Assembly: GCA_021795965.1 (NCBI GenBank)
Contig: JAJYOU010000016.1
Span: 1-52,555, forward strand
DNA length: 52,555 nucleotides
DNA from: Chloroflexota bacterium
GTDB taxonomy: Bacteria > Chloroflexota > Anaerolineae > Anaerolineales > Villigracilaceae
Direction of reading: 5' to 3'
The position numbers were made by a program, and so were the translations under genes. Below are positions 1 to 52,555 of the stretch, one piece after another. Within the stretch, counting starts at the first letter, position 1, and each line of letters begins with the position of its first letter. Under the pieces are notes generated by a model, which made no database searches, had not been told where the DNA came from, and saw nothing but the letters and a program-made list of their open reading frames with translations.

Positions 1-30
1 AATCATGGTACAGTTCTTTAAAGAACGTGG
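1..30 (+). repeat. Inverted copy of the pilin 5' end at the window edge
   Basis: These 30 bases are the exact reverse complement of 1583..1612, which is the start of the second Flp pilin gene with 4 bases upstream of its ATG. A 14-base perfect palindrome, GTTCTTTAAAGAAC, sits inside both copies (13..26 and 1587..1600). Identity stops abruptly after base 30, where helicase-like coding sequence begins. A real inverted duplication or a fold-back or assembly join at a contig end would both look like this; the palindrome makes the second more likely. Confidence 0.9.
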
Positions 31-1031
31 ATCCCGCCGAAATTGCGATTTTATTTCCATACCTGGGCGACTCGGTACGTTTTTCCATCATGAGCCGGAT
101 GGAAGCCCTGGGAATTCCCGTACGATCTCACCGGCCGTCACGGTCATTGCGGGATGAAGCCGCGGTTCGCAGCCTCCTGACCCTGGCTGCCCTGGCGCAC
201 CCGCAGTGGAAAATCATTCCCGAAAAATATGACGTTTGCAATTCCTTCGTTCAATCCATCGAAAACATGGATTTAATCAGAGCCAGACTCCTGACCGACA
301 TTGTTTACCGGACGAAGGATTTTTCATTATCGCCGTTTGAAATTATTGAACCCAAGGTGCAGGAGAGGTTAACCGCGGTTTTTGGCGGAAAATATATCCA
401 GATCAGGGAATGGATTGAAACCTACAAAAAGGAAGACCCCCTGCCGTTGGATCATTTTCTTCGGCGCTTGTTCGGAGAAGTTTTATCCCAGCCTGGTTTT
501 GGATTTCACAGCGATGATGATGCCACGACCATCGCCGCAAACTTGATTGAATCCGTCCAAAAATTTCGCTGGGCAATGGAGCCGACGGTTAAACAGGAAC
601 AGCCTGTGGATATCGGGAAGGAATATGTCACGATGCTGGAGGAAGGGGTGATTGCCGCCCAATTTCTCTCCGCATGGGCTCCCGCAGATGGAAACGCTGT
701 TTTTATCGCCCCTGCCTACACTTTCCTGATGAGCAACTCCCCTGTTAGATTCCAATTTTGGCTGGACATTGGATCAAGCGGGTGGTATGAACGGCTTTCA
801 CAGCCACTGACACATCCATTTGTTCTGTCCCGCCAGTGGACAGCGGGAAGAATTTGGACAGACGAGGATGAAACCGGAGCCAATAATGCTGCCATCGCTC
901 GTTTAGTGAAAGGTTTATTGTGCCGCTGCAGAGAGAAAATTTACCTCGGAGTGACCGATCTTAGTGAAAGCGGTTACGAGCAGCGCGGACCATTGATGAG
1001 AGCTTTCCACAAAATTTACCTGGCAAAATGA
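27..1031 (+). CDS. UvrD/AddB-like helicase, C-terminal part (5' truncated)
   Basis: The reading frame is open from the left edge to 1031, so the true start lies outside the window or was lost at the junction with the pilin-derived bases 1..30; the GTG at 27 is only the first possible start. The 334 visible residues have no Walker A motif. They resemble the C-terminal half of superfamily I (UvrD/Rep or RexB/AddB-like) DNA helicases, including an AEIAIL-type segment near the start and a late IYLGVTDLSESGYEQRGPL segment like the last helicase motifs, where the family reads IxLG and EQRGPLxRA. If so it would act with a RecB-type nuclease; a stand-alone Fe-S PD-(D/E)XK nuclease lies far downstream at 33176..34027. 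Assignment rests on recalled family pattern and is moderate. The gene converges on the pilins and ends 89 bases before the nearer one. Confidence 0.55.
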   Translation: MDPAEIAILFPYLGDSVRFSIMSRMEALGIPVRSHRPSRSLRDEAAVRSLLTLAALAHPQWKIIPEKYDVCNSFVQSIENMDLIRARLLTDIVYRTKDFSLSPFEIIEPKVQERLTAVFGGKYIQIREWIETYKKEDPLPLDHFLRRLFGEVLSQPGFGFHSDDDATTIAANLIESVQKFRWAMEPTVKQEQPVDIGKEYVTMLEEGVIAAQFLSAWAPADGNAVFIAPAYTFLMSNSPVRFQFWLDIGSSGWYERLSQPLTHPFVLSRQWTAGRIWTDEDETGANNAAIARLVKGLLCRCREKIYLGVTDLSESGYEQRGPLMRAFHKIYLAK

Positions 1032-1049
1032 AATTTTTTTTGATATTCA

Positions 1050-1083
1050 GAAAAATTAGAGCCTCCCTTTTCAGAGAGGCTCT
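1050..1083 (-). terminator. Terminator after the first Flp pilin
   Basis: Reverse-strand stem AGAGCCTC (1083..1076) pairs with GAGGCTCT (1065..1058) around a loop of about 10 bases and is followed by TAATTTTT. It lies between the convergent helicase and pilin genes and most clearly serves the pilin transcript. Confidence 0.65.
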
Positions 1084-1119
1084 CAATGAAAAAAACAATT
1101 TCGCTCAAATGAATTTGAC

Positions 1120-1266
1120 TTACAAGCTTGCGTTGACCGTATTAAAGATATTCGCAATGATTGGACCCATGAGAGTTAAGGCTGCAATAACAATAATAGC
1201 AACCAGAACAAGAATAAATGCATACTCAACCATTCCCTGCCCGCGCTCCTTAATTAAAAACGCCAT
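1120..1266 (-). CDS. Flp/Fap-type pilin (type IVb), copy 1
   Basis: A 48-residue prepilin. The start at 1266 is chosen because an AAAGGAGG Shine-Dalgarno lies just upstream, whereas the longer open frame to 1329 has none. The sequence begins MAFLIKERGQGMVEYA: a basic leader ending in Gly9, the prepilin peptidase site, with Glu at position +5 of the mature chain and Tyr after it, as in the Flp family. One hydrophobic helix (about residues 17-40) follows, with the short tail NTVNASL. The product should be cleaved by a TadV-type peptidase and assembled into Tad/Flp pili at the cell surface. No tad assembly genes are in the window. It is a tandem paralogue of the gene at 1462..1608 and is transcribed after it. 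Confidence 0.9.
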   Translation of the reverse strand: MAFLIKERGQGMVEYAFILVLVAIIVIAALTLMGPIIANIFNTVNASL

Positions 1267-1401
1267 TCTATTATCCTCCTTTCCGATATAGTTTAAAACC
1301 ATGATATTCCAAAATCCTTTCAAATGCATAGCCTTAAACCTTGCAATATTCTTTCACTTTCCACGGGTAAGTGAATTGATTCAAAATCTTTATTATTATT
1401 A

Positions 1402-1426
1402 GAACCTCCCTTTGAAAGGGAGGTTC
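1402..1426 (-). terminator. Hairpin between the two pilin genes
   Basis: A perfect stem of at least 10 base pairs (GAACCTCCCT with AGGGAGGTTC) lies between the pilin genes. On the reverse strand it is followed by AT-rich sequence without a clean U tract, so it may be a leaky terminator or an mRNA-stabilising hairpin. A hairpin of related sequence also follows the other pilin, so gene plus hairpin seem to have been duplicated together. Confidence 0.5.
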
Positions 1427-1461
1427 AAAAATATAAAACAATTCATCCGAAGGAAAATATA

Positions 1462-1608
1462 TTACAGGCTGGCGTTGATCGTACTAAATATGTTCCTGAC
1501 TAGTGGTCCCATCAGCGATAAGGCTACGATTGCAACGATTGCAACCAAAACGAGAATTAACGCATATTCGACCATGCCCTGACCACGTTCTTTAAAGAAC
1601 TGTACCAT
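1462..1608 (-). CDS. Flp/Fap-type pilin (type IVb), copy 2
   Basis: This gene encodes 48 residues starting MVQFFKERGQGMVEYALILV and ending NIFSTINASL. It was found by direct translation of the reverse strand. It has the same plan as its neighbour: basic leader, cleavage after Gly9, Glu at +5, one hydrophobic helix. An AAAGGAGG ribosome-binding site precedes the ATG at 1608, and a sigma70-like promoter lies upstream. The two copies have the same length and share the ERGQGMVEYA core and the NASL end, but differ in the leader and the helix. They probably form the pilus subunit pair, with this first gene perhaps more highly expressed because a hairpin separates it from the second. Its first bases are duplicated, inverted, at the left edge of the window. 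Confidence 0.9.
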   Translation of the reverse strand: MVQFFKERGQGMVEYALILVLVAIVAIVALSLMGPLVRNIFSTINASL

Positions 1609-1612
1609 GATT
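1583..1612 (-). repeat. Second arm of the 30-base inverted repeat
   Basis: Exact reverse complement of bases 1..30. Here it is in its natural place, covering the first codons of the Flp pilin gene and four bases before the ATG. Confidence 0.9.
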
Positions 1613-1646
1613 GCTTCCTCCTTTCTCTCATGATTAATTCCACTAA

Positions 1647-1674
1647 ATTATACATGATATTTTTTTAATTCCAA
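1647..1674 (-). promoter_or_regulatory. Predicted promoter for the pilin genes
   Basis: Reverse strand: TTGGAA (1674..1669), 16-base spacer, TATAAT (1652..1647). The -10 is perfect, the -35 matches four of six. It lies 39 bases before the pilin ATG. Confidence 0.6.
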
Positions 1675-1832
1675 TACCTCAAACCATAAAATTAACATTA
1701 CAGAATCGTTAAATGATTGAGGTTGGAGATTACATCAATATCAACCGAAGATATAGAAAACTCCCTCAAAAAATTAATAAATTTTAAACAGAAAACAGGT
1801 ATGATTGTCCCAAATCAACAGGAGGTTTTTTT

Positions 1833-2438
1833 ATGTTCCCAAAAATTACTGATCTCGTTCCCATGGTGGTTGAATCTTCAGGGCGTGGCGAACGAGCCTA
1901 TGATATTTACTCACTTTTGCTTAAAGAACGCATTATTTTTCTCGGCACCGCCATCGATGACCAGGTGGCAAATGTAATCGTCGCACAGCTGCTTTTCCTT
2001 AGCCATGAGGATCCGGAAAAAGAAATTCAAATGTACATCAACTCACCGGGAGGAGTCATTTATGCTGGATTGGCAATTTATGACACGATGCAAATGATTC
2101 CCAACCCCATCAGCACATTGGCAGTGGGTGTGACTGCCTCCTTCGGAACTGTTTTACTGACAGCGGGCACGAAGGGTCGCCGGTTTGCCTTACCGAATGC
2201 CACGATCCATATGCACCAACCGCTGGGTGGAGCACAGGGTCAGGCAACCGATATCGAAATCCAGGCGAAACAAATCATGCGCCTGAAGTCTCTCTTGAAC
2301 GGAATCATGTCCAAGCATACCGGCCAGCCGCTCGAGGTGATCGAACGCGACCTCGACCGTGATTATTACCTGGATGCACCGCAATCGGTTGCATATGGTT
2401 TGGTGGACCAGGTTCTCCAGGGTCCTGAAAAGAAATAA
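1833..2438 (+). CDS. clpP: ATP-dependent Clp protease proteolytic subunit
   Basis: ClpP is the serine peptidase that forms a double heptameric barrel and degrades proteins unfolded by ClpX/ClpC/ClpA in the cytoplasm. The 201-residue protein has the family length and the catalytic triad Ser103 (in GVTASFG), His128 (in HMHQP) and Asp177 (in DLDRDYYL). It also has the NSPGG oxyanion segment at 70-74, and the ALPN segment is conserved. The start is supported by AGGAGG seven bases before the ATG. The usual GQAASMG around the serine is GVTASFG here, a mild deviation that keeps the nucleophile. Bacteria with several clpP genes often have such divergent paralogues, so this may not be the only copy. 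It is a single-gene unit closed by a strong terminator; no Clp ATPase is next to it. Confidence 0.95.
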
Positions 2439-2455
2439 CCTCGAATTGCCATTGA

Positions 2456-2498
2456 AAGTGCGTGGTCGATGATCAAATTCATCTCCACGCACTTTTTT
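2456..2498 (+). terminator. Intrinsic terminator after clpP
   Basis: A 10-base-pair stem AAGTGCGTGG / CCACGCACTT is followed directly by a T run. It lies 18 bases after the clpP stop. Confidence 0.9.
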
Positions 2499-2527
2499 GT
2501 TTATAATATGAAATCATCGCGAGAGAA

Positions 2528-3415
2528 ATGAGAAAAAATTCCATGATTCATCCATCCACTTTTTCAATTGCTGCCTTTGATAAAAATGAACCAAGCTGGG
2601 GTATTGCTGTCGCCTCCAAGTTTCCGGCTGCGGGTGCTGTTGTTCCGTGGGCAAGGGCAGGGTCAGGCGCGATCGCATCGCAGGCTTTTGCAAACACCGC
2701 CCTCGGACCGCAGGGCCTGGATTTATTGCAGTCAGGCATGAATGCAGAAGAGGTCCTTGCAAAACTGCTGGAATCAGATGAAGGGCGGGAAACACGCCAG
2801 GTGGGAATTGTTGACAAGGATGGAAATTCAGCCACATTTACTGGTGGGGGATGTATGAATTGGGCAGGCGGTAGAAAAGGTCCCGGCTACGCAATCCAGG
2901 GGAATATCCTTGTCAGCGAAACGGTGGTTGCGAATATGGAAGAGAAATTCCTCGAGACTGGCGGGGATTTGGCTGAGCGTTTATATGCAGTTTTGCTAGC
3001 CGGAGACCGGGCAGGCGGAGATAGACGCGGGCGTCAAAGCGCCGCAATCATCGTTGTAAAAGAAAAAGGGGGTTACGGCGGCTTTAATGACCGCATGCTG
3101 GATTATCGCGTGGACGATGATGTGGACCCAGTCAGCAAACTTGGTGAATTGATCAACCTGCACCGTCTTTATTTTGGAAAGAGCCCCCAGGAGGATCGCA
3201 TCCAACTCGAGGGAAAAAATCTTGCTGATATGAAAATAATCTTGAATAATCTGGGATATTTAACCGGGAATTTGAGCGAAAAATATGATTCAAACATGCA
3301 GGAAGCGCTCAGGTCTTTCGTTGGCAATGAGAATTTCGAAGAACGCTGCGATCCTGCGGCGGGTTGGATTGATGCTCCGGTCTATCATTATCTGATTGGA
3401 AAATTTGGAAAATGA
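2528..3415 (+). CDS. DUF1028 family protein with C-terminal peptidoglycan-binding-like domain
   Basis: Residues about 8-210 match the DUF1028 family, which has an Ntn-hydrolase-like fold and unknown substrate: a TFSIAAFD start, GIAVASKFPAAG, an early QAFAN stretch, GGGCMNWAG and the conserved GDRAGGDRRGRQSAA segment. The last 80 residues (about 215-295) look like the putative peptidoglycan-binding domain seen in many members: an alternation of helices with LNNLGYLTG and a later RSFVGNENFE. No signal peptide is visible, so it probably acts in the cytoplasm. The ATG at 2528 has only a weak GAGAGA upstream; an ATG five codons later is possible. Its stop overlaps the next start by four bases (ATGA), so it is translated together with the HAD phosphatase. 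The biochemical role is unknown. Confidence 0.85.
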   Translation: MRKNSMIHPSTFSIAAFDKNEPSWGIAVASKFPAAGAVVPWARAGSGAIASQAFANTALGPQGLDLLQSGMNAEEVLAKLLESDEGRETRQVGIVDKDGNSATFTGGGCMNWAGGRKGPGYAIQGNILVSETVVANMEEKFLETGGDLAERLYAVLLAGDRAGGDRRGRQSAAIIVVKEKGGYGGFNDRMLDYRVDDDVDPVSKLGELINLHRLYFGKSPQEDRIQLEGKNLADMKIILNNLGYLTGNLSEKYDSNMQEALRSFVGNENFEERCDPAAGWIDAPVYHYLIGKFGK

Positions 3416-4215
3416 ATCTCATTCCAGCAAACATCAAGAACCTGATTCTCGACATGGATGGCGTTCTCTGGAAGGACTCGCTTCAAATCGGGAACCTTTC
3501 CAAAATTTTTTCTAAAATCCAGGATTCGGGGTTCGGGATCATCATGGCAACGAATAATTCCACCCAGACTCCCGATCAATTTACCGCAAAATTAAAAGAT
3601 TTTGGGGTAACCATCGAACCCTGGCAGGTTGTGACATCTTCCCAGGCGGTAGTCGAATTAATGTTAGACGCGCTTCCTCCCGGTGCTCCGGTATTTGCCA
3701 TTGGAGAAAAAGGACTGCAGGATGCCATTCTTTCGGCAGGGTTTAAGCTGTCGACCGTCGACCAGGCGGAAAAAGCCGAAGCCCTGGTGATGGGAATTGA
3801 CCGGGAGATCAATTTTCGAAAAGTGATGGAAGGGACCCTGCTGGTGCGTGGCGGAAAACCTTTTTTCGCAACCAATACTGATTTAACCTTTCCGACCCCG
3901 CGCGGATTGATTCCAGGGGCAGGATCCTGGATTTCAGTCATCGTTTCTGCCACCAACGTCGAACCCATCAATGCAGGGAAACCTGCCCCCTATTTATTTG
4001 AACTGGGGATGAAACGCCTGCACGCCTCCAGGGAGAATACACTTGTGGTGGGCGACCGCTTGGAAACCGATATCGCTGGAGGTCAGGCGATTGGATGCAT
4101 GACCGCCTTGATACTTTCAGGTGTCAGCAGCCTGGCTCAAGCCCAGGCGTGGAGACCCAGAGTGGATGTCATCGCCAGAGACCTGGCGGAACTGGTCGGA
4201 GTCAGCCCTGAATAA
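3412..4215 (+). CDS. HAD-IIA (NagD/p-nitrophenylphosphatase-like) hydrolase
   Basis: A 267-residue haloacid-dehalogenase phosphatase of subfamily IIA. Motif I is DMDGVLW (nucleophile Asp14, acid/base Asp16). Motif II is the TNNST segment near residues 47-51, typical of NagD and p-nitrophenylphosphatase relatives. The metal-binding motif GDRLETDIAGG lies near the C terminus, and the C2-type cap lies between. Members hydrolyse small phosphates such as sugar phosphates, nucleotides or phosphoglycolate; the substrate cannot be told from sequence. The start overlaps the upstream DUF1028 stop (ATGA), and rlmN follows after 10 bases, so the three genes probably form one operon. Confidence 0.88.
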   Translation: MNLIPANIKNLILDMDGVLWKDSLQIGNLSKIFSKIQDSGFGIIMATNNSTQTPDQFTAKLKDFGVTIEPWQVVTSSQAVVELMLDALPPGAPVFAIGEKGLQDAILSAGFKLSTVDQAEKAEALVMGIDREINFRKVMEGTLLVRGGKPFFATNTDLTFPTPRGLIPGAGSWISVIVSATNVEPINAGKPAPYLFELGMKRLHASRENTLVVGDRLETDIAGGQAIGCMTALILSGVSSLAQAQAWRPRVDVIARDLAELVGVSPE

Positions 4216-4225
4216 GCTGGGAACC

Positions 4226-5302
4226 ATGTATATATACGATCTTGATTTTTCAGAAATCGAACAATTAACAAAAAGCTGGAATGAACCTGGTTTCAGAGCG
4301 AAGCAAATTTGGTCAGGATTGTATAAAAACTTCTGGCAATCTGCGTCTGACTTCACGAATTTACCCGGCACATTGCGGGTAAAACTTGCCGAATCGGTTC
4401 AGTTTGATTCCCTCGTCCCTGCAATAAAGCAGGTTTCCTCAGATGGTCGAACCATTAAAACCCTCTTTGCGCTCAAGGATGGTCTTAAAATTGAAGCTGT
4501 CCTGATGCGCTATGACCGCAGGAGGACTCTCTGCATCTCCACTCAGGTCGGCTGCGCGATGGGCTGTACGTTCTGCGCCACCGGACAAATGGGTTTTTCT
4601 CGCAACCTGAGCAGCGGAGAGATTATTGCCCAGGTGATGTATTATGCAAAAATGCTGCATGAAGAAAATGACCGCGTCACGAACATTGTCATCATGGGCA
4701 TGGGGGAACCATTTCATAATTATGAAAATACCATCTCTGCCATCAACAGGTTGAATGATGCGGAAGGTTTTCATTTTGGGGCGAGAAGGTTTACCATTTC
4801 AACTTCGGGTCTCATTCCTGCCATCCGTAAATTTGCAGATGAAAAAAACCAGGTCAACCTAGCGGTCTCGCTGCATGCCTCAGATGATGAATCGAGATCA
4901 AAAATGATGCCGGTGAATAATAAATATCATCTCGAAGACCTGATCCAAGCCTGCCGCTATTATGTTGAGGTAACCGGACGACGCATTACTTTTGAATGGG
5001 CATTAATTAATGGTGTGAATGACACTCCCGAACAAGCCGTGAGATTGGCCAAACTATTGAATGGTCTTTTGTGCCATGTAAATGCCATTCCGCTCAATCC
5101 GACGACGGGATTTACCGGTCAGGCAACAACGCGGGAAAGAGCGGAGATTTTCAAACAAACCCTTGAGCAAAATGGCATCCCGTGTACCATACGTATTCGA
5201 AGGGGAATCGATATTCAAGCTGGCTGTGGTCAACTTGCTTCACAAGAAAAGATCGGAGCTGGCGAGCGACAGGCGAATCATCTTGATCAAGAAGCCGGCT
5301 GA
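4226..5302 (+). CDS. rlmN: Dual-specificity 23S rRNA/tRNA (adenine-C2) methyltransferase RlmN
   Basis: A radical-SAM enzyme that methylates C2 of A2503 in 23S rRNA and of A37 in some tRNAs, using two SAM and a methyl-cysteine intermediate. The start at 4226 is preferred over the longer frame from 4121, which would overlap the upstream gene by 95 bases. With this start the protein has 358 residues. The radical-SAM CX3CX2C motif is Cys110, Cys114, Cys117 in GCAMGCTFCATGQMGF. The NPTTGF segment and the C-terminal DIQAGCGQLA with the methyl-accepting Cys are also present. The absence of a Cfr-like signature and the normal length favour RlmN. It is translated last in the DUF1028-HAD-rlmN set. Confidence 0.95.
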   Translation: MYIYDLDFSEIEQLTKSWNEPGFRAKQIWSGLYKNFWQSASDFTNLPGTLRVKLAESVQFDSLVPAIKQVSSDGRTIKTLFALKDGLKIEAVLMRYDRRRTLCISTQVGCAMGCTFCATGQMGFSRNLSSGEIIAQVMYYAKMLHEENDRVTNIVIMGMGEPFHNYENTISAINRLNDAEGFHFGARRFTISTSGLIPAIRKFADEKNQVNLAVSLHASDDESRSKMMPVNNKYHLEDLIQACRYYVEVTGRRITFEWALINGVNDTPEQAVRLAKLLNGLLCHVNAIPLNPTTGFTGQATTRERAEIFKQTLEQNGIPCTIRIRRGIDIQAGCGQLASQEKIGAGERQANHLDQEAG

Positions 5303-5370
5303 GAACGGCTTGTCAGAAAGTCCAGTATGATGTATAAGTTTTGCAATTTAACCTCAGAGAGCAAATATCC

Positions 5371-8300
5371 ATGAATGACCAAAAACAAAACTGGCTCGAA
5401 AAAACTCCAATTCCACTGCTTCCCTGGCTGAACATTGAAATAATCATTTTCGCCCTGATCATGGTTTTCGCAGTTATCACCCGCTATTATGATCTGGGTA
5501 CCCGCGCCATGAGTCACGATGAAAGCCTGCATACTTATTTCTCCTATCTTTTGTATACAGGGCAGGGATACCAGCATAACCCCATGATGCACGGTCCCCT
5601 GCAATTTCATTTAATTGCGGTGACTTATTTCATCTTTGGAGCGAATGACTTTACCGCACGAATCCCGGCTGCGACTTTCAGTATCCTGGCGATTGGTTCG
5701 ATCTGGATCTGGCGCAGATATATCGGGCGAACCGGCGCGTTGGTCGCAGCATTCATGGCTTTAATTTCACCCTTCCTGCTTTATTACGCCAGGTACACCC
5801 GGGAAGATTCCTATATTGCTCTTTCCACCTTCGTCCTGCTCTTCAGCGTTTTGCGTTATTTTGAAACTGGAAAACCAAAATATATCTACCTTTCTGCTGG
5901 AGCGCTGGTAATTCATTTTCTCACCAAAGAAACTGCTTTTATCTACACCGCCCAGCTCTTGATTTACCTGTTTGCCCTGCTATTGGTTCGAATTTTACGA
6001 AATCAGTGGTCCACCAGGAAACAAATGGTGGGTTTTGTTACCTCCCTTGCAGTGGGTATTTTTTCGCTGGGTACGGCAGCCATTCTCGCGCTGGAAGCGA
6101 AAAAAGTGGCTGCGGGCAATCCAACCCCGGCAGGAGCTGGAAACCCGCTCACACCCAGTGCAGTCCCATTTTCTGAGAGTATGATTCCGATCATTATCCT
6201 CTCTGCGTTGGGATTGATTGGGCTGAGCGCGGCTATTTATTTCCTGATTAAAGGTTACGGTCTGGAGAAACTGCGGCGGGAACATTCATTTGATCTGCTG
6301 ATTGTGTTTGGCAGCATTGTCCTGCCGATGTTATCAGCACTCCCCATCACAATTATCGGCTGGGATCCACTGGATTACACCAGCCTGGGATTGCTGCATA
6401 CCAGCGCCTTCCTCTTCCCGATCATCCTGATTTCGATCGTGATCGGTGTCTGGTGGAACCGCGAGGTGTGGTGGAAGATGGCTCTCATCTTCTGGGTGCC
6501 TTATATCCTGCTCTACACAACGGTATTTACGAACGGATCCGGTTTCTTTACAGGGATCGTCGGATCCCTCGGGTACTGGCTGCAGCAGCAGGGAGTGCAG
6601 CGCGGCTCCCAGCCCATGTATTACTATCTTCTGATCACCATCCCAATTTACGAGTTTCTCCCTGCATTAGCCTGTATCCTGGCAGCGTATTTCAGCCTGA
6701 AAAATACTCGCAAGGTTGAAGCTGCTGAATTGGAGGGAAATGCCGGGAAAGAAAACGTAGAAGAGGTTAGTGGTACCGAGGTTGAAATTGCAGCGGAGAA
6801 AAATGATGAGGTTCAGTCCTCCATCCTGACGAACAGTCTATTGGGTTGGTGGACAATCATCACAATTTTTTCACTCTCAATCGCTGGTGAAAAAATGCCC
6901 TGGTTAACCTTCCACTTCGACATCGGCATGGTGCTTTGGGGCGGCTGGGGGCTTGGCCTTTTGATCGACAAGATCGATTGGGCAGAATTGCGGCGCAGAA
7001 ATATTTGGCTGATCCTTTCCGTCATGACGGTGTTAATTCTGAGCACCTTTGGTTTGTTCCTTTCCTTGCTGGGCAACCAGGCACCCTTCCAAGGCAAGGA
7101 ATTGGTTCAAATGCAAGCCACCACGACTTTTATATTTGCTGTCGTCGGGATGCTCGCCAGTTTTGCCGGTCTGTACAAGCTGTTAAAAGGCTGGGAAGCC
7201 AGACAGGCAAATTACTTGGTAACCCTCCTCTTTTTCTTTGTGATGGCGATTCTCACCATCAGAACCACGATCCGTGCAAACTATATTTTATTCAACAGCG
7301 CAAAAGAATACCTGGTGTACGCGCATAGTTACAGTGGTGTTAAGGATCTGCTCAACCAGGTCAACGATCTTTCGGAGAAAACTGTCGGTGGCAAGGATAT
7401 CGTCGTTGCCTATGATGATGATACTTCCTGGCCAATGTCCTGGTACATGCGGGAATATCCCAATGCCCGCTTTTACGGTGGTCAACCCGATCGTTCGCTG
7501 AAGGATGTGCCTGCGATCATTGTGGGCGATAACAATTTTTCAAAAATTGAACCGATTGTTGCCGATAATTTTTACCGTTTTGACTATATCCGGATGGTTT
7601 GGCCCAACCAGGATTATTTTAACCTTGTCACTGTCAGACCAATCCCCGACGCGCCATTTGATCCAAATTATTCCTGCAACGGTGCACTCGGATTTCTCAA
7701 GCTTTTGAAGGGCTATGATTTCTCGCGATTATGTTATGCAGTCTTGAATCCGCAAATGCGCCAGGCAATTTTCAACATCTGGTTGAACAGGGATTACAAG
7801 CTCTATGGTGAGCTGACCAATAATACAGGCATCAATGACACCACCTGGGAACCTTCCGACAAAATGCGGTTATATGTGCGCAAGGATATCGTGGATAAAG
7901 TCTGGAATTACGGCATAAAAACCGTTGCCCAACCCAAAGAAGATCCGTATGCGAAAGGCGTGATTAACCTGGCAGCCAGCCAAGCTTTTGGATCAGCGGG
8001 CACCGAACCCGGACAGTTCAATGCACCGCGCGGTTTAGCCATCGCGAAGGATGGTTCGATTTACGTGGCAGATTCGCGAAATAACCGCATCCAGCATTTC
8101 AGCCCGGATGGAAAGGTACTGAACATATGGGGCACATTTGCCGATCAGTCCACTGGGAATGCTCCAATCGGAACTTTCAATGAACCCTGGGGGGTTGCAG
8201 TTGGCCCGGATGGAAGTGTCTATGTCAGCGATACCTGGAATCACCGGATACAAAAATTCAGCGCGGATGGAAAACCCGTTAAAATGTGGGGCGTGTTCGG

Positions 8301-8859
8301 CACAGCGGAAACGCCCGGGGCACTCTATGGTCCCCGCGGAATTTCAGTGGATGCCAGCGGTAAAGTTTACGTCGCTGATACCGGGAACAAGCGCATCGTT
8401 GTTTATGATTCTGATGGAAATATCCTGACTCTGTTTGGCAGCGAAGGGTTTGACCCGGGTCAGTTTAGCGAACCGGTGGATGTAAAGGTGGATTCCCAGG
8501 GCAAGCTGTATGTGACTGATACCTGGAACCAACGCATCCAGGTCCTGGAAACGCTAGACGGGATAAATTACACATCCACAAAACAATGGCCGGTTTCCGG
8601 CTGGAACAGCCAATCCCTGGACAATAAACCTTTCCTCGCAATCAGGCCCAATGGGCATATTCTTGTGACGGATCCTGAAGGTTACCGGGTGATTGAATTT
8701 AATAATGATGGGGGATTTGCCGGGTTGTGGGGTCAATTTGGCACAGATAATTCATCTTTTGGTCTGCCATCTGGAATCGCGGTTGATTCTGACGGGAATA
8801 TCTGGGTAGCGGATTCAGGAAACAACCGGTTAATGAAATTCGTTGACCCCTTAAAATAA
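5371..8859 (+). CDS. Agl23-like GT-C membrane glycosyltransferase fused to an NHL beta-propeller
   Basis: The first ~850 of 1162 residues are a multi-spanning membrane protein of the TIGR03663/PMT type. A first helix (about 22-38) leads to an extracytoplasmic loop with the GT-C acidic pair Asp50-Glu51 in MSHDESLH, and many hydrophobic helices follow. A charged segment rich in Glu/Lys divides the helices near residue 450-480. Residues about 870-1162 form six NHL repeats with the pattern P-x-G-I-A-V-x-x-x-G-x-I-Y-V-A-D-x-x-N-x-R-I, enough for a six-bladed propeller outside the membrane. Such enzymes transfer sugars from polyprenyl-phosphate donors to lipids or proteins; the propeller may bind acceptor protein or cell-wall polysaccharide (inference). 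The ATG at 5371 is preferred to the TTG at 5341, though neither has a strong ribosome-binding site. A terminator follows. Confidence 0.85.
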   Translation: MNDQKQNWLEKTPIPLLPWLNIEIIIFALIMVFAVITRYYDLGTRAMSHDESLHTYFSYLLYTGQGYQHNPMMHGPLQFHLIAVTYFIFGANDFTARIPAATFSILAIGSIWIWRRYIGRTGALVAAFMALISPFLLYYARYTREDSYIALSTFVLLFSVLRYFETGKPKYIYLSAGALVIHFLTKETAFIYTAQLLIYLFALLLVRILRNQWSTRKQMVGFVTSLAVGIFSLGTAAILALEAKKVAAGNPTPAGAGNPLTPSAVPFSESMIPIIILSALGLIGLSAAIYFLIKGYGLEKLRREHSFDLLIVFGSIVLPMLSALPITIIGWDPLDYTSLGLLHTSAFLFPIILISIVIGVWWNREVWWKMALIFWVPYILLYTTVFTNGSGFFTGIVGSLGYWLQQQGVQRGSQPMYYYLLITIPIYEFLPALACILAAYFSLKNTRKVEAAELEGNAGKENVEEVSGTEVEIAAEKNDEVQSSILTNSLLGWWTIITIFSLSIAGEKMPWLTFHFDIGMVLWGGWGLGLLIDKIDWAELRRRNIWLILSVMTVLILSTFGLFLSLLGNQAPFQGKELVQMQATTTFIFAVVGMLASFAGLYKLLKGWEARQANYLVTLLFFFVMAILTIRTTIRANYILFNSAKEYLVYAHSYSGVKDLLNQVNDLSEKTVGGKDIVVAYDDDTSWPMSWYMREYPNARFYGGQPDRSLKDVPAIIVGDNNFSKIEPIVADNFYRFDYIRMVWPNQDYFNLVTVRPIPDAPFDPNYSCNGALGFLKLLKGYDFSRLCYAVLNPQMRQAIFNIWLNRDYKLYGELTNNTGINDTTWEPSDKMRLYVRKDIVDKVWNYGIKTVAQPKEDPYAKGVINLAASQAFGSAGTEPGQFNAPRGLAIAKDGSIYVADSRNNRIQHFSPDGKVLNIWGTFADQSTGNAPIGTFNEPWGVAVGPDGSVYVSDTWNHRIQKFSADGKPVKMWGVFGTAETPGALYGPRGISVDASGKVYVADTGNKRIVVYDSDGNILTLFGSEGFDPGQFSEPVDVKVDSQGKLYVTDTWNQRIQVLETLDGINYTSTKQWPVSGWNSQSLDNKPFLAIRPNGHILVTDPEGYRVIEFNNDGGFAGLWGQFGTDNSSFGLPSGIAVDSDGNIWVADSGNNRLMKFVDPLK

Positions 8860-8876
8860 TTTTCCTTAAATCCTAA

Positions 8877-8915
8877 CCGGACAACTCTTTTTCATGGGAG
8901 TTGTCCGGTTGTTTT
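8877..8915 (+). terminator. Intrinsic terminator after the GT-NHL gene
   Basis: An 11-base-pair perfect stem CCGGACAACTC / GAGTTGTCCGG with a 10-base loop, followed by TTGTTTT. It separates the glycosyltransferase gene from sucCD. Confidence 0.9.
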
Positions 8916-8936
8916 AAATTCGCCTGATGGTATAAT
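8909..8936 (+). promoter_or_regulatory. Predicted extended -10 promoter for sucCD
   Basis: A perfect TATAAT (8931..8936) is preceded by TGG, giving the extended -10 pattern TGnTATAAT. A weak -35, TTGTTT (8909..8914), lies 16 bases upstream and overlaps the tail of the preceding terminator. It is 53 bases before the sucC ATG. Confidence 0.7.
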
Positions 8937-8989
8937 TTCAGATTGCAAAGCAGGGAGTAATAAAAAAATTTAAACTGGAGATAATCCGA

Positions 8990-10126
8990 ATGAAACTCCA
9001 CGAATATCAGTCAAAACAGATTTTCTCTCGCTACAGGATACCCATCCCAAGAGGGAGAGTCGCGGCAACCGCGATCGAAGCCAAGCATATTGCTGAAGAA
9101 CTTGGCGGTCGTGTTGTCGTCAAAGCGCAAGTTCTGGTGGGCGGACGAGGGAAAGCTGGCGGAGTCAAGCTGGCAAACAACCCGGAAGAAGCCGAACAAT
9201 TTGCGACCCAAATCCTTTCCATGACGATTAAAGGACTGCCTGTTCGAAAAGTTCTGGTGGATGAAGCTGCGTCCATAGAACAGGAAATATACCTCGGCAT
9301 CACGAATGACCGAACTGCAAAAAAGCCAGTCATCATGGCATCGTCAGCTGGGGGCGTTGAAATCGAAGAAGTTGCCCGAACCAACCCCGAAAAAATAGTC
9401 AAAGTGCATATAAATCCGCTGATAGGAATCAAGGAATACCAAACACGGGATATTGCATCTGCGATTGACCTTCCACGTGAATGCTGGAAACAATTCGGAG
9501 AAATATTAATTGGTCTCTGGGGAGTTTTCAATGATAAGGATGCCACCCTGGCAGAGATCAACCCGCTGGTTATCGGAAAAGATCGGAAATTGACAGCTTT
9601 GGATGGCAAAATGTTGATTGACGATAATGCCCTCTTCAGGCATCCTGATCTTTCAGAACTGCGAGATACTGATGAAGATGCTCCATCAGAAATTGAAGCC
9701 CGCAAATATGGTCTGACTTTCATCAAGTTGGATGGCAATATTGGCTGTATGGTCAACGGTGCCGGGCTGGCAATGGCATCGATGGACATTCTAAAACTTT
9801 TTGGCGGGGAACCCGCCAATTTCCTGGATATTGGAGGGGGTGCGGGAGCAGACAAAGTTGCCGCAGCCATGCGCATTATTTTGAGCGACCCCAATGTCAA
9901 AGCAATCCTCTTTAATATTTTCGGTGGAATTACCCGCTGTGATGAGGTTGCGAGAGGAATTTTAACTGCAATGGCTGAGGTCAAGCCCAAGGTTCCCATG
10001 GTGGTGCGCCTGGTGGGGACCAATGCCAAGGAAGGCCGCGAATTGTTAGTTAATGCCAAAATGATTACTGCAGAAACCCTGGCAGAAGCAGCACAAAAAG
10101 CTGTCGCTGCAGCCAAAGGAGCCTGA
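8990..10126 (+). CDS. sucC: Succinyl-CoA ligase (ADP/GDP-forming) beta subunit
   Basis: The beta subunit of succinyl-CoA synthetase, which carries the ATP-grasp nucleotide site and performs substrate-level phosphorylation in the TCA cycle with SucD. The N terminus [15 protein letters not shown] is the family signature, [14 protein letters not shown] is the ATP-grasp lysine/glycine loop near 45-58, and the later [20 protein letters not shown] and [14 protein letters not shown] segments form the CoA-ligase domain. Its 378 residues are close to the usual length. A GGAG ribosome-binding site precedes the ATG. sucD follows after two bases, so both subunits are made from one message. Confidence 0.97.
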
Positions 10127-10128
10127 TT

Positions 10129-10989
10129 ATGAGCATCTTAGTCAACAAAAACACACGCCTGCTCGTTCAGGGAATTACCGGCAGCGAAGGCTTGTTTCAC
10201 ACCCGTCAAATGGTCGCTTACGGCACCAAAGTTGTCGCCGGTATGACCCCTGGCAAGGGTGGTCAATGGGTGGATGACAAAATTCCCGTTTTTGATTCAG
10301 TGAAAATTGCCGCCGAAGCCACCGGTGCGAACGTCAGTATTATTTTTGTCCCCGCCCGCTTTGCCGCTGATTCCATTTTTGAGGCAGCTGACGCAGGCAT
10401 TCCCTTCATTGTGTGTATTACTGAAGGGATACCCGTCGGAGATATGATGCGGGTGAGAAATTATATCGATATGAAAGGGGTCCGGCTGCTGGGTCCAAAT
10501 TGCCCCGGCTTGCTAACTCCCGGAGAAGCCAAGGTTGGAATTATCCCCGGTGATATTGCCATTCCAGGGAATATTGGCGTTGTTTCCCGCTCCGGCACCC
10601 TGACGTATGAAGTCCTATATGCCTTGAAACAAAAAGGCATGGGTTCATCAACCTGCGTCGGCATTGGGGGTGATCCGGTTAACGGAACCAATCATATCGA
10701 CGTTCTCAAAATGTTTGAGAATGATCCAAAAACGGATAAGATTGTTTTGATTGGTGAAATTGGTGGTTCAGATGAAGAGAGAGCTGCCGAGTATATTGCG
10801 ACGAGCATGACGAAACCGGTGGTCGGCTTCATTGCGGGTCAAACCGCCCCTCCCGGAAAACGAATGGGACACGCTGGCGCGATCATTGAAGGTGGTTCTG
10901 GCAGCGCGGCTGATAAAATCAAGGCGTTAGAGGATGCCGGAGTCAAAATGGCTCGTCATCCAGAAGAAATTCCAGATTTACTCAGGTAA
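10129..10989 (+). CDS. sucD: Succinyl-CoA ligase alpha subunit
   Basis: The alpha subunit, with CoA-binding Rossmann domain and the phospho-histidine. [11 protein letters not shown] (16-26) is the CoA-binding start, SRSGTLTYE (153-161) is the ligase signature, and the active-site His248 lies in [10 protein letters not shown]. The 286 residues match the family length. A strong AAAGGAG ribosome-binding site lies inside the end of sucC, seven bases before the ATG. Together with sucC this gives a complete heterodimeric enzyme. No other TCA-cycle genes are nearby. Confidence 0.97.
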
Positions 10990-11008
10990 AAGACAAGCGG
11001 AATTAAAA

Positions 11009-11041
11009 CAGGATGGGCAGGCAATTAACCTGCCCATCCTG
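11009..11041. terminator. Shared convergent terminator of sucD and acpP
   Basis: A 13-base-pair stem (CAGGATGGGCAGG with CCTGCCCATCCTG) with a 7-base loop lies between the convergent genes. On the reverse strand it runs into TTTTAATT, a good U tract for acpP; on the forward strand the tail is weaker. Confidence 0.85.
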
Positions 11042-11057
11042 TATAATTGAAGCCATA

Positions 11058-11291
11058 TCAACGATGGCTGTCGATATATCGAACCGCTTCTCCGACCGAG
11101 GTGATTTTTTGAGCGTCTTCGTCTGAGATTTCCGCGCCGAATTTATCTTCAAAAGCCATAATCAATTCGACCAGATCGAGCGAATCAGCTTCAAGATCCT
11201 CGCGGAAACGAGCATCCATGTTGATCTTGCTTTCATCTGACCCGAGCAAATCAATAATAATTGCCTTAATTTCACTATATGTATCAGCCAT
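11058..11291 (-). CDS. acpP: Acyl carrier protein
   Basis: A 77-residue acidic four-helix carrier protein. Ser37 in the [10 protein letters not shown] motif is the 4'-phosphopantetheine attachment site. It carries growing acyl chains in the cytoplasm during type II fatty-acid synthesis. The start is fixed by TTGGAGGAATAA before the ATG. It stands alone, away from fab genes, in divergent orientation to the isoprenoid genes. One AcpP in a single-gene unit is common in Chloroflexota, but a role in a special pathway cannot be excluded. Confidence 0.95.
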
Positions 11292-11319
11292 TTATTCCTC
11301 CAAGAGATAACCTTCTTAT

Positions 11320-11349
11320 TTTATATCACACTAGAAATTGTACCACCAA
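11320..11349 (-). promoter_or_regulatory. Possible acpP promoter
   Basis: Reverse strand TTGGTG (11349..11344), 18-base spacer, TATAAA (11325..11320), 28 bases before the acpP ATG. Both boxes deviate by one or two bases from consensus. It lies between the divergent acpP and fni genes. Confidence 0.45.
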
Positions 11350-11376
11350 GCACTATTCAAAATACAGGAACACAGG

Positions 11377-12411
11377 ATGACTCAAAAAGTTTCGCAAATC
11401 TCGAAAAGAAAAAGAGATCATATCAAAATTAATCTCGAAGAGTCAGTCACCTCAGGAATTCGGACTGGATTGGAAAATTTAACTTTTATCCACGAAGCTT
11501 TGCCTGAAATCAATTTACCTGAAGTGGATACTTCGACCACTTTATTTTCTAAAAAGCTTAAAGCTCCGCTGCTTATTTCCTCCATGACAGGCGGTACTCC
11601 TGAAGCGCTGGCAATTAATTTGCGGCTCGCCGAATCTGCGCAGGAATGCGGGATCGCGATGGGGGTGGGAAGCCAGCGAGCCGCGCTGGAAGATCCCGAG
11701 CAGGCTGCATCCTTCGACATTCGAAAAGCTGCTCCAGATATCCTGCTTTTTGCCAACCTGGGTGCGATTCAATTAAATTACGGTTATGGATTGAGCGAAT
11801 GCGAGCGGGCTGTCGATATGATTGGGGCTGATGTGCTATACCTGCACCTGAATCCGCTCCAGGAAGCTTTACAGGTTGGGGGGGATACCCAGTGGAAAGG
11901 TCTCGCAAAAAAAATAGAGGCGATCTGCAAAAATTTAACCGTCCCGGTGGTCGTCAAGGAAGTGGGATGGGGAATTTCAGAAAAAACTGCATGGCTTTTG
12001 GGGGAATGCGGGGTATCTGCAATTGATGTTGCCGGGGCTGGTGGAACGAGCTGGTCCCAGGTGGAAATGTACAGCACCAACAGCGAATTTCAAAAGAAGT
12101 TGGCAGCAACATTCATTGACTGGGGTATTCCGACCGCGGAATCGATTCGGAATGTAAAAAATATTTTGCCTGATCTACCCATCATCGCAAGCGGCGGTCT
12201 GAAAGATGGACTGGATGTGGCGAAGTGTGTAGCGCTAGGCGCCAGCCTGGCGGGAATGGCTGGCCCATTTCTGAAAGCCGCCAATGTTTCGACCGAAGAA
12301 GTAGTCAATTTGACGCATCTTTTCACGAAACAAATTCAAATCAGCATGTTTGGCGCCGGGGTGGACAACATTTCAGCCCTTCAAAAAGTTAAACTCCGCC
12401 CTTTACAGTAA
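11377..12411 (+). CDS. fni: Type 2 isopentenyl-diphosphate delta-isomerase (FMN-dependent)
   Basis: Interconverts isopentenyl and dimethylallyl diphosphate using reduced FMN and Mg2+. It is a TIM-barrel protein of 344 residues. The family segments seen are SKRKRDHIKI near the start, ISSMTGGTPEA, GVGSQRAALEDPE, the LHLNPLQE segment with the active-site Gln, VVVKEVGWGIS, DVAGAGGTSWSQVE and IASGGLKDGLD. The ATG at 11377 is chosen over a TTG at 11338 because AGGA lies seven bases upstream of it. The next gene, a polyprenyl synthase, starts 28 bases on and uses the products, so this is an isoprenoid operon. Confidence 0.95.
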   Translation: MTQKVSQISKRKRDHIKINLEESVTSGIRTGLENLTFIHEALPEINLPEVDTSTTLFSKKLKAPLLISSMTGGTPEALAINLRLAESAQECGIAMGVGSQRAALEDPEQAASFDIRKAAPDILLFANLGAIQLNYGYGLSECERAVDMIGADVLYLHLNPLQEALQVGGDTQWKGLAKKIEAICKNLTVPVVVKEVGWGISEKTAWLLGECGVSAIDVAGAGGTSWSQVEMYSTNSEFQKKLAATFIDWGIPTAESIRNVKNILPDLPIIASGGLKDGLDVAKCVALGASLAGMAGPFLKAANVSTEEVVNLTHLFTKQIQISMFGAGVDNISALQKVKLRPLQ

Positions 12412-12439
12412 ATCCCCCATTCAACTACAGGTTTGCACG

Positions 12440-13447
12440 ATGCTCACTCAAATAATGCTAACAGAAATTGAGCTGGAACTTAAAAATCAAGTCTCCCGCC
12501 TGGACAAACCCCAAACCAAAAACTACTTCGAGATGCTGACCTATCACCTGGGTTGGAGCGGGGAGGGAGCAGGTCCCGCCGCCGGCGGAAAGCGGATCAG
12601 ACCATTGCTGGTGCTGCTGACTTTGGCGGCTGCTGGAGATTCTGGTACGTGGAAAAGCGGTCTGCCAGCGGCGGCTGCTGTGGAACTCATTCATAACTTT
12701 TCGTTAGTCCATGATGATATCCAGGACCATTCACCCAAACGACGCGGGCGAAACACTGTCTGGGTTAACTGGGGCATTCCACAGGCAATTAATGCCGGGG
12801 ATGGGTTATTTATATTGTCCAACCTCGCAATGCTGGATTTGCACAAAGTTTTTCCGGCTGAAACAGTGATGCGGGCTGCTGATACACTGCAAAACACCTG
12901 TCTCGACCTGACCCGGGGTCAGTACCTGGATATGTCTTACGAAAAACGGGTGGACCTTGGCATGGAGGATTACTGGCCAATGGTAACAGGAAAAACCGCC
13001 GCCCTGCTTTCCGGCTGCTGCGCGCTGGGTGCCATCCTGGCAAGTGCAGACGAGCACGTCGTGGATGCTTACAGATCTTTTGGCCATTACCTCGGATTGG
13101 CTTTCCAGGTTCAGGATGATATCCTGGGGATTTGGGGGAACGAAGCGATGACAGGGAAATCTACCGCCAGCGACTTGGTTGAAGGGAAAAAATCCCTGCC
13201 CGTCCTGGCAGGACTCGAAAAAAAGGGGAATTTTGCTGAACGCTGGAAAAAGGGACCGATCCTTCAAGAGGAAGTGGAAGAGATTGCCAGGGAGCTGGCT
13301 GCTGAGGGGATTTACAGCTATGCGAATGATATAGCGATCCAGTTGACTGATCTCGCTCTCAATAATTTGAAAGCGGCAGATCCAGCAGGCGAAGCAGGAA
13401 TTGAACTGATGAACCTGACCAATCAGCTGACAGGACGAAATTCCTGA
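12440..13447 (+). CDS. Polyprenyl (geranylgeranyl/farnesyl-type) diphosphate synthase
   Basis: An all-helical trans-prenyltransferase of 335 residues. The first aspartate-rich motif is DDIQD in LVHDDIQDHSPKRRG, and the second is QVQDDILGIWGN; GGKRIRPLL is the conserved lysine/arginine segment. These bind the allylic diphosphate through Mg2+ and condense it with isopentenyl diphosphate. The residue pattern before the first motif (LIHNFSLVH) suggests a short- to medium-chain product, but chain length cannot be fixed from sequence alone. The ATG at 12440 avoids a long overlap with fni. A charged Cys-free tail with several Ala repeats follows the second motif. Confidence 0.9.
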   Translation: MLTQIMLTEIELELKNQVSRLDKPQTKNYFEMLTYHLGWSGEGAGPAAGGKRIRPLLVLLTLAAAGDSGTWKSGLPAAAAVELIHNFSLVHDDIQDHSPKRRGRNTVWVNWGIPQAINAGDGLFILSNLAMLDLHKVFPAETVMRAADTLQNTCLDLTRGQYLDMSYEKRVDLGMEDYWPMVTGKTAALLSGCCALGAILASADEHVVDAYRSFGHYLGLAFQVQDDILGIWGNEAMTGKSTASDLVEGKKSLPVLAGLEKKGNFAERWKKGPILQEEVEEIARELAAEGIYSYANDIAIQLTDLALNNLKAADPAGEAGIELMNLTNQLTGRNS

Positions 13448-13476
13448 CCAATTTCAGAATTCATTAAATTTCGAAT

Positions 13477-16400
13477 TTACAAAGTTCGCGTGTGATGAGC
13501 CTGCAGGCTGAGATAGGTTAGATCCTTTTCCTTGAGCGCCCTGATCCCAGATACGGCTGCCATTGCGGCTGTTAACGTCGTCAGCAGAGGGATGTTTAGC
13601 CGGATGGCAGCGGCACGCAAGGCTTCCCCATCCAAATGGGTCTTGGAACCCAGCGGGGTGTTGAGAATCAATTGGATCTTTCCGGAACGTATTAAATCGG
13701 TCGTATCCGGTGGACCGACGTGAACCTGATTGACCACTTCAGCCGGGACGTTTGCCTGATTAAAAAAGCGGGCAGTGCCCGGAGTGGCATAAATTTCAAA
13801 ACCCATCCTGACCAGATCCCTGGCTATTTTCAGCGCCGCTCCTTTATCAAAATCATTGACTGAGATCAGGACGCCGCCGCTCAATGGAAGCCCGGACCCA
13901 GCCGCCAGCTGACTCTTGGCAAATGCATGACCAAATTGGGACGCGCGCCCCATCACCTCGCCGGTGGATCGCATTTCCGGTCCGAGCAGGGCATCGGCTC
14001 CGGGAAGTTTATTAAAAGGCATGACAGCTTCCTTGACGAAGAAGCCATGCAAAACCGGTTCTTCCATCACGCCCAATTCCCTGAGAGTTTTGCCGCTCAT
14101 GATCTCCGCTGCAATTTTCGCCATGGGTAATCCGGTCGCTTTGCTGACAAATGGAACCGTCCGCGACGCCCGCGGGTTGACCTCGAGCACATAAACAATA
14201 TCGTCTTTTAGCGCAAGCTGGATATTCATCAAGCCTCTGACGTGCAAAGCCTTGCCAAGCTGCTCGGTGTAATCCCGCACGATACCAAGGTGGTACGCGC
14301 TGATTTTATATGGAGGGAGAACACAGGCAGAATCTCCAGAGTGAATGCCAGCCTGTTCGACATGCTCCATCATGGCTCCGATCACCACTCGTTCGGAATC
14401 CACCAGGGCATCCACATCCATTTCAAACGAGTCATCCAGGAACCGATCGATCAACATGGATTGGCCTGGCGCAGCCTTGAGGGCTTCGATGACAACCGGC
14501 GCCAGCTCCTGCTCATCCCCCACCACAGCCATCGCCCGCCCTCCCAGAACGAAGGATGGGCGCACCAGGATCGGGTAGCCGATCTGGCTTGCAATGATTT
14601 TGGCTTCAGCAAATGAGTTTGCACTGCCATTTTTGGGTTGAGGAATATCCAATTGGGCGAGAAGTTTCGAAAACTTCTGGCGGTCTTCAGCCATGGCGAT
14701 GGCTTCCGGAGTAGTTCCAAGAATTGGAACGCCGGCAGCCTTGAGCGGTTCAGCCAGGGATAAAGGAGTTTGCCCGCCAAACTGGACAATGACACCCATC
14801 ACTTTTTCACATTCTATCACGTTTAAGACATGTTCGAGCGTCAAAGGCTCAAAATAAAGGCGATCGGCGGTGTCATAATCAGTGGAAACCGTCTCGGGAT
14901 TGCAGTTGAGCATGATGGTTTCGTAGCCCTGATCTTTCAGGGCAAAGGCTGCCTGGCAGCAGCAGTAATCAAATTCAATACCCTGCCCGATTCGATTCGG
15001 TCCGCCGCCGAGGATTAGAATTTTCTGCCGGTCGGTGGGGAATGCCTCATTTTCACTTTCATACGTACTGTAAAGATAAGGCGTTTGCGATTCAAATTCC
15101 GCGGCACAGGTGTCAACCCGTAAAAATACAGGCCGGATATTCCACTTCTTTCTTAATGCTCGAATGTCCAAAGCAACGAGCTTTTTCTCGTCTGTGGAAA
15201 GCAGCCTTGCGAGCCTGGAATCACCCAATCCGATCTTCTTTGCAGCCTGAAGAGCCAGGCGAAACTCATCCTGCCGCAGTGGATCTGCCAAACAGTCCTT
15301 AAGTGAGCTGATTTCATTTTCCTGCGCGATGATTAATTGCAGTTGGGCAAGAAACCAGGCATCGTAACCGGATCGGGAAGATACTTCTCCAATTGTCATG
15401 CCGGCTTGAAGCGCGCGATAAATTTTGAACAAGCGATCATCGGTGGGCAATTTCAGCTCCGCCAGGCTCGGGATGCCGGTTGGCTCGCGGTTTGGACCAG
15501 AACCATCCAGTGCATCCACCCCGATCTCGAGGGATTGGACCGCTTTGTGCAGGGCTTCCGGGAATGTGCGACCCAGGGCGAGGACTTCTCCAACAGATTT
15601 CATTTGAGGTCCGAGCAGGGAATCCACCTTTGGGAATTTTTCAAACGTCCAGCGTGGGATTTTAACCACCACATAATCCAGGGAAGGCTCAAAGGATGCC
15701 CGGGTGACACCTGTAATTTCATTGGTAATCTCGTTGAGTGAATAACCCATTGATACCAGGGCTGCGATTTTTGCGATCGGAAAGCCAGTGGCTTTACTCG
15801 CAAGGGCAGATGAACGACTGACGCGGGGATTCATCTCGATTACGATGATGCGCCCATCCCTGGGATTCACCGCAAATTGTACGTTTGCGCCGCCAGTTTC
15901 CACTCCTACTGCTGACATCACCCGCCGGGCAAGGTCGCGCATGACCTGGTACTCCCTGTCTGTCAGGGTCTGGGCAGGCGCCACGGTGATGCTATCCCCA
16001 GTATGGATGCCCATCGGGTCCAGGTTTTCGATCGAACAGACCACCACAAAATTATCCCGGGAATCGCGCATGACTTCCAGTTCATATTCCTTCCAACCCA
16101 TGAGTGATTCTTCAAGCCAAGCCTGGTGGATCGGGGAAGCCTGGATTGCTTTCTGCAAGGCTGCAGGCAGCTCCTGGTATTGATACACCCATGACGCCCC
16201 GCTCCCGCCGAGAGCAAAGGATGCTCTCACCAGGAGTGGGTACTTTACCCTGCCAGCCAGCTCTTCTGCCTCCGGCAAATTGTAGGCGGGACCTCCCTCG
16301 GCGAGTGGAAGACCATTACGGCGCATGGAATCGCGGAATAGAAGACGGTCTTCGGCGGTTTTGATGGAAGTGGGGGAAGCGCCGATCAACTTCACGCCAT

Positions 16401-16722
16401 ATTTATCCAGGATCCCTTTTTCTGAAAGTTCCACGGCAAGGTTTAGCCCGGTCTGTCCACCCACGGTAGGCAGCAAAAGATCAGGTTTTTCCTGGAGGAT
16501 GATTGCCTCGGCGGCTTCAAGAGTCAACGGTTCGATGTAGGTGGCATCGGCGACCTCGGGATCCGTCATGATGGTGGCTGGATTACTGTTGATCAAAACG
16601 ATTCGATGCCCTAACTGCCGCAACGCTTTGACCGCCTGGGTGCCAGAATAATCAAATTCAGCACCCTGTCCGATGATGATCGGACCTGAACCAAGGATCA
16701 GGATGGTATGTTTTTTATCCAT
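13477..16722 (-). CDS. carB: Carbamoyl-phosphate synthase large subunit
   Basis: The 1081-residue synthetase subunit makes carbamoyl phosphate from bicarbonate, ammonia and two ATP for pyrimidines and arginine. Two homologous ATP-grasp halves are clear: the first starts [20 protein letters not shown], the second [19 protein letters not shown] near residue 570. [16 protein letters not shown] and [16 protein letters not shown] are the two phosphate/metal-binding segments. The last ~140 residues form the MGS-like allosteric domain ([14 protein letters not shown]). Its start overlaps the end of carA by eight bases. The length and both halves look complete. Confidence 0.97.
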
Positions 16723-17893
16723 GGAGATTATCCGACGCTGTTAATTTCCGATTAATAAGCATCTGGTGGAAAGGCTCGAAAATTTCGTGGGCATCATGCG
16801 GACCGGGGGCAGCCTCAGGATGGAACTGGACACAATAAACGGGTTTATTTTTCAACCGGAACCCTTCGAGGGAGCCGTCATTGAGTGAAATATGAGTGAT
16901 TTCGACCGCTTGAGGATCGAGCGTATCCGGGAGAACCCTATAATTATGATTTTGGGATGTGATATACACCTTGCCGGAACGGGTATCCAGCACGGGGTGA
17001 TTTCCGCCATGATGACCAAATTTTAAGCGCGAAGTCTGTCCACCCAAAGCAAGACCAATCAACTGGTGACCCAGGCAAATTCCAAAGATCGGTAAGTTTA
17101 TATCAATCAGCTTTTTCAAGGTCGAAACGACACCTGATAATGCCGCTGGATCTCCGGGACCATTGGATAACATGACCCCATCGGGATGAAATGCCAGGAT
17201 GGTTTCAGCACTCGAATTCGCCGGGACAACCATCACAGAAAGACCCATTGAAGCCAAATGCCGCATGATGTTACGCTTGGCTCCGAAATCAACCAGAACC
17301 ACCCTTAGATTGAATGAATTGCTCATGTTTAAGGTAGCCTGCACATGAGATTGGATCCAGTGGTCGCCAAGATCTCCCTGCCAAAGATAAGGCTCGCGAC
17401 AGGTCACTTCCTGCACCATGTCTATGCCATCCAGCCCCGGCCATTCCCGGGTCGAGTTGAGCAAGACAGCGGCGGAGGTGCCATTCGTTGAGAGAGCCGC
17501 TTTGAGAGTTCCCGAAGTCCTTAGTTTGCGGGTCAGCGCCCGGGTGTCAACATCAGCAATGCCTGGAACGCCAAACTTTTTCATCCAGGTGGATAAGTCG
17601 ATCTGCGAGCGCCAGTTTGAAACAACAGGACTCAAGGAACGAATGACCAGTGCAGACACTTGAGGTCCCGCAGATTCATAATCCTCTGAATTAATCCCGA
17701 CATTTCCAATATGAGGAACGGTAAACAATACACCCTGTCCACGGTAAGATGGGTCTGTCATGATCTCCTGATAGCCGGTCATGCTCGTATTGAACACCAG
17801 TTCGAAAACAACGTCCGTTTGCGCCCCAAAAGATGTTCCCAGGTAAACAGTACCATCTTCCAAGACCAGGGTAGCAGGAAACGATGTGGACAC
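16715..17893 (-). CDS. carA: Carbamoyl-phosphate synthase small (glutamine amidotransferase) subunit
   Basis: Hydrolyses glutamine and channels ammonia to CarB. The N-terminal domain has [14 protein letters not shown] and [15 protein letters not shown]. The class I amidotransferase domain has the nucleophile Cys in [16 protein letters not shown] and the His-Glu pair in [10 protein letters not shown]. The GTG at 17893 is chosen as start (392 residues) because GGAG lies seven bases before it. The TTG at 17914 lies inside a terminator-like U tract and has no ribosome-binding site. A sigma70 promoter and a possible attenuator lie upstream, which fits pyrimidine or arginine control of the operon. 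Confidence 0.95.
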
Positions 17894-17912
17894 AGTCTTA
17901 CTCCATGAGTAC

Positions 17913-17958
17913 AAAAAAAGCCCTGATATCGGGGCAATTCAACTAGACAACTGCAGGG
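17913..17958 (-). promoter_or_regulatory. Candidate transcription attenuator in the carAB leader
   Basis: In the reverse-strand leader, GCCC (17935..17932) can pair with GGGC (17923..17920), followed immediately by seven U, a terminator-like element ending about 20 bases before the carA GTG. An upstream CCCTG (17958..17954) can instead pair with CAGGG (17925..17921), which contains the terminator's 3' arm. The stem is short, so the evidence is the U tract and position, not stability. The regulator (PyrR, UTP-sensitive pausing, other) is not identifiable. Confidence 0.45.
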
Positions 17959-17969
17959 TACCGGATGCA

Positions 17970-17998
17970 AGTTTATTCATTCAATCTCGGTTTGTCAA
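17970..17998 (-). promoter_or_regulatory. Predicted carAB promoter
   Basis: Reverse strand: perfect TTGACA (17998..17993), 17-base spacer, TAAACT (17975..17970). It predicts a transcript start near 17963 and a leader of about 70 bases. The rest of the interval to 18243 shows no gene. Confidence 0.75.
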
Positions 17999-18243
17999 TA
18001 CCAGCCGGATTAATTGTAGTGGGGGGTCGAAAACTTTGAAGCATCTGCGAGGGCTGAAATAATTCTTCCAGTGAATGTAAGAACGAATGAATATCCCCTC
18101 TCCAAAGCAGAAAATTTTACCCGCCAGAAATGTCATGAGAAATTATGACGGGAAACTGCCAGATATCGAATAGAATCATTATCTCAGTATTCGTCTTTAT
18201 ACAGAGATTTCGAAGACTATTTGTCCTCATGAGGAGAAGAATT

Positions 18244-19086
18244 TTGAAACAAAATTCGATATTGGCTGTCCTCGCCCACCCGGACGACGAATCCTTCGGG
18301 ATGGGTGGCACGCTGGCGTTATATGCACAAAAAGGTTGGGATGTTTACCTTGTCTGTGCGACCAGGGGAGAAGCCGGGGAAGTGCGCCCGGAACATCTGG
18401 CAGGCTTCGCTTCCATTGCCGAACTGCGTGAAAGCGAACTCCTGTGCGCTGCCGCAAAACTTGGTTTGAAAAAAGTATTTTTCCTGGGATTCAGGGATTC
18501 TGGCATGCCCGGTTCGCCTGACAACCAGAATCCTGATGCACAGATTTCCCACTCCATCGATGAAGTGGCTGGCAAGGTGGTTGCCTACATCCGGGAACTC
18601 AGACCAAACGTGGTGCTAACTTTTGACCCGATTGGAGGTTACCGGCATCCCGACCATATCCATATCCACCAGGCTACCGTGCTGGCATTCGAAAGAGCCG
18701 GTGACCCGGCCTTCCACCCGGAATCAGGAGCGGTTTTTCAACCGGCAAGCTTGTATTTTCAGGTTCTCCCACACACATTCTTAAGATTAATGGTCAAACT
18801 GATGCCTCTCTTTGGGAAAAATCCGCACAAATTTGGGAGAAATGGCGATATTGACATGCAAGCAATCGCCGAAATCCATTTTCCTACCCATGTAAAAATT
18901 GACATCCGGACCATTCTTGACAAAAAAGAAGCAGCAGGGTCTTGTCATTCATCCCAGGGTGGACCATTATTCGCCAGAGGGATAGCCGGTTATTTCATAA
19001 AACGTTTGGGAGGAATAGAGGAATATATGCAGGCTCAACCCCCGGTTCAGCCGGGTTGGAAGGTCGCTGATGATTTCATTTCATAG
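18244..19086 (+). CDS. PIG-L (LmbE-like) family N-deacetylase
   Basis: A zinc-dependent deacetylase of the family that includes MshB, BshB and GlcNAc-PI de-N-acetylase. The metal-binding AHPDDE motif (His12, Asp14, Asp15) is close to the N terminus, and HPDHIHIH near residue 138 supplies the third ligand. CATRGEAGE is typical of the MshB/BshB branch. A TTG start at 18244 is proposed because AGGAG lies seven bases before it and the protein then begins at the usual place; an ATG at 18229 overlaps that ribosome-binding site. The substrate could be a low-molecular-weight thiol precursor or a sugar lipid. No thiol-synthesis partners are adjacent, so the substrate is open. Confidence 0.88.
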   Translation: MKQNSILAVLAHPDDESFGMGGTLALYAQKGWDVYLVCATRGEAGEVRPEHLAGFASIAELRESELLCAAAKLGLKKVFFLGFRDSGMPGSPDNQNPDAQISHSIDEVAGKVVAYIRELRPNVVLTFDPIGGYRHPDHIHIHQATVLAFERAGDPAFHPESGAVFQPASLYFQVLPHTFLRLMVKLMPLFGKNPHKFGRNGDIDMQAIAEIHFPTHVKIDIRTILDKKEAAGSCHSSQGGPLFARGIAGYFIKRLGGIEEYMQAQPPVQPGWKVADDFIS

Positions 19087-19204
19087 CGTTGGAATAATTC
19101 ACGTATTTAATTATCCCTCCCTCCTCATAATATGGGCAAATAATCCATTTTTCGCAACAATTTTCGTATAGCACAAGGTTTCCGCAGCCAAGGAAATGAC
19201 GTCT

Positions 19205-19233
19205 TTGACGCAACCCGGCAGCTGTACTATACT
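19205..19233 (+). promoter_or_regulatory. Predicted promoter for the aldehyde dehydrogenase gene
   Basis: TTGACG (19205..19210), 17-base spacer, TATACT (19228..19233): one mismatch in each box. It predicts a leader of about 100 bases before the ATG at 19338. The remaining interval from 19087 shows nothing else. Confidence 0.75.
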
Positions 19234-19337
19234 ATGGTCACCGATGATCGTCGCCAACGAAGCTGTTTTTTTTGTGAAGGGTCATCCAATCATCGGAACA
19301 AACAATCCAATTTTTTCAATGTTCAGGAGACAACCAA

Positions 19338-20915
19338 ATGGCAGGTTTTAAACTCACTTATGCAACGATGTATAACCCACCCGAGGAATTGCACACTCAT
19401 TTTGACAATTCCATTGCGAAATTAAAAGCAAACCTTGGTAAAGAATACTCCATGATCATCAACGGCAAGGATGTCTTTGCCGATGAAAAATTTGAAGACC
19501 GAACCCCGATCGATACCAGTATGGTACTTGCCGTTATGCAAAAAGGAAATGAGAAGCATGCCGCCCAGGCAATGGCTGCGGCGCGGAAAGCCTTCCCAAG
19601 CTGGAGCCACACTCCCTGGCAGGAGAGAATCAGGCTGCTGCGAAAAGTTTCCGAGTTGCTTGATGACAGACTGACCGAAATGGGCGCAGTCATGTCCATG
19701 GAAGTTGGGAAAAATCGGATGGAATCCATGGGGGATGTCGCCGAAACTGCTGACCTGATCCGTTATTCATGCCAGATGATGGAAGAAAATGACGGATTTG
19801 TCAAAGCCATGGGAAAAGACCCCCTCCCCAATCACGATGTCACCAACATTTCTGTCCTTAGACCTTACGGCGTTTGGCTTGTAGTCAGCCCGTTCAACTT
19901 TCCTTTTGCCCTGACAGGAGGCCCCGCTGGGGCTGCCTTAGCCGCAGGGAATACCGTCGTCCTGAAACCCGCCTCGGATACTCCTTTTATTGTCCACATG
20001 CTGGCATCTGCTTTCCGTGATGCAGGACTGCCAGATGGTGTGGTGAACTTTGTGACCGGTCCAGGGAGAACGCTTGGATCAGCACTGGTGAACAGCCCAG
20101 AAGTGGATGGCGTAACCTTCACTGGATCATATGACGTGGGCATGAAGATGTTCCGCGATTTTGCCAACGGTAGATATGTCCGCCCGATGGTGCTGGAACT
20201 GGGCGGGAAAAACCCGACCATTGTCACGAAGGATGCCAACCTGGAAGATGCTGCCCAGGGAATTGTGCGATCAGCCTTTGGTCTGCAGGGACAAAAATGC
20301 TCCGCTGGCAGCCGGGTTTATATCCAGGAAGATGTCTACGACGCGCTGGTTCCGAAGTTGAAGGAATTAACCGAAAAACTTTCCATCGGCGATCCAACCG
20401 AACGCAAAGTGTTCCTCGGACCGGTGATCAACAAGTCTTCTTACGAGGATTTCCAGAATTTTAACAGTGAGCTGATGAAATCAGGAAAACTTCTGACAGG
20501 CGGTCATATTTTGACAAGAGGTGATTTAGCGAAGGGTTACTACTGTGAGCCGACTTTATACACCGATTTGCCTTACAGTCACCGGCTCTGGAAGCACGAA
20601 ATGTTCGTGCCCATTACGACCATTGGAAAGTTTAAAACTCTGGAAGAAGCCATGGCGATGGCAAATGATGTGGATTACGGTCTAACCGCTGGTATTTACG
20701 GGTCCGAATCAGACGCGGAATATTTCTTCGATAAAATCGAAGCGGGTGTGACTTATGCCAACCGTCCACAGGGATCAACCACTGGTGCCTGGCCGGGATT
20801 CCAACCCTTCGGCGGCTGGAAAGGCTCTGGATCGAGCGGTAAGAACGGCGGCGGATTACATTATGTTCAACTCTATATGCACGAACAAATCCGCACGATG
20901 GTACGACCCAAATAA
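19338..20915 (+). CDS. Delta-1-pyrroline-5-carboxylate dehydrogenase-like aldehyde dehydrogenase
   Basis: A 525-residue NAD(P)-dependent aldehyde dehydrogenase. Glu287 in LELGGKNP and the nucleophile Cys321 in GLQGQKCSAGSR are the catalytic pair. The VVSPFNFPFALTGG segment and the N-terminal extension (about 35 residues before INGK) are typical of the L-glutamate gamma-semialdehyde (proline catabolism) branch, PruA/RocA. It would oxidise glutamate semialdehyde to glutamate in the cytoplasm. No proline dehydrogenase lies next to it, so a different aldehyde substrate is possible. AGGAGA before the ATG and a near-consensus promoter indicate its own transcription unit. Confidence 0.88.
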   Translation: MAGFKLTYATMYNPPEELHTHFDNSIAKLKANLGKEYSMIINGKDVFADEKFEDRTPIDTSMVLAVMQKGNEKHAAQAMAAARKAFPSWSHTPWQERIRLLRKVSELLDDRLTEMGAVMSMEVGKNRMESMGDVAETADLIRYSCQMMEENDGFVKAMGKDPLPNHDVTNISVLRPYGVWLVVSPFNFPFALTGGPAGAALAAGNTVVLKPASDTPFIVHMLASAFRDAGLPDGVVNFVTGPGRTLGSALVNSPEVDGVTFTGSYDVGMKMFRDFANGRYVRPMVLELGGKNPTIVTKDANLEDAAQGIVRSAFGLQGQKCSAGSRVYIQEDVYDALVPKLKELTEKLSIGDPTERKVFLGPVINKSSYEDFQNFNSELMKSGKLLTGGHILTRGDLAKGYYCEPTLYTDLPYSHRLWKHEMFVPITTIGKFKTLEEAMAMANDVDYGLTAGIYGSESDAEYFFDKIEAGVTYANRPQGSTTGAWPGFQPFGGWKGSGSSGKNGGGLHYVQLYMHEQIRTMVRPK

Positions 20916-20927
20916 TTAATTAATATT

Positions 20928-20961
20928 AATTGCCCCTTCCCAAAACTGAGAAGGGGCAATT
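20928..20961. terminator. Strong hairpin after the aldehyde dehydrogenase gene
   Basis: A 12-base-pair stem AATTGCCCCTTC / GAAGGGGCAATT with a 10-base loop, 13 bases after the stop. The forward tail is CAAAAAAAC, without a T run. It could act as a weak terminator or as an mRNA 3'-end stabiliser. Confidence 0.5.
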
Positions 20962-20972
20962 CAAAAAAACTC

Positions 20973-21734
20973 ATGCCCTGGAACCCAAATCAATACCACA
21001 AATTCCAAGCCGAAAGGTCCGCCCCCTTCGAAGATTTATTAAAGCTGGTGGAACCACGGTCAAATATTACTGCCGCCGATTTAGGCTGCGGTACAGGCGA
21101 ACTTACCCTTCACCTGGCTGATTTGATTCCTGACAGCCAGGTCACTGGAATCGACCTTTCTCCCCAGATGCTGGAAAAAGCTCAAAAGCTGGAAAGGCCA
21201 GGCTTGAGATTTCTCTCTGGCGACCAAAGTGACCTGGGTGGGAACTGGGACCTGATATTCAGTAATGCCGCACTACAATGGAGCGAGGATCATCCAACCC
21301 TGATCAGCAACCTGTTCAATCTGCTTAACCCGGGAGGACAGATTGTGGTCCAGGTGCCATCGAACCATAAGCACATTTCGCAGCGGTTGATCGCTGAAAC
21401 TGCGCAGGAAGAACCTTTCCGGACGTACCTGAATTCTTACGTTCGAATTTCCCCGGTTTTACCTATCGATGATTACGCGACTCTGTTTTATCATCTGGGC
21501 GCAGAAAATATCATCGTTTTTGAAAAAATCTACGGCCATGTTCTGGAAAATGCCGCTGCGGTTTTGGAGTGGGTTTCCGGTACCGTCCTGGTTCCATATT
21601 TTGAGCGTCTCGGAGTTCACAAAGATTCGTTTCTGGCTGTTCTAAGAAAGAAATTCGAGAAAAATATGCCAGGCAATCCTGTTTTTTATCCTTTCAGACG
21701 AACTTTTTTCTCCGCACGAAAACGAAGCCGGTAA
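20973..21734 (+). CDS. Class I SAM methyltransferase, trans-aconitate 2-methyltransferase-like
   Basis: A 253-residue Rossmann-fold methyltransferase. It begins MPWNPNQYHKFQAERSAPF, matching the W-x-P-x-x-Y-x-x-F-x-x-x-R-x-x-P start of Tam. Motif I is AADLGCGTGEL, the acidic loop GIDLSPQMLEKA follows, and SNAALQWSEDH is the Tam-type post-I segment. Tam methylates trans-aconitate, removing an aconitase inhibitor formed from cis-aconitate. The start has no clear ribosome-binding site because the preceding hairpin occupies the space, so translation or the start codon is uncertain. A two-helix membrane protein follows after two bases. Confidence 0.8.
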   Translation: MPWNPNQYHKFQAERSAPFEDLLKLVEPRSNITAADLGCGTGELTLHLADLIPDSQVTGIDLSPQMLEKAQKLERPGLRFLSGDQSDLGGNWDLIFSNAALQWSEDHPTLISNLFNLLNPGGQIVVQVPSNHKHISQRLIAETAQEEPFRTYLNSYVRISPVLPIDDYATLFYHLGAENIIVFEKIYGHVLENAAAVLEWVSGTVLVPYFERLGVHKDSFLAVLRKKFEKNMPGNPVFYPFRRTFFSARKRSR

Positions 21735-21736
21735 TC

Positions 21737-22027
21737 ATGGATGATGAAGAAATTGAAAATGCAGTAGAAAATGAAAATGATGATACACGAGGATCGTTTA
21801 TCAATCGGATTGGAACATTTTTCATCCTTCTAGGCATATTGATCATCATTTTGTTTATTGCCTCTGACATGGGCTCAGAAACCTATTTCAGCTATTTTTA
21901 TGTTGGAGGAATTTTACTGATCATCGGATTTATTCTCAAGAGAACCAGCCCTCCCCCACCCTCTGCGAACGCTCGCTTCGAAATGATTCGAAATTTCAAA
22001 AAGAGACGCCGCGAGGGGAAAAGGTAA
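21737..22027 (+). CDS. Small two-helix membrane protein, unknown function
   Basis: A 96-residue protein. It has a very acidic N terminus (DDEEIENAVENENDD), two hydrophobic helices (about 26-43 and 52-68) separated by a short polar turn, a PPPP stretch and a strongly basic tail (KKRRREGKR). By the positive-inside rule both ends would be cytoplasmic for the tail and ambiguous for the head. It follows the methyltransferase with a two-base gap and is probably co-transcribed. No family is recognised. Confidence 0.7.
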   Translation: MDDEEIENAVENENDDTRGSFINRIGTFFILLGILIIILFIASDMGSETYFSYFYVGGILLIIGFILKRTSPPPPSANARFEMIRNFKKRRREGKR

Positions 22028-22108
22028 ACCAGCTACCCAGGCTTCGCTGAATCAAATTATTGCCTTTTTCTTTCCCTGAAACTCCAATTCATCTTAAAAG
22101 GTTTACAG

Positions 22109-23011
22109 ATGTCGAAAATACTGTCGCTTCAAGAAGCAATCCGAAATTATGTCAATGACGGAGATTTGGTTTACGCTGCCGGGTTCACCCATCTGATCCC
22201 ATTTGCAGCGGGTCATGAAATCATCCGGCAACACAAAAAAAACTTAATCCTAGCAAGAGCAACCCCGGACCTGATTTATGACCAGTTGGTGGCTGCTGGA
22301 TGCGCAAAAAAAGTCATTTTTTCCTACATGGGCAATCCGGGGGTTGGATCACTCCGAATGATTCGATCCGCCATTGAAAAAGGTGAACTCGAATGGGAGG
22401 AATATTCCCATTTTGGCATGATTACGCGATTACAGGCTGCTGCTTCTGGTCTTCCATTTCTACCCATGAATCAAACCGCTGCCACCGATTTGGAAAGAAA
22501 CAACCCTCTCATTAAGCGTGTTCAAGATCCGTATTCCGGACGGGAAGTAATTACTGTGCCGCCGCTAGCGCCGGACGTGGCGATTGTTCACGTTCAACGC
22601 TGTGACAAAAATGGAAATGCCCACCTCTGGGGCATTATCGGCGAACAAAAGGAAGTGGCATTTGCAGCCAAAAAAGTCATTCTGACGACCGAAGAAATTG
22701 TCGACGAAGCAATTATCCGCTCTGACCCCAACCGGACCCTGATTCCTGGGTTTATCGTCCAGGCAATTTGCCTTGTCCCTCACGCCGCTCATCCAAGCTA
22801 CGCCCAGGGTTATTATGACCGGGATAACGAGTTTTACCTGAGCTGGGATAAAATCAGCGAATCTCCGGAAGCCATCAAAAAATATTTGGATGAATGGGTG
22901 TTCGGTGTTGAAAACCGCGAAGAATACTGGCAAAAACTTGGAGCTGAAAAACAGGCACTACTGCAGGTCAATCCAAGATTAAGCGAAGCCATTAATTATG
23001 GCGATTACTAA
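22109..23011 (+). CDS. CoA-transferase family I, subunit A (glutaconate/IpdA-like)
   Basis: A 300-residue CoA-transferase alpha-type subunit. The start LQEAIRNYVNDGDLVYAAGF resembles GctA and IpdA/AtoD-like proteins, and a VPPLAPDVAIVHVQRCDKNGNAHLWG segment is the characteristic core, followed by KVILTTEEIVDE. These enzymes move CoA between carboxylic acids; some relatives (IpdAB) act as hydrolases. The beta-like subunit is at 23957..24718, separated by a hydrolase gene. AAAAGG seven bases before the ATG supports the start. The substrate cannot be deduced. Confidence 0.88.
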   Translation: MSKILSLQEAIRNYVNDGDLVYAAGFTHLIPFAAGHEIIRQHKKNLILARATPDLIYDQLVAAGCAKKVIFSYMGNPGVGSLRMIRSAIEKGELEWEEYSHFGMITRLQAAASGLPFLPMNQTAATDLERNNPLIKRVQDPYSGREVITVPPLAPDVAIVHVQRCDKNGNAHLWGIIGEQKEVAFAAKKVILTTEEIVDEAIIRSDPNRTLIPGFIVQAICLVPHAAHPSYAQGYYDRDNEFYLSWDKISESPEAIKKYLDEWVFGVENREEYWQKLGAEKQALLQVNPRLSEAINYGDY

Positions 23012-23041
23012 AGCTTAAAAATCTGGAAAAATTTCCAAACG

Positions 23042-23884
23042 ATGATCGAATTTACTGATTTCCAAGGTACAGGACCCGAATTTCACTTTCTGCACGCAAA
23101 TGGGTATCCACCGGCATGTTATCTGCCCTTGATCGACCTGATCAAGGAGAAATATCACGTCACGGGCATGCACCTGCGTCCATTATGGCCCGGGTCGAAA
23201 CCGAGCGAAATTTCATCCTGGCACCCATTTTCTGAAGATTTCCGAAATTTTCTGGCTGAACAAAACTTTGGTCCCATCATTGCTGCCGGTCATTCACTCG
23301 GGGCAGTGATTTCATTAAGGGCAGCCCTGAAATATCCATCCCTCTTCCGGGCATTAATTCTGATTGACCCGGTGATATTTTCGCCGCGCATGATCACATC
23401 CTACCGCTTGATTAATGCGGTCGGGTTGAGCGATAAGTTTCATCCCTGGATCAAAGGAGCATTGCGCAGAAGGCGTAAATTTGACAACCTGGATGCGCTT
23501 TTCAATGCCTACCGCAGAAAAAGCATATTCCATTACTTTAGTGATGAATCACTCTGGGCTTATATTCATGGAATTGCCAAACCTTCCAGCCAGGGAGGTT
23601 TTGAATTAACCTTTTCGCCTGAATGGGAAGCTCAAATTTATCACACCGGAATTTGGCCTGACATGGATCTCTGGAAAAATCTTCCTTCATTGAGTGTCCC
23701 CACCCTGATCATCCGTGGCTCTGAAACCGATACATTCCTGCCAGCTGCGGCAAGAAGAATCAAGCGGATTCGACCTGAAATCGTGATCACCAGTGTCAAA
23801 GAAGCAACCCACCTGGTGCCACTTGAAAAACCTCAAGAAACATTTGATATCATCCAAAATTTTCTTGCAACCCATTTAAAATAA
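23042..23884 (+). CDS. Alpha/beta-fold hydrolase
   Basis: A 280-residue alpha/beta hydrolase. The nucleophile Ser is in GHSLGA near residue 82; an LHANGYPP segment near residue 19 gives the oxyanion-hole region. LIIRGSETD supplies the acidic residue and EATHLVPLEKP the His near the C terminus. It may be an esterase, a thioesterase or a haloalkane/epoxide hydrolase relative. Its placement between the two halves of a CoA-transferase suggests activity on the same acyl compound, which is inference. No clear ribosome-binding site precedes the ATG at 23042. Confidence 0.85.
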   Translation: MIEFTDFQGTGPEFHFLHANGYPPACYLPLIDLIKEKYHVTGMHLRPLWPGSKPSEISSWHPFSEDFRNFLAEQNFGPIIAAGHSLGAVISLRAALKYPSLFRALILIDPVIFSPRMITSYRLINAVGLSDKFHPWIKGALRRRRKFDNLDALFNAYRRKSIFHYFSDESLWAYIHGIAKPSSQGGFELTFSPEWEAQIYHTGIWPDMDLWKNLPSLSVPTLIIRGSETDTFLPAAARRIKRIRPEIVITSVKEATHLVPLEKPQETFDIIQNFLATHLK

Positions 23885-23956
23885 TTTTCGATATCCTATC
23901 CATGATCCAATTTTGACCATGGTTCCAACACAAAAACACAGCCCAGGAGAATATTA

Positions 23957-24718
23957 ATGCCCGAGTTAACCTATACTTCCGCAGAATTAATGATTGTCAA
24001 TGCGGCGAGATTATTAAAAGACGGTGATGTTGTGTTCGTAGGCGTGGGACAACCAAACCTTGCCTGCAATCTGGCTAAACGCACCCATGCCCCCAACCTG
24101 ACGATGATTTATGAAGCAGGGGTGATTGGAGCTGAACCCTCGCGCCTGCCTCTCTCGATTGGTGATCCGACCCTGGTCAGCGGCGCCCTTTCAGTGGTAA
24201 GTATGTATGATATTTTCACCCTGTATCTACAGCGGGGAAATGTTGATGTTGGATTTTTGGGTGGAGCGCAAATCGATCGCTTTGGAAACATCAACGCCAC
24301 CATCGTGGGCAGCGATTATGCTCATCCCAAAGTGCGTTTGCCTGGTTCCGGCGGGGCGCAGGAGATCGCTGCCTGGGCGAACCGCTGCTACATCATGACC
24401 CCCCATCAAAAACGCAGGTTCCCTGAAAAAGTGGATTTTCTGACATCCGCAGGGTATTTATCAGGCAAAGGTGAACGAAATTTGGCGGGTTTGAGAGGTG
24501 CTGGCCCGATTGGGGTTGTGACCGATATTGGATTTATGGAACCGAACCAGGATGGTGAATTGATCCTGTCGGCTTTGCATCCCGGTAAAACTGTCGAGCA
24601 AGCCAGGGAAAACACTGGCTGGGACTTGATCATCTCCAAGAACCTGAAAATTACCGAACCCATCACCGATCTGGAATTGAAAATTTTGAGGGTCGACCTT
24701 GGTCAGACTGCAAGTTAG
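23957..24718 (+). CDS. CoA-transferase family I, subunit B (glutaconate/IpdB-like)
   Basis: A 253-residue partner of the subunit at 22109. The catalytic glutamate, Glu53, is in MIYEAGVIG, at almost the position of Glu54 in the glutaconate CoA-transferase beta subunit. GVGQPNLACNLAKRTHAP and the GGAQIDRFGNIN segment are typical. The retained glutamate suggests a true transferase, unlike IpdAB-type members that lack it (established for that branch, from memory). AGGAGA six bases before the ATG supports the start. The three genes from 22109 to 24718 are probably one operon. Confidence 0.9.
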   Translation: MPELTYTSAELMIVNAARLLKDGDVVFVGVGQPNLACNLAKRTHAPNLTMIYEAGVIGAEPSRLPLSIGDPTLVSGALSVVSMYDIFTLYLQRGNVDVGFLGGAQIDRFGNINATIVGSDYAHPKVRLPGSGGAQEIAAWANRCYIMTPHQKRRFPEKVDFLTSAGYLSGKGERNLAGLRGAGPIGVVTDIGFMEPNQDGELILSALHPGKTVEQARENTGWDLIISKNLKITEPITDLELKILRVDLGQTAS

Positions 24719-24890
24719 CCCAATTTTGATGAAGTGCTAGTTTTTTCGCAAATCGTCACTGTTTGTAAAGTTGGCGTGTTAAAAATAATAAATGTAAAAC
24801 ATGATAAATTTAGTTTAATTATTGTGAATATTCCTCTGGATTAATTCCGGGGCTTTATTAATAGCGTTGACAGGGTCATCTTTTTTTACC

Positions 24891-25373
24891 ATGAACCAAA
24901 AAATTGATCAATCCCACCAGCAAGAGGCATTGAATGTTGTAATGCTAAACTGTATGATCTGGTTGCTCATTTTAATTCTTGCGGGATGGCAGGAGGAACC
25001 GCTTTCGGGTGGTTATCAGCTTCAAACCCTGGCGAGTGGTACCAATTTAATCTGGGGCACGATCATTTCCTCGTTCATTATTGGAATTTTTCATGTTTTC
25101 AATCCCGGAGCAATACTGATCCACACCGCAGGCATCATCCTGGCGGGTTTATTTCCCGCATTCCCTTTTGTCTTGACTCGACAATTATGGTCGTCAACAG
25201 GTTTGCACATTAGCTGGAACTTCCCGGAGGGTGCGGTGTTTGGTTACTCTGTGAGTGGATTAAGGACTTACCGTTTGATCAGCCAAATTTCGCAGGGTCC
25301 CGAACTCTGGACTGGAAGTTTTTTTTGCCCGGAAGCCGGTTTAATTGTGGTTCCCGCTCTTTTATTCGGGTAA
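24891..25373 (+). pseudogene. CPBP (CAAX/Rce1-like) intramembrane protease, truncated and degenerate
   Basis: The C-terminal half of the CPBP/ABI family is recognisable: GWQEEPLSGGYQLQ stands where EExxxRG is expected, SFIIGIFHVFNPGA carries the second-motif His, LHISWNFPEGAVFG is the third motif, and PEAGLIVVPALLFG is the usual end. About half the normal length is missing at the N terminus, and the Arg of motif I is Gly. The upstream 170 bases are AT-rich and hold no recognisable remainder. The start at 24891 is the second ATG of the frame. It reads as a decaying gene; an inactive membrane protein is possible. The next gene begins 59 bases after its stop. Confidence 0.6.
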
Positions 25374-25432
25374 AAACTGGTTTACCTTTTCATCAAATCA
25401 AATTTCTGAATTACCTTAATGGACAAAACCGC

Positions 25433-26446
25433 ATGAGCATTGAAGTTTTAGTTACCGTCCCGTTTTCCGAAACTCTTATCCGCAAAATGTCATCGATTTC
25501 TCCCAAGGTGAACATTTCGGCGTTCAACGCCCAATCTATTCATGACATCCCAACTGAGGTCTGGAATAAAATTGAAATTCTTTACACGGGGAATATCCTG
25601 CCTTTGCCGGAAATAGTCCCCAATTTAAGCTGGATCCAGTTTCATTTTGCAGGGATTGACCGGTACCTGGAGGAGCCAATCGTAAAAAAACCAGGAATTC
25701 AAATCACCACCCTGAGCGGTGCCGCCGCTCCTCAAATTGCAGAACACGTCCTGGCGATGATGCTCGCAATGAGTCGAAAATTGCCCTCACTGCTCAACAA
25801 CCAGCGAAATTCTGGTTGGCCAAAAGATCGTTTTGACCGGTTCGAACCCTTTGAACTTAACGGGAGGACAGTCGGGATTATCGGTTATGGCAGCATAGGA
25901 CGACAAATTGCCAGACTCCTGCAACCTTTCGGTGTGGAAATACTGGCTACCAAACAAAATGTAATGGATCCACAAGACCATGGTTACATCCAGGAAGGTT
26001 TTGGGGATCGTGACGGAGACCTTGTCAAACGTTTATATCCACCCCAGGCTTTGAAATCCATGCTAAAAGAGTGCAATTTCGTGATTGTAACCGTCCCACT
26101 GACCAAACAGACCCTGAATTTGATCAATTCCAAGACCTTATCTGAATTGAAACCGGGTTCCTACCTGGTGGATATTTCCAGAGGTGGGATTGTAAACATC
26201 AACGATGTCATTGATGCATTAAAAAGTGGACAACTCTTCGGTGCTGCCCTGGATGTTTTCCCCGATGAACCACTTCCTCAGAACAGCCCGTTATGGCAAA
26301 CCCCAGGGATGATTATCAGCCCACATATTTCTGGGGGCAGCCAGTTTTACGACGAACGCGCAGCGAACTTGTTTGAGGAAAATCTTCAAAGGTATTTGAC
26401 AGGCTTGCCTTTATATAATTTGTTCGACCCGAATAGAGGATATTAA
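25433..26446 (+). CDS. D-isomer-specific 2-hydroxyacid dehydrogenase family protein
   Basis: A 337-residue NAD(P)-dependent dehydrogenase. The nucleotide-binding motif is GIIGYGSIGRQIA near residue 145. The catalytic residues are Arg in VDISRGGIVN, Glu in the DVFPDEPLP segment and His in SPHISGGS, all in the expected order. It would reduce a 2-oxoacid (glyoxylate, hydroxypyruvate or similar); the substrate is not fixed. A start at 25433 is preferred to the open frame at 25325, which overlaps the upstream gene. HAD hydrolase and membrane-protein genes follow in the same direction. Confidence 0.9.
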   Translation: MSIEVLVTVPFSETLIRKMSSISPKVNISAFNAQSIHDIPTEVWNKIEILYTGNILPLPEIVPNLSWIQFHFAGIDRYLEEPIVKKPGIQITTLSGAAAPQIAEHVLAMMLAMSRKLPSLLNNQRNSGWPKDRFDRFEPFELNGRTVGIIGYGSIGRQIARLLQPFGVEILATKQNVMDPQDHGYIQEGFGDRDGDLVKRLYPPQALKSMLKECNFVIVTVPLTKQTLNLINSKTLSELKPGSYLVDISRGGIVNINDVIDALKSGQLFGAALDVFPDEPLPQNSPLWQTPGMIISPHISGGSQFYDERAANLFEENLQRYLTGLPLYNLFDPNRGY

Positions 26447-26456
26447 AAATCCTGGA

Positions 26457-27206
26457 ATGAAAAAACAGCTGATCAAGGCAGTGTTATTCGATCTTGGGGA
26501 TACTCTCATGTATTCCCCTGATGCCTGGGGACCGGTTTTTGAACGAGCCGGCAGGAAACTTGAAGACTCCCTTTGCCAGAATAAGGTCAAGGTTGCCTGC
26601 GATAATTTTTACCTGGAGTTTCTTAAGCAGCTTGATCTTTATTATGAGGATCGTGAGAGGAATTTAATCGAGATCAGCGTAATGAGCATGCTCCAAAATT
26701 TACTGGCAGATCGGGGAATGGGGTGGGTTCCTGAATCCATATTGCGACAGGCGCTGGATGAATTTTACAAAGTCACTCAAATGAACTGGAAACTGGAACC
26801 TGACACCATTCCTATGCTGACCACACTGCAAAATGCAGGTTTGCACCTCGGATTAATTTCCAACGCCGGGGATCACCAGGATGTAATCCGGCTGGTCGAG
26901 CTATTCGATATCCGGAAATATTTTGATTTTGTCATCACTTCCGCCTCCTGCGGTTACCGGAAACCCCATCCTTATATGTTCGGGAGAGCACTGGAAAAAT
27001 GGAATCTTTTGCCAGACGAAGTCGCCATGGTTGGCGACCGTCTGGATGCTGATATCAGCGGGGCAAAACCTCTCGGCATTTTTTCCATCTGGATCAGGCG
27101 ACGAGAAGGGGATGCGCAGCTGGAACCCATTCAACCCGATGTTACCGTGGAATCGCTAAAGGAAGTTCCACCACTCATCATTGAACAGGCAACCGTTTCC
27201 AATTGA
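26457..27206 (+). CDS. HAD superfamily (subfamily IA) hydrolase
   Basis: A 249-residue HAD phosphatase with an alpha-helical C1 cap. Motif I reads FDLGDTL: the nucleophile Asp12 is present, but the usual second Asp (DxD) is Gly14 with Asp15 one place later, a variant seen in other HAD members. Motif II is LISNAGD, motif III the Lys in YRKPHPYMFG, and motif IV VGDRLDADISGAK. It starts ten bases after the dehydrogenase stop, so the two are probably co-transcribed. The substrate is unknown; phosphoglycolate-type substrates would suit the neighbour, but this is only suggestion. Confidence 0.85.
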   Translation: MKKQLIKAVLFDLGDTLMYSPDAWGPVFERAGRKLEDSLCQNKVKVACDNFYLEFLKQLDLYYEDRERNLIEISVMSMLQNLLADRGMGWVPESILRQALDEFYKVTQMNWKLEPDTIPMLTTLQNAGLHLGLISNAGDHQDVIRLVELFDIRKYFDFVITSASCGYRKPHPYMFGRALEKWNLLPDEVAMVGDRLDADISGAKPLGIFSIWIRRREGDAQLEPIQPDVTVESLKEVPPLIIEQATVSN

Positions 27207-27309
27207 TCCTTCTTCCTCTTTCCAGTCACAAGATTAAATCCAAATTTTTGTAACATTGTAGTCGGGTTACAAAATTACGGTTAATCCAAAATTGCGCTGC
27301 CTAACGAAG

Positions 27310-27315
27310 TATAAT
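27310..27315 (+). promoter_or_regulatory. Possible -10 box before the 451-residue membrane protein
   Basis: Perfect TATAAT 22 bases before the ATG at 27338 and ahead of the AAGGAG ribosome-binding site. No good -35 box lies at the right distance. Confidence 0.35.
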
Positions 27316-27337
27316 TAATCGAACCAAGGAGCAAATT

Positions 27338-28693
27338 ATGGCCCTCGTCGCAATTCTTGAAATCGTAATCGGTTTGATTTTCGCCTGGTTAATCATCAGC
27401 ATTGCCGGAATGTACATCCAGGAATGGATTGTGAGTTTGCTGGATTGGCGCCCTAGAATGCTCGAAAATACCATCGGAAATATGCTGACAGATTCCACTG
27501 TTGCCCGACAGTTGTATGATCACCCCTTGATCCAGGCACTTCATAATGGTCCCGCGGGGGAGAAACGACCCTCTTTCATTCCACCCAGTCAATTCTCCAT
27601 GGCTTTGGTCGACCTCGTAAAAAACTCCTCCAAGGAAGCCTCCATCATCCAGAATACCCTCTATGACCTTCAGAAAGATTTGGTTATTTTAAATAAATCC
27701 AAACGAGCTGGTGCACAGAAACAGCTCGACGAAGCCATTGTCATCACGAGGAAAGCCATTGCCGTCCAGAATGATCCCGAATTGGTTAATGAGCTGCTGG
27801 ATGAAGTCAAAAAACTGATCAGGAAATTAAGCACTTCTTACCCCGAATTGCAGCCAGCGGTTGAATCGAGATTTTTGAACTTCGCCACCCAAAAAAAACA
27901 AGTGGACACCATCCTGGCGAATTTCCAACTTCAAAACCCGTCAGTATTTGGTCAGGACAACCAGGATGAATTCAGGTCCGGGTTGGCGGTTATGAGCGCG
28001 ACGCATCCAGATCTCAAGCAGGCTTTGACAGCCCTGGGGAATGACATTTCAACCATCGAAGATCAGACGCATAATGCGATTGGGCAATGGCGGAAAAATA
28101 TCGAAACCTGGTTTACGAGCAGCATGGATCGATTGAGCGGTTGGTATAAACGCAGATCCCAGGTACTGGCTTTCCTGATCGGTGTTTTTCTGGCAGTATT
28201 TTTAAATATTGACTCGATCGAATATGCCAACCAGCTTTGGCGAGACCCGATTGTGCGTGAATCACTGGCTGCACAAGCTAATGCCTTCGTCCAGCAAAAC
28301 CCGGGTGGAATTTCAAACTCCAATCTTGACCAGTTGATCTCGCTCAACCTGCAAATCAACCAACTTAACATCCCTGTCGGCTGGATCGGAACCGCCCTGA
28401 CTGCAGATTCAAACGGTGGAGTTTTTTCCGGGGATGGTTCAATGAAACATTGCACCCTGACCCCTAAAACCGATGTTGACATCTTTGGATTTTTCTTTGC
28501 CAACCAATGTTACCCGGTCATCAATACGCCTCATTTTAATGACCTTACTGGATGGTTGATTAAACTTCTCGGTCTTTTGATCACCAGTCTGGCAGCAGCG
28601 CAGGGTGCGCCCTTCTGGTTTGATATTCTCAAAAGGGTAGTGAATATTCGATCCACTGGACCCAATACAAGCAGCACGCCAGCGAATGGCTAA
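27338..28693 (+). CDS. Conserved membrane protein of unknown function
   Basis: A 451-residue protein. A first hydrophobic helix (about 4-28) is followed by a WR-P motif region (LLDWRPRMLENTIGNML), YDHPLIQAL and SFIPPSQFSMAL, which look like a conserved family signature. A long polar helical region (about 95-265) with coiled-coil-like composition follows, then a helix near 278-297 (VLAFLIGVFLAVFLNI) and a last helix near 405-425 (WLIKLLGLLITSLAAAQGAPFWFDIL). The layout suggests three membrane anchors with a large soluble middle. I have seen similar sequences as hypothetical proteins in other bacteria but know no function. AAGGAG precedes the ATG; a terminator follows. Confidence 0.8.
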   Translation: MALVAILEIVIGLIFAWLIISIAGMYIQEWIVSLLDWRPRMLENTIGNMLTDSTVARQLYDHPLIQALHNGPAGEKRPSFIPPSQFSMALVDLVKNSSKEASIIQNTLYDLQKDLVILNKSKRAGAQKQLDEAIVITRKAIAVQNDPELVNELLDEVKKLIRKLSTSYPELQPAVESRFLNFATQKKQVDTILANFQLQNPSVFGQDNQDEFRSGLAVMSATHPDLKQALTALGNDISTIEDQTHNAIGQWRKNIETWFTSSMDRLSGWYKRRSQVLAFLIGVFLAVFLNIDSIEYANQLWRDPIVRESLAAQANAFVQQNPGGISNSNLDQLISLNLQINQLNIPVGWIGTALTADSNGGVFSGDGSMKHCTLTPKTDVDIFGFFFANQCYPVINTPHFNDLTGWLIKLLGLLITSLAAAQGAPFWFDILKRVVNIRSTGPNTSSTPANG

Positions 28694-28712
28694 AAATTAG
28701 GAAACAAGTTGA

Positions 28713-28744
28713 TTACCCCCTGGATAGCCAGGGGGTGATTTTTA
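28713..28744 (+). terminator. Intrinsic terminator after the membrane protein gene
   Basis: Stem TTACCCCCTGG / CCAGGGGGTGA with a 4-base loop followed by TTTTTAT, 20 bases after the stop. It separates the forward genes from the convergent Dms-type genes. Confidence 0.9.
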
Positions 28745-28783
28745 TGCAAATCGGGTAATTCATTTCAGATCGGGGAAAGTTTT

Positions 28784-30214
28784 TTATAACCTGCGGTATT
28801 TTAATTCCTCATAAAACAACCAGCGTCCCAGAACCTCTTCGACCAATAATCCAAATTCGATCAGTAGACTGATTATTAAGAGAATTACGCCTTGTCTAAT
28901 CCAGAGATTCATGGCAACCAGTACCAATATCAGGAACAACAACAAACCGGTTCTTATTCGATTTTTGGATTTATTTTGCGTTGGATTGAAGAGATTTAAT
29001 ATCAGGGACCCGGTTAAAACAGCCAATATCAAGACAAACCACCAATCAAAAAATGCTGAGGGCAGAATTTGCCCAGTCAATGCAGAAAAGGTGGTAACAA
29101 GAAGGATTTGAAAAAATATCCCCAAAACGAGGGCTGATGACAAAAAGGCTGCGAAGGTACGCCAGCTATTCCAGGAAGGCATGCTTCGCAAACGGTAGAT
29201 GTTTGCCATGTTGTAAAGCAGAGTAAAACCCAGCAAGGATAGGACCAGGCGAAAATCAAATTGCCGGAATAAGATTGAAGCAAGCCAAAATAATCCCAGT
29301 AAACCCAGGTTGAGAATTTCTCGGCTCAACGCTGATTTTTTTAAATTACTGATTGCCCTCCAGGCATTTGAGCGGGTTCCAAGGTGCAAAAATGAAATCA
29401 GTGTCGCAATGGCAAGCATTAATCCAACGGTTAGTGTTGGAATCATTTTAAGGAGGCTTGGACCGGATTGATTCTGAGCAAAAATCACATTCGAGATCCA
29501 TGCTTCCGTCCAGATCATGCCAACAGCCATTTGGACAAGCAACGTGAAGATCACCAACGGAATTTCGCTCTTGGGTTTCCTAGGCCGGATCTCTTCCAGG
29601 TTTGACACCTTTTTGGGCAGATCGTTCAACATGGCTGGATGCGGAATCAGAGCCAAATGCGGTTGAGTGCGGGAAAATTCAGGCAGCGGGAAAGGATGAC
29701 CGGATCCATCGACATTCCAAAGGGAGATTGCTTTCGAAATCTCAGTTTGTTCATTAGCCTCGACCAGCTCAAGAGCGCGCATAGGGCAGGCTGAGATACA
29801 GGCAGGTTGAATACCCTGGTCGATTAAATCCGCACAAAGGTCGCATTTCGACATTTTTCCGCTGAGTTGGTTGTATTGCGGTACAGCGTAAGGACAAGCC
29901 CAGTTGCAATAACCGCAACCGATGCATTTTGTCCCATCAAGCAGGACGATCCCATCGGCCCTGACTTCATAAGCGTTTGTGGGACAAACCCCGGCACATT
30001 TGGGATGAACGCAGTGGTTGCAGGCGAGAGAAAGGTTGTACGCAAATACATCGTTAATCCAGGCATTTTGCTGCGGGTGCCAGCCACCGCCTGAAACCTC
30101 AATTACGCGACGCCAGATCACGCCAACCGGGAGATCATTTTTATCCTTGCAAGCTGCCTGACAGGCTTTGCAGCCGGTGCAAACCTCCGCATTCAGAACA
30201 AATGCAAAACTCAT
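28784..30214 (-). CDS. Fused DmsB-DmsC: four-cluster ferredoxin plus membrane anchor
   Basis: A 476-residue protein. Residues 1-180 are a DmsB/NrfC-type electron-transfer domain with four cysteine groups for four [4Fe-4S] clusters: CTGCKACQAAC, CNHCVHPKCAGVCP, CIGCGYCNWACP and CDLCADL..CISACP. A linker of about 50 residues leads to the DmsC-like anchor (about 218-470), which has eight predicted hydrophobic helices. DmsB and DmsC are separate genes in Escherichia coli; here they are one chain. It would take electrons from menaquinol and pass them to the molybdoenzyme upstream. The start overlaps the dmsA stop by four bases (ATGA). Confidence 0.9.
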   Translation of the reverse strand: MSFAFVLNAEVCTGCKACQAACKDKNDLPVGVIWRRVIEVSGGGWHPQQNAWINDVFAYNLSLACNHCVHPKCAGVCPTNAYEVRADGIVLLDGTKCIGCGYCNWACPYAVPQYNQLSGKMSKCDLCADLIDQGIQPACISACPMRALELVEANEQTEISKAISLWNVDGSGHPFPLPEFSRTQPHLALIPHPAMLNDLPKKVSNLEEIRPRKPKSEIPLVIFTLLVQMAVGMIWTEAWISNVIFAQNQSGPSLLKMIPTLTVGLMLAIATLISFLHLGTRSNAWRAISNLKKSALSREILNLGLLGLFWLASILFRQFDFRLVLSLLGFTLLYNMANIYRLRSMPSWNSWRTFAAFLSSALVLGIFFQILLVTTFSALTGQILPSAFFDWWFVLILAVLTGSLILNLFNPTQNKSKNRIRTGLLLFLILVLVAMNLWIRQGVILLIISLLIEFGLLVEEVLGRWLFYEELKYRRL

Positions 30215-32535
30215 TTCGTTTCATCCTTCCGAGTTGAAGGATTATTTTTATTTCTTTGAATTGACTTTTTTTCAGTATATTTAATTGCCTCCACCATCAG
30301 CGTATGTTGAGCCGAACCGAAAGCAAACGGCGTCCAGCGGGCTGACGTGAGAACATTAATATTCCCGCCAAAATCTGTACCGTTTTTATCCGGCTTGTAC
30401 CAGGCACCCTGGGGAATATCCAGGACCCCTGGCATGATGCGCGTGGTGATACGGCAAGGCAGCACGAGCTTGCCCCGGGCATTGAAGACGCAAACCTGAT
30501 CGCCGTCCTGAATGCCCCGTTTTTCTGCATCAATCGGATTGATAAAGACTCTTTGGGGAAAAGCCTCTTCAAGCCAGTCATTATTATCATGAGTGGAATG
30601 GACACGATGTAACGTGTGATGTCCAATCGCCTGAAGAGGATATTCCAAACCATTCGTACTTGGTGCGTCAAAAGGACTTTCCCATTCCTGGATATATTTT
30701 GGTATGGGTGGAACCAACTCTGGATTTCCAAATTCAAATAATTCAGTGGAAAATATCTCGATTTTGCCGCTGGGAGTGGCAAGCGGGAATTTTTCCGGCT
30801 CTCTTCTAAAATCTTCAAATGCAACGGCGGGTTTTTCCACGGGTTTTGACCACGCACCCAGGTTGAGTTGGATAAATTCATCCAGGCCGGGAAGTTCTGG
30901 AAACCGCTGGCGGCGAAACACATCCAGGCAATATTCAACCCAGGCGCGTTCATCGCGTCCCTCGGTAAATTCATCTCCAATTCCCAGGCGTTGAGCCAGT
31001 TCAGAACATATCTGATAATCAGATTTACATTCCCCGGGTGGTTCAACCAGTTTCGGCTGAAGAATGACTTCATCTCCGAATTTCCAGCCATCTTCAACGC
31101 CCCAGGTTTCAAACTGGGTGCAGGCTGGCAGCACCATGTCGGCATACCTTGCGGATGAAGTTAAAAAGTTATCCTGGATAACGATGTATTCAACCAGTGA
31201 TTGATCCTTAAGAATTTCAATACTCCGGTTCAAATCTGCATGCTGGTTTACCAAGCAATTGGTGGCGACACCATAAATCAACTTAATATTATTGTCGAGC
31301 TGCTCCTCGCCTCGAACGCCATCAGCACGGGTCATCTCCCTGCCGCGCAGAACTGCTTCACTCCATAAAAATACAGGAATTTCTGCTTTTATTGGATTTT
31401 CACCTGTCGGAAAAACTGACCAGAGCCCACCACCATCAGGGGCTGGAAGACCCAGCCCACCTGCCCAGCCTCCAGGAATCCCCACATTTCCAGTCAGGGT
31501 GGCAAGAACGCAACCCGCCCGGACAACCTGTTCACCATACGCGCGGCGCTGCATCCCGTAACCCTGATAGAGCACGCCTGGCTTGATGGTTGCATACTCA
31601 CGGGCGATGCGGCTGATCACATTGGAGGGAACAGCAGTGATATTCTCCGCCCATTCCGGGGTCTTGGGTTGGTGGTCCTTAACACCAAGGATGTAATCAC
31701 GGTAGCTTTCTTCCTGCGCGACCGGGATGGTGGAAGAATCGAACCCAATACTGTGGGTTTGAACGAATTCGGTATCAACCAAGCCCTCCGTAATCATCAC
31801 ATAAGCCATGGCACTCATCATGGCAACATCCGTCCCGGGCCGGATGGGAATCCATTCATCCGCCAGCGCAGCTGCGCTCAAAGTGTGGCGCGGATCGATG
31901 CAAACCACTTTTGCGCCTGCTTCCCGCGCAAGCCGGATAAAATATTCGCTGTTCGTTCCATCCCGCATCTCTGCAGGGTTCCAACCCCACATCAGGAAAT
32001 ATTTTGAATTCAGCCAATCCTGGCGTTGATTTCCAGTGATCAAGGTGCCGTAAACTGTCGGAGTTGCAATATTGGTCGCACCCCATGAATAGGAATTATA
32101 GGTTCCCAGGCAGCCGCCCCAGAGATTCATCAACCTGCGGGCAACATCCGAACCATTGACCTGGTTGTAACTACCCGTGCCGTATGGAACAAATAACGCG
32201 GATGACCCGTAGCGAGCTTTGATCTCAATGAATTTTTCAGCAATTTCATCGAGAGCCTCAGACCAGCTGATCGTTTTAAATTGCCCGCTGCCCCTCGGAC
32301 CAACGCGTTTGAGCGGTTTTAACAAACGATCGGGGTGATATTGCCGGCGCAAATAGGAACGTCCACGGACACAGGCTCGCAGTTGAAGGGTTGAAAGATT
32401 ATCGGGACGGTCATCAGTTTCGAGTCGTACAATCCGTCCATCCTGAATGTGAGCGATTAAAAGGCAACGCCCACCGCAGTTGTGCGCTGGGCAACCGACT
32501 CTTATGCGGGATGTTGTTTCACCAGTCTTGTTCAC
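30211..32535 (-). CDS. dmsA: DMSO reductase family molybdopterin oxidoreductase, catalytic subunit
   Basis: A 774-residue bis-MGD enzyme. The N-terminal Fe-S site is CX4CX3C (CPAHNCGGRC) with a fourth Cys in LRACVRGRS, and Arg follows as in DmsA/YnfE. GGCLGTYNSYSWGATN holds the likely Mo-ligand Ser, and the C-terminal molydopterin dinucleotide-binding domain is complete. DmsA enzymes reduce DMSO, TMAO and related S- or N-oxides; the exact acceptor is not certain. There is no twin-arginine signal: the GTG start at 32535 has AGGA upstream, and an in-frame stop lies shortly before it. It is followed by the fused DmsB-DmsC. No DmsD/TorD chaperone is in the window. Confidence 0.9.
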   Translation of the reverse strand: MNKTGETTSRIRVGCPAHNCGGRCLLIAHIQDGRIVRLETDDRPDNLSTLQLRACVRGRSYLRRQYHPDRLLKPLKRVGPRGSGQFKTISWSEALDEIAEKFIEIKARYGSSALFVPYGTGSYNQVNGSDVARRLMNLWGGCLGTYNSYSWGATNIATPTVYGTLITGNQRQDWLNSKYFLMWGWNPAEMRDGTNSEYFIRLAREAGAKVVCIDPRHTLSAAALADEWIPIRPGTDVAMMSAMAYVMITEGLVDTEFVQTHSIGFDSSTIPVAQEESYRDYILGVKDHQPKTPEWAENITAVPSNVISRIAREYATIKPGVLYQGYGMQRRAYGEQVVRAGCVLATLTGNVGIPGGWAGGLGLPAPDGGGLWSVFPTGENPIKAEIPVFLWSEAVLRGREMTRADGVRGEEQLDNNIKLIYGVATNCLVNQHADLNRSIEILKDQSLVEYIVIQDNFLTSSARYADMVLPACTQFETWGVEDGWKFGDEVILQPKLVEPPGECKSDYQICSELAQRLGIGDEFTEGRDERAWVEYCLDVFRRQRFPELPGLDEFIQLNLGAWSKPVEKPAVAFEDFRREPEKFPLATPSGKIEIFSTELFEFGNPELVPPIPKYIQEWESPFDAPSTNGLEYPLQAIGHHTLHRVHSTHDNNDWLEEAFPQRVFINPIDAEKRGIQDGDQVCVFNARGKLVLPCRITTRIMPGVLDIPQGAWYKPDKNGTDFGGNINVLTSARWTPFAFGSAQHTLMVEAIKYTEKKSIQRNKNNPSTRKDETK

Positions 32536-32679
32536 GAGTTTATTTTCCTGAAGGAAATATTTTTAGATGGTGCCGGAATGAAAAATCCACAGCGAAAAAC
32601 TGCTTTATGATAAAACGAAAATCAAAATTTGGGGATGCATCAAACTAATTGCCGGGGTGAATTATGTCATAATTATTCC

Positions 32680-33168
32680 ATGTTTATTTTGCCATTCCAT
32701 TCGAACGAAGCCATGATCGAAATTGTTGGGGGCAAAGGAATTAATTTAATCAAATTGAGCCAGGCAGGTTTTAATGTTCCCGCGGGTTTCATCATTTGTA
32801 CGAACGCTTACAAAGCATTTATCGTTCAAAATAATCTGCAGCACTTGATTGATGATGCCCTGAGGAGGATGACCAGCATTCAACCTGCTCTGATTGATTC
32901 AATTTCTGCTGAAATCAGGCAGGCATTTTCAAACGGGTTGGTTCCGGAAGTTGTTGATCAGGAATTATCGGAATTCTTTGGACCTTTTAAAACAATCCCG
33001 GTCGCAGTCCGGTCCTCGGCAACATTTGAAGATCTTCCCGATCTTTCATTTGCCGGGCAGCAAGACACCTTCTTAAACATCGTTGGTGGAACACAACTTC
33101 ATGAGGCTCTCAAAAGCTGCTGGAGCAGATTTTTTAGAATTCAAAGAATCAGTTACGGGATGGTATGA
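32680..33168 (+). pseudogene. N-terminal remnant of phosphoenolpyruvate synthase
   Basis: Only 162 residues remain of the pyruvate-phosphate-dikinase N-terminal ATP-binding domain (full PEP synthases have about 750-870). Recognisable are GGKGINLIKLSQAGFNVPAGF, VAVRSSATFEDLPDLSFAGQQDTFLN and a KSCWSRFFRIQRISY segment aligning with SCWASLxTxRAISY. The frame then reads GMV and stops at 33168. The central phosphohistidine domain and the C-terminal PEP-binding barrel are absent, and the nuclease gene starts eight bases later. The ATG at 32680 is the natural family start but has no ribosome-binding site. A deletion between this gene and the nuclease gene is the simplest explanation. Confidence 0.75.
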
Positions 33169-33175
33169 TTGCAGC

Positions 33176-34027
33176 ATGGCAGAAATAACCCTTAAAAGCA
33201 AGCTTTCAAGCCCGTTTACCTTCTCCCAATCATCTTTACAGGGTTACCATGATTGCAACCGGTTATTTCAATTAAAATTCATCCAGCAATTAAAATGGCC
33301 TTCCATTGAAAGTGCGCCCATCCTCGAAAATGAACGCAGGCAGCTGGAAGGAAACCAGTTTCATCGCTTGCTGCAGCAATATTTTATTGGAATTCCCCAG
33401 GATAAACTGAGCAGGATGGTAAAAAACTCTGAGAGGGAGAATCTCAAACGCTGGTGGAATAATTTTCTTATTTCCCAACCTGCTTTTATTCCCTCCAATC
33501 AAGTGGGACAAGTTTTTGTCGAACAAACCCTTTCTGCCCCGGTTGGAAATCACCGGCTGATCGCAAAATATGATATGGTCAGCGTGATGGATGGAAAAGC
33601 AAGAATATTCGATTGGAAAACCTCGTCAAAGAGACCGCGGGACGCGTGGATGGCGGGCCATTTCCAAACCAGGGTTTATATTTCGCTCCTGATTAAAGCA
33701 GGGGCAATGTTAAACCATTTCAAGCCGTTCAGCCCTGAAGATGTCGAGATGGTTTACTGGTATGCAGAATTCCCAAATGAACCAACAATCATTAAGTACG
33801 ATTCTTCCAGATTTGAAAAAGAATGGGATGGTTTGGTCAATTTAATCCAGGAAATATCAGCCAGACAAAGTTTTCCCCTGACGATGGATTTAAGAAAATG
33901 CGGATACTGCAATTACCGCTCATTCTGCGATCGGGGGATCGCAGCTGAGGAAGGTGAATTAAACGAATCAAATGTTGAAGATAATTGGGTGATTGATCCG
34001 GACCAAATTGGAGAAATTGAATTTTGA
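33176..34027 (+). CDS. PD-(D/E)XK nuclease with Fe-S cluster motif (RecB/Cas4-like)
   Basis: A 283-residue protein of the PDDEXK_1 type. SQSSLQGYHDCNRLFQL near 17-33 is the RecB/AddB-nuclease start. The metal-binding residues sit in the IFDWKTS segment (D-W-K) near 150. The four cysteines of an AddB/Cas4-type [4Fe-4S] cluster are present: Cys27 and the C-terminal group Cys242, Cys245, Cys251 (CGYCNYRSFC). It probably works as the nuclease partner of a helicase, like the truncated one at the left edge, in DNA end processing. recJ starts at its stop codon, so the two are translated together. No cas genes are nearby, so a CRISPR role is not supported. Confidence 0.85.
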   Translation: MAEITLKSKLSSPFTFSQSSLQGYHDCNRLFQLKFIQQLKWPSIESAPILENERRQLEGNQFHRLLQQYFIGIPQDKLSRMVKNSERENLKRWWNNFLISQPAFIPSNQVGQVFVEQTLSAPVGNHRLIAKYDMVSVMDGKARIFDWKTSSKRPRDAWMAGHFQTRVYISLLIKAGAMLNHFKPFSPEDVEMVYWYAEFPNEPTIIKYDSSRFEKEWDGLVNLIQEISARQSFPLTMDLRKCGYCNYRSFCDRGIAAEEGELNESNVEDNWVIDPDQIGEIEF

Positions 34028-36333
34028 TGGGGGCTGATATGGAAATCCGTTGGAAGGATCCAGAAGAAATTCAAAATCAACCCATTCTTCCGGATATTCC
34101 AGCCCTTGTAAATCAAATTTTAATCAAAAGAGGTTTTTCAAGCCCTGGTGCAGTCCAAGGCTTTTTAAATCCGGATTTTTATCGTCCTTCCTCTCCTCAA
34201 AACCTCCCAGGCATGCCCGCTGCAGCGGACCGCATCATCCGCGCCATTCATACCGGGGAGCCAATCTGCATCTGGGGAGATTTTGATGTCGACGGGCAAA
34301 CTTCCACCACTCTCCTCTATCAATGCCTTAAAGCACTCGGGGCAAAAGTAGACTACCACATCCCGGTCCGAAAATTCGAATCCCACGGGGTTAACATCGA
34401 AAACCTTGCCGGGATCATCGCCTCAGGTGCAAAGGTCATTTTGACTTGCGATACCGGCATCAATGCCAACGCGGCCGTGGATTATGCCCGCGAGCGGGCG
34501 GTAGATATGGTGATCACGGATCATCATGATCTTCCTGCGGTGCTGCCAAACGCGGCAGCAATCCTCAATCCAAAGCTGCTGGCTCCGGACAACCCGCTTG
34601 CTACCCTGGCAGGCGTTGGGGTCGCATTTAAACTGGCTGAAGAACTGATCAGCCGCATCAGCCCATCGAATATAGAGCCTGGAGATCTCCTTGATCTGGT
34701 CGCCTTGGGGTTGGTTGCAGATATGGCAATCCTGCGTGGAGATGCACGCTACCTGGTGCAAAAAGGGCTTCAAGTTTTGCGCAACTCAAAGCGTGCCGGT
34801 CTGAGGGCAATTTATGAACTGGCAGAATTGGTCCCAGCCAACCTGACAGAGGAGCATATTGGGTTTTCAATTGCTCCTCGTTTAAATGCCATTGGGAGGC
34901 TGGGCGACGCCAACCCGATGGTGGAACTTTTTACGACTAACGAATTAAGCCGGGTGAGAGTTCTTGCCACCCAACTGGAAGGTTTAAATATTGAACGCAA
35001 ATTACTGTGCGACCAGGTTTACCAGGCAGCAGAAGCCCAGCTTGCCAGCAATCCTGAACTGCTGGAGCAGCCTGTAATCATCCTAGATCATCCTCTCTGG
35101 CCGGGAGGGGTGATTGGAATCGTTGCCAGCAAACTCGTCGAAAGGTACCACAAACCAGCCATTCTGCTAACCACCGCTCCTGGACAACCAGCCCGCGGCT
35201 CCGCCCGTTCAATTGACGGAGTGAATATCACCGAAGCCATCACTACTCAGCAAAACTTGTTAACTGGTTTCGGCGGACACCCTATGGCAGCCGGGCTTTC
35301 TCTGGACCCGGAAAACCTGCCTGAATTTCGTCACAAGCTGGGGAAAACGATCCGCGAAATGATGGAAACGTCCCAAACGGAGGAGAGCGTCCTGGAAATC
35401 GATGCCTGGACTTCTCTGGCTGAAGCTGATTTGACCCTGGCAAGCCAGGTGGAGATGCTTGCGCCATTTGGTCCAGGAAACCCAAAAATCACGTTGGCAG
35501 CCCGGAACCTGACACTTGTTTCATCTGCCAAAATTGGAAAATATAGGGATCACCGCAGGTTGAAAGTACGCGATGAATACGGCTTTAGCAGCCAGGTTTT
35601 ATGGTGGAATGGTGGCGATACAGACCTGCCCAATGGCAAGTTCGACCTGTCTTTTTCCATTCGCACCAGCGACTGGCAGGGAACACCACAAGCTCAGCTG
35701 GAAATGATTGATTACAGACTGGTCGAATATCCGAAAATCGAGGTTAAAAACGCTGCTCCTGAACTGATCGACTTGCGAAATTGCGAAGATCCCGCCAAAT
35801 CTCTAAAAAACTTAAGGGACTCAACCACCACACTAGTCTGGGCAGAGGGAGAAGAAAAGAAAGCAATCCAGGGAAAAGATCGAACCGAGTTTGAACCAGT
35901 CAAAACCCTGATCATCTGGACACTGCCACCTTCAAGGCAGGAATTACTGAATGCGATTGAGAAAACAAAACCAGAAAGAATACTAATTTTTGGAATTGAC
36001 CCACGCATGGATGATCCGCAAACATTCCTGAAGCGACTGGCTGGACTGGTAAATTTCAGCCTGAAAAACAAGGATGGGCAGACAACGATTGAACATTTGG
36101 CGGCGGCGACAGCCCAGACCAATCTAACCATCCAATTAGGTTTAAAATGGCTGGAATTAAAAGGGTTGTTTACAATTATAATTTCTGGGGATGGTCTGGT
36201 ATCAATCAAAGTGGGAGCAGGGAATAATCGCGGTGAAATAGATTCCATCCAAAGCAGCCTGAGTGCTACCCTGGAAGAGAGTCATGCTTACAGGCTGATA
36301 TTCTTAAATCAAAGAAGGTTGGAAATTGGATAA
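34027..36333 (+). CDS. recJ: Single-stranded-DNA-specific exonuclease RecJ
   Basis: A 5'-to-3' single-strand exonuclease of the DHH family acting in recombination and mismatch repair. The catalytic DHH domain has DFDVDG (85-90, the DxDxDG motif), CDTGINA and TDHHD (164-168). DHHA1 follows with GVIGIVASKLVERYHKPAI and the GFGGHPMAAGLSL motif, and then the OB domain. The 768 residues exceed the 560-580 of E. coli RecJ: about 190 extra C-terminal residues (from about 575) with no recognised motif, comparable in position to the C-terminal extension in Bacillus-type RecJ. The start is taken at 34027, overlapping the nuclease stop (TGATG); an ATG at 34039 is possible. Confidence 0.93.
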   Translation: MGADMEIRWKDPEEIQNQPILPDIPALVNQILIKRGFSSPGAVQGFLNPDFYRPSSPQNLPGMPAAADRIIRAIHTGEPICIWGDFDVDGQTSTTLLYQCLKALGAKVDYHIPVRKFESHGVNIENLAGIIASGAKVILTCDTGINANAAVDYARERAVDMVITDHHDLPAVLPNAAAILNPKLLAPDNPLATLAGVGVAFKLAEELISRISPSNIEPGDLLDLVALGLVADMAILRGDARYLVQKGLQVLRNSKRAGLRAIYELAELVPANLTEEHIGFSIAPRLNAIGRLGDANPMVELFTTNELSRVRVLATQLEGLNIERKLLCDQVYQAAEAQLASNPELLEQPVIILDHPLWPGGVIGIVASKLVERYHKPAILLTTAPGQPARGSARSIDGVNITEAITTQQNLLTGFGGHPMAAGLSLDPENLPEFRHKLGKTIREMMETSQTEESVLEIDAWTSLAEADLTLASQVEMLAPFGPGNPKITLAARNLTLVSSAKIGKYRDHRRLKVRDEYGFSSQVLWWNGGDTDLPNGKFDLSFSIRTSDWQGTPQAQLEMIDYRLVEYPKIEVKNAAPELIDLRNCEDPAKSLKNLRDSTTTLVWAEGEEKKAIQGKDRTEFEPVKTLIIWTLPPSRQELLNAIEKTKPERILIFGIDPRMDDPQTFLKRLAGLVNFSLKNKDGQTTIEHLAAATAQTNLTIQLGLKWLELKGLFTIIISGDGLVSIKVGAGNNRGEIDSIQSSLSATLEESHAYRLIFLNQRRLEIG

Positions 36334-36778
36334 TAATTTAGTGAAAATACCCGAACACGGTCCATGCTTCGTCTGCGGGACGCAAAATCCAAAAAGCATC
36401 GGAATGATCTGGTTACGAGACGAACAGGGCAGAATTCATGCCACGAAGGTGTTTACCATTGCCCATCAGGGTCCCCCGATGTATGTCCATGGTGGAGCGT
36501 CTGCTGCTGTGCTGGATGAAGCCATGGGTGCAGCTATCTGGTCATCTGGATATAGTGTTGTTGCCGTGAACCTGGAAATCAATTACAAAAAACCCGTTCC
36601 GCTTGGGGTGGAGATGACCATCCTGGCTGAAATAGTAGAAGTGCTGCCACGAAAAATTTTAACCCGGAGTGAAATTCGTCTTGTGGATGGCACGGTGGCA
36701 GTCACAGGTCGCGGAATTTATGTGAAGGCACCCCATTTATTTAAGGATATGAATTTCGAATCCTTCAATTTTGATTAA
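36326..36778 (+). CDS. PaaI-type hotdog thioesterase
   Basis: A 150-residue 4HBT-superfamily protein. The CFVCGTQNPKSIG segment near the start is the Cys-containing signature of one hotdog branch. PPMYVHGGASAAVLDEAMGAAIWSSG carries the helix with the conserved Gly-Gly and the catalytic Asp/Glu, and VAVNLEINYKKPVPLG follows. It would hydrolyse an acyl-CoA; the acyl chain is unknown. The TTG start overlaps the recJ stop by eight bases and has GAAGG upstream; a GTG at 36341 is an alternative. The stop codon overlaps the stop of the convergent YbaK gene. Confidence 0.85.
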   Translation: MDNNLVKIPEHGPCFVCGTQNPKSIGMIWLRDEQGRIHATKVFTIAHQGPPMYVHGGASAAVLDEAMGAAIWSSGYSVVAVNLEINYKKPVPLGVEMTILAEIVEVLPRKILTRSEIRLVDGTVAVTGRGIYVKAPHLFKDMNFESFNFD

Positions 36779-37272
36779 GCCAATTCGTCCTTGCTGACAT
36801 CTGTCGCTATAGCAGCAAACCTGGCTTTTGTGAGGTCTGCGAGATTTTTAGGAGAAAGCGCAATATTTAATCCCCGCTGACCACCTGAAACGTTGATCCT
36901 TTCGAAATTCCGTGCAGATATATCAATCAAGACCTGGAATCCGCGGTTAATCAACGCCAGGGGTGAGATTCCCCCCGCAAGTAAACCGGTCAAAGATTCA
37001 GCCTGTCTTTCGGTCGGCAGGTTGACTTTCTTTTCCCCAACTACTGCCGCGACAGCTTTTAAATCCACCTCAGAAGGTCCAGGAATGACCGCAAGAATGG
37101 GTTTCCCTGGTTTGACACGAACAATCACGATAGATTTAAAAACCTGATCAGGCGGGAGGTTCAAAATCCTGGCGGTTTCCAAAGCACCCAACTTCTCGAT
37201 GGGTGTTTCAAAGGCTGTATATTTTATTTTTTTTGAGTCCAAAAAACGGGTGACATTATTAATAACTGGCAT
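36775..37272 (-). CDS. ybaK: YbaK/EbsC-type aminoacyl-tRNA deacylase
   Basis: A 165-residue trans-editing enzyme of the YbaK branch, which hydrolyses Cys-tRNA(Pro) and related misacylated tRNAs. KSIVIVRVKPGKPILAVIPG is the conserved core (Lys near 45). The later GGISPLAL and the GGQRGLNIALSP segments are typical of YbaK/EbsC. The ATG at 37272 is chosen because the family starts here; the longer open frame to 37359 overlaps the upstream gene and has no ribosome-binding site either. Translation initiation is thus not well explained. The gene converges on the thioesterase with overlapping stops. Confidence 0.88.
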   Translation of the reverse strand: MPVINNVTRFLDSKKIKYTAFETPIEKLGALETARILNLPPDQVFKSIVIVRVKPGKPILAVIPGPSEVDLKAVAAVVGEKKVNLPTERQAESLTGLLAGGISPLALINRGFQVLIDISARNFERINVSGGQRGLNIALSPKNLADLTKARFAAIATDVSKDELA

Positions 37273-37343
37273 GGAGCAATTATAAATCATCATCCCAGTT
37301 GATTTACTGATTGAAAACATTTCCAACTTGAGAATTAAAAAGT

Positions 37344-38357
37344 CTATTTTCGAGTCCAAACTGCCAATTCGAGTGTAAACCTCTCAAAATAACTGTTATC
37401 TGGAAGCGCTCCCTGACCATATTGCATGTCGGTGATGGTTGCGCTCATCTGCAATGTTTGAGTTTCCAGAATTATTTGAGCTTGAGGTTGAACACACATC
37501 AATTCGCCCTTGGCTTCAAGCTTGGTGCGAATTGCTTCATCATCAAACGCGTGTTGACTCATCAATACTTTTGTAACCGTGGGGATATCGTTTTTATCAA
37601 ACAACCAGATTTCAAATGCAGTGACTTTTTTGGGGTCGCCAACGCCAATGGTTTCAGAGATGTCCACGCCACATTCGCCAAGGAAATCACCTGAGGGCGA
37701 GTCGATACTGAATGAATCATCAAATTGGTTGTCACCCAGAACATAAGTAGCCACGTATTGCGCCAGGGGCGGAGATTCTCCAGCTGAAGTGTAATCTGCC
37801 TGGTCCCCAACCCGGTTTACTGCTGCTCCTGCTGGGGGAGGTGTACCAAAATGTGAAGGAGCGCGGCGTGAACGGTTGCGATAAAGCCAGGCTGCCCCTC
37901 CAACCGCGCCGACGGCGAGTAATCCGCCCACGATAATCGATATGGTGACAGCCAAATTCCCTGAAGAAGCACTATTGTTCGTCTGTGAAACCGCAGCGGT
38001 TGAGCCGGGGAGTGGTGCCAGGGCATTTTTACGGCTGAGCAAATCCCCAAAGATCTTGATGACATTCGGATCAACAGTGCCGGGATTATTCTTGACTGCC
38101 TGGAAGGTTTCAGCGCCTTTGTCACCAAGGGCTAAAAACCGCTGGACTGCCATGTCTTCATTCGCGTTGACCCGGTAAGAGTCAATCGTCATTCTCAAGT
38201 AATCCTGTTGATAATTGGCGCGCAATAAATTTGGAGCGGCATCAACCCATTCCACCGGTGCGATGCCATACCCCCAGATTAAGCCAGCTAAAATGCCCAG
38301 GATAAAGGCAGCAACACCAATTACTGCAGGTCGTTTTACCAATTCAGAATAATTCAT
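37344..38357 (-). CDS. Membrane protein of unknown function
   Basis: A 337-residue protein. A first hydrophobic helix (about 11-29, ending WGYGIAPVEW) is followed by an extracytoplasmic-looking region with FLALGDKG, then a Ser/Thr-rich stretch. A second helix (about 133-156, ISIIVGGLLAVGAVGGAAWLY) precedes RNRSRR, which suggests the C-terminal domain is cytoplasmic. That domain (about 195-337) contains YVATYVLGDNQFDDSFSID, ECGVDISETIGVG, EIWLFDKNDI and a closing FTLELAVWTRK. It has no family known to me, but looks conserved and well folded. GGAG before the ATG supports the start. Confidence 0.75.
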   Translation of the reverse strand: MNYSELVKRPAVIGVAAFILGILAGLIWGYGIAPVEWVDAAPNLLRANYQQDYLRMTIDSYRVNANEDMAVQRFLALGDKGAETFQAVKNNPGTVDPNVIKIFGDLLSRKNALAPLPGSTAAVSQTNNSASSGNLAVTISIIVGGLLAVGAVGGAAWLYRNRSRRAPSHFGTPPPAGAAVNRVGDQADYTSAGESPPLAQYVATYVLGDNQFDDSFSIDSPSGDFLGECGVDISETIGVGDPKKVTAFEIWLFDKNDIPTVTKVLMSQHAFDDEAIRTKLEAKGELMCVQPQAQIILETQTLQMSATITDMQYGQGALPDNSYFERFTLELAVWTRK

Positions 38358-38438
38358 AACGCGCTCCTATGATAGAACGAACATTTCATTCATTATACAG
38401 GAATTTATTGTTGTGAGTATATTTTTGATTCCATTTCG

Positions 38439-40757
38439 TCAAGCTGCCTCGGCGACGATTTTTTCCAGCAGGTAGGTCGAGGAACAATTAAGACAAACAG
38501 CTTCTTTTTTGGTCGAAATCACAAGCATTCCGCCGCAATTGGGACAAGGTTGAGGAAGGGGGCGTTTCCAGGAGGTGAAATCGCAAACTGGATAATTTGC
38601 GCAGCCATAAAATAACCGCCCTTTTCGGGTTTTTCTCTCGACGATATCACCATGATCCTTCGGGCATTCAACCCCTATTTTTTCCAGCCAGGGTTCGGTA
38701 TATCGACACTCGGGGAATCCGGCACAAGAGATAAATTTACCAAATCTTCCAAACCTGATCACCAAGTCTTTGCCGCAGATCGGACACGGGCGTCCAAGCG
38801 GTTCAGGACCTGATTTTTGAACGGGCATTTCTGCTTGGGCTTTTTGCACCTTAACCGCGAATGGCCTGTAGAATTCATCAATTACCTTGATCCAATCAGC
38901 TTCGCCATCCGCAATTTTATCAAGGTCATCCTCCATGACTGCAGTAAATCCCAAGTCAATGATTTCAGGGAAATAACTGGTCATCATTTCATTAACCAGG
39001 ATGCCTGTTTCGGTCGGTTCGAGTCGTTTATCTACACGAATAACATATCCGCGATCCTGGATGGTCGACATGATTGGTGCATAAGTGGATGGCCGTCCAA
39101 TTCCATTCGCTTCGAGTGCCTGAACCAGGGAAGCCTCGGAGTACCTGGGAGGTGGTTCGGTAAAATGCTGTTCCTTGATAAACCTGATTAAATCGAGGAT
39201 TTGTCCTTCGCTGATATCATTCGGTATGCGAACGTTTTCCTCACCCTCCCCCTCAACAGGTTTGGCATCCTCGTCGCGTACATCCTCGTATACGACCAGG
39301 AAGCCAGGGGAGCGAACAGTGGAGCCGGAAGCCCGGAATAAATATTCTTTCCCGTCGGCTTCGGTTGCGACATCGACCGAGAGAGTATCGTATATTGCCA
39401 TTTCCATCTGGGAGGCAATAAAGCGCTGCCAGATTAACTGGTAGAGCTTGAACATTGATGAATCCAGGTAAGGTTTTACTTTTTCAGGCGAACGAAAGGC
39501 TGATGTGGGTCGGATGGCTTCATGAGCTTCCTGGGCGCCGGCGACTTTGGTCTTATATTCAGGAGGCTGAGAAGGCAAATATTCATTGCCATAACGGTTG
39601 GAAATATATTCGCGCGCTTCTTTTTGCGCCAGATCAGATATGTTGGTCGAATCGGTTCTCATATAGGTGATCAAACCGGTCGCGCCGCCATCACCGACGT
39701 CAATCCCTTCATAAAGCCCCTGCGCCAAAGCCATTGTGCGCTTGGCAGTAAAACCCAAGCGACGGGAAGCTTCCTGCTGCAAGGTGGATGTGATGAAAGG
39801 GGCAGAAGGTTTTCGCCTGCGTTCTCCGCGCTTGACTTTTTTTACAGAGAAAATTCGATTCTCAAGGTGTGAAAGCACCTCAAGGGCATCAGCTTCGCTG
39901 CGCAGATCACATTCCTGGTCAACAATGCGGGATAATTTGGCAACAAAGGCGGTTTTTGCCTTACCATGAATCGGTTTAAATTCAGCAGCAACCGTCCAGT
40001 ATTCCTGGGCGTTGAAATCATTGATCTCTGCTTCTCGCTCCACGATCAATCTGAGCGCGACTGACTGGACACGACCAGCCGAAAGCCGTCCACGGACTTT
40101 TTCCCATAAGATTGGGCTGATGGAGTAACCCACCAACCGGTCCAGGACTCTTCGAGCCTGTTGGGCGTTGACGAGATTCATATCGATGGCGCGGGAATGA
40201 CTGAAAGCGGTTGCAATCGCCGGGGCAGTAATTTCATGAAAAGTGACCCGGTGGGTACGCTGCGGATCAATTTCAAGGGCTTCAAACAGGTGCCAGGAAA
40301 TTGCCTCCCCTTCACGGTCCGGGTCGGTCGCCAGGTAAATTTCTGCATGCGATTTTGCCAGTTGTTTCAGTTCCTTCACCAGCGGTTTTTTTTCGTTTGG
40401 AACGCGGTACTTCGGTTCATAATTATGATCAACGTCCACAGAAAGTTGTGACTTGAGAAGATCCCTGACATGACCAACGGAAGCCTTGACGGTGTAATCC
40501 TTGCCAAGAAAACGACCCACTGTTTTCGCTTTGGCTGGAGATTCCACGATGACAAGTTTTCCTTTCCGTTTGGGCTCGGCTTTTTCAACTTTCGGTGCTA
40601 CCAATCCGGTGTGAGCATCCGTCCGGCCCGTTCTAAATAAAGCTGTGCCACAAACTGGGCAGGTCCCACGGGTCACGGGTGCACCAGATTTATTAAATGT
40701 CGCGATCGGATTGAGAATTTCTCTTTTCGCCTTACACTTCATACAATAAGCTTCCAT
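38439..40757 (-). CDS. topA: DNA topoisomerase I with N-terminal zinc ribbon
   Basis: A type IA topoisomerase of 772 residues that relaxes negative supercoils. A separate N-terminal zinc ribbon (AYCMKCKAKR...GTCPVCG, residues about 3-44, resembling DUF5679) and a short linker precede the TOPRIM domain, which starts GKLVIVESPAKAKTVGRFLG and has TDPDREGEAI. The catalytic Tyr is in GLITYMRTDSTNIS. Three C-terminal zinc-finger repeats follow: CPICGKDLV...CAGFPEC, CPKDHGD...CANYPVC and CPNCGGML...CLNC. The start at 40757 is fixed by GGAGG; the frame to 40784 has no ribosome-binding site. An added N-terminal zinc ribbon is unusual compared with the canonical TopA. Confidence 0.95.
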   Translation of the reverse strand: MEAYCMKCKAKREILNPIATFNKSGAPVTRGTCPVCGTALFRTGRTDAHTGLVAPKVEKAEPKRKGKLVIVESPAKAKTVGRFLGKDYTVKASVGHVRDLLKSQLSVDVDHNYEPKYRVPNEKKPLVKELKQLAKSHAEIYLATDPDREGEAISWHLFEALEIDPQRTHRVTFHEITAPAIATAFSHSRAIDMNLVNAQQARRVLDRLVGYSISPILWEKVRGRLSAGRVQSVALRLIVEREAEINDFNAQEYWTVAAEFKPIHGKAKTAFVAKLSRIVDQECDLRSEADALEVLSHLENRIFSVKKVKRGERRRKPSAPFITSTLQQEASRRLGFTAKRTMALAQGLYEGIDVGDGGATGLITYMRTDSTNISDLAQKEAREYISNRYGNEYLPSQPPEYKTKVAGAQEAHEAIRPTSAFRSPEKVKPYLDSSMFKLYQLIWQRFIASQMEMAIYDTLSVDVATEADGKEYLFRASGSTVRSPGFLVVYEDVRDEDAKPVEGEGEENVRIPNDISEGQILDLIRFIKEQHFTEPPPRYSEASLVQALEANGIGRPSTYAPIMSTIQDRGYVIRVDKRLEPTETGILVNEMMTSYFPEIIDLGFTAVMEDDLDKIADGEADWIKVIDEFYRPFAVKVQKAQAEMPVQKSGPEPLGRPCPICGKDLVIRFGRFGKFISCAGFPECRYTEPWLEKIGVECPKDHGDIVERKTRKGRLFYGCANYPVCDFTSWKRPLPQPCPNCGGMLVISTKKEAVCLNCSSTYLLEKIVAEAA

Positions 40758-40822
40758 TAAACCTCCGTTTGTCTCACTGATCAAAAGATGGTGTTCATGT
40801 TATCACAGCGAGTCAAAGATTA

Positions 40823-41914
40823 TTACAAGTAGCGTTCGAGATGATGTTGCTTCAAATGTTCAACAATATCTCGAACTTTTTGGGACTGGTCAGATTTACA
40901 AACCATTAAGACATCTGCTGTATCCACCACAACAATTTCATCGATGCCTATTGTAACAATTAAACGATCATTTCCCGGGGCGCTGTAAATCAGAGTATTG
41001 TTAGAATCCAGAGAGAGGTGCTGGGAATTAACTCCAACATTTCCGTGCATATCGGGAAGAAGAACCTCAAAAAGAGAATCCCAGGAGCCAACATCACTCC
41101 AACCCAAGCCTCCGGCTGGCAGGACAGCGACATTTTCCGCTTTTTCCATGATGCCATAATCTATTGTTTCTGATACCAGTGTTGGCCAAATCGATTTGAT
41201 GACTGGTTGCATCTGGGAGGAATCAACGACTGCCATAATTTTTTGAAGCGATTGCGCCAGGACCGGCATCTGGCGTGCTATTTCCTCGAGAATCTTATCA
41301 GTCGTCCAGACAAACATGCCACTGTTCCACGAATGACCTCCCTGTTGCAGCATTTGCTGGGCAGCAGCATCATCTGGCTTTTCCTTAAAGCGAATCACTT
41401 CATAGGTTGGGTACCTAAAATTTCCGTGTATTCTTGAACCCTGTTGAATATAACCATAAGCAGTTGCGGGATAGGTCGGAGTGATTCCGAGAGTTACAAG
41501 AAAACCGCTTTTGGCGACGTCCACCGCAGCACGCAGGAGATAATCGAATAGGTCGTGGTTTCGGATGAAATGATCAGAAGGTAAAACTGTCATAATGGCT
41601 TCCGGATCACGTTGATGCAGGATTGCTGCCGCCAAGCCCACCACCGAAGCAGTACCCTTGGGCTCGGGTTCTATCAGGTAATTCCTGGCAGGAATTTGAG
41701 GAACTTGCTTCTGCATCTCCTTCGCCTGCCCGTCAACCGTTACCACCAGAATTCGTTCTGGTGGGAAGATGCCCTCCAAACGTTGAACTGTCTCCTGGAA
41801 TAAGGTGGTTTCTCCAAGAAGAGGTAAAAGTTGTTTTGGTTTTTCTTTTCTGGAAATTGGCCAGAGACGTGTGCCGCCACCGCCAGCCATGATCACTGCA
41901 TATGTATGATCCAT
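40823..41914 (-). CDS. manC: Mannose-1-phosphate guanylyltransferase
   Basis: A nucleotidyltransferase of 363 residues that makes GDP-mannose from mannose-1-phosphate and GTP. The signature MAGGGGTRLWPISRKEKPKQLLPL (given here in part as GGGGTRLWPIS) is at the N terminus, and VIRFKEKPD, GHSWNSGMFVW and DVGSWDSL follow. It is the single-domain form without a C-terminal phosphomannose-isomerase cupin. The product feeds glycan and polyprenyl-phosphate-mannose synthesis, which suits the two GT-C membrane transferases in the window. AGGG precedes the ATG. It lies between dprA and topA on the same strand. Confidence 0.93.
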   Translation of the reverse strand: MDHTYAVIMAGGGGTRLWPISRKEKPKQLLPLLGETTLFQETVQRLEGIFPPERILVVTVDGQAKEMQKQVPQIPARNYLIEPEPKGTASVVGLAAAILHQRDPEAIMTVLPSDHFIRNHDLFDYLLRAAVDVAKSGFLVTLGITPTYPATAYGYIQQGSRIHGNFRYPTYEVIRFKEKPDDAAAQQMLQQGGHSWNSGMFVWTTDKILEEIARQMPVLAQSLQKIMAVVDSSQMQPVIKSIWPTLVSETIDYGIMEKAENVAVLPAGGLGWSDVGSWDSLFEVLLPDMHGNVGVNSQHLSLDSNNTLIYSAPGNDRLIVTIGIDEIVVVDTADVLMVCKSDQSQKVRDIVEHLKQHHLERYL

Positions 41915-42035
41915 AAAATACCCTAAATTGATTTAGATTAAGTCTGAATACGAACCCGTGGAATCGATTTTATTCCTGAAATTTCAATCAATCAGCCAGG
42001 TAAAAAAATCCGGTCTTTTGAAAGATTATACGCTT

Positions 42036-43199
42036 TTATAAATTATATTCACCCGACTCATCCTTGACTGCAACGTAATTCATTCCACCCACCTGTCGAA
42101 CCATGCCCTTCAGCTCCATCATGGTCAGGGCAGCTGTAATTTTTTCAATCGGCAAATCGAGTTGCGCCCTAATCTCATCGACATGGACAGGATCAGTGTT
42201 TAAAAAATTGAACAGGGCTGATTCGGTACCATCAGCGGGGACAATCTTGCGAAATTCACGTCTTTCAACATTTCTGACAAGGTCCAGCGATTCAAGTATA
42301 TCCGAAGGCTGCAAATATACACCGGCTCCGGTTGCGATGAGCTGGTTCGTACCAACGCTAAGCGGCGAATAAATCGGACCGGGAACTGCAAAGACATCCC
42401 TGCCTTGATCCGCGGCAAATCCCGCAGTAATCAGGGAGCCGCTGGTTTTTCCAGCTTCGACCACGACTACTGCCATGGACAAACCACTGATAATCCTGTT
42501 TCGGGGAGGAAAATTAATGCTATCTGGTGGAGTTCCAGGGGCATAATCCGAGATGATGGCACCCTGGGAAATGATCTTTTCTGCCAGTTGACGATGCTCA
42601 GGCGGATAAATAATATCCACGCCTGAACCCATCACGGCGATGGTCCTTCCACCGGATTTTAATGCAGCTGAATGGGCAATTGCATCCACCCCCCGCGCTA
42701 GACCGCTGACAACTGAGACCCCATTTTGAGCCAGGACATTCGCCATGTCTTCTGTCACCTGTCTCCCATAGGATGATGGGCCACGTGTACCGACGATTCC
42801 AACTGCCCAGGCATCTTCAGCGGTCAGCTCTCCCCGGACGTAAAGGACGGGAGGAGGTGAAGAAATCTCTTTCAACCGGGAGGGGTAATTTGAATCCAGC
42901 CTGGTAATAACTTTAATGTTCTTTTTTTCAAGCTGGGTCATATACTCATCCAGATTCAGACTCTTTCTAATCTGGATGATGCGTTCATTGATTTTAAGAC
43001 CCAGACCCACCGAGGCAAGTTCGAAGGGAGATGCGTTCCAGGCGGTTTTGGCATCTCCAAAATGATGCAAAAGCGCCTGAAAGCGTACCGCCCCAATTCC
43101 CTTGACCAGGGTAAATCCAACCCAATATGGTTTATCATCCATGGAAGGCTTATCAATAACGGCTGGCGAAGTTAATTCACTCGTCCTTTTCGGGTTCAT
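42036..43199 (-). CDS. dprA: DNA processing protein DprA
   Basis: A 387-residue DprA/Smf protein that loads RecA on incoming single-stranded DNA. The Rossmann core has VGIVGTRGPSSYGRQV, VSGLARGVDAIAHSAAL, VMGSGVDIIYPPEH and FPPRNRIISGLS. The C-terminal ~60 residues (HVDEIRAQLDLP..) form a winged-helix DML1-like domain. The start at 43199 overlaps the end of rimM by 23 bases and has AGG upstream; an ATG at 43142 is the alternative. It is in the ffh-rpsP-khpA-rimM unit, where translational coupling with rimM is likely. Confidence 0.92.
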   Translation of the reverse strand: MNPKRTSELTSPAVIDKPSMDDKPYWVGFTLVKGIGAVRFQALLHHFGDAKTAWNASPFELASVGLGLKINERIIQIRKSLNLDEYMTQLEKKNIKVITRLDSNYPSRLKEISSPPPVLYVRGELTAEDAWAVGIVGTRGPSSYGRQVTEDMANVLAQNGVSVVSGLARGVDAIAHSAALKSGGRTIAVMGSGVDIIYPPEHRQLAEKIISQGAIISDYAPGTPPDSINFPPRNRIISGLSMAVVVVEAGKTSGSLITAGFAADQGRDVFAVPGPIYSPLSVGTNQLIATGAGVYLQPSDILESLDLVRNVERREFRKIVPADGTESALFNFLNTDPVHVDEIRAQLDLPIEKITAALTMMELKGMVRQVGGMNYVAVKDESGEYNL

Positions 43200-43767
43200 C
43201 CAACAAACCTGGAAGCAAATGGACACGCATGAATTGTTTTTCCAGGTTGACTTCGAGGATTACTTCCTTAAGCGCAGGAATGAGAATCTCTTTATTTTTA
43301 GCAGGTGAATCGGGTGAAACAACATAGACGTCATTCGCGCCTGTTTCGATAATCTCGCGAATAATTCCAAGCTGGGTGCCAGTTTCATCCTGCACAGTCA
43401 ATCCGAGGATCGTATGATGATAATATTCGCCATCTGGCAAAGGTGGGCGGTCTTCAGCAGAAACGTAGAGCACTTTATTGGAATATTTGGACGCCTGTTC
43501 GGGATTTGAAATTCCCGCGAAACCCAGGATCAATGACTTGTTATTATCGCGACGGCGGGTAATTTTTAAACGGATTTTTTTTTCACCACAAAAGACAAAT
43601 GTTCCGGGTGCGAGTCTTTCGGGAAAATTGGTTTCGATTTCGAAAAGTAAATCTCCCCTGATGCCATGCGGGCGACGCAAAGTACCTACGACAAGATACA
43701 GACCAGGCTCGCCTGCCTGAGGCGAGCCTGGTCCGATTGCATTATCTAATGCTTTTACATGAGTCAT
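43177..43767 (-). CDS. rimM: 16S rRNA processing protein RimM
   Basis: A ribosome-maturation factor of 196 residues that binds S19 and helps assemble the 30S head. The RimM domain has LVVGTLRRPHGIRGDL near 26-41, and DRPPLPDGEYYHHTILGLTV leads into the PRC-barrel with IREIIETGANDVYVV. The first ~20 residues with a Gly/Pro-rich stretch are longer than usual. Its ATG overlaps the KH-protein stop by one base (TAATG). The order after ffh and rpsP is the classic one for this gene. Confidence 0.95.
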   Translation of the reverse strand: MTHVKALDNAIGPGSPQAGEPGLYLVVGTLRRPHGIRGDLLFEIETNFPERLAPGTFVFCGEKKIRLKITRRRDNNKSLILGFAGISNPEQASKYSNKVLYVSAEDRPPLPDGEYYHHTILGLTVQDETGTQLGIIREIIETGANDVYVVSPDSPAKNKEILIPALKEVILEVNLEKQFMRVHLLPGLLDEPEKDE

Positions 43768-44000
43768 TATGGTTCCAGAACATCCAGTGTGACCTGTTGA
43801 CCTTCACGTTCAGCTGCCACACGCAAAAGGATGCGAATGGCATTGGCAACACGGCCACTTTTCCCAATCACCCGTCCCATATCCTCTTTGGAAACTTTAA
43901 GTTCCACTCGAACACGGCTGCCCTGGTGGGATTGATTTACTTCCACGCGTTCCGGGTTTTCAACAAGGGCTTTGGCAATGTATTCAGTCAGAGCTTTCAT
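43767..44000 (-). CDS. khpA: KH-domain RNA-binding protein KhpA
   Basis: A 77-residue single KH domain. The GxxG loop is IGKSGR at about residues 45-50, in VIGKSGRVANAIRILLRVAA. KhpA binds RNA with KhpB and affects small-RNA and cell-division gene expression in Gram-positive bacteria. Its position between rpsP and rimM is conserved across many phyla. The start is supported by AGAGGAG before the ATG. Confidence 0.95.
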   Translation of the reverse strand: MKALTEYIAKALVENPERVEVNQSHQGSRVRVELKVSKEDMGRVIGKSGRVANAIRILLRVAAEREGQQVTLDVLEP

Positions 44001-44066
44001 TTGCTCCTCTAATTATTGCTGGAAATCGTCAATAAAAATTAATTGATCAGCTCCGGAGGGTTAAAA

Positions 44067-44411
44067 TTATTTTTCGCTGGTTCTAACTGGAGCAGCGCGT
44101 TTAACTTCGGCAGCTTTGCCTTCTTCAACCAGGGTTTCGAGAGCTTCACCCTTGCGAAGACGAGCGAACCGATCAGCGGTGCCAGTGGTCTTAAATAATT
44201 GAGCGACCGATTCAGTGGGTTTTGCACCTCTGCCCATCCAGTCAAAAACACGAGCTTCATCGATGGTTAAAGTGGAAGGGTTTGTGCGAGGATTGTAAAA
44301 ACCGACGATTTCAAGGAAACGCCCATCGCGGGGTTTTTCTGAGTCCTGGATAACAATACGATAAGATGGTTGATTCTTGAGACCAACCCGACGTAAACGA
44401 ATGCGAACCAT
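44067..44411 (-). CDS. rpsP: 30S ribosomal protein S16
   Basis: S16 of the small subunit, 114 residues with a short extension past the usual 80-90. The start MVRIRLRRVGLKNQPSYRIV and GRFLEIVGFYNPRTNP are diagnostic. The C-terminal tail (about 90-114) is Lys/Ala/Glu-rich. AAGGAGC before the ATG gives a good ribosome-binding site. It is separated from ffh by 193 bases with several small hairpins. Confidence 0.97.
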   Translation of the reverse strand: MVRIRLRRVGLKNQPSYRIVIQDSEKPRDGRFLEIVGFYNPRTNPSTLTIDEARVFDWMGRGAKPTESVAQLFKTTGTADRFARLRKGEALETLVEEGKAAEVKRAAPVRTSEK

Positions 44412-44459
44412 GGAATTTACTTGCTCCTTATTATTTTGAATTGATGAGTATGACTGAGG

Positions 44460-44540
44460 TTACACATGCAACCGAGGTACATACCCTCCGATGGTTGGCA
44501 TCAGCACCTGGGGATGAGGTTGGCACGAAGGAAGTGCCAT
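44460..44540 (-). other. Possible 26-codon ORF in the ffh-rpsP interval
   Basis: The reverse strand holds an open frame from an ATG at 44540 to a TAA at 44460. The peptide starts MALPSCQPHP and ends GGYVPRLHV. There is no Shine-Dalgarno sequence. The same bases form several hairpins (for example GGCAC/GTGCC over 44522..44538), so the interval may be a structured rpsP leader instead of a coding sequence. Confidence 0.2.
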
Positions 44541-44604
44541 CCGAAAGTCTGATTTGCCCGAAATGTAATTTTACCTGAGAAATGAATTTTAATAAAGGTG
44601 GTTT

Positions 44605-45927
44605 TTATCCAAATAGCTTCGGAAGACCCTTTATGCCTGTTTTTTGCAGGGTTTTCATTAATTTTTGAGTCTCACGGAACTGTTTGATCAGGCGATTGAC
44701 ATCCTGCACCTCACGTCCAGAGCCAGTTGCGATGCGCCGCCGGCGGGATGCATTCAGAATATCAGGGTTTTGCCGTTCCTGCCGGGTCATTGAATTGATG
44801 ATCCCTTCAATCTGCTTGAAGTTATTTTCAACATCCTTTGGATCGACCCCTTTCGCTGCCTGTCCAAGTTGACCGGGGAGCATTTCAAGAATTTGGCTTA
44901 AGGGACCCATCTTGCGCATCTGCCGCATCTGGTCGAGCCAATCCTGCAGATCCAACTGACCCTTTATCATTTTTTCGGCTTGTTTTTGCGCATTCTGAGA
45001 ATCGAAAGCCGCCTCAGCTTTTTCGATCAGACCGATCATGTCTCCCATTCCCAGGATCCGTGAAGCCATTCGGGCGGGGTCGTAGATTTCGATTGCGTCG
45101 AGTTTTTCACCGGTGCCGAGGAATTTGATCGGAACACCCGTCACCGAGCGAATGGAGATTGCAGCTCCACCGCGAGCGTCGCCATCCATTTTTGTCAGGA
45201 TCAGACCAGTGATGGCAACAGAATCCCTGAATCCTTCAGCAATGTGTAACGCTTCCTGACCAATCATCGAATCAATGACGAGCAAAACTTCCACCGGTTG
45301 AACTTTTTTCTCAATCGCTTTCAATTCAGCCATCAAAGCTTCATCAAGCTGGGAGCGACCGGCGGTATCCACGATCATGACCGTGTAACCGCCTTTTTTA
45401 GCCTGGTCCAGGGCGAAAGCTGCCAGATCTGCCGGCTTCTTGCTGGTGTCCACAACCGCCGGTACGCCGACGCGCTCGCCGAGTTGCTGCAGTTGTTGGA
45501 TCGCCGCTGGGCGGTATGGGTCTCCTGCCACCAGCATGATGCGTTCGCCTTTGGCCCTTAAAAGACGCGCAAGTTTGCCGGTCTGGGTGGTTTTCCCGGA
45601 GCCTTGAAGACCCACAACCATAATTACGCGGGGTTTTTCCCCGGTTAAATTGAGTGGCGCAGCTTCGCCCAAAGTGGCGACAAGTTCCTCATTGACAATT
45701 TTGATTACCTGTTGACCAGGACTAAGAGCTTTGGATACTTCCGACCCGACTGCCCGCTCGCGCAACTTGGCGATGAAACTCTTGACGACGCTGTAATGAA
45801 CATCTGCTTCCAGCAAAGCCAGGCGAACTTCCCTGAGCGCAGCATCCACATCCGCTTCAGAGAGTTTCCCTCTTTTGCGTAAATTATCAAATACCTGATT
45901 GAGTCGGTTGGTTAAATTTTCAAACAT
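44605..45927 (-). CDS. ffh: Signal recognition particle protein Ffh
   Basis: The SRP54 GTPase of 440 residues that brings nascent membrane proteins to FtsY. The N domain starts MFENLTNRLNQVFDNLRKRG. The G domain has the P-loop GLQGSGKTTQTGKLA, DTAGRSQLDEALM and TKMDGDARGGAA. The M domain (about 300-440) has the methionine-rich hydrophobic groove and the SRP-RNA-binding SRRRRIATGSGREVQDVN segment. There is no Shine-Dalgarno and the promoter -10 is 9 bases from the ATG, so the message appears nearly leaderless. It heads the ffh-rpsP-khpA-rimM-dprA unit. Confidence 0.97.
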   Translation of the reverse strand: MFENLTNRLNQVFDNLRKRGKLSEADVDAALREVRLALLEADVHYSVVKSFIAKLRERAVGSEVSKALSPGQQVIKIVNEELVATLGEAAPLNLTGEKPRVIMVVGLQGSGKTTQTGKLARLLRAKGERIMLVAGDPYRPAAIQQLQQLGERVGVPAVVDTSKKPADLAAFALDQAKKGGYTVMIVDTAGRSQLDEALMAELKAIEKKVQPVEVLLVIDSMIGQEALHIAEGFRDSVAITGLILTKMDGDARGGAAISIRSVTGVPIKFLGTGEKLDAIEIYDPARMASRILGMGDMIGLIEKAEAAFDSQNAQKQAEKMIKGQLDLQDWLDQMRQMRKMGPLSQILEMLPGQLGQAAKGVDPKDVENNFKQIEGIINSMTRQERQNPDILNASRRRRIATGSGREVQDVNRLIKQFRETQKLMKTLQKTGIKGLPKLFG

Positions 45928-45936
45928 AGCGGACAG

Positions 45937-45965
45937 ATTTTAGCCTGTTTAATATCACTGGTCAA
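45937..45965 (-). promoter_or_regulatory. Predicted ffh promoter giving a leaderless transcript
   Basis: Reverse strand: TTGACC (45965..45960), 17-base spacer, TAAAAT (45942..45937). Only nine bases separate the -10 from the ffh ATG, so transcription should start at or within a few bases of the start codon. Confidence 0.75.
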
Positions 45966-46141
45966 TGGATTTTTAATAATATCAAGAATCTGTTTAAAGA
46001 TTCGCCATATTTTTAAAACAAGTTTTCGAATGGACTCTTTAAGCGCCAGTGAAAAACGGCAATATGATATGATTAATTTTATTTTCCCTCTCGAATTAGA
46101 GTGATTATTTCACCCATTTTTACCCTGACCTTATCATCGCC

Positions 46142-48517
46142 ATGACATCCCGCCAAAAATTATTTAGCCTGTGGTTTTTACAGGGTCTGGCTGCCACAGC
46201 CTGGCTGATCATGCTGCCAAAGTCCACCGTGGGTAATCTTTTTGGAGGTTATTCAGGTTCGCGATTGGCATTATACGGAGCATCCTTCTTCCTGGCAACG
46301 GGCTCAGCATTGTTGTTTGTTTTCCATAACAAACTGCCTCCTGTTTCCGGCAGGATGCACAGGATTATCTTTATTAATTCCATCCTGGTCGCAATCTCGA
46401 GTCCGTTAGTCCTGTTTGTTTTTAAATCCCTGGGGGAAAATTCCGAATACCTTTTCACGATCTACTACATTCGGCTAGCTCCGTTCTTTGTTTGGTTGAC
46501 CTTATCGGCTGCTGAGCTTGCTGTCTTTCAATTTTTCAATTACAGGGACAACAATCATGGCCTAACTTCTGCGCGAATTCATCCACGAATTCCCCTAGTT
46601 TTTATTGGAATCATCCTGATCATCGCCATCCTGATCGCAATCACAGGGGCAGGCATTACCCGGACCAACGATGGTTCCTGGGGCACTCCAACGACCCCTG
46701 TACTGGAGTGGCAAATTTTATCGGGGATCATTGCTGCCCTGGTATTTTTGTCGCTTGAAAAACATTTCGATTTTCTCCGAAAAGATTCCGTGACAGCTCT
46801 GATAGTCTACGGTTTTACCTGCGTAATTTGGCTAGCAACACCGATTCGGGCTGGATTTTTTGCCACTCCCCCGCGGGCTCCCAACTTTGAAATCTACCCT
46901 TTTTCTGATGCCCTGATTTATGCACAATATGCTCAATCTGCCCTGGTGGGAAACGGGTTCCTCTGGCCTGATGTGCCCACCAGACCGCTATACATCACTT
47001 TTCTGACATGGCTGCATTTCCTTGCAGGTCAAAATTACCTGCGGGTGATTTTCCTGCAGACCCTGGTTCTGGCAGCTTTCCCGGTAATACTTTATTTTTT
47101 AGGCAAAGAACTTGCTGGTCGACCAATCGGGCTGGGTTTGGCATGGATCACTATTTTCAGGGATTTGACCACCAATGCTGCGGCTCCTTTCGCCTTAAAT
47201 TATTCCTATTCCAAATTATATTTTTCTGAAATCCCAGCAGCTTTGTTATTAAGCCTTTTTACCCTGATTGTTTTGAAATGGTTAAAAAAATCTCAAGCGC
47301 CCTGGTTTCCACTTGCTGCCGGCGGCATCCTAGGTTTGAGCGCCCTGGTTCGGCTTCAGAGCCTGGTCTTCCTGGCAGCGGTGATTCCAATTGGTTTTTA
47401 TGCCATCAAAGAAAAGAAAAGATGGCTGACCGGTTCACTATTAATGGTCCTGGGAGTGATCCTGGCATTGACGCCCTGGGTGCTGCGGAATTATGTCGCA
47501 ACAGGGGGATTGGTGCTCGATAACCCTATTTCTCAGACCATGGTTCTTGCCCGGCGCTGGAGCGGCAACAACGGCAATGATTTAATCCCTCACCTGCCCG
47601 GAGAAAATGAAGCGCAATATTCCAGCAGGATGGCAGGGCTCGCTTGGAAGAGCCTGAGCGAAAACCCGGAAAAAATTCTTGGATCAGCCAATGACCATTT
47701 CTGGAATAACGAAATTGGGAATCTGCTCATCTTTCCGCTGCGCGATCAATTGAAAAGCCCTTCTGAATTAATCTGGCCAAAACATGCCTTCTGGCAAACT
47801 TGGAATGGTCAACCGGGACCAGGACAAGTATTTTTAATTCTCCTTTATATTATTTTTCTTGGGCTTGGTTTGGCATGGGTTTATCAGGGGCATCGATTAA
47901 TTGGTTTATTGCCCCTGATCCTGAGCCTGTTTTATAATGCCGGGACTGCCCTCTTCCTTAGTTCCGGCGATCGCTTCTTGCTGCCTGTAGATTGGGCAGT
48001 TTATATGTACAGTTTCGCGGGGATGTTCACCCTGGCGAATTTAATTTTTAACTTTAATACTTTACATGCCAGCGTAATAATCGAGAATAAAAATCCCAAA
48101 CAGGCATCCAAGCAATCGGGAAAAATTGCCTGGGTGGTTGGGCTGGTGATATTCCTGATTGGTTCGAGCCTGCCTCTGACAGAAATGGTTTTCCCGAGGC
48201 AATTCAACGAACCAATTCAGAGCTTATCACCCTCCAACCAAGGTGAAATCCTCGTTCGAGGTCGGGCAATTTACCCGCGCTGGTACGATGCCGGAGAAGG
48301 CGAACCGGGAACCGCGAAGCTTGGGTATGGAAAAATGGATCAAGCCAGGCTGGTGTTCTTTCTCGTGGGAAATGAAAACACCCTCGTGATTTATCCGGTT
48401 TCACGATCCCCCAGCTTTTTCCCGAACGCATCTGATGTAACTGTTACCGGGGTCCTGGAAGATGGTTATCTGCTGGCAAAAAAAGTATCGCTGCAAGCAG
48501 AAAAACAGGGAAAATAA
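46142..48517 (+). CDS. GT-C (PMT/ArnT-like) membrane glycosyltransferase
   Basis: A 791-residue protein with about 14 or more hydrophobic helices. The N-terminal ~240 residues hold six helices not typical of PMT. The core starts with an acidic loop, IYPFSDALIYAQYAQ, then RPLYITFLTWLHFLAG and SGLSALVRLQSLV-like segments resembling ArnT/PMT family enzymes. The last ~90 residues, after a final helix, form a small soluble domain (EILVRGRAIYPRWYDAGEGEPG). It probably moves a sugar from a polyprenyl-phosphate donor to an extracytoplasmic acceptor; acceptor and sugar are unknown. It has no clear ribosome-binding site. It stands alone, convergent with the Nramp gene. Confidence 0.8.
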   Translation: MTSRQKLFSLWFLQGLAATAWLIMLPKSTVGNLFGGYSGSRLALYGASFFLATGSALLFVFHNKLPPVSGRMHRIIFINSILVAISSPLVLFVFKSLGENSEYLFTIYYIRLAPFFVWLTLSAAELAVFQFFNYRDNNHGLTSARIHPRIPLVFIGIILIIAILIAITGAGITRTNDGSWGTPTTPVLEWQILSGIIAALVFLSLEKHFDFLRKDSVTALIVYGFTCVIWLATPIRAGFFATPPRAPNFEIYPFSDALIYAQYAQSALVGNGFLWPDVPTRPLYITFLTWLHFLAGQNYLRVIFLQTLVLAAFPVILYFLGKELAGRPIGLGLAWITIFRDLTTNAAAPFALNYSYSKLYFSEIPAALLLSLFTLIVLKWLKKSQAPWFPLAAGGILGLSALVRLQSLVFLAAVIPIGFYAIKEKKRWLTGSLLMVLGVILALTPWVLRNYVATGGLVLDNPISQTMVLARRWSGNNGNDLIPHLPGENEAQYSSRMAGLAWKSLSENPEKILGSANDHFWNNEIGNLLIFPLRDQLKSPSELIWPKHAFWQTWNGQPGPGQVFLILLYIIFLGLGLAWVYQGHRLIGLLPLILSLFYNAGTALFLSSGDRFLLPVDWAVYMYSFAGMFTLANLIFNFNTLHASVIIENKNPKQASKQSGKIAWVVGLVIFLIGSSLPLTEMVFPRQFNEPIQSLSPSNQGEILVRGRAIYPRWYDAGEGEPGTAKLGYGKMDQARLVFFLVGNENTLVIYPVSRSPSFFPNASDVTVTGVLEDGYLLAKKVSLQAEKQGK

Positions 48518-48601
48518 TTTTTCCCTGAAGAAAATTCAATTAATTGATAAGTTTGAAACCTGATGATATTTTGGAATCAGCCCTCCAATTTTGGTTAGTT
48601 A

Positions 48602-49882
48602 TTAGAAGAAAATCGAAATCACTGTGAAGATGGATGCAATGACGATGACCCCTGAGGATATAATTGAAAACCATTTCTGGAAATTATTATTTACATAGTC
48701 TCCCATTAATTCGCTGTCATTCGTCAATTTAATCAGGAAGAAAAATACGAGCGGCAAAGCTATGGCGTTAATAATCTGAGTAATAACTGCAATCTGGAAT
48801 AGTGAGACGTTGGTAAAAATTGACACCAACACAGCGATGACAAGTTGAAGGGTGTAAAGAACATAAAAAGTCTTGCTTTTTTTAAAGGAATCATCCAGAC
48901 TGCCAGAAACGCCAAAAAATTCTGCGTATGCATAGGCGGTTGAAAGCGAGACAACCACCAAACCCATGAAACCCGCATTAAGAATGCCAACAGCGAAGAG
49001 CACACCTGCAAGTTGACCAGCGAATGGCTGGATTGCCATCGCAGCCTGGTCTCCGGATTGAAGATTAATGTGGTTGACGTAGAGGGTGGCGGCGGTTGCG
49101 ACAATCATGAAAAATGAGAAAAAATCAGTCAGGAAAGCGCCCAGGTAAGTTTCAACCTGAGAGAGACCAACCTTACCTTTTTCAATCTTCTTATCGGATG
49201 CGAAACTGCTGATAAAAAATTGTCCCCAAGGGGTAATTGTGGTCCCCAGCACACCCATACCAATGATGAGAAAATCACGCATATAAACATTCGAAAATTC
49301 GACTCCGTGTGGATAAACCAAATTGGACAAGGCGAGTCCCCAATCTGGTCGGGCTTTGAAAGCAGAAAAGATATAAGCCAAAAAAAACACGGTGGCAAGC
49401 AGCATGATATTTTGCGTAAATTTATAATTTCCGCGAATAATGACTAAAAATGACAGCAGAACAATGGCGATGATTGCAGGCACCTGGGGAACATTAAACA
49501 TGGCGCTGGTGGTTTTAACCGCCGATATTTCAGTCACCAAGGTGCCAATGTTGGCAATCAATAAAGCGATGAACATGAAAATTGCAGCCCGAACCCCATA
49601 TTTTTCCCGGATCAGATCTGCCAGACCCCTGCGAGAAATAACGGTTAGCCTCATCCCCATTTCCTGGGTAACTGCCAAAAGCAGGGTAATGATTGGCAGC
49701 AGGAAAAGAATCGGGTAACCAAGCTTCGCTCCTGCAATCGAGTAGGTTGCCACTCCACCGGCATCATTATCCGCCATGGCTGTAATCGTTGCAGGTCCAA
49801 AAACAGTCAAGAAAAGGAGGACCTTTCTCCATAAAATATTATAAAAATGCCGGTTGTTTTTTGTATTGAAATCGAGGCTCAT
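48602..49882 (-). CDS. Atypical Nramp-family metal transporter, probably Mg2+
   Basis: A 426-residue, 11-helix membrane transporter of the Nramp/SLC11 fold. The first helix reads FGPATITAMADNDAGGVATYS, where canonical members have the DPGN metal-binding motif. Helix 6 has TTITPWGQFFISS where the canonical MPH motif is expected. The metal site is thus not that of Mn2+/Fe2+ transporters, and resembles the Nramp-related Mg2+ branch. It follows the PRC/MgtE_N/CBS gene by 20 bases in one operon behind an M-box riboswitch, which strongly supports Mg2+ transport. The substrate remains an inference. Confidence 0.88.
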   Translation of the reverse strand: MSLDFNTKNNRHFYNILWRKVLLFLTVFGPATITAMADNDAGGVATYSIAGAKLGYPILFLLPIITLLLAVTQEMGMRLTVISRRGLADLIREKYGVRAAIFMFIALLIANIGTLVTEISAVKTTSAMFNVPQVPAIIAIVLLSFLVIIRGNYKFTQNIMLLATVFFLAYIFSAFKARPDWGLALSNLVYPHGVEFSNVYMRDFLIIGMGVLGTTITPWGQFFISSFASDKKIEKGKVGLSQVETYLGAFLTDFFSFFMIVATAATLYVNHINLQSGDQAAMAIQPFAGQLAGVLFAVGILNAGFMGLVVVSLSTAYAYAEFFGVSGSLDDSFKKSKTFYVLYTLQLVIAVLVSIFTNVSLFQIAVITQIINAIALPLVFFFLIKLTNDSELMGDYVNNNFQKWFSIISSGVIVIASIFTVISIFF

Positions 49883-49902
49883 GACAATATTTCCCGATGG
49901 AA

Positions 49903-51159
49903 TTAGCGATAAAATCTTGGAAGTCTTTTCTTCCAGGCAGTGGGGATGATTTTGTCAAGGGCATCATCGGCAGTGACAATTCCCTGAATAACGTTTTCTT
50001 CATTCACAACTGGCACAGCCAGCAAATCATACTTGGTGATAATCTGGGCAACTTCATCCTGATCATCCAATGTGTGAACCGACTTGATCCGGTCTTCCAT
50101 GAAATCGCTTACCAACGCATTTGGATCTGCAAATATCAGCTCGGTCAATGAAAAAACTCCGATCAAGTGTTTTTCAACATCTGTTACATAGACATTGATT
50201 AATGTATCGATATCCGACGCTGTTTCGCGCAGGAGTTTGATGGCTTGTTCTGCCGTGATATTTGGTGGCACGGTGGCGTAATCGGTGGTCATGATTCCGC
50301 CTGCAGAGTCTTCCGGAAATGTCAACAAATGTTTGACATCTTCCGCTTCTTCCTTTTCCATTAACGATACCAGGCGCTGGCTGCGCTCAACGGGCAGCTC
50401 TGCCAGCAGGTCTGCCGCTTCGTCCGGGTCCATTTCCTCCAGGACATCAGCGACTCTCTCATCATCCATGTCTTCCACCAGGCTCGCCTGAAAATCAGTT
50501 TCCACCTGTTCCAGCGCATCTGCCACTTGTTCAACGTTCATGGAATCGAGAAACTGACCTGACTCAAGTTTATTTAAATCACTCAGAATTTCAGCCAGGT
50601 CCGCCGGGTGAAGATCTGCCAGGCTTTCAACTGGCACCCTCAGCCGCATGAATTGATCATGGCGTAAAAGTTCGACGTTATCCCAGGAAATAAAATTTGC
50701 GTTTAATGGGATATGGAGGCCAGATTTAATTTTATTGGCTGCGCGTTCAAGTCCAATCCGGCGCAAAATTCCCATGATTCCCACGTCGACGTTGCTGACA
50801 TACAAAGTTCCATTCACCCTGACCAACTCAAGATCATTCACCCTGATGACTCTTGCTCCATCAGTATCAATAATTTGTTTATCGAGAACGTCGCGAGAAA
50901 GATAAATATCACTTTCGCGTATGGAATATGGCGGGATGTCTTCGACGTGACATTTAAGCGGAATTGCAGGAGCAAAAAGCGACATCACAATTGAATAAGG
51001 AGCTGTCAATTTTCCTTCTTTGCGTTCGATCACGATGGCTTCCACGACCGGATGAGTAAATTCAAGCTTTTCAGCTGCTATTAAATCATCGATTTTCCCG
51101 ACAAAATTTCCATCCAAATCTGTTACTGTACGACCTAAAATTTCGCTTAAGAATGCCAT
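49903..51159 (-). CDS. PRC-barrel, MgtE_N and CBS-pair protein (soluble Mg2+ sensor-like)
   Basis: A 418-residue soluble protein. Two PRC-barrel-like units (about 1-75 and 85-140, each with xxGxxVGxxxDL-type cores) are followed by an MgtE N-terminal helical domain (about 180-283, LHPADLAEILSDL, DMDDERVADVLEEMDPDEAADLLAEL). A CBS pair follows (287-345 and 351-410). The channel domain of MgtE is absent. In MgtE these domains sense cytoplasmic Mg2+ and gate the channel; here they would control the co-encoded Nramp protein. The start at 51159 is fixed by GGAGG five bases before the ATG; the frame to 51249 runs into leader sequence. The operon is controlled by the M-box upstream. Confidence 0.92.
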   Translation of the reverse strand: MAFLSEILGRTVTDLDGNFVGKIDDLIAAEKLEFTHPVVEAIVIERKEGKLTAPYSIVMSLFAPAIPLKCHVEDIPPYSIRESDIYLSRDVLDKQIIDTDGARVIRVNDLELVRVNGTLYVSNVDVGIMGILRRIGLERAANKIKSGLHIPLNANFISWDNVELLRHDQFMRLRVPVESLADLHPADLAEILSDLNKLESGQFLDSMNVEQVADALEQVETDFQASLVEDMDDERVADVLEEMDPDEAADLLAELPVERSQRLVSLMEKEEAEDVKHLLTFPEDSAGGIMTTDYATVPPNITAEQAIKLLRETASDIDTLINVYVTDVEKHLIGVFSLTELIFADPNALVSDFMEDRIKSVHTLDDQDEVAQIITKYDLLAVPVVNEENVIQGIVTADDALDKIIPTAWKKRLPRFYR

Positions 51160-51245
51160 AAGTACCTCCATCCTCTGATTGTCTACTTTACATTTAAAAT
51201 TCCGTCTTGCCACGGAAGATCGACATTCAAACGACAACCAAAAAA

Positions 51246-51302
51246 TCAAATAAAAAACACCACCTTCGCTCTGGCAGCTAGGCGGTGTTTCAACTCAGTC
51301 AT
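51246..51302 (-). CDS. Leader ORF 3 (18 codons) overlapping the second terminator
   Basis: ATG at 51302 to TGA at 51246, peptide MTELKHRLAARAKVVFFI. A GGGAAG sequence lies six bases upstream of the ATG. The second terminator hairpin occupies codons 5 to 17, so translation through it would disturb the hairpin. The amino-acid sequence has no homologue I recognise. It may be a leader peptide or a chance frame. Confidence 0.35.
   Translation of the reverse strand: MTELKHRLAARAKVVFFI
51250..51288 (-). terminator. Second intrinsic terminator in the Mg2+ leader
   Basis: Reverse strand: ACACCGCC (51288..51281) pairs with GGTGGTGT (51264..51257), eight pairs with one G-U wobble and a 16-base loop, followed by TTTTTTATTTG. 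It lies about 90 bases before the MgtE_N gene start. Confidence 0.85.
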
Positions 51303-51326
51303 AAAATTCTTCCCTATTGGATCAAA

Positions 51327-51440
51327 TCAGCACAAAATAACCATGCTATTTGAGAAGAAAGTGCACATTTTCAACTGATGAGACAGATCGCAACTAGGCC
51401 AGCAATAAATTCGACTGGTTCTAAGACTATCAGCGTCCAC
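51327..51440 (-). CDS. Leader ORF 2 (37 codons)
   Basis: GTG at 51440 to TGA at 51327. A strong GGGAAGGAGG ribosome-binding site lies seven bases before the start. The peptide begins MDADSLRTSRIYCW and is rich in Cys and Ser. It lies between the two terminators. The strong ribosome-binding site is better evidence than the sequence, which resembles nothing I know. Confidence 0.45.
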   Translation of the reverse strand: MDADSLRTSRIYCWPSCDLSHQLKMCTFFSNSMVILC

Positions 51441-51466
51441 GCGCAAACCTCCTTCCCAACCGTGCT

Positions 51467-51556
51467 TTAATTTTGGTTGAACCAGGCACGGCGGCAAAAA
51501 TAAACCTCCCGTTTAACAAACAGGAGGCAAGAAAATGGCGAACAAAAATATGCCAT
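51467..51556 (-). CDS. Leader ORF 1 (29 codons) containing the riboswitch terminator
   Basis: ATG at 51556 to TAA at 51467. AAGGAGGTG, close to the ideal Shine-Dalgarno, lies six bases upstream. The peptide begins MAYFCSPFSCLLFVKREVYF. The first terminator hairpin is inside this frame (codons 10 to 18), and its ribosome-binding site is part of the proposed antiterminator. Translation of this ORF should therefore depend on the riboswitch and feed back on termination. Confidence 0.55.
   Translation of the reverse strand: MAYFCSPFSCLLFVKREVYFCRRAWFNQN
51496..51527 (-). terminator. M-box expression-platform terminator
   Basis: Reverse strand: CCTCCTGTTT (51527..51518) pairs with AAACGGGAGG (51514..51505), ten pairs with one G-U wobble and a three-base loop, followed by TTTATTTTT. 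The competing antiterminator is AAACAAGGAGG (51572..51562), which can pair with the same CCTCCTGTTT with one bulged A. Confidence 0.85.
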
Positions 51557-51564
51557 CAACACCT

Positions 51565-51720
51565 CCTTGTTTAGCTTTGACACTGCGCGTCGTAAGGAAT
51601 TAATCCCAGCCACTTTGAATGAAGCCTTAATCCGACTTCACCTGGTCTACCCTTGAGTGTCTCTCGACATTTCAGGGCAATGGCCTGTGTACCTTGCAGC
51701 CGCCTGGCCTAACGAGGGTT
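51565..51720 (-). promoter_or_regulatory. M-box (ykoK) magnesium riboswitch
   Basis: The reverse strand matches M-box landmarks in order: CTCGTTAGG at the 5' side, GCTGCAAGGTAC and GGCCATTGCCC, GAAATGTCGAGAGAC, AAGGGTAGACCAGGTG, GGATTAAGG, and the 3' element GCAGTGTCAAAGCT before AACAAGG. This is the class that folds around several Mg2+ ions and ends transcription when Mg2+ is high. It starts just after the predicted transcript start and precedes the terminator and the Mg2+ transport genes. The alignment is by eye; a covariance-model search would settle the boundaries. Confidence 0.9.
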
Positions 51721-51734
51721 AAATTTGCATTTGC

Positions 51735-51763
51735 AATATACTCCCTTGTGTAAAAATCGTCAA
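51735..51763 (-). promoter_or_regulatory. Predicted promoter of the Mg2+ operon
   Basis: Reverse strand: TTGACG (51763..51758), 17-base spacer, TATATT (51740..51735), one mismatch per box. The start would be near 51728, immediately before the M-box. Confidence 0.8.
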
Positions 51764-52040
51764 GGACGGTTTTTTTGTACTTTTTATATGGATTTTGACC
51801 CAGAAATCAAGCAAAAACCAACCCTATTTAAGAATTATTTTAGCGAAAAGAAGTTAATCTACCGCAATTTTTTTCAACATCCATAACCTACAGCACGACC
51901 AAAATGAAATAATTAGTAAAATAGTTTAAACTTTTCTTCCAATTTACCTTACCAACAGAAAATGAATTAAGCTTTCAGATCCCACAATCCTTTTTCAAAA
52001 ATCATTTTTCCAAAAGCTCGCCAAGTTAAGATTGAATTTT
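51764..52040. other. AT-rich interval without recognised genes
   Basis: Between the Mg2+ operon promoter and the nitroreductase stop no ORF, RNA or convincing hairpin was found. Part of it is the 3' untranslated region of the nitroreductase gene. Confidence 0.5.
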
Positions 52041-52555
52041 TTATCCCATCCAGGTGGTGCGATCTTCAAACGAGGGTCTTTCAGGATAATGGAACTCGGT
52101 CATCTCGGGATATCCAATGTATAAAAATCCGAGCAAATGCTGATCTGGATGGAATCCAAAAAAATTTTTGACTTCCGGGTCGCGGGCGTCATTTCCCGTG
52201 CGCCAGATGGCTCCCAGCCCAAGAGAATGAGCTGCCAGCAATATGTTTTGACCGGCAGCAGCGGTGGCACAAACATTCTCGATATCATCCACTCGAGGAT
52301 CTTCTGGCCTGGCAGTAGCCAGGACAATCACCAACGGGGCACGCAAAGGTTTCAGGCGGGCTTTTTCCAAAAGTTCCTGGGTGGAGTCAGAATAATTTCT
52401 CGCTAGATTTTTTGCCAGGAACTCACCAAATTTTTCCCGGCTTCCCCCGGTGAGAACCACAAATTGCCAGGGTCGAACTTTAAAATGATTAGGCGCCTGC
52501 ACAGCAGCTGATAAAAGTGTATTAATAATTGCTTCCGGGATGGGATCTGGTTTGA
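52041..52555 (-). CDS. Nitroreductase family protein (5' end beyond the window)
   Basis: The reading frame is open to the right edge, and the first visible residues KPDPIPEAIINTLLSAAVQAP match the family's KPDPIPxExxxxLLxAAxxAPS start, so only the N terminus is missing; the GTG at 52502 is internal. PWQFVVLTG, the AAAGQNILLAAHSLGLGAIWRTG segment and the GFLYIGYP ending are typical of the NfnB/NfsA-like FMN enzymes. These reduce nitro compounds or quinones with NAD(P)H. The end at 52041 is the natural stop. Confidence 0.9.
   Translation of the reverse strand, partial: KPDPIPEAIINTLLSAAVQAPNHFKVRPWQFVVLTGGSREKFGEFLAKNLARNYSDSTQELLEKARLKPLRAPLVIVLATARPEDPRVDDIENVCATAAAGQNILLAAHSLGLGAIWRTGNDARDPEVKNFFGFHPDQHLLGFLYIGYPEMTEFHYPERPSFEDRTTWMG

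What the first reader, a model, noticed from the sequence alone, without database searches (positions are those of the whole stretch)
51246..51763. Mg2+ M-box riboswitch operon with two tandem terminators and three leader ORFs
A promoter, an M-box, a first terminator, a second terminator and only then the MgtE_N/CBS gene are visible in 520 bases. M-boxes usually control one terminator. Here a second independent intrinsic terminator about 90 bases before the gene would impose a further decision, and the sequence between holds three small ORFs with visible ribosome-binding sites. This could be a two-step Mg2+ switch: RNA sensing at the first terminator, then ribosome- or Rho-dependent control at the second.
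Basis: partly seen in the sequence, partly recalled or inferred. Interest (0 to 1): 0.85.

Follow-up and report, generated by a model that had tools for sequence, protein, structure and literature searches.

The report
Magnesium riboswitch followed by peptide attenuator
Upstream of a bacterial magnesium-uptake operon, a known magnesium-sensing RNA is followed by a second switch built from a tiny acidic peptide gene and its own stop signal; the second switch is kept even in relatives that lack the first, so it looks like a separate, overlooked magnesium sensor.

Summary
On the minus strand: promoter, M-box (RF00380, 120.8 bits), terminator T1, terminator T2, a MgtE_N-CBS gene and an Nramp-type gene. 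Two of the three leader ORFs are unconserved. The third is the key: a strong Shine-Dalgarno site and a 37-codon ORF starting Met-Asp-Ala-Asp-Ser (51440-51327), between T1 and T2. Of 30 fetched family operons with this gene, 26 could be judged, and all 26 have an acidic-start ORF plus T2; controls gave 0 of 26, 0 of 26 and 2 of 260. Only 18 of the 26 have the M-box; 8 have the ORF and T2 without it. So the second module stands alone. ORF bases just after the acidic codons can pair with the genome's own T2 5' half, better than with other genomes' arms (19 non-redundant loci, p=6e-6; window ranks first of 26). Single-locus tests are mixed. Best reading: an MgtL/MgtQ-like leader-peptide attenuator in series with the M-box, in which ribosomes abort at the acidic start at low Mg2+ and free an antiterminator. 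Mg2+ sensing by the peptide is inferred. Acidic or Asp-Pro starts also follow many, not all, M-boxes in Bacillota, Actinomycetota and one Acidobacteriota genome.

The parts
51735..51763 (-). sigma-70-like promoter TTGACG-N17-TATATT
   Evidence: at least 9/12 in 28 of 30 family M-box loci
51556..51723 (-). M-box Mg2+ riboswitch aptamer (RF00380)
   Evidence: 120.8 bits, model 1-169
51504..51528 (-). T1, first intrinsic-type terminator; its 5' arm is also complementary to AACAAGGAGG at the aptamer 3' end (antiterminator, read by eye)
51447..51454 (-). Shine-Dalgarno AAGGAGGT of the conserved leader ORF
   Evidence: 8-nt match here, up to 12 nt in relatives
51327..51440 (-). conserved leader ORF, GTG start, 37 aa MDADSLRTSRIYCWPSCDLSHQLKMCTFFSNSMVILC
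51394..51402 (-). 5' strand of the proposed antiterminator inside the ORF (CUGGCCUAG)
   Evidence: own pairing -20.3 against a mean of -11.2 for other genomes' arms, rank 0 of 25; without the T2 loop rank 2 of 24
51271..51281 (-). 3' strand of the proposed antiterminator, in the T2 5' arm and loop (CUAGCUGCCAG)
51327..51349 (-). hairpin at the end of the ORF, holding its stop codon, with compensatory changes among seven leaders of the genus and a near relative
   Evidence: 9 pairs, 6 with changes on both sides, 0 of 500 shuffles reach the covariation score
51254..51291 (-). T2, second intrinsic-type terminator
   Evidence: a terminator of -11 kcal/mol or better in 26 of 26 operons against 25 of 130 shuffles
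49903..51159 (-). gene: MgtE_N-CBS protein, 418 aa
48602..49882 (-). gene: Nramp family transporter, NrmT-like by context
   Evidence: PF01566; operon type as in PMC4072509 (passages)

Best explanation
The leader holds two separate Mg2+ checkpoints in series before an MgtE_N-CBS/Nramp operon. First, the M-box aptamer decides T1 in the usual way (high Mg2+: T1 forms). Second, polymerase that passes T1 makes a strong ribosome-binding site and a short ORF beginning Met-Asp-Ala-Asp-Ser, followed by T2. When Mg2+ is ample, ribosomes translate past the acidic start and cover the ORF middle; the antiterminator cannot form, T2 folds and transcription stops. When Mg2+ is low, the acidic nascent chain makes ribosomes stall or fall off within the first codons. 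ORF nucleotides about 36-60 then pair with the 5' half of T2 and transcription goes on into the transporter genes. Shown here: the parts, their conservation, the independence of the second module from the M-box, and the own-sequence pairing. Inferred: that translation drives the choice, that drop-off occurs at the acidic codons, and that Mg2+ is the signal.
For: 26 of 26 judged family operons have ORF + T2 (4 of the 30 fetched were cut at contig edges). The ORF rule, which includes a loose motif, fires in 0 of 26 reverse strands, 0 of 26 upstream stretches and 2 of 260 shuffles; a rule without any motif (best SD, 20-56 codons) picks the same ORF in 25 of 26, the exception being the window. T2 at -11 kcal/mol or better: 26 of 26 against 25 of 130 shuffles. 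8 of the 26 have no M-box even at E 0.5. Asp2 in 24 and Asp4 in 25 of these 26 peptides (list). Among 26 M-box-linked family leaders, codon 3 uses all four Ala codons (21 Ala) and codon 4 both Asp codons (GAT 21, GAC 4); these were picked with a motif that allowed D, S or N at positions 2 and 4, and 4 of 30 loci fell out. Own T2 half pairs with the ORF better than other genomes' arms: mean -5.3 kcal/mol, 26 loci, p 7e-8; 19 non-redundant loci p 5.7e-6, 18 of 19 below their mean (ORF nt 16-100 searched). RNAalifold on seven relatives, chosen because their single folds showed it, returns this helix and no other. The pairing begins at ORF nt 32-53, beyond where a ribosome on codons 2-6 would sit. 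MDSDS leader and T2 also precede a P-type ATPase gene (L026). Acidic residues adjacent or one apart near the N-terminus stall or release ribosomes in E. coli, and MgtL uses EPDP this way (PMC11282234, passages); MgtQ uses Asp2 and Glu5 (PMC8092293, abstract and section 10).
Against: No expression data. In the window the pairing-gain test against shuffled ORFs was not significant (17 of 100 shuffles as good); over 25 loci the arm paired with ORF nt 36-65 in 17, elsewhere in the ORF in 3 and not with the ORF in 5. RNAalifold on the window's own group did not return the antiterminator but another hairpin. Counted covariation in the antiterminator helix is modest (5 of 19 pairs with both sides changed; covariation score reached by 23 of 500 shuffles). 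L036 pairs no better with its own arm than with others. Before MgtE genes the leader is less typical (L072, L024: MSSANGD) or has no T2 that I found (L069, L070, where the script had picked a wrong ORF, and L030). MDADS has no proline, and PMC11282234 notes that two acidic residues alone need not destabilise ribosomes. Loci are related, so p values overstate independence.
Confidence: 0.68

Rival explanations
1. Classical amino-acid attenuation: the ORF senses charged tRNA (for example Asp-tRNA), as trp-type leaders do, and not Mg2+.
For: The layout (short ORF, antiterminator, terminator) is that of an amino-acid attenuator; Asp codons are kept.
Against: Only two or three Asp codons near the start; across phyla the start varies as MDADS, MDAGPS, MDDPDADL, MESDPG, MDSGPV, with charge and proline in common and not one amino acid; several of the genes behind it are Mg2+ transporter types.
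Confidence: 0.1
2. The ORF encodes a small functional protein that acts on the transporter, as proposed for mycobacterial Rv1805A; T2 is incidental.
For: Strong SD and conserved N-terminus; proposal in PMC12810186 for a uORF after an Mbox (discussion read).
Against: Beyond about residue 5 the family peptides share little and vary from 28 to 54 aa (judged by eye); T2 and the pairing are kept with the ORF.
Confidence: 0.08
3. A leader attenuator coupled to translation, but responding to general translation state (ABC-F or EF-P shortage, ribosome integrity) and not to Mg2+ itself.
For: Acidic and Asp-Pro motifs are helped by EttA, YbiT and YfmR (PMC11282234, PMC11381351, passages).
Against: Leaders of this kind were found beside M-boxes and Mg2+ transporter types, though I searched mainly there; other contexts were covered only by one strict pattern.
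Confidence: 0.12
4. T2 is a constitutive or leaky terminator and the ORF only shields the leader from Rho; there is no second decision.
For: No direct data on switching; pairing tests against shuffles are mixed in single loci.
Against: Own-arm pairing across 19 non-redundant loci; ORF + T2 without the M-box in 8 of 26 operons.
Confidence: 0.07

Closest known systems
M-box (ykoK leader) riboswitch, Rfam RF00380
   Same: Full-length aptamer and T1 platform upstream of Mg2+ transport genes; M-boxes upstream of mgtE-nramp operons are described (PMC4072509, passages).
   Different: A second, self-standing attenuator follows; in 8 of 26 related operons it is present without any M-box.
MgtL / mgtA leader of enterobacteria (intrinsic ribosome destabilisation)
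   Same: Short ORF with an acidic start before a Mg2+ transporter; predicted sense is the same (full translation OFF, abortion ON). MgtL details from PMC11282234, passages.
   Different: MgtL's motif is EPDP and its read-out is described as Rho-dependent (PMC11552253, passages, reports no evidence of that in E. coli); here the read-out is an intrinsic-type terminator paired against the ORF, and an M-box stands in front.
MgtQ of the Salmonella mgtCBRU operon
   Same: Asp2 and Glu5 reduce its own translation and a stem-loop switch frees the next gene (PMC8092293, abstract and section 10).
   Different: MgtQ is 8 aa, intergenic, and controls translation; here transcription termination. Bacillota leaders, whose ORF ends 5-39 nt before a gene start in 20 of 26 placed cases, may be nearer to MgtQ.
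Mycobacterial Mbox-uORF2 (rv1805A)
   Same: SD at the aptamer end, then a second conserved SD and a conserved small ORF before the gene (PMC12810186, sections 7, 9, 11).
   Different: There the aptamer is reported to act on translation with Rho; the peptide's role is called unclear and it is called specific to mycobacteria.
Tandem attenuators of Salmonella mgtCBR (mgtM, mgtP)
   Same: Two sensors in series in one Mg2+-related leader (PMC3641672, abstract).
   Different: There both are ORFs, responding to ATP and proline; here an RNA aptamer and an ORF, both proposed to read Mg2+.

Membership tests
M-box riboswitch (RF00380) | Covariance-model match above the curated cut-off | tested here: met
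   120.8 against 44 bits, model 1-169
M-box riboswitch (RF00380) | Expression platform next to the aptamer | tested here: met
   T1 51528-51504; alternative pairing with the aptamer 3' end seen by eye only
M-box riboswitch (RF00380) | Mg2+-dependent OFF switching | not testable with these tools
   needs transcription assays
Leader-peptide transcription attenuator | Short ORF with a ribosome site before a terminator | tested here: met
   26 of 26 judged operons, with controls; translation itself not measured
Leader-peptide transcription attenuator | Antiterminator that overlaps the ORF and excludes the terminator | tested here: inconclusive
   Across loci supported: own arm better in 18 of 19 non-redundant loci, p 5.7e-6, RNAalifold helix in one group. 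Against: not returned in the window's group, single-locus shuffle tests mixed
MgtL-type intrinsic ribosome destabilisation leader | Acidic residues adjacent or one apart within the first codons | tested here: met
   Asp2 in 24 and Asp4 in 25 of 26 operons
MgtL-type intrinsic ribosome destabilisation leader | Ribosome drop-off at the acidic codons that depends on Mg2+ | not testable with these tools
   needs in vitro translation
MgtL-type intrinsic ribosome destabilisation leader | Sequence homology to MgtL | not tested
   peptides too short; treated as working alike, not as related

The most novel reading that the evidence does not exclude
A short ORF whose first codons spell an acidic or Asp-Pro start is a general second Mg2+ sensor of bacterial Mg2+-transporter leaders, standing behind M-box riboswitches in Chloroflexota, Bacillota, Actinomycetota and Acidobacteriota, or replacing them, read out by terminators in some lineages and by ribosome-site unmasking in others. 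MgtL and MgtQ of enterobacteria and the unexplained mycobacterial uORF2 would be further cases of one principle: the ribosome itself is the Mg2+ sensor, and the M-box is an optional first stage.
Probability: 0.5. Interest if true: 0.92.

Novelty: new variant of a known kind. Interest (0 to 1): 0.82.

Why it matters
It would show that a textbook riboswitch is often only half of the switch, with a ribosome-based Mg2+ sensor behind it that can stand alone. It would extend intrinsic ribosome destabilisation from a few enterobacterial leaders to several phyla and to intrinsic terminators. It would also offer a role for the conserved but unexplained uORF behind mycobacterial Mboxes. Why two sensors are kept could be tested directly: aptamer and ribosome may respond in different Mg2+ ranges, so the pair may sharpen or widen the response.

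Tried and rejected
A second aptamer between T1 and T2: a lax Rfam scan of 51100-51900 found only the M-box and matches at chance level, and two overlapping stretches there fold no better than shuffles (z 0.3 and 0.9). The other two leader ORFs (51556-51467 and 51302-51246): no conserved peptide. Antiterminator gains: the constraint was not applied, so those figures are void; redone. The 'no-Mbox' flag comes from a faulty regular expression and is ignored; M-box presence is taken. The T1 picks include overlapping hairpins, the window's among them, and are not used as a count of T1. A start-region pairing model for Bacillota leaders had weak support (31 loci, p 0.04) and is only mentioned as possible. 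The strict leader pattern has poor reach: it missed variant leaders in sampled genomes such as G327 and G111. A first count of acidic ORFs with a looser rule gave 22 of 30, 4 of 24, 6 of 22, 9 of 32, 3 of 11 and 1 of 1 loci by group against 2, 2, 2, 0, 1 and 0 on the reverse strand; one search replaced it. Rho was not tested.

Full report
What is there. The minus-strand leader runs promoter (51763-51735), M-box (51723-51556, 120.8 bits), T1 (51528-51504), T2 (51291-51254) and the ATG of a 418-aa MgtE_N-CBS protein at 51159. An Nramp-family gene follows. Such mgtE-fragment plus Nramp operons under M-boxes are known, with Mg2+ transport shown for the Clostridium acetobutylicum proteins (PMC4072509, passages).

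The conserved thing between T1 and T2. In family relatives the stretch after the M-box is long and holds the same block: an SD like AAGGAGGT, a short spacer and a GTG or ATG ORF starting Met-Asp-Ala-Asp-Ser or a variant. It was found in 20 of 20 loci with both the M-box and a relative of the gene from its first residue on. Of all 30 family M-box loci fetched, 26 have a leader of the form M-[DSN]-[ASDP]-[DSN]; L072 and L024 have MSSANGD, and L063 and L074 none of this form. In the 26, codon 2 is Asp in 22, codon 4 is Asp in 25 with both Asp codons, and Ala at codon 3 uses all four codons, so the peptide and not only the RNA seems under selection; the form used to pick them biases positions 2 to 4 somewhat. 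After about codon 5 the peptides look unrelated and vary from 28 to 54 residues. In the window the ORF is 51440-51327. The strict pattern GGAGGTNNNNGCRTGGACGCNGAY occurs once in 396 class genomes, in the window, but it misses variant leaders in sampled relatives such as G327 and G111.

The module stands alone. The protein search in 152 family genomes gave 66 with a match, many of them weak paralogues; the 30 best loci were fetched and 4 (L035, L038, L054, L061) are cut at contig edges. The 26 others all have the ORF and a terminator after it. Asp2 is present in 24 and Asp4 in 25. The rule used there contains a loose motif; the same rule fires in 0 of 26 reverse strands, 0 of 26 stretches further upstream and 2 of 260 shuffles, and a rule without motif picks the same ORF in 25 of 26, the exception being the window, where the unconserved ORF at 51556 has an SD match of 9 against 8. 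A terminator of -11 kcal/mol or better follows in 26 of 26, against 25 of 130 shuffles. M-boxes sit in front in 18 of the 26. In the other 8 (L037, L047, L056-L060, L062) a lax Rfam scan of 33 kb finds none. There a 10 or 11 of 12 promoter match lies 54-55 nt before the ORF in four, 123 nt in two, and about 200 nt in two. So the second switch is the constant part of this operon and the M-box the variable one, within the loci judged.

How T2 may be controlled. In 17 of 25 loci the T2 5' arm folds onto ORF bases within 36-65; in 3 it pairs elsewhere in the ORF and in 5 not with the ORF. The gain in pairing over dinucleotide-shuffled ORFs is positive on average (mean z +1.7), but in the window alone not significant (17 of 100). 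Against other genomes' T2 arms the own arm is better: 25 loci, p 3e-6, window rank 2 of 24 without the loop; with the loop, 26 loci, p 7e-8, or 19 non-redundant loci, p 5.7e-6, 18 of 19 below their mean, window rank 0 of 25. RNAalifold on seven relatives (of 25; chosen because their folds showed the pairing) gives this helix and no other, 11 pairs, 2 with compensatory changes. Pair counts on that alignment are favourable but modest (81.7% paired, 7 of 500 shuffles; covariation score 23 of 500). In the window's own group of seven RNAalifold does not return it but gives a hairpin at the end of the ORF with strong covariation (0 of 500), so that part also seems to matter. Loci are related, so p values overstate independence.

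Why Mg2+ and why the acidic start. In E. coli, acidic residues that are adjacent or one apart near the N-terminus stall or release ribosomes, and MgtL uses EPDP to turn low Mg2+ into mgtA transcription (PMC11282234, passages). In Salmonella MgtQ, Asp2 and Glu5 do the like for translation of mgtB (PMC8092293, abstract and section 10). MDADS fits that spacing. The antiterminator strand starts beyond what a ribosome on codons 2-6 would cover (usual footprint size, recalled). The predicted direction, full translation OFF and abortion ON, is that of MgtL. None of this was measured here.

Beyond the family. RF00380 was found in 28 of 396 class genomes, 31 of 152 family genomes, 43 of 400 phylum genomes, 87 of 239 Bacillota, 10 of 139 Actinomycetota and 1 of 99 Acidobacteriota; a part of the matches was fetched. 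In 180 fetched loci (one more, L195, dropped because its aptamer could not be placed) I took by rule the small ORF with the best SD 185-460 nt after the aptamer's GTTAG. Candidates exist in 29 of 30 family loci, 7 of 24 other class loci, 10 of 31 other phylum loci, 43 of 83 Bacillota, 5 of 11 Actinomycetota and 1 of 1 Acidobacteriota; so 84 of 150 loci outside the family gave none at this threshold. After removing duplicates, residue 2 is Asp or Glu in 56 of 87 candidates, against 12 of 138 of the main genes behind them (p 5e-19), 1 of 16 reverse-strand picks and 2 of 16 upstream picks. Without the family it is 39 of 63 against 12 of 122, p 2e-13. Typical starts are MDDPDADL, MDDPYPG, MESDPG, MDSGPV, MDAGPS, METDPG, MDPDGS. 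Asp-Pro motifs are known to stall ribosomes in Bacillus (PMC11381351, passages). Named examples are Sulfobacillus thermotolerans (MNTDPGG) and a Candidatus Aminicenantes genome (MTDGESDS). Some M-box loci have the gene directly after T1 (by eye: L009, L063, L139).

A link to mycobacteria. D'Halluin and colleagues describe, behind two mycobacterial Mboxes, a second conserved SD and a conserved uORF with a conserved N-terminus and a proline at position 7 in most peptides, role unclear (PMC12810186, abstract and sections 7, 9, 11). One unnamed Actinomycetota genome here (G1205) has three M-boxes followed by MSPDDSP, MSPGDSP and MSSSDSP ORFs, each with proline at position 7. That looks like the same uORF and like a member of the acidic/proline class. 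Which organism G1205 is I do not know, and I did not compare it with the published peptide letters.

Print search. Searches of the held library for M-box with leader peptide, Mbox with Rho and riboswitch, M-box with uORF, mgtE with leader peptide, ykoK with small ORF, M-box with ribosome destabilization, and mgtE/M-box/upstream ORF/Chloroflexi showed no title or abstract that reports an acidic leader peptide as second sensor behind M-boxes; I did not open every listed paper, and most subscription papers are not in that library.

Verdict. I file the first half as an M-box, the second as a leader-peptide attenuator that works like MgtL or MgtQ, without claiming homology to them.

Noticed in passing
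L004 and L007 (also L115), about 300-350 nt after the aptamer start: In two genomes of one genus the leader keeps SD and DADHKS codons, but the start codon position reads ATA, suggesting a very weak or non-standard start.
   Followed up: no
G292:C86:4227-4451 and 4843-5067; named record L125 shows the same spacing: Two M-boxes in tandem about 616 bases apart on one contig.
   Followed up: no
L026 and L027 (M-box loci), L058 and L057 (gene loci) of genomes G089 and G298: These genomes carry the module twice: with an M-box before a P-type ATPase gene (Pfam run for L026 only) and without an M-box before the MgtE_N-CBS gene.
   Followed up: partly
L030 and L025: M-box plus MDADA or MSADS leader before MacB/FtsX-like and ABC permease genes, so the controlled genes may go beyond known Mg2+ transporters.
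   Followed up: no
window 51752-51774: A terminator-like hairpin on the plus strand overlaps the promoter region.
   Followed up: no
window 52041-52553: Nitroreductase-family gene on the minus strand, upstream of the leader and cut by the window end.
   Followed up: no
L060, L086 (relatives of P0001): The MgtE_N-CBS proteins have a PRC-barrel match at the N-terminus in two relatives, not scored in the window protein.
   Followed up: no
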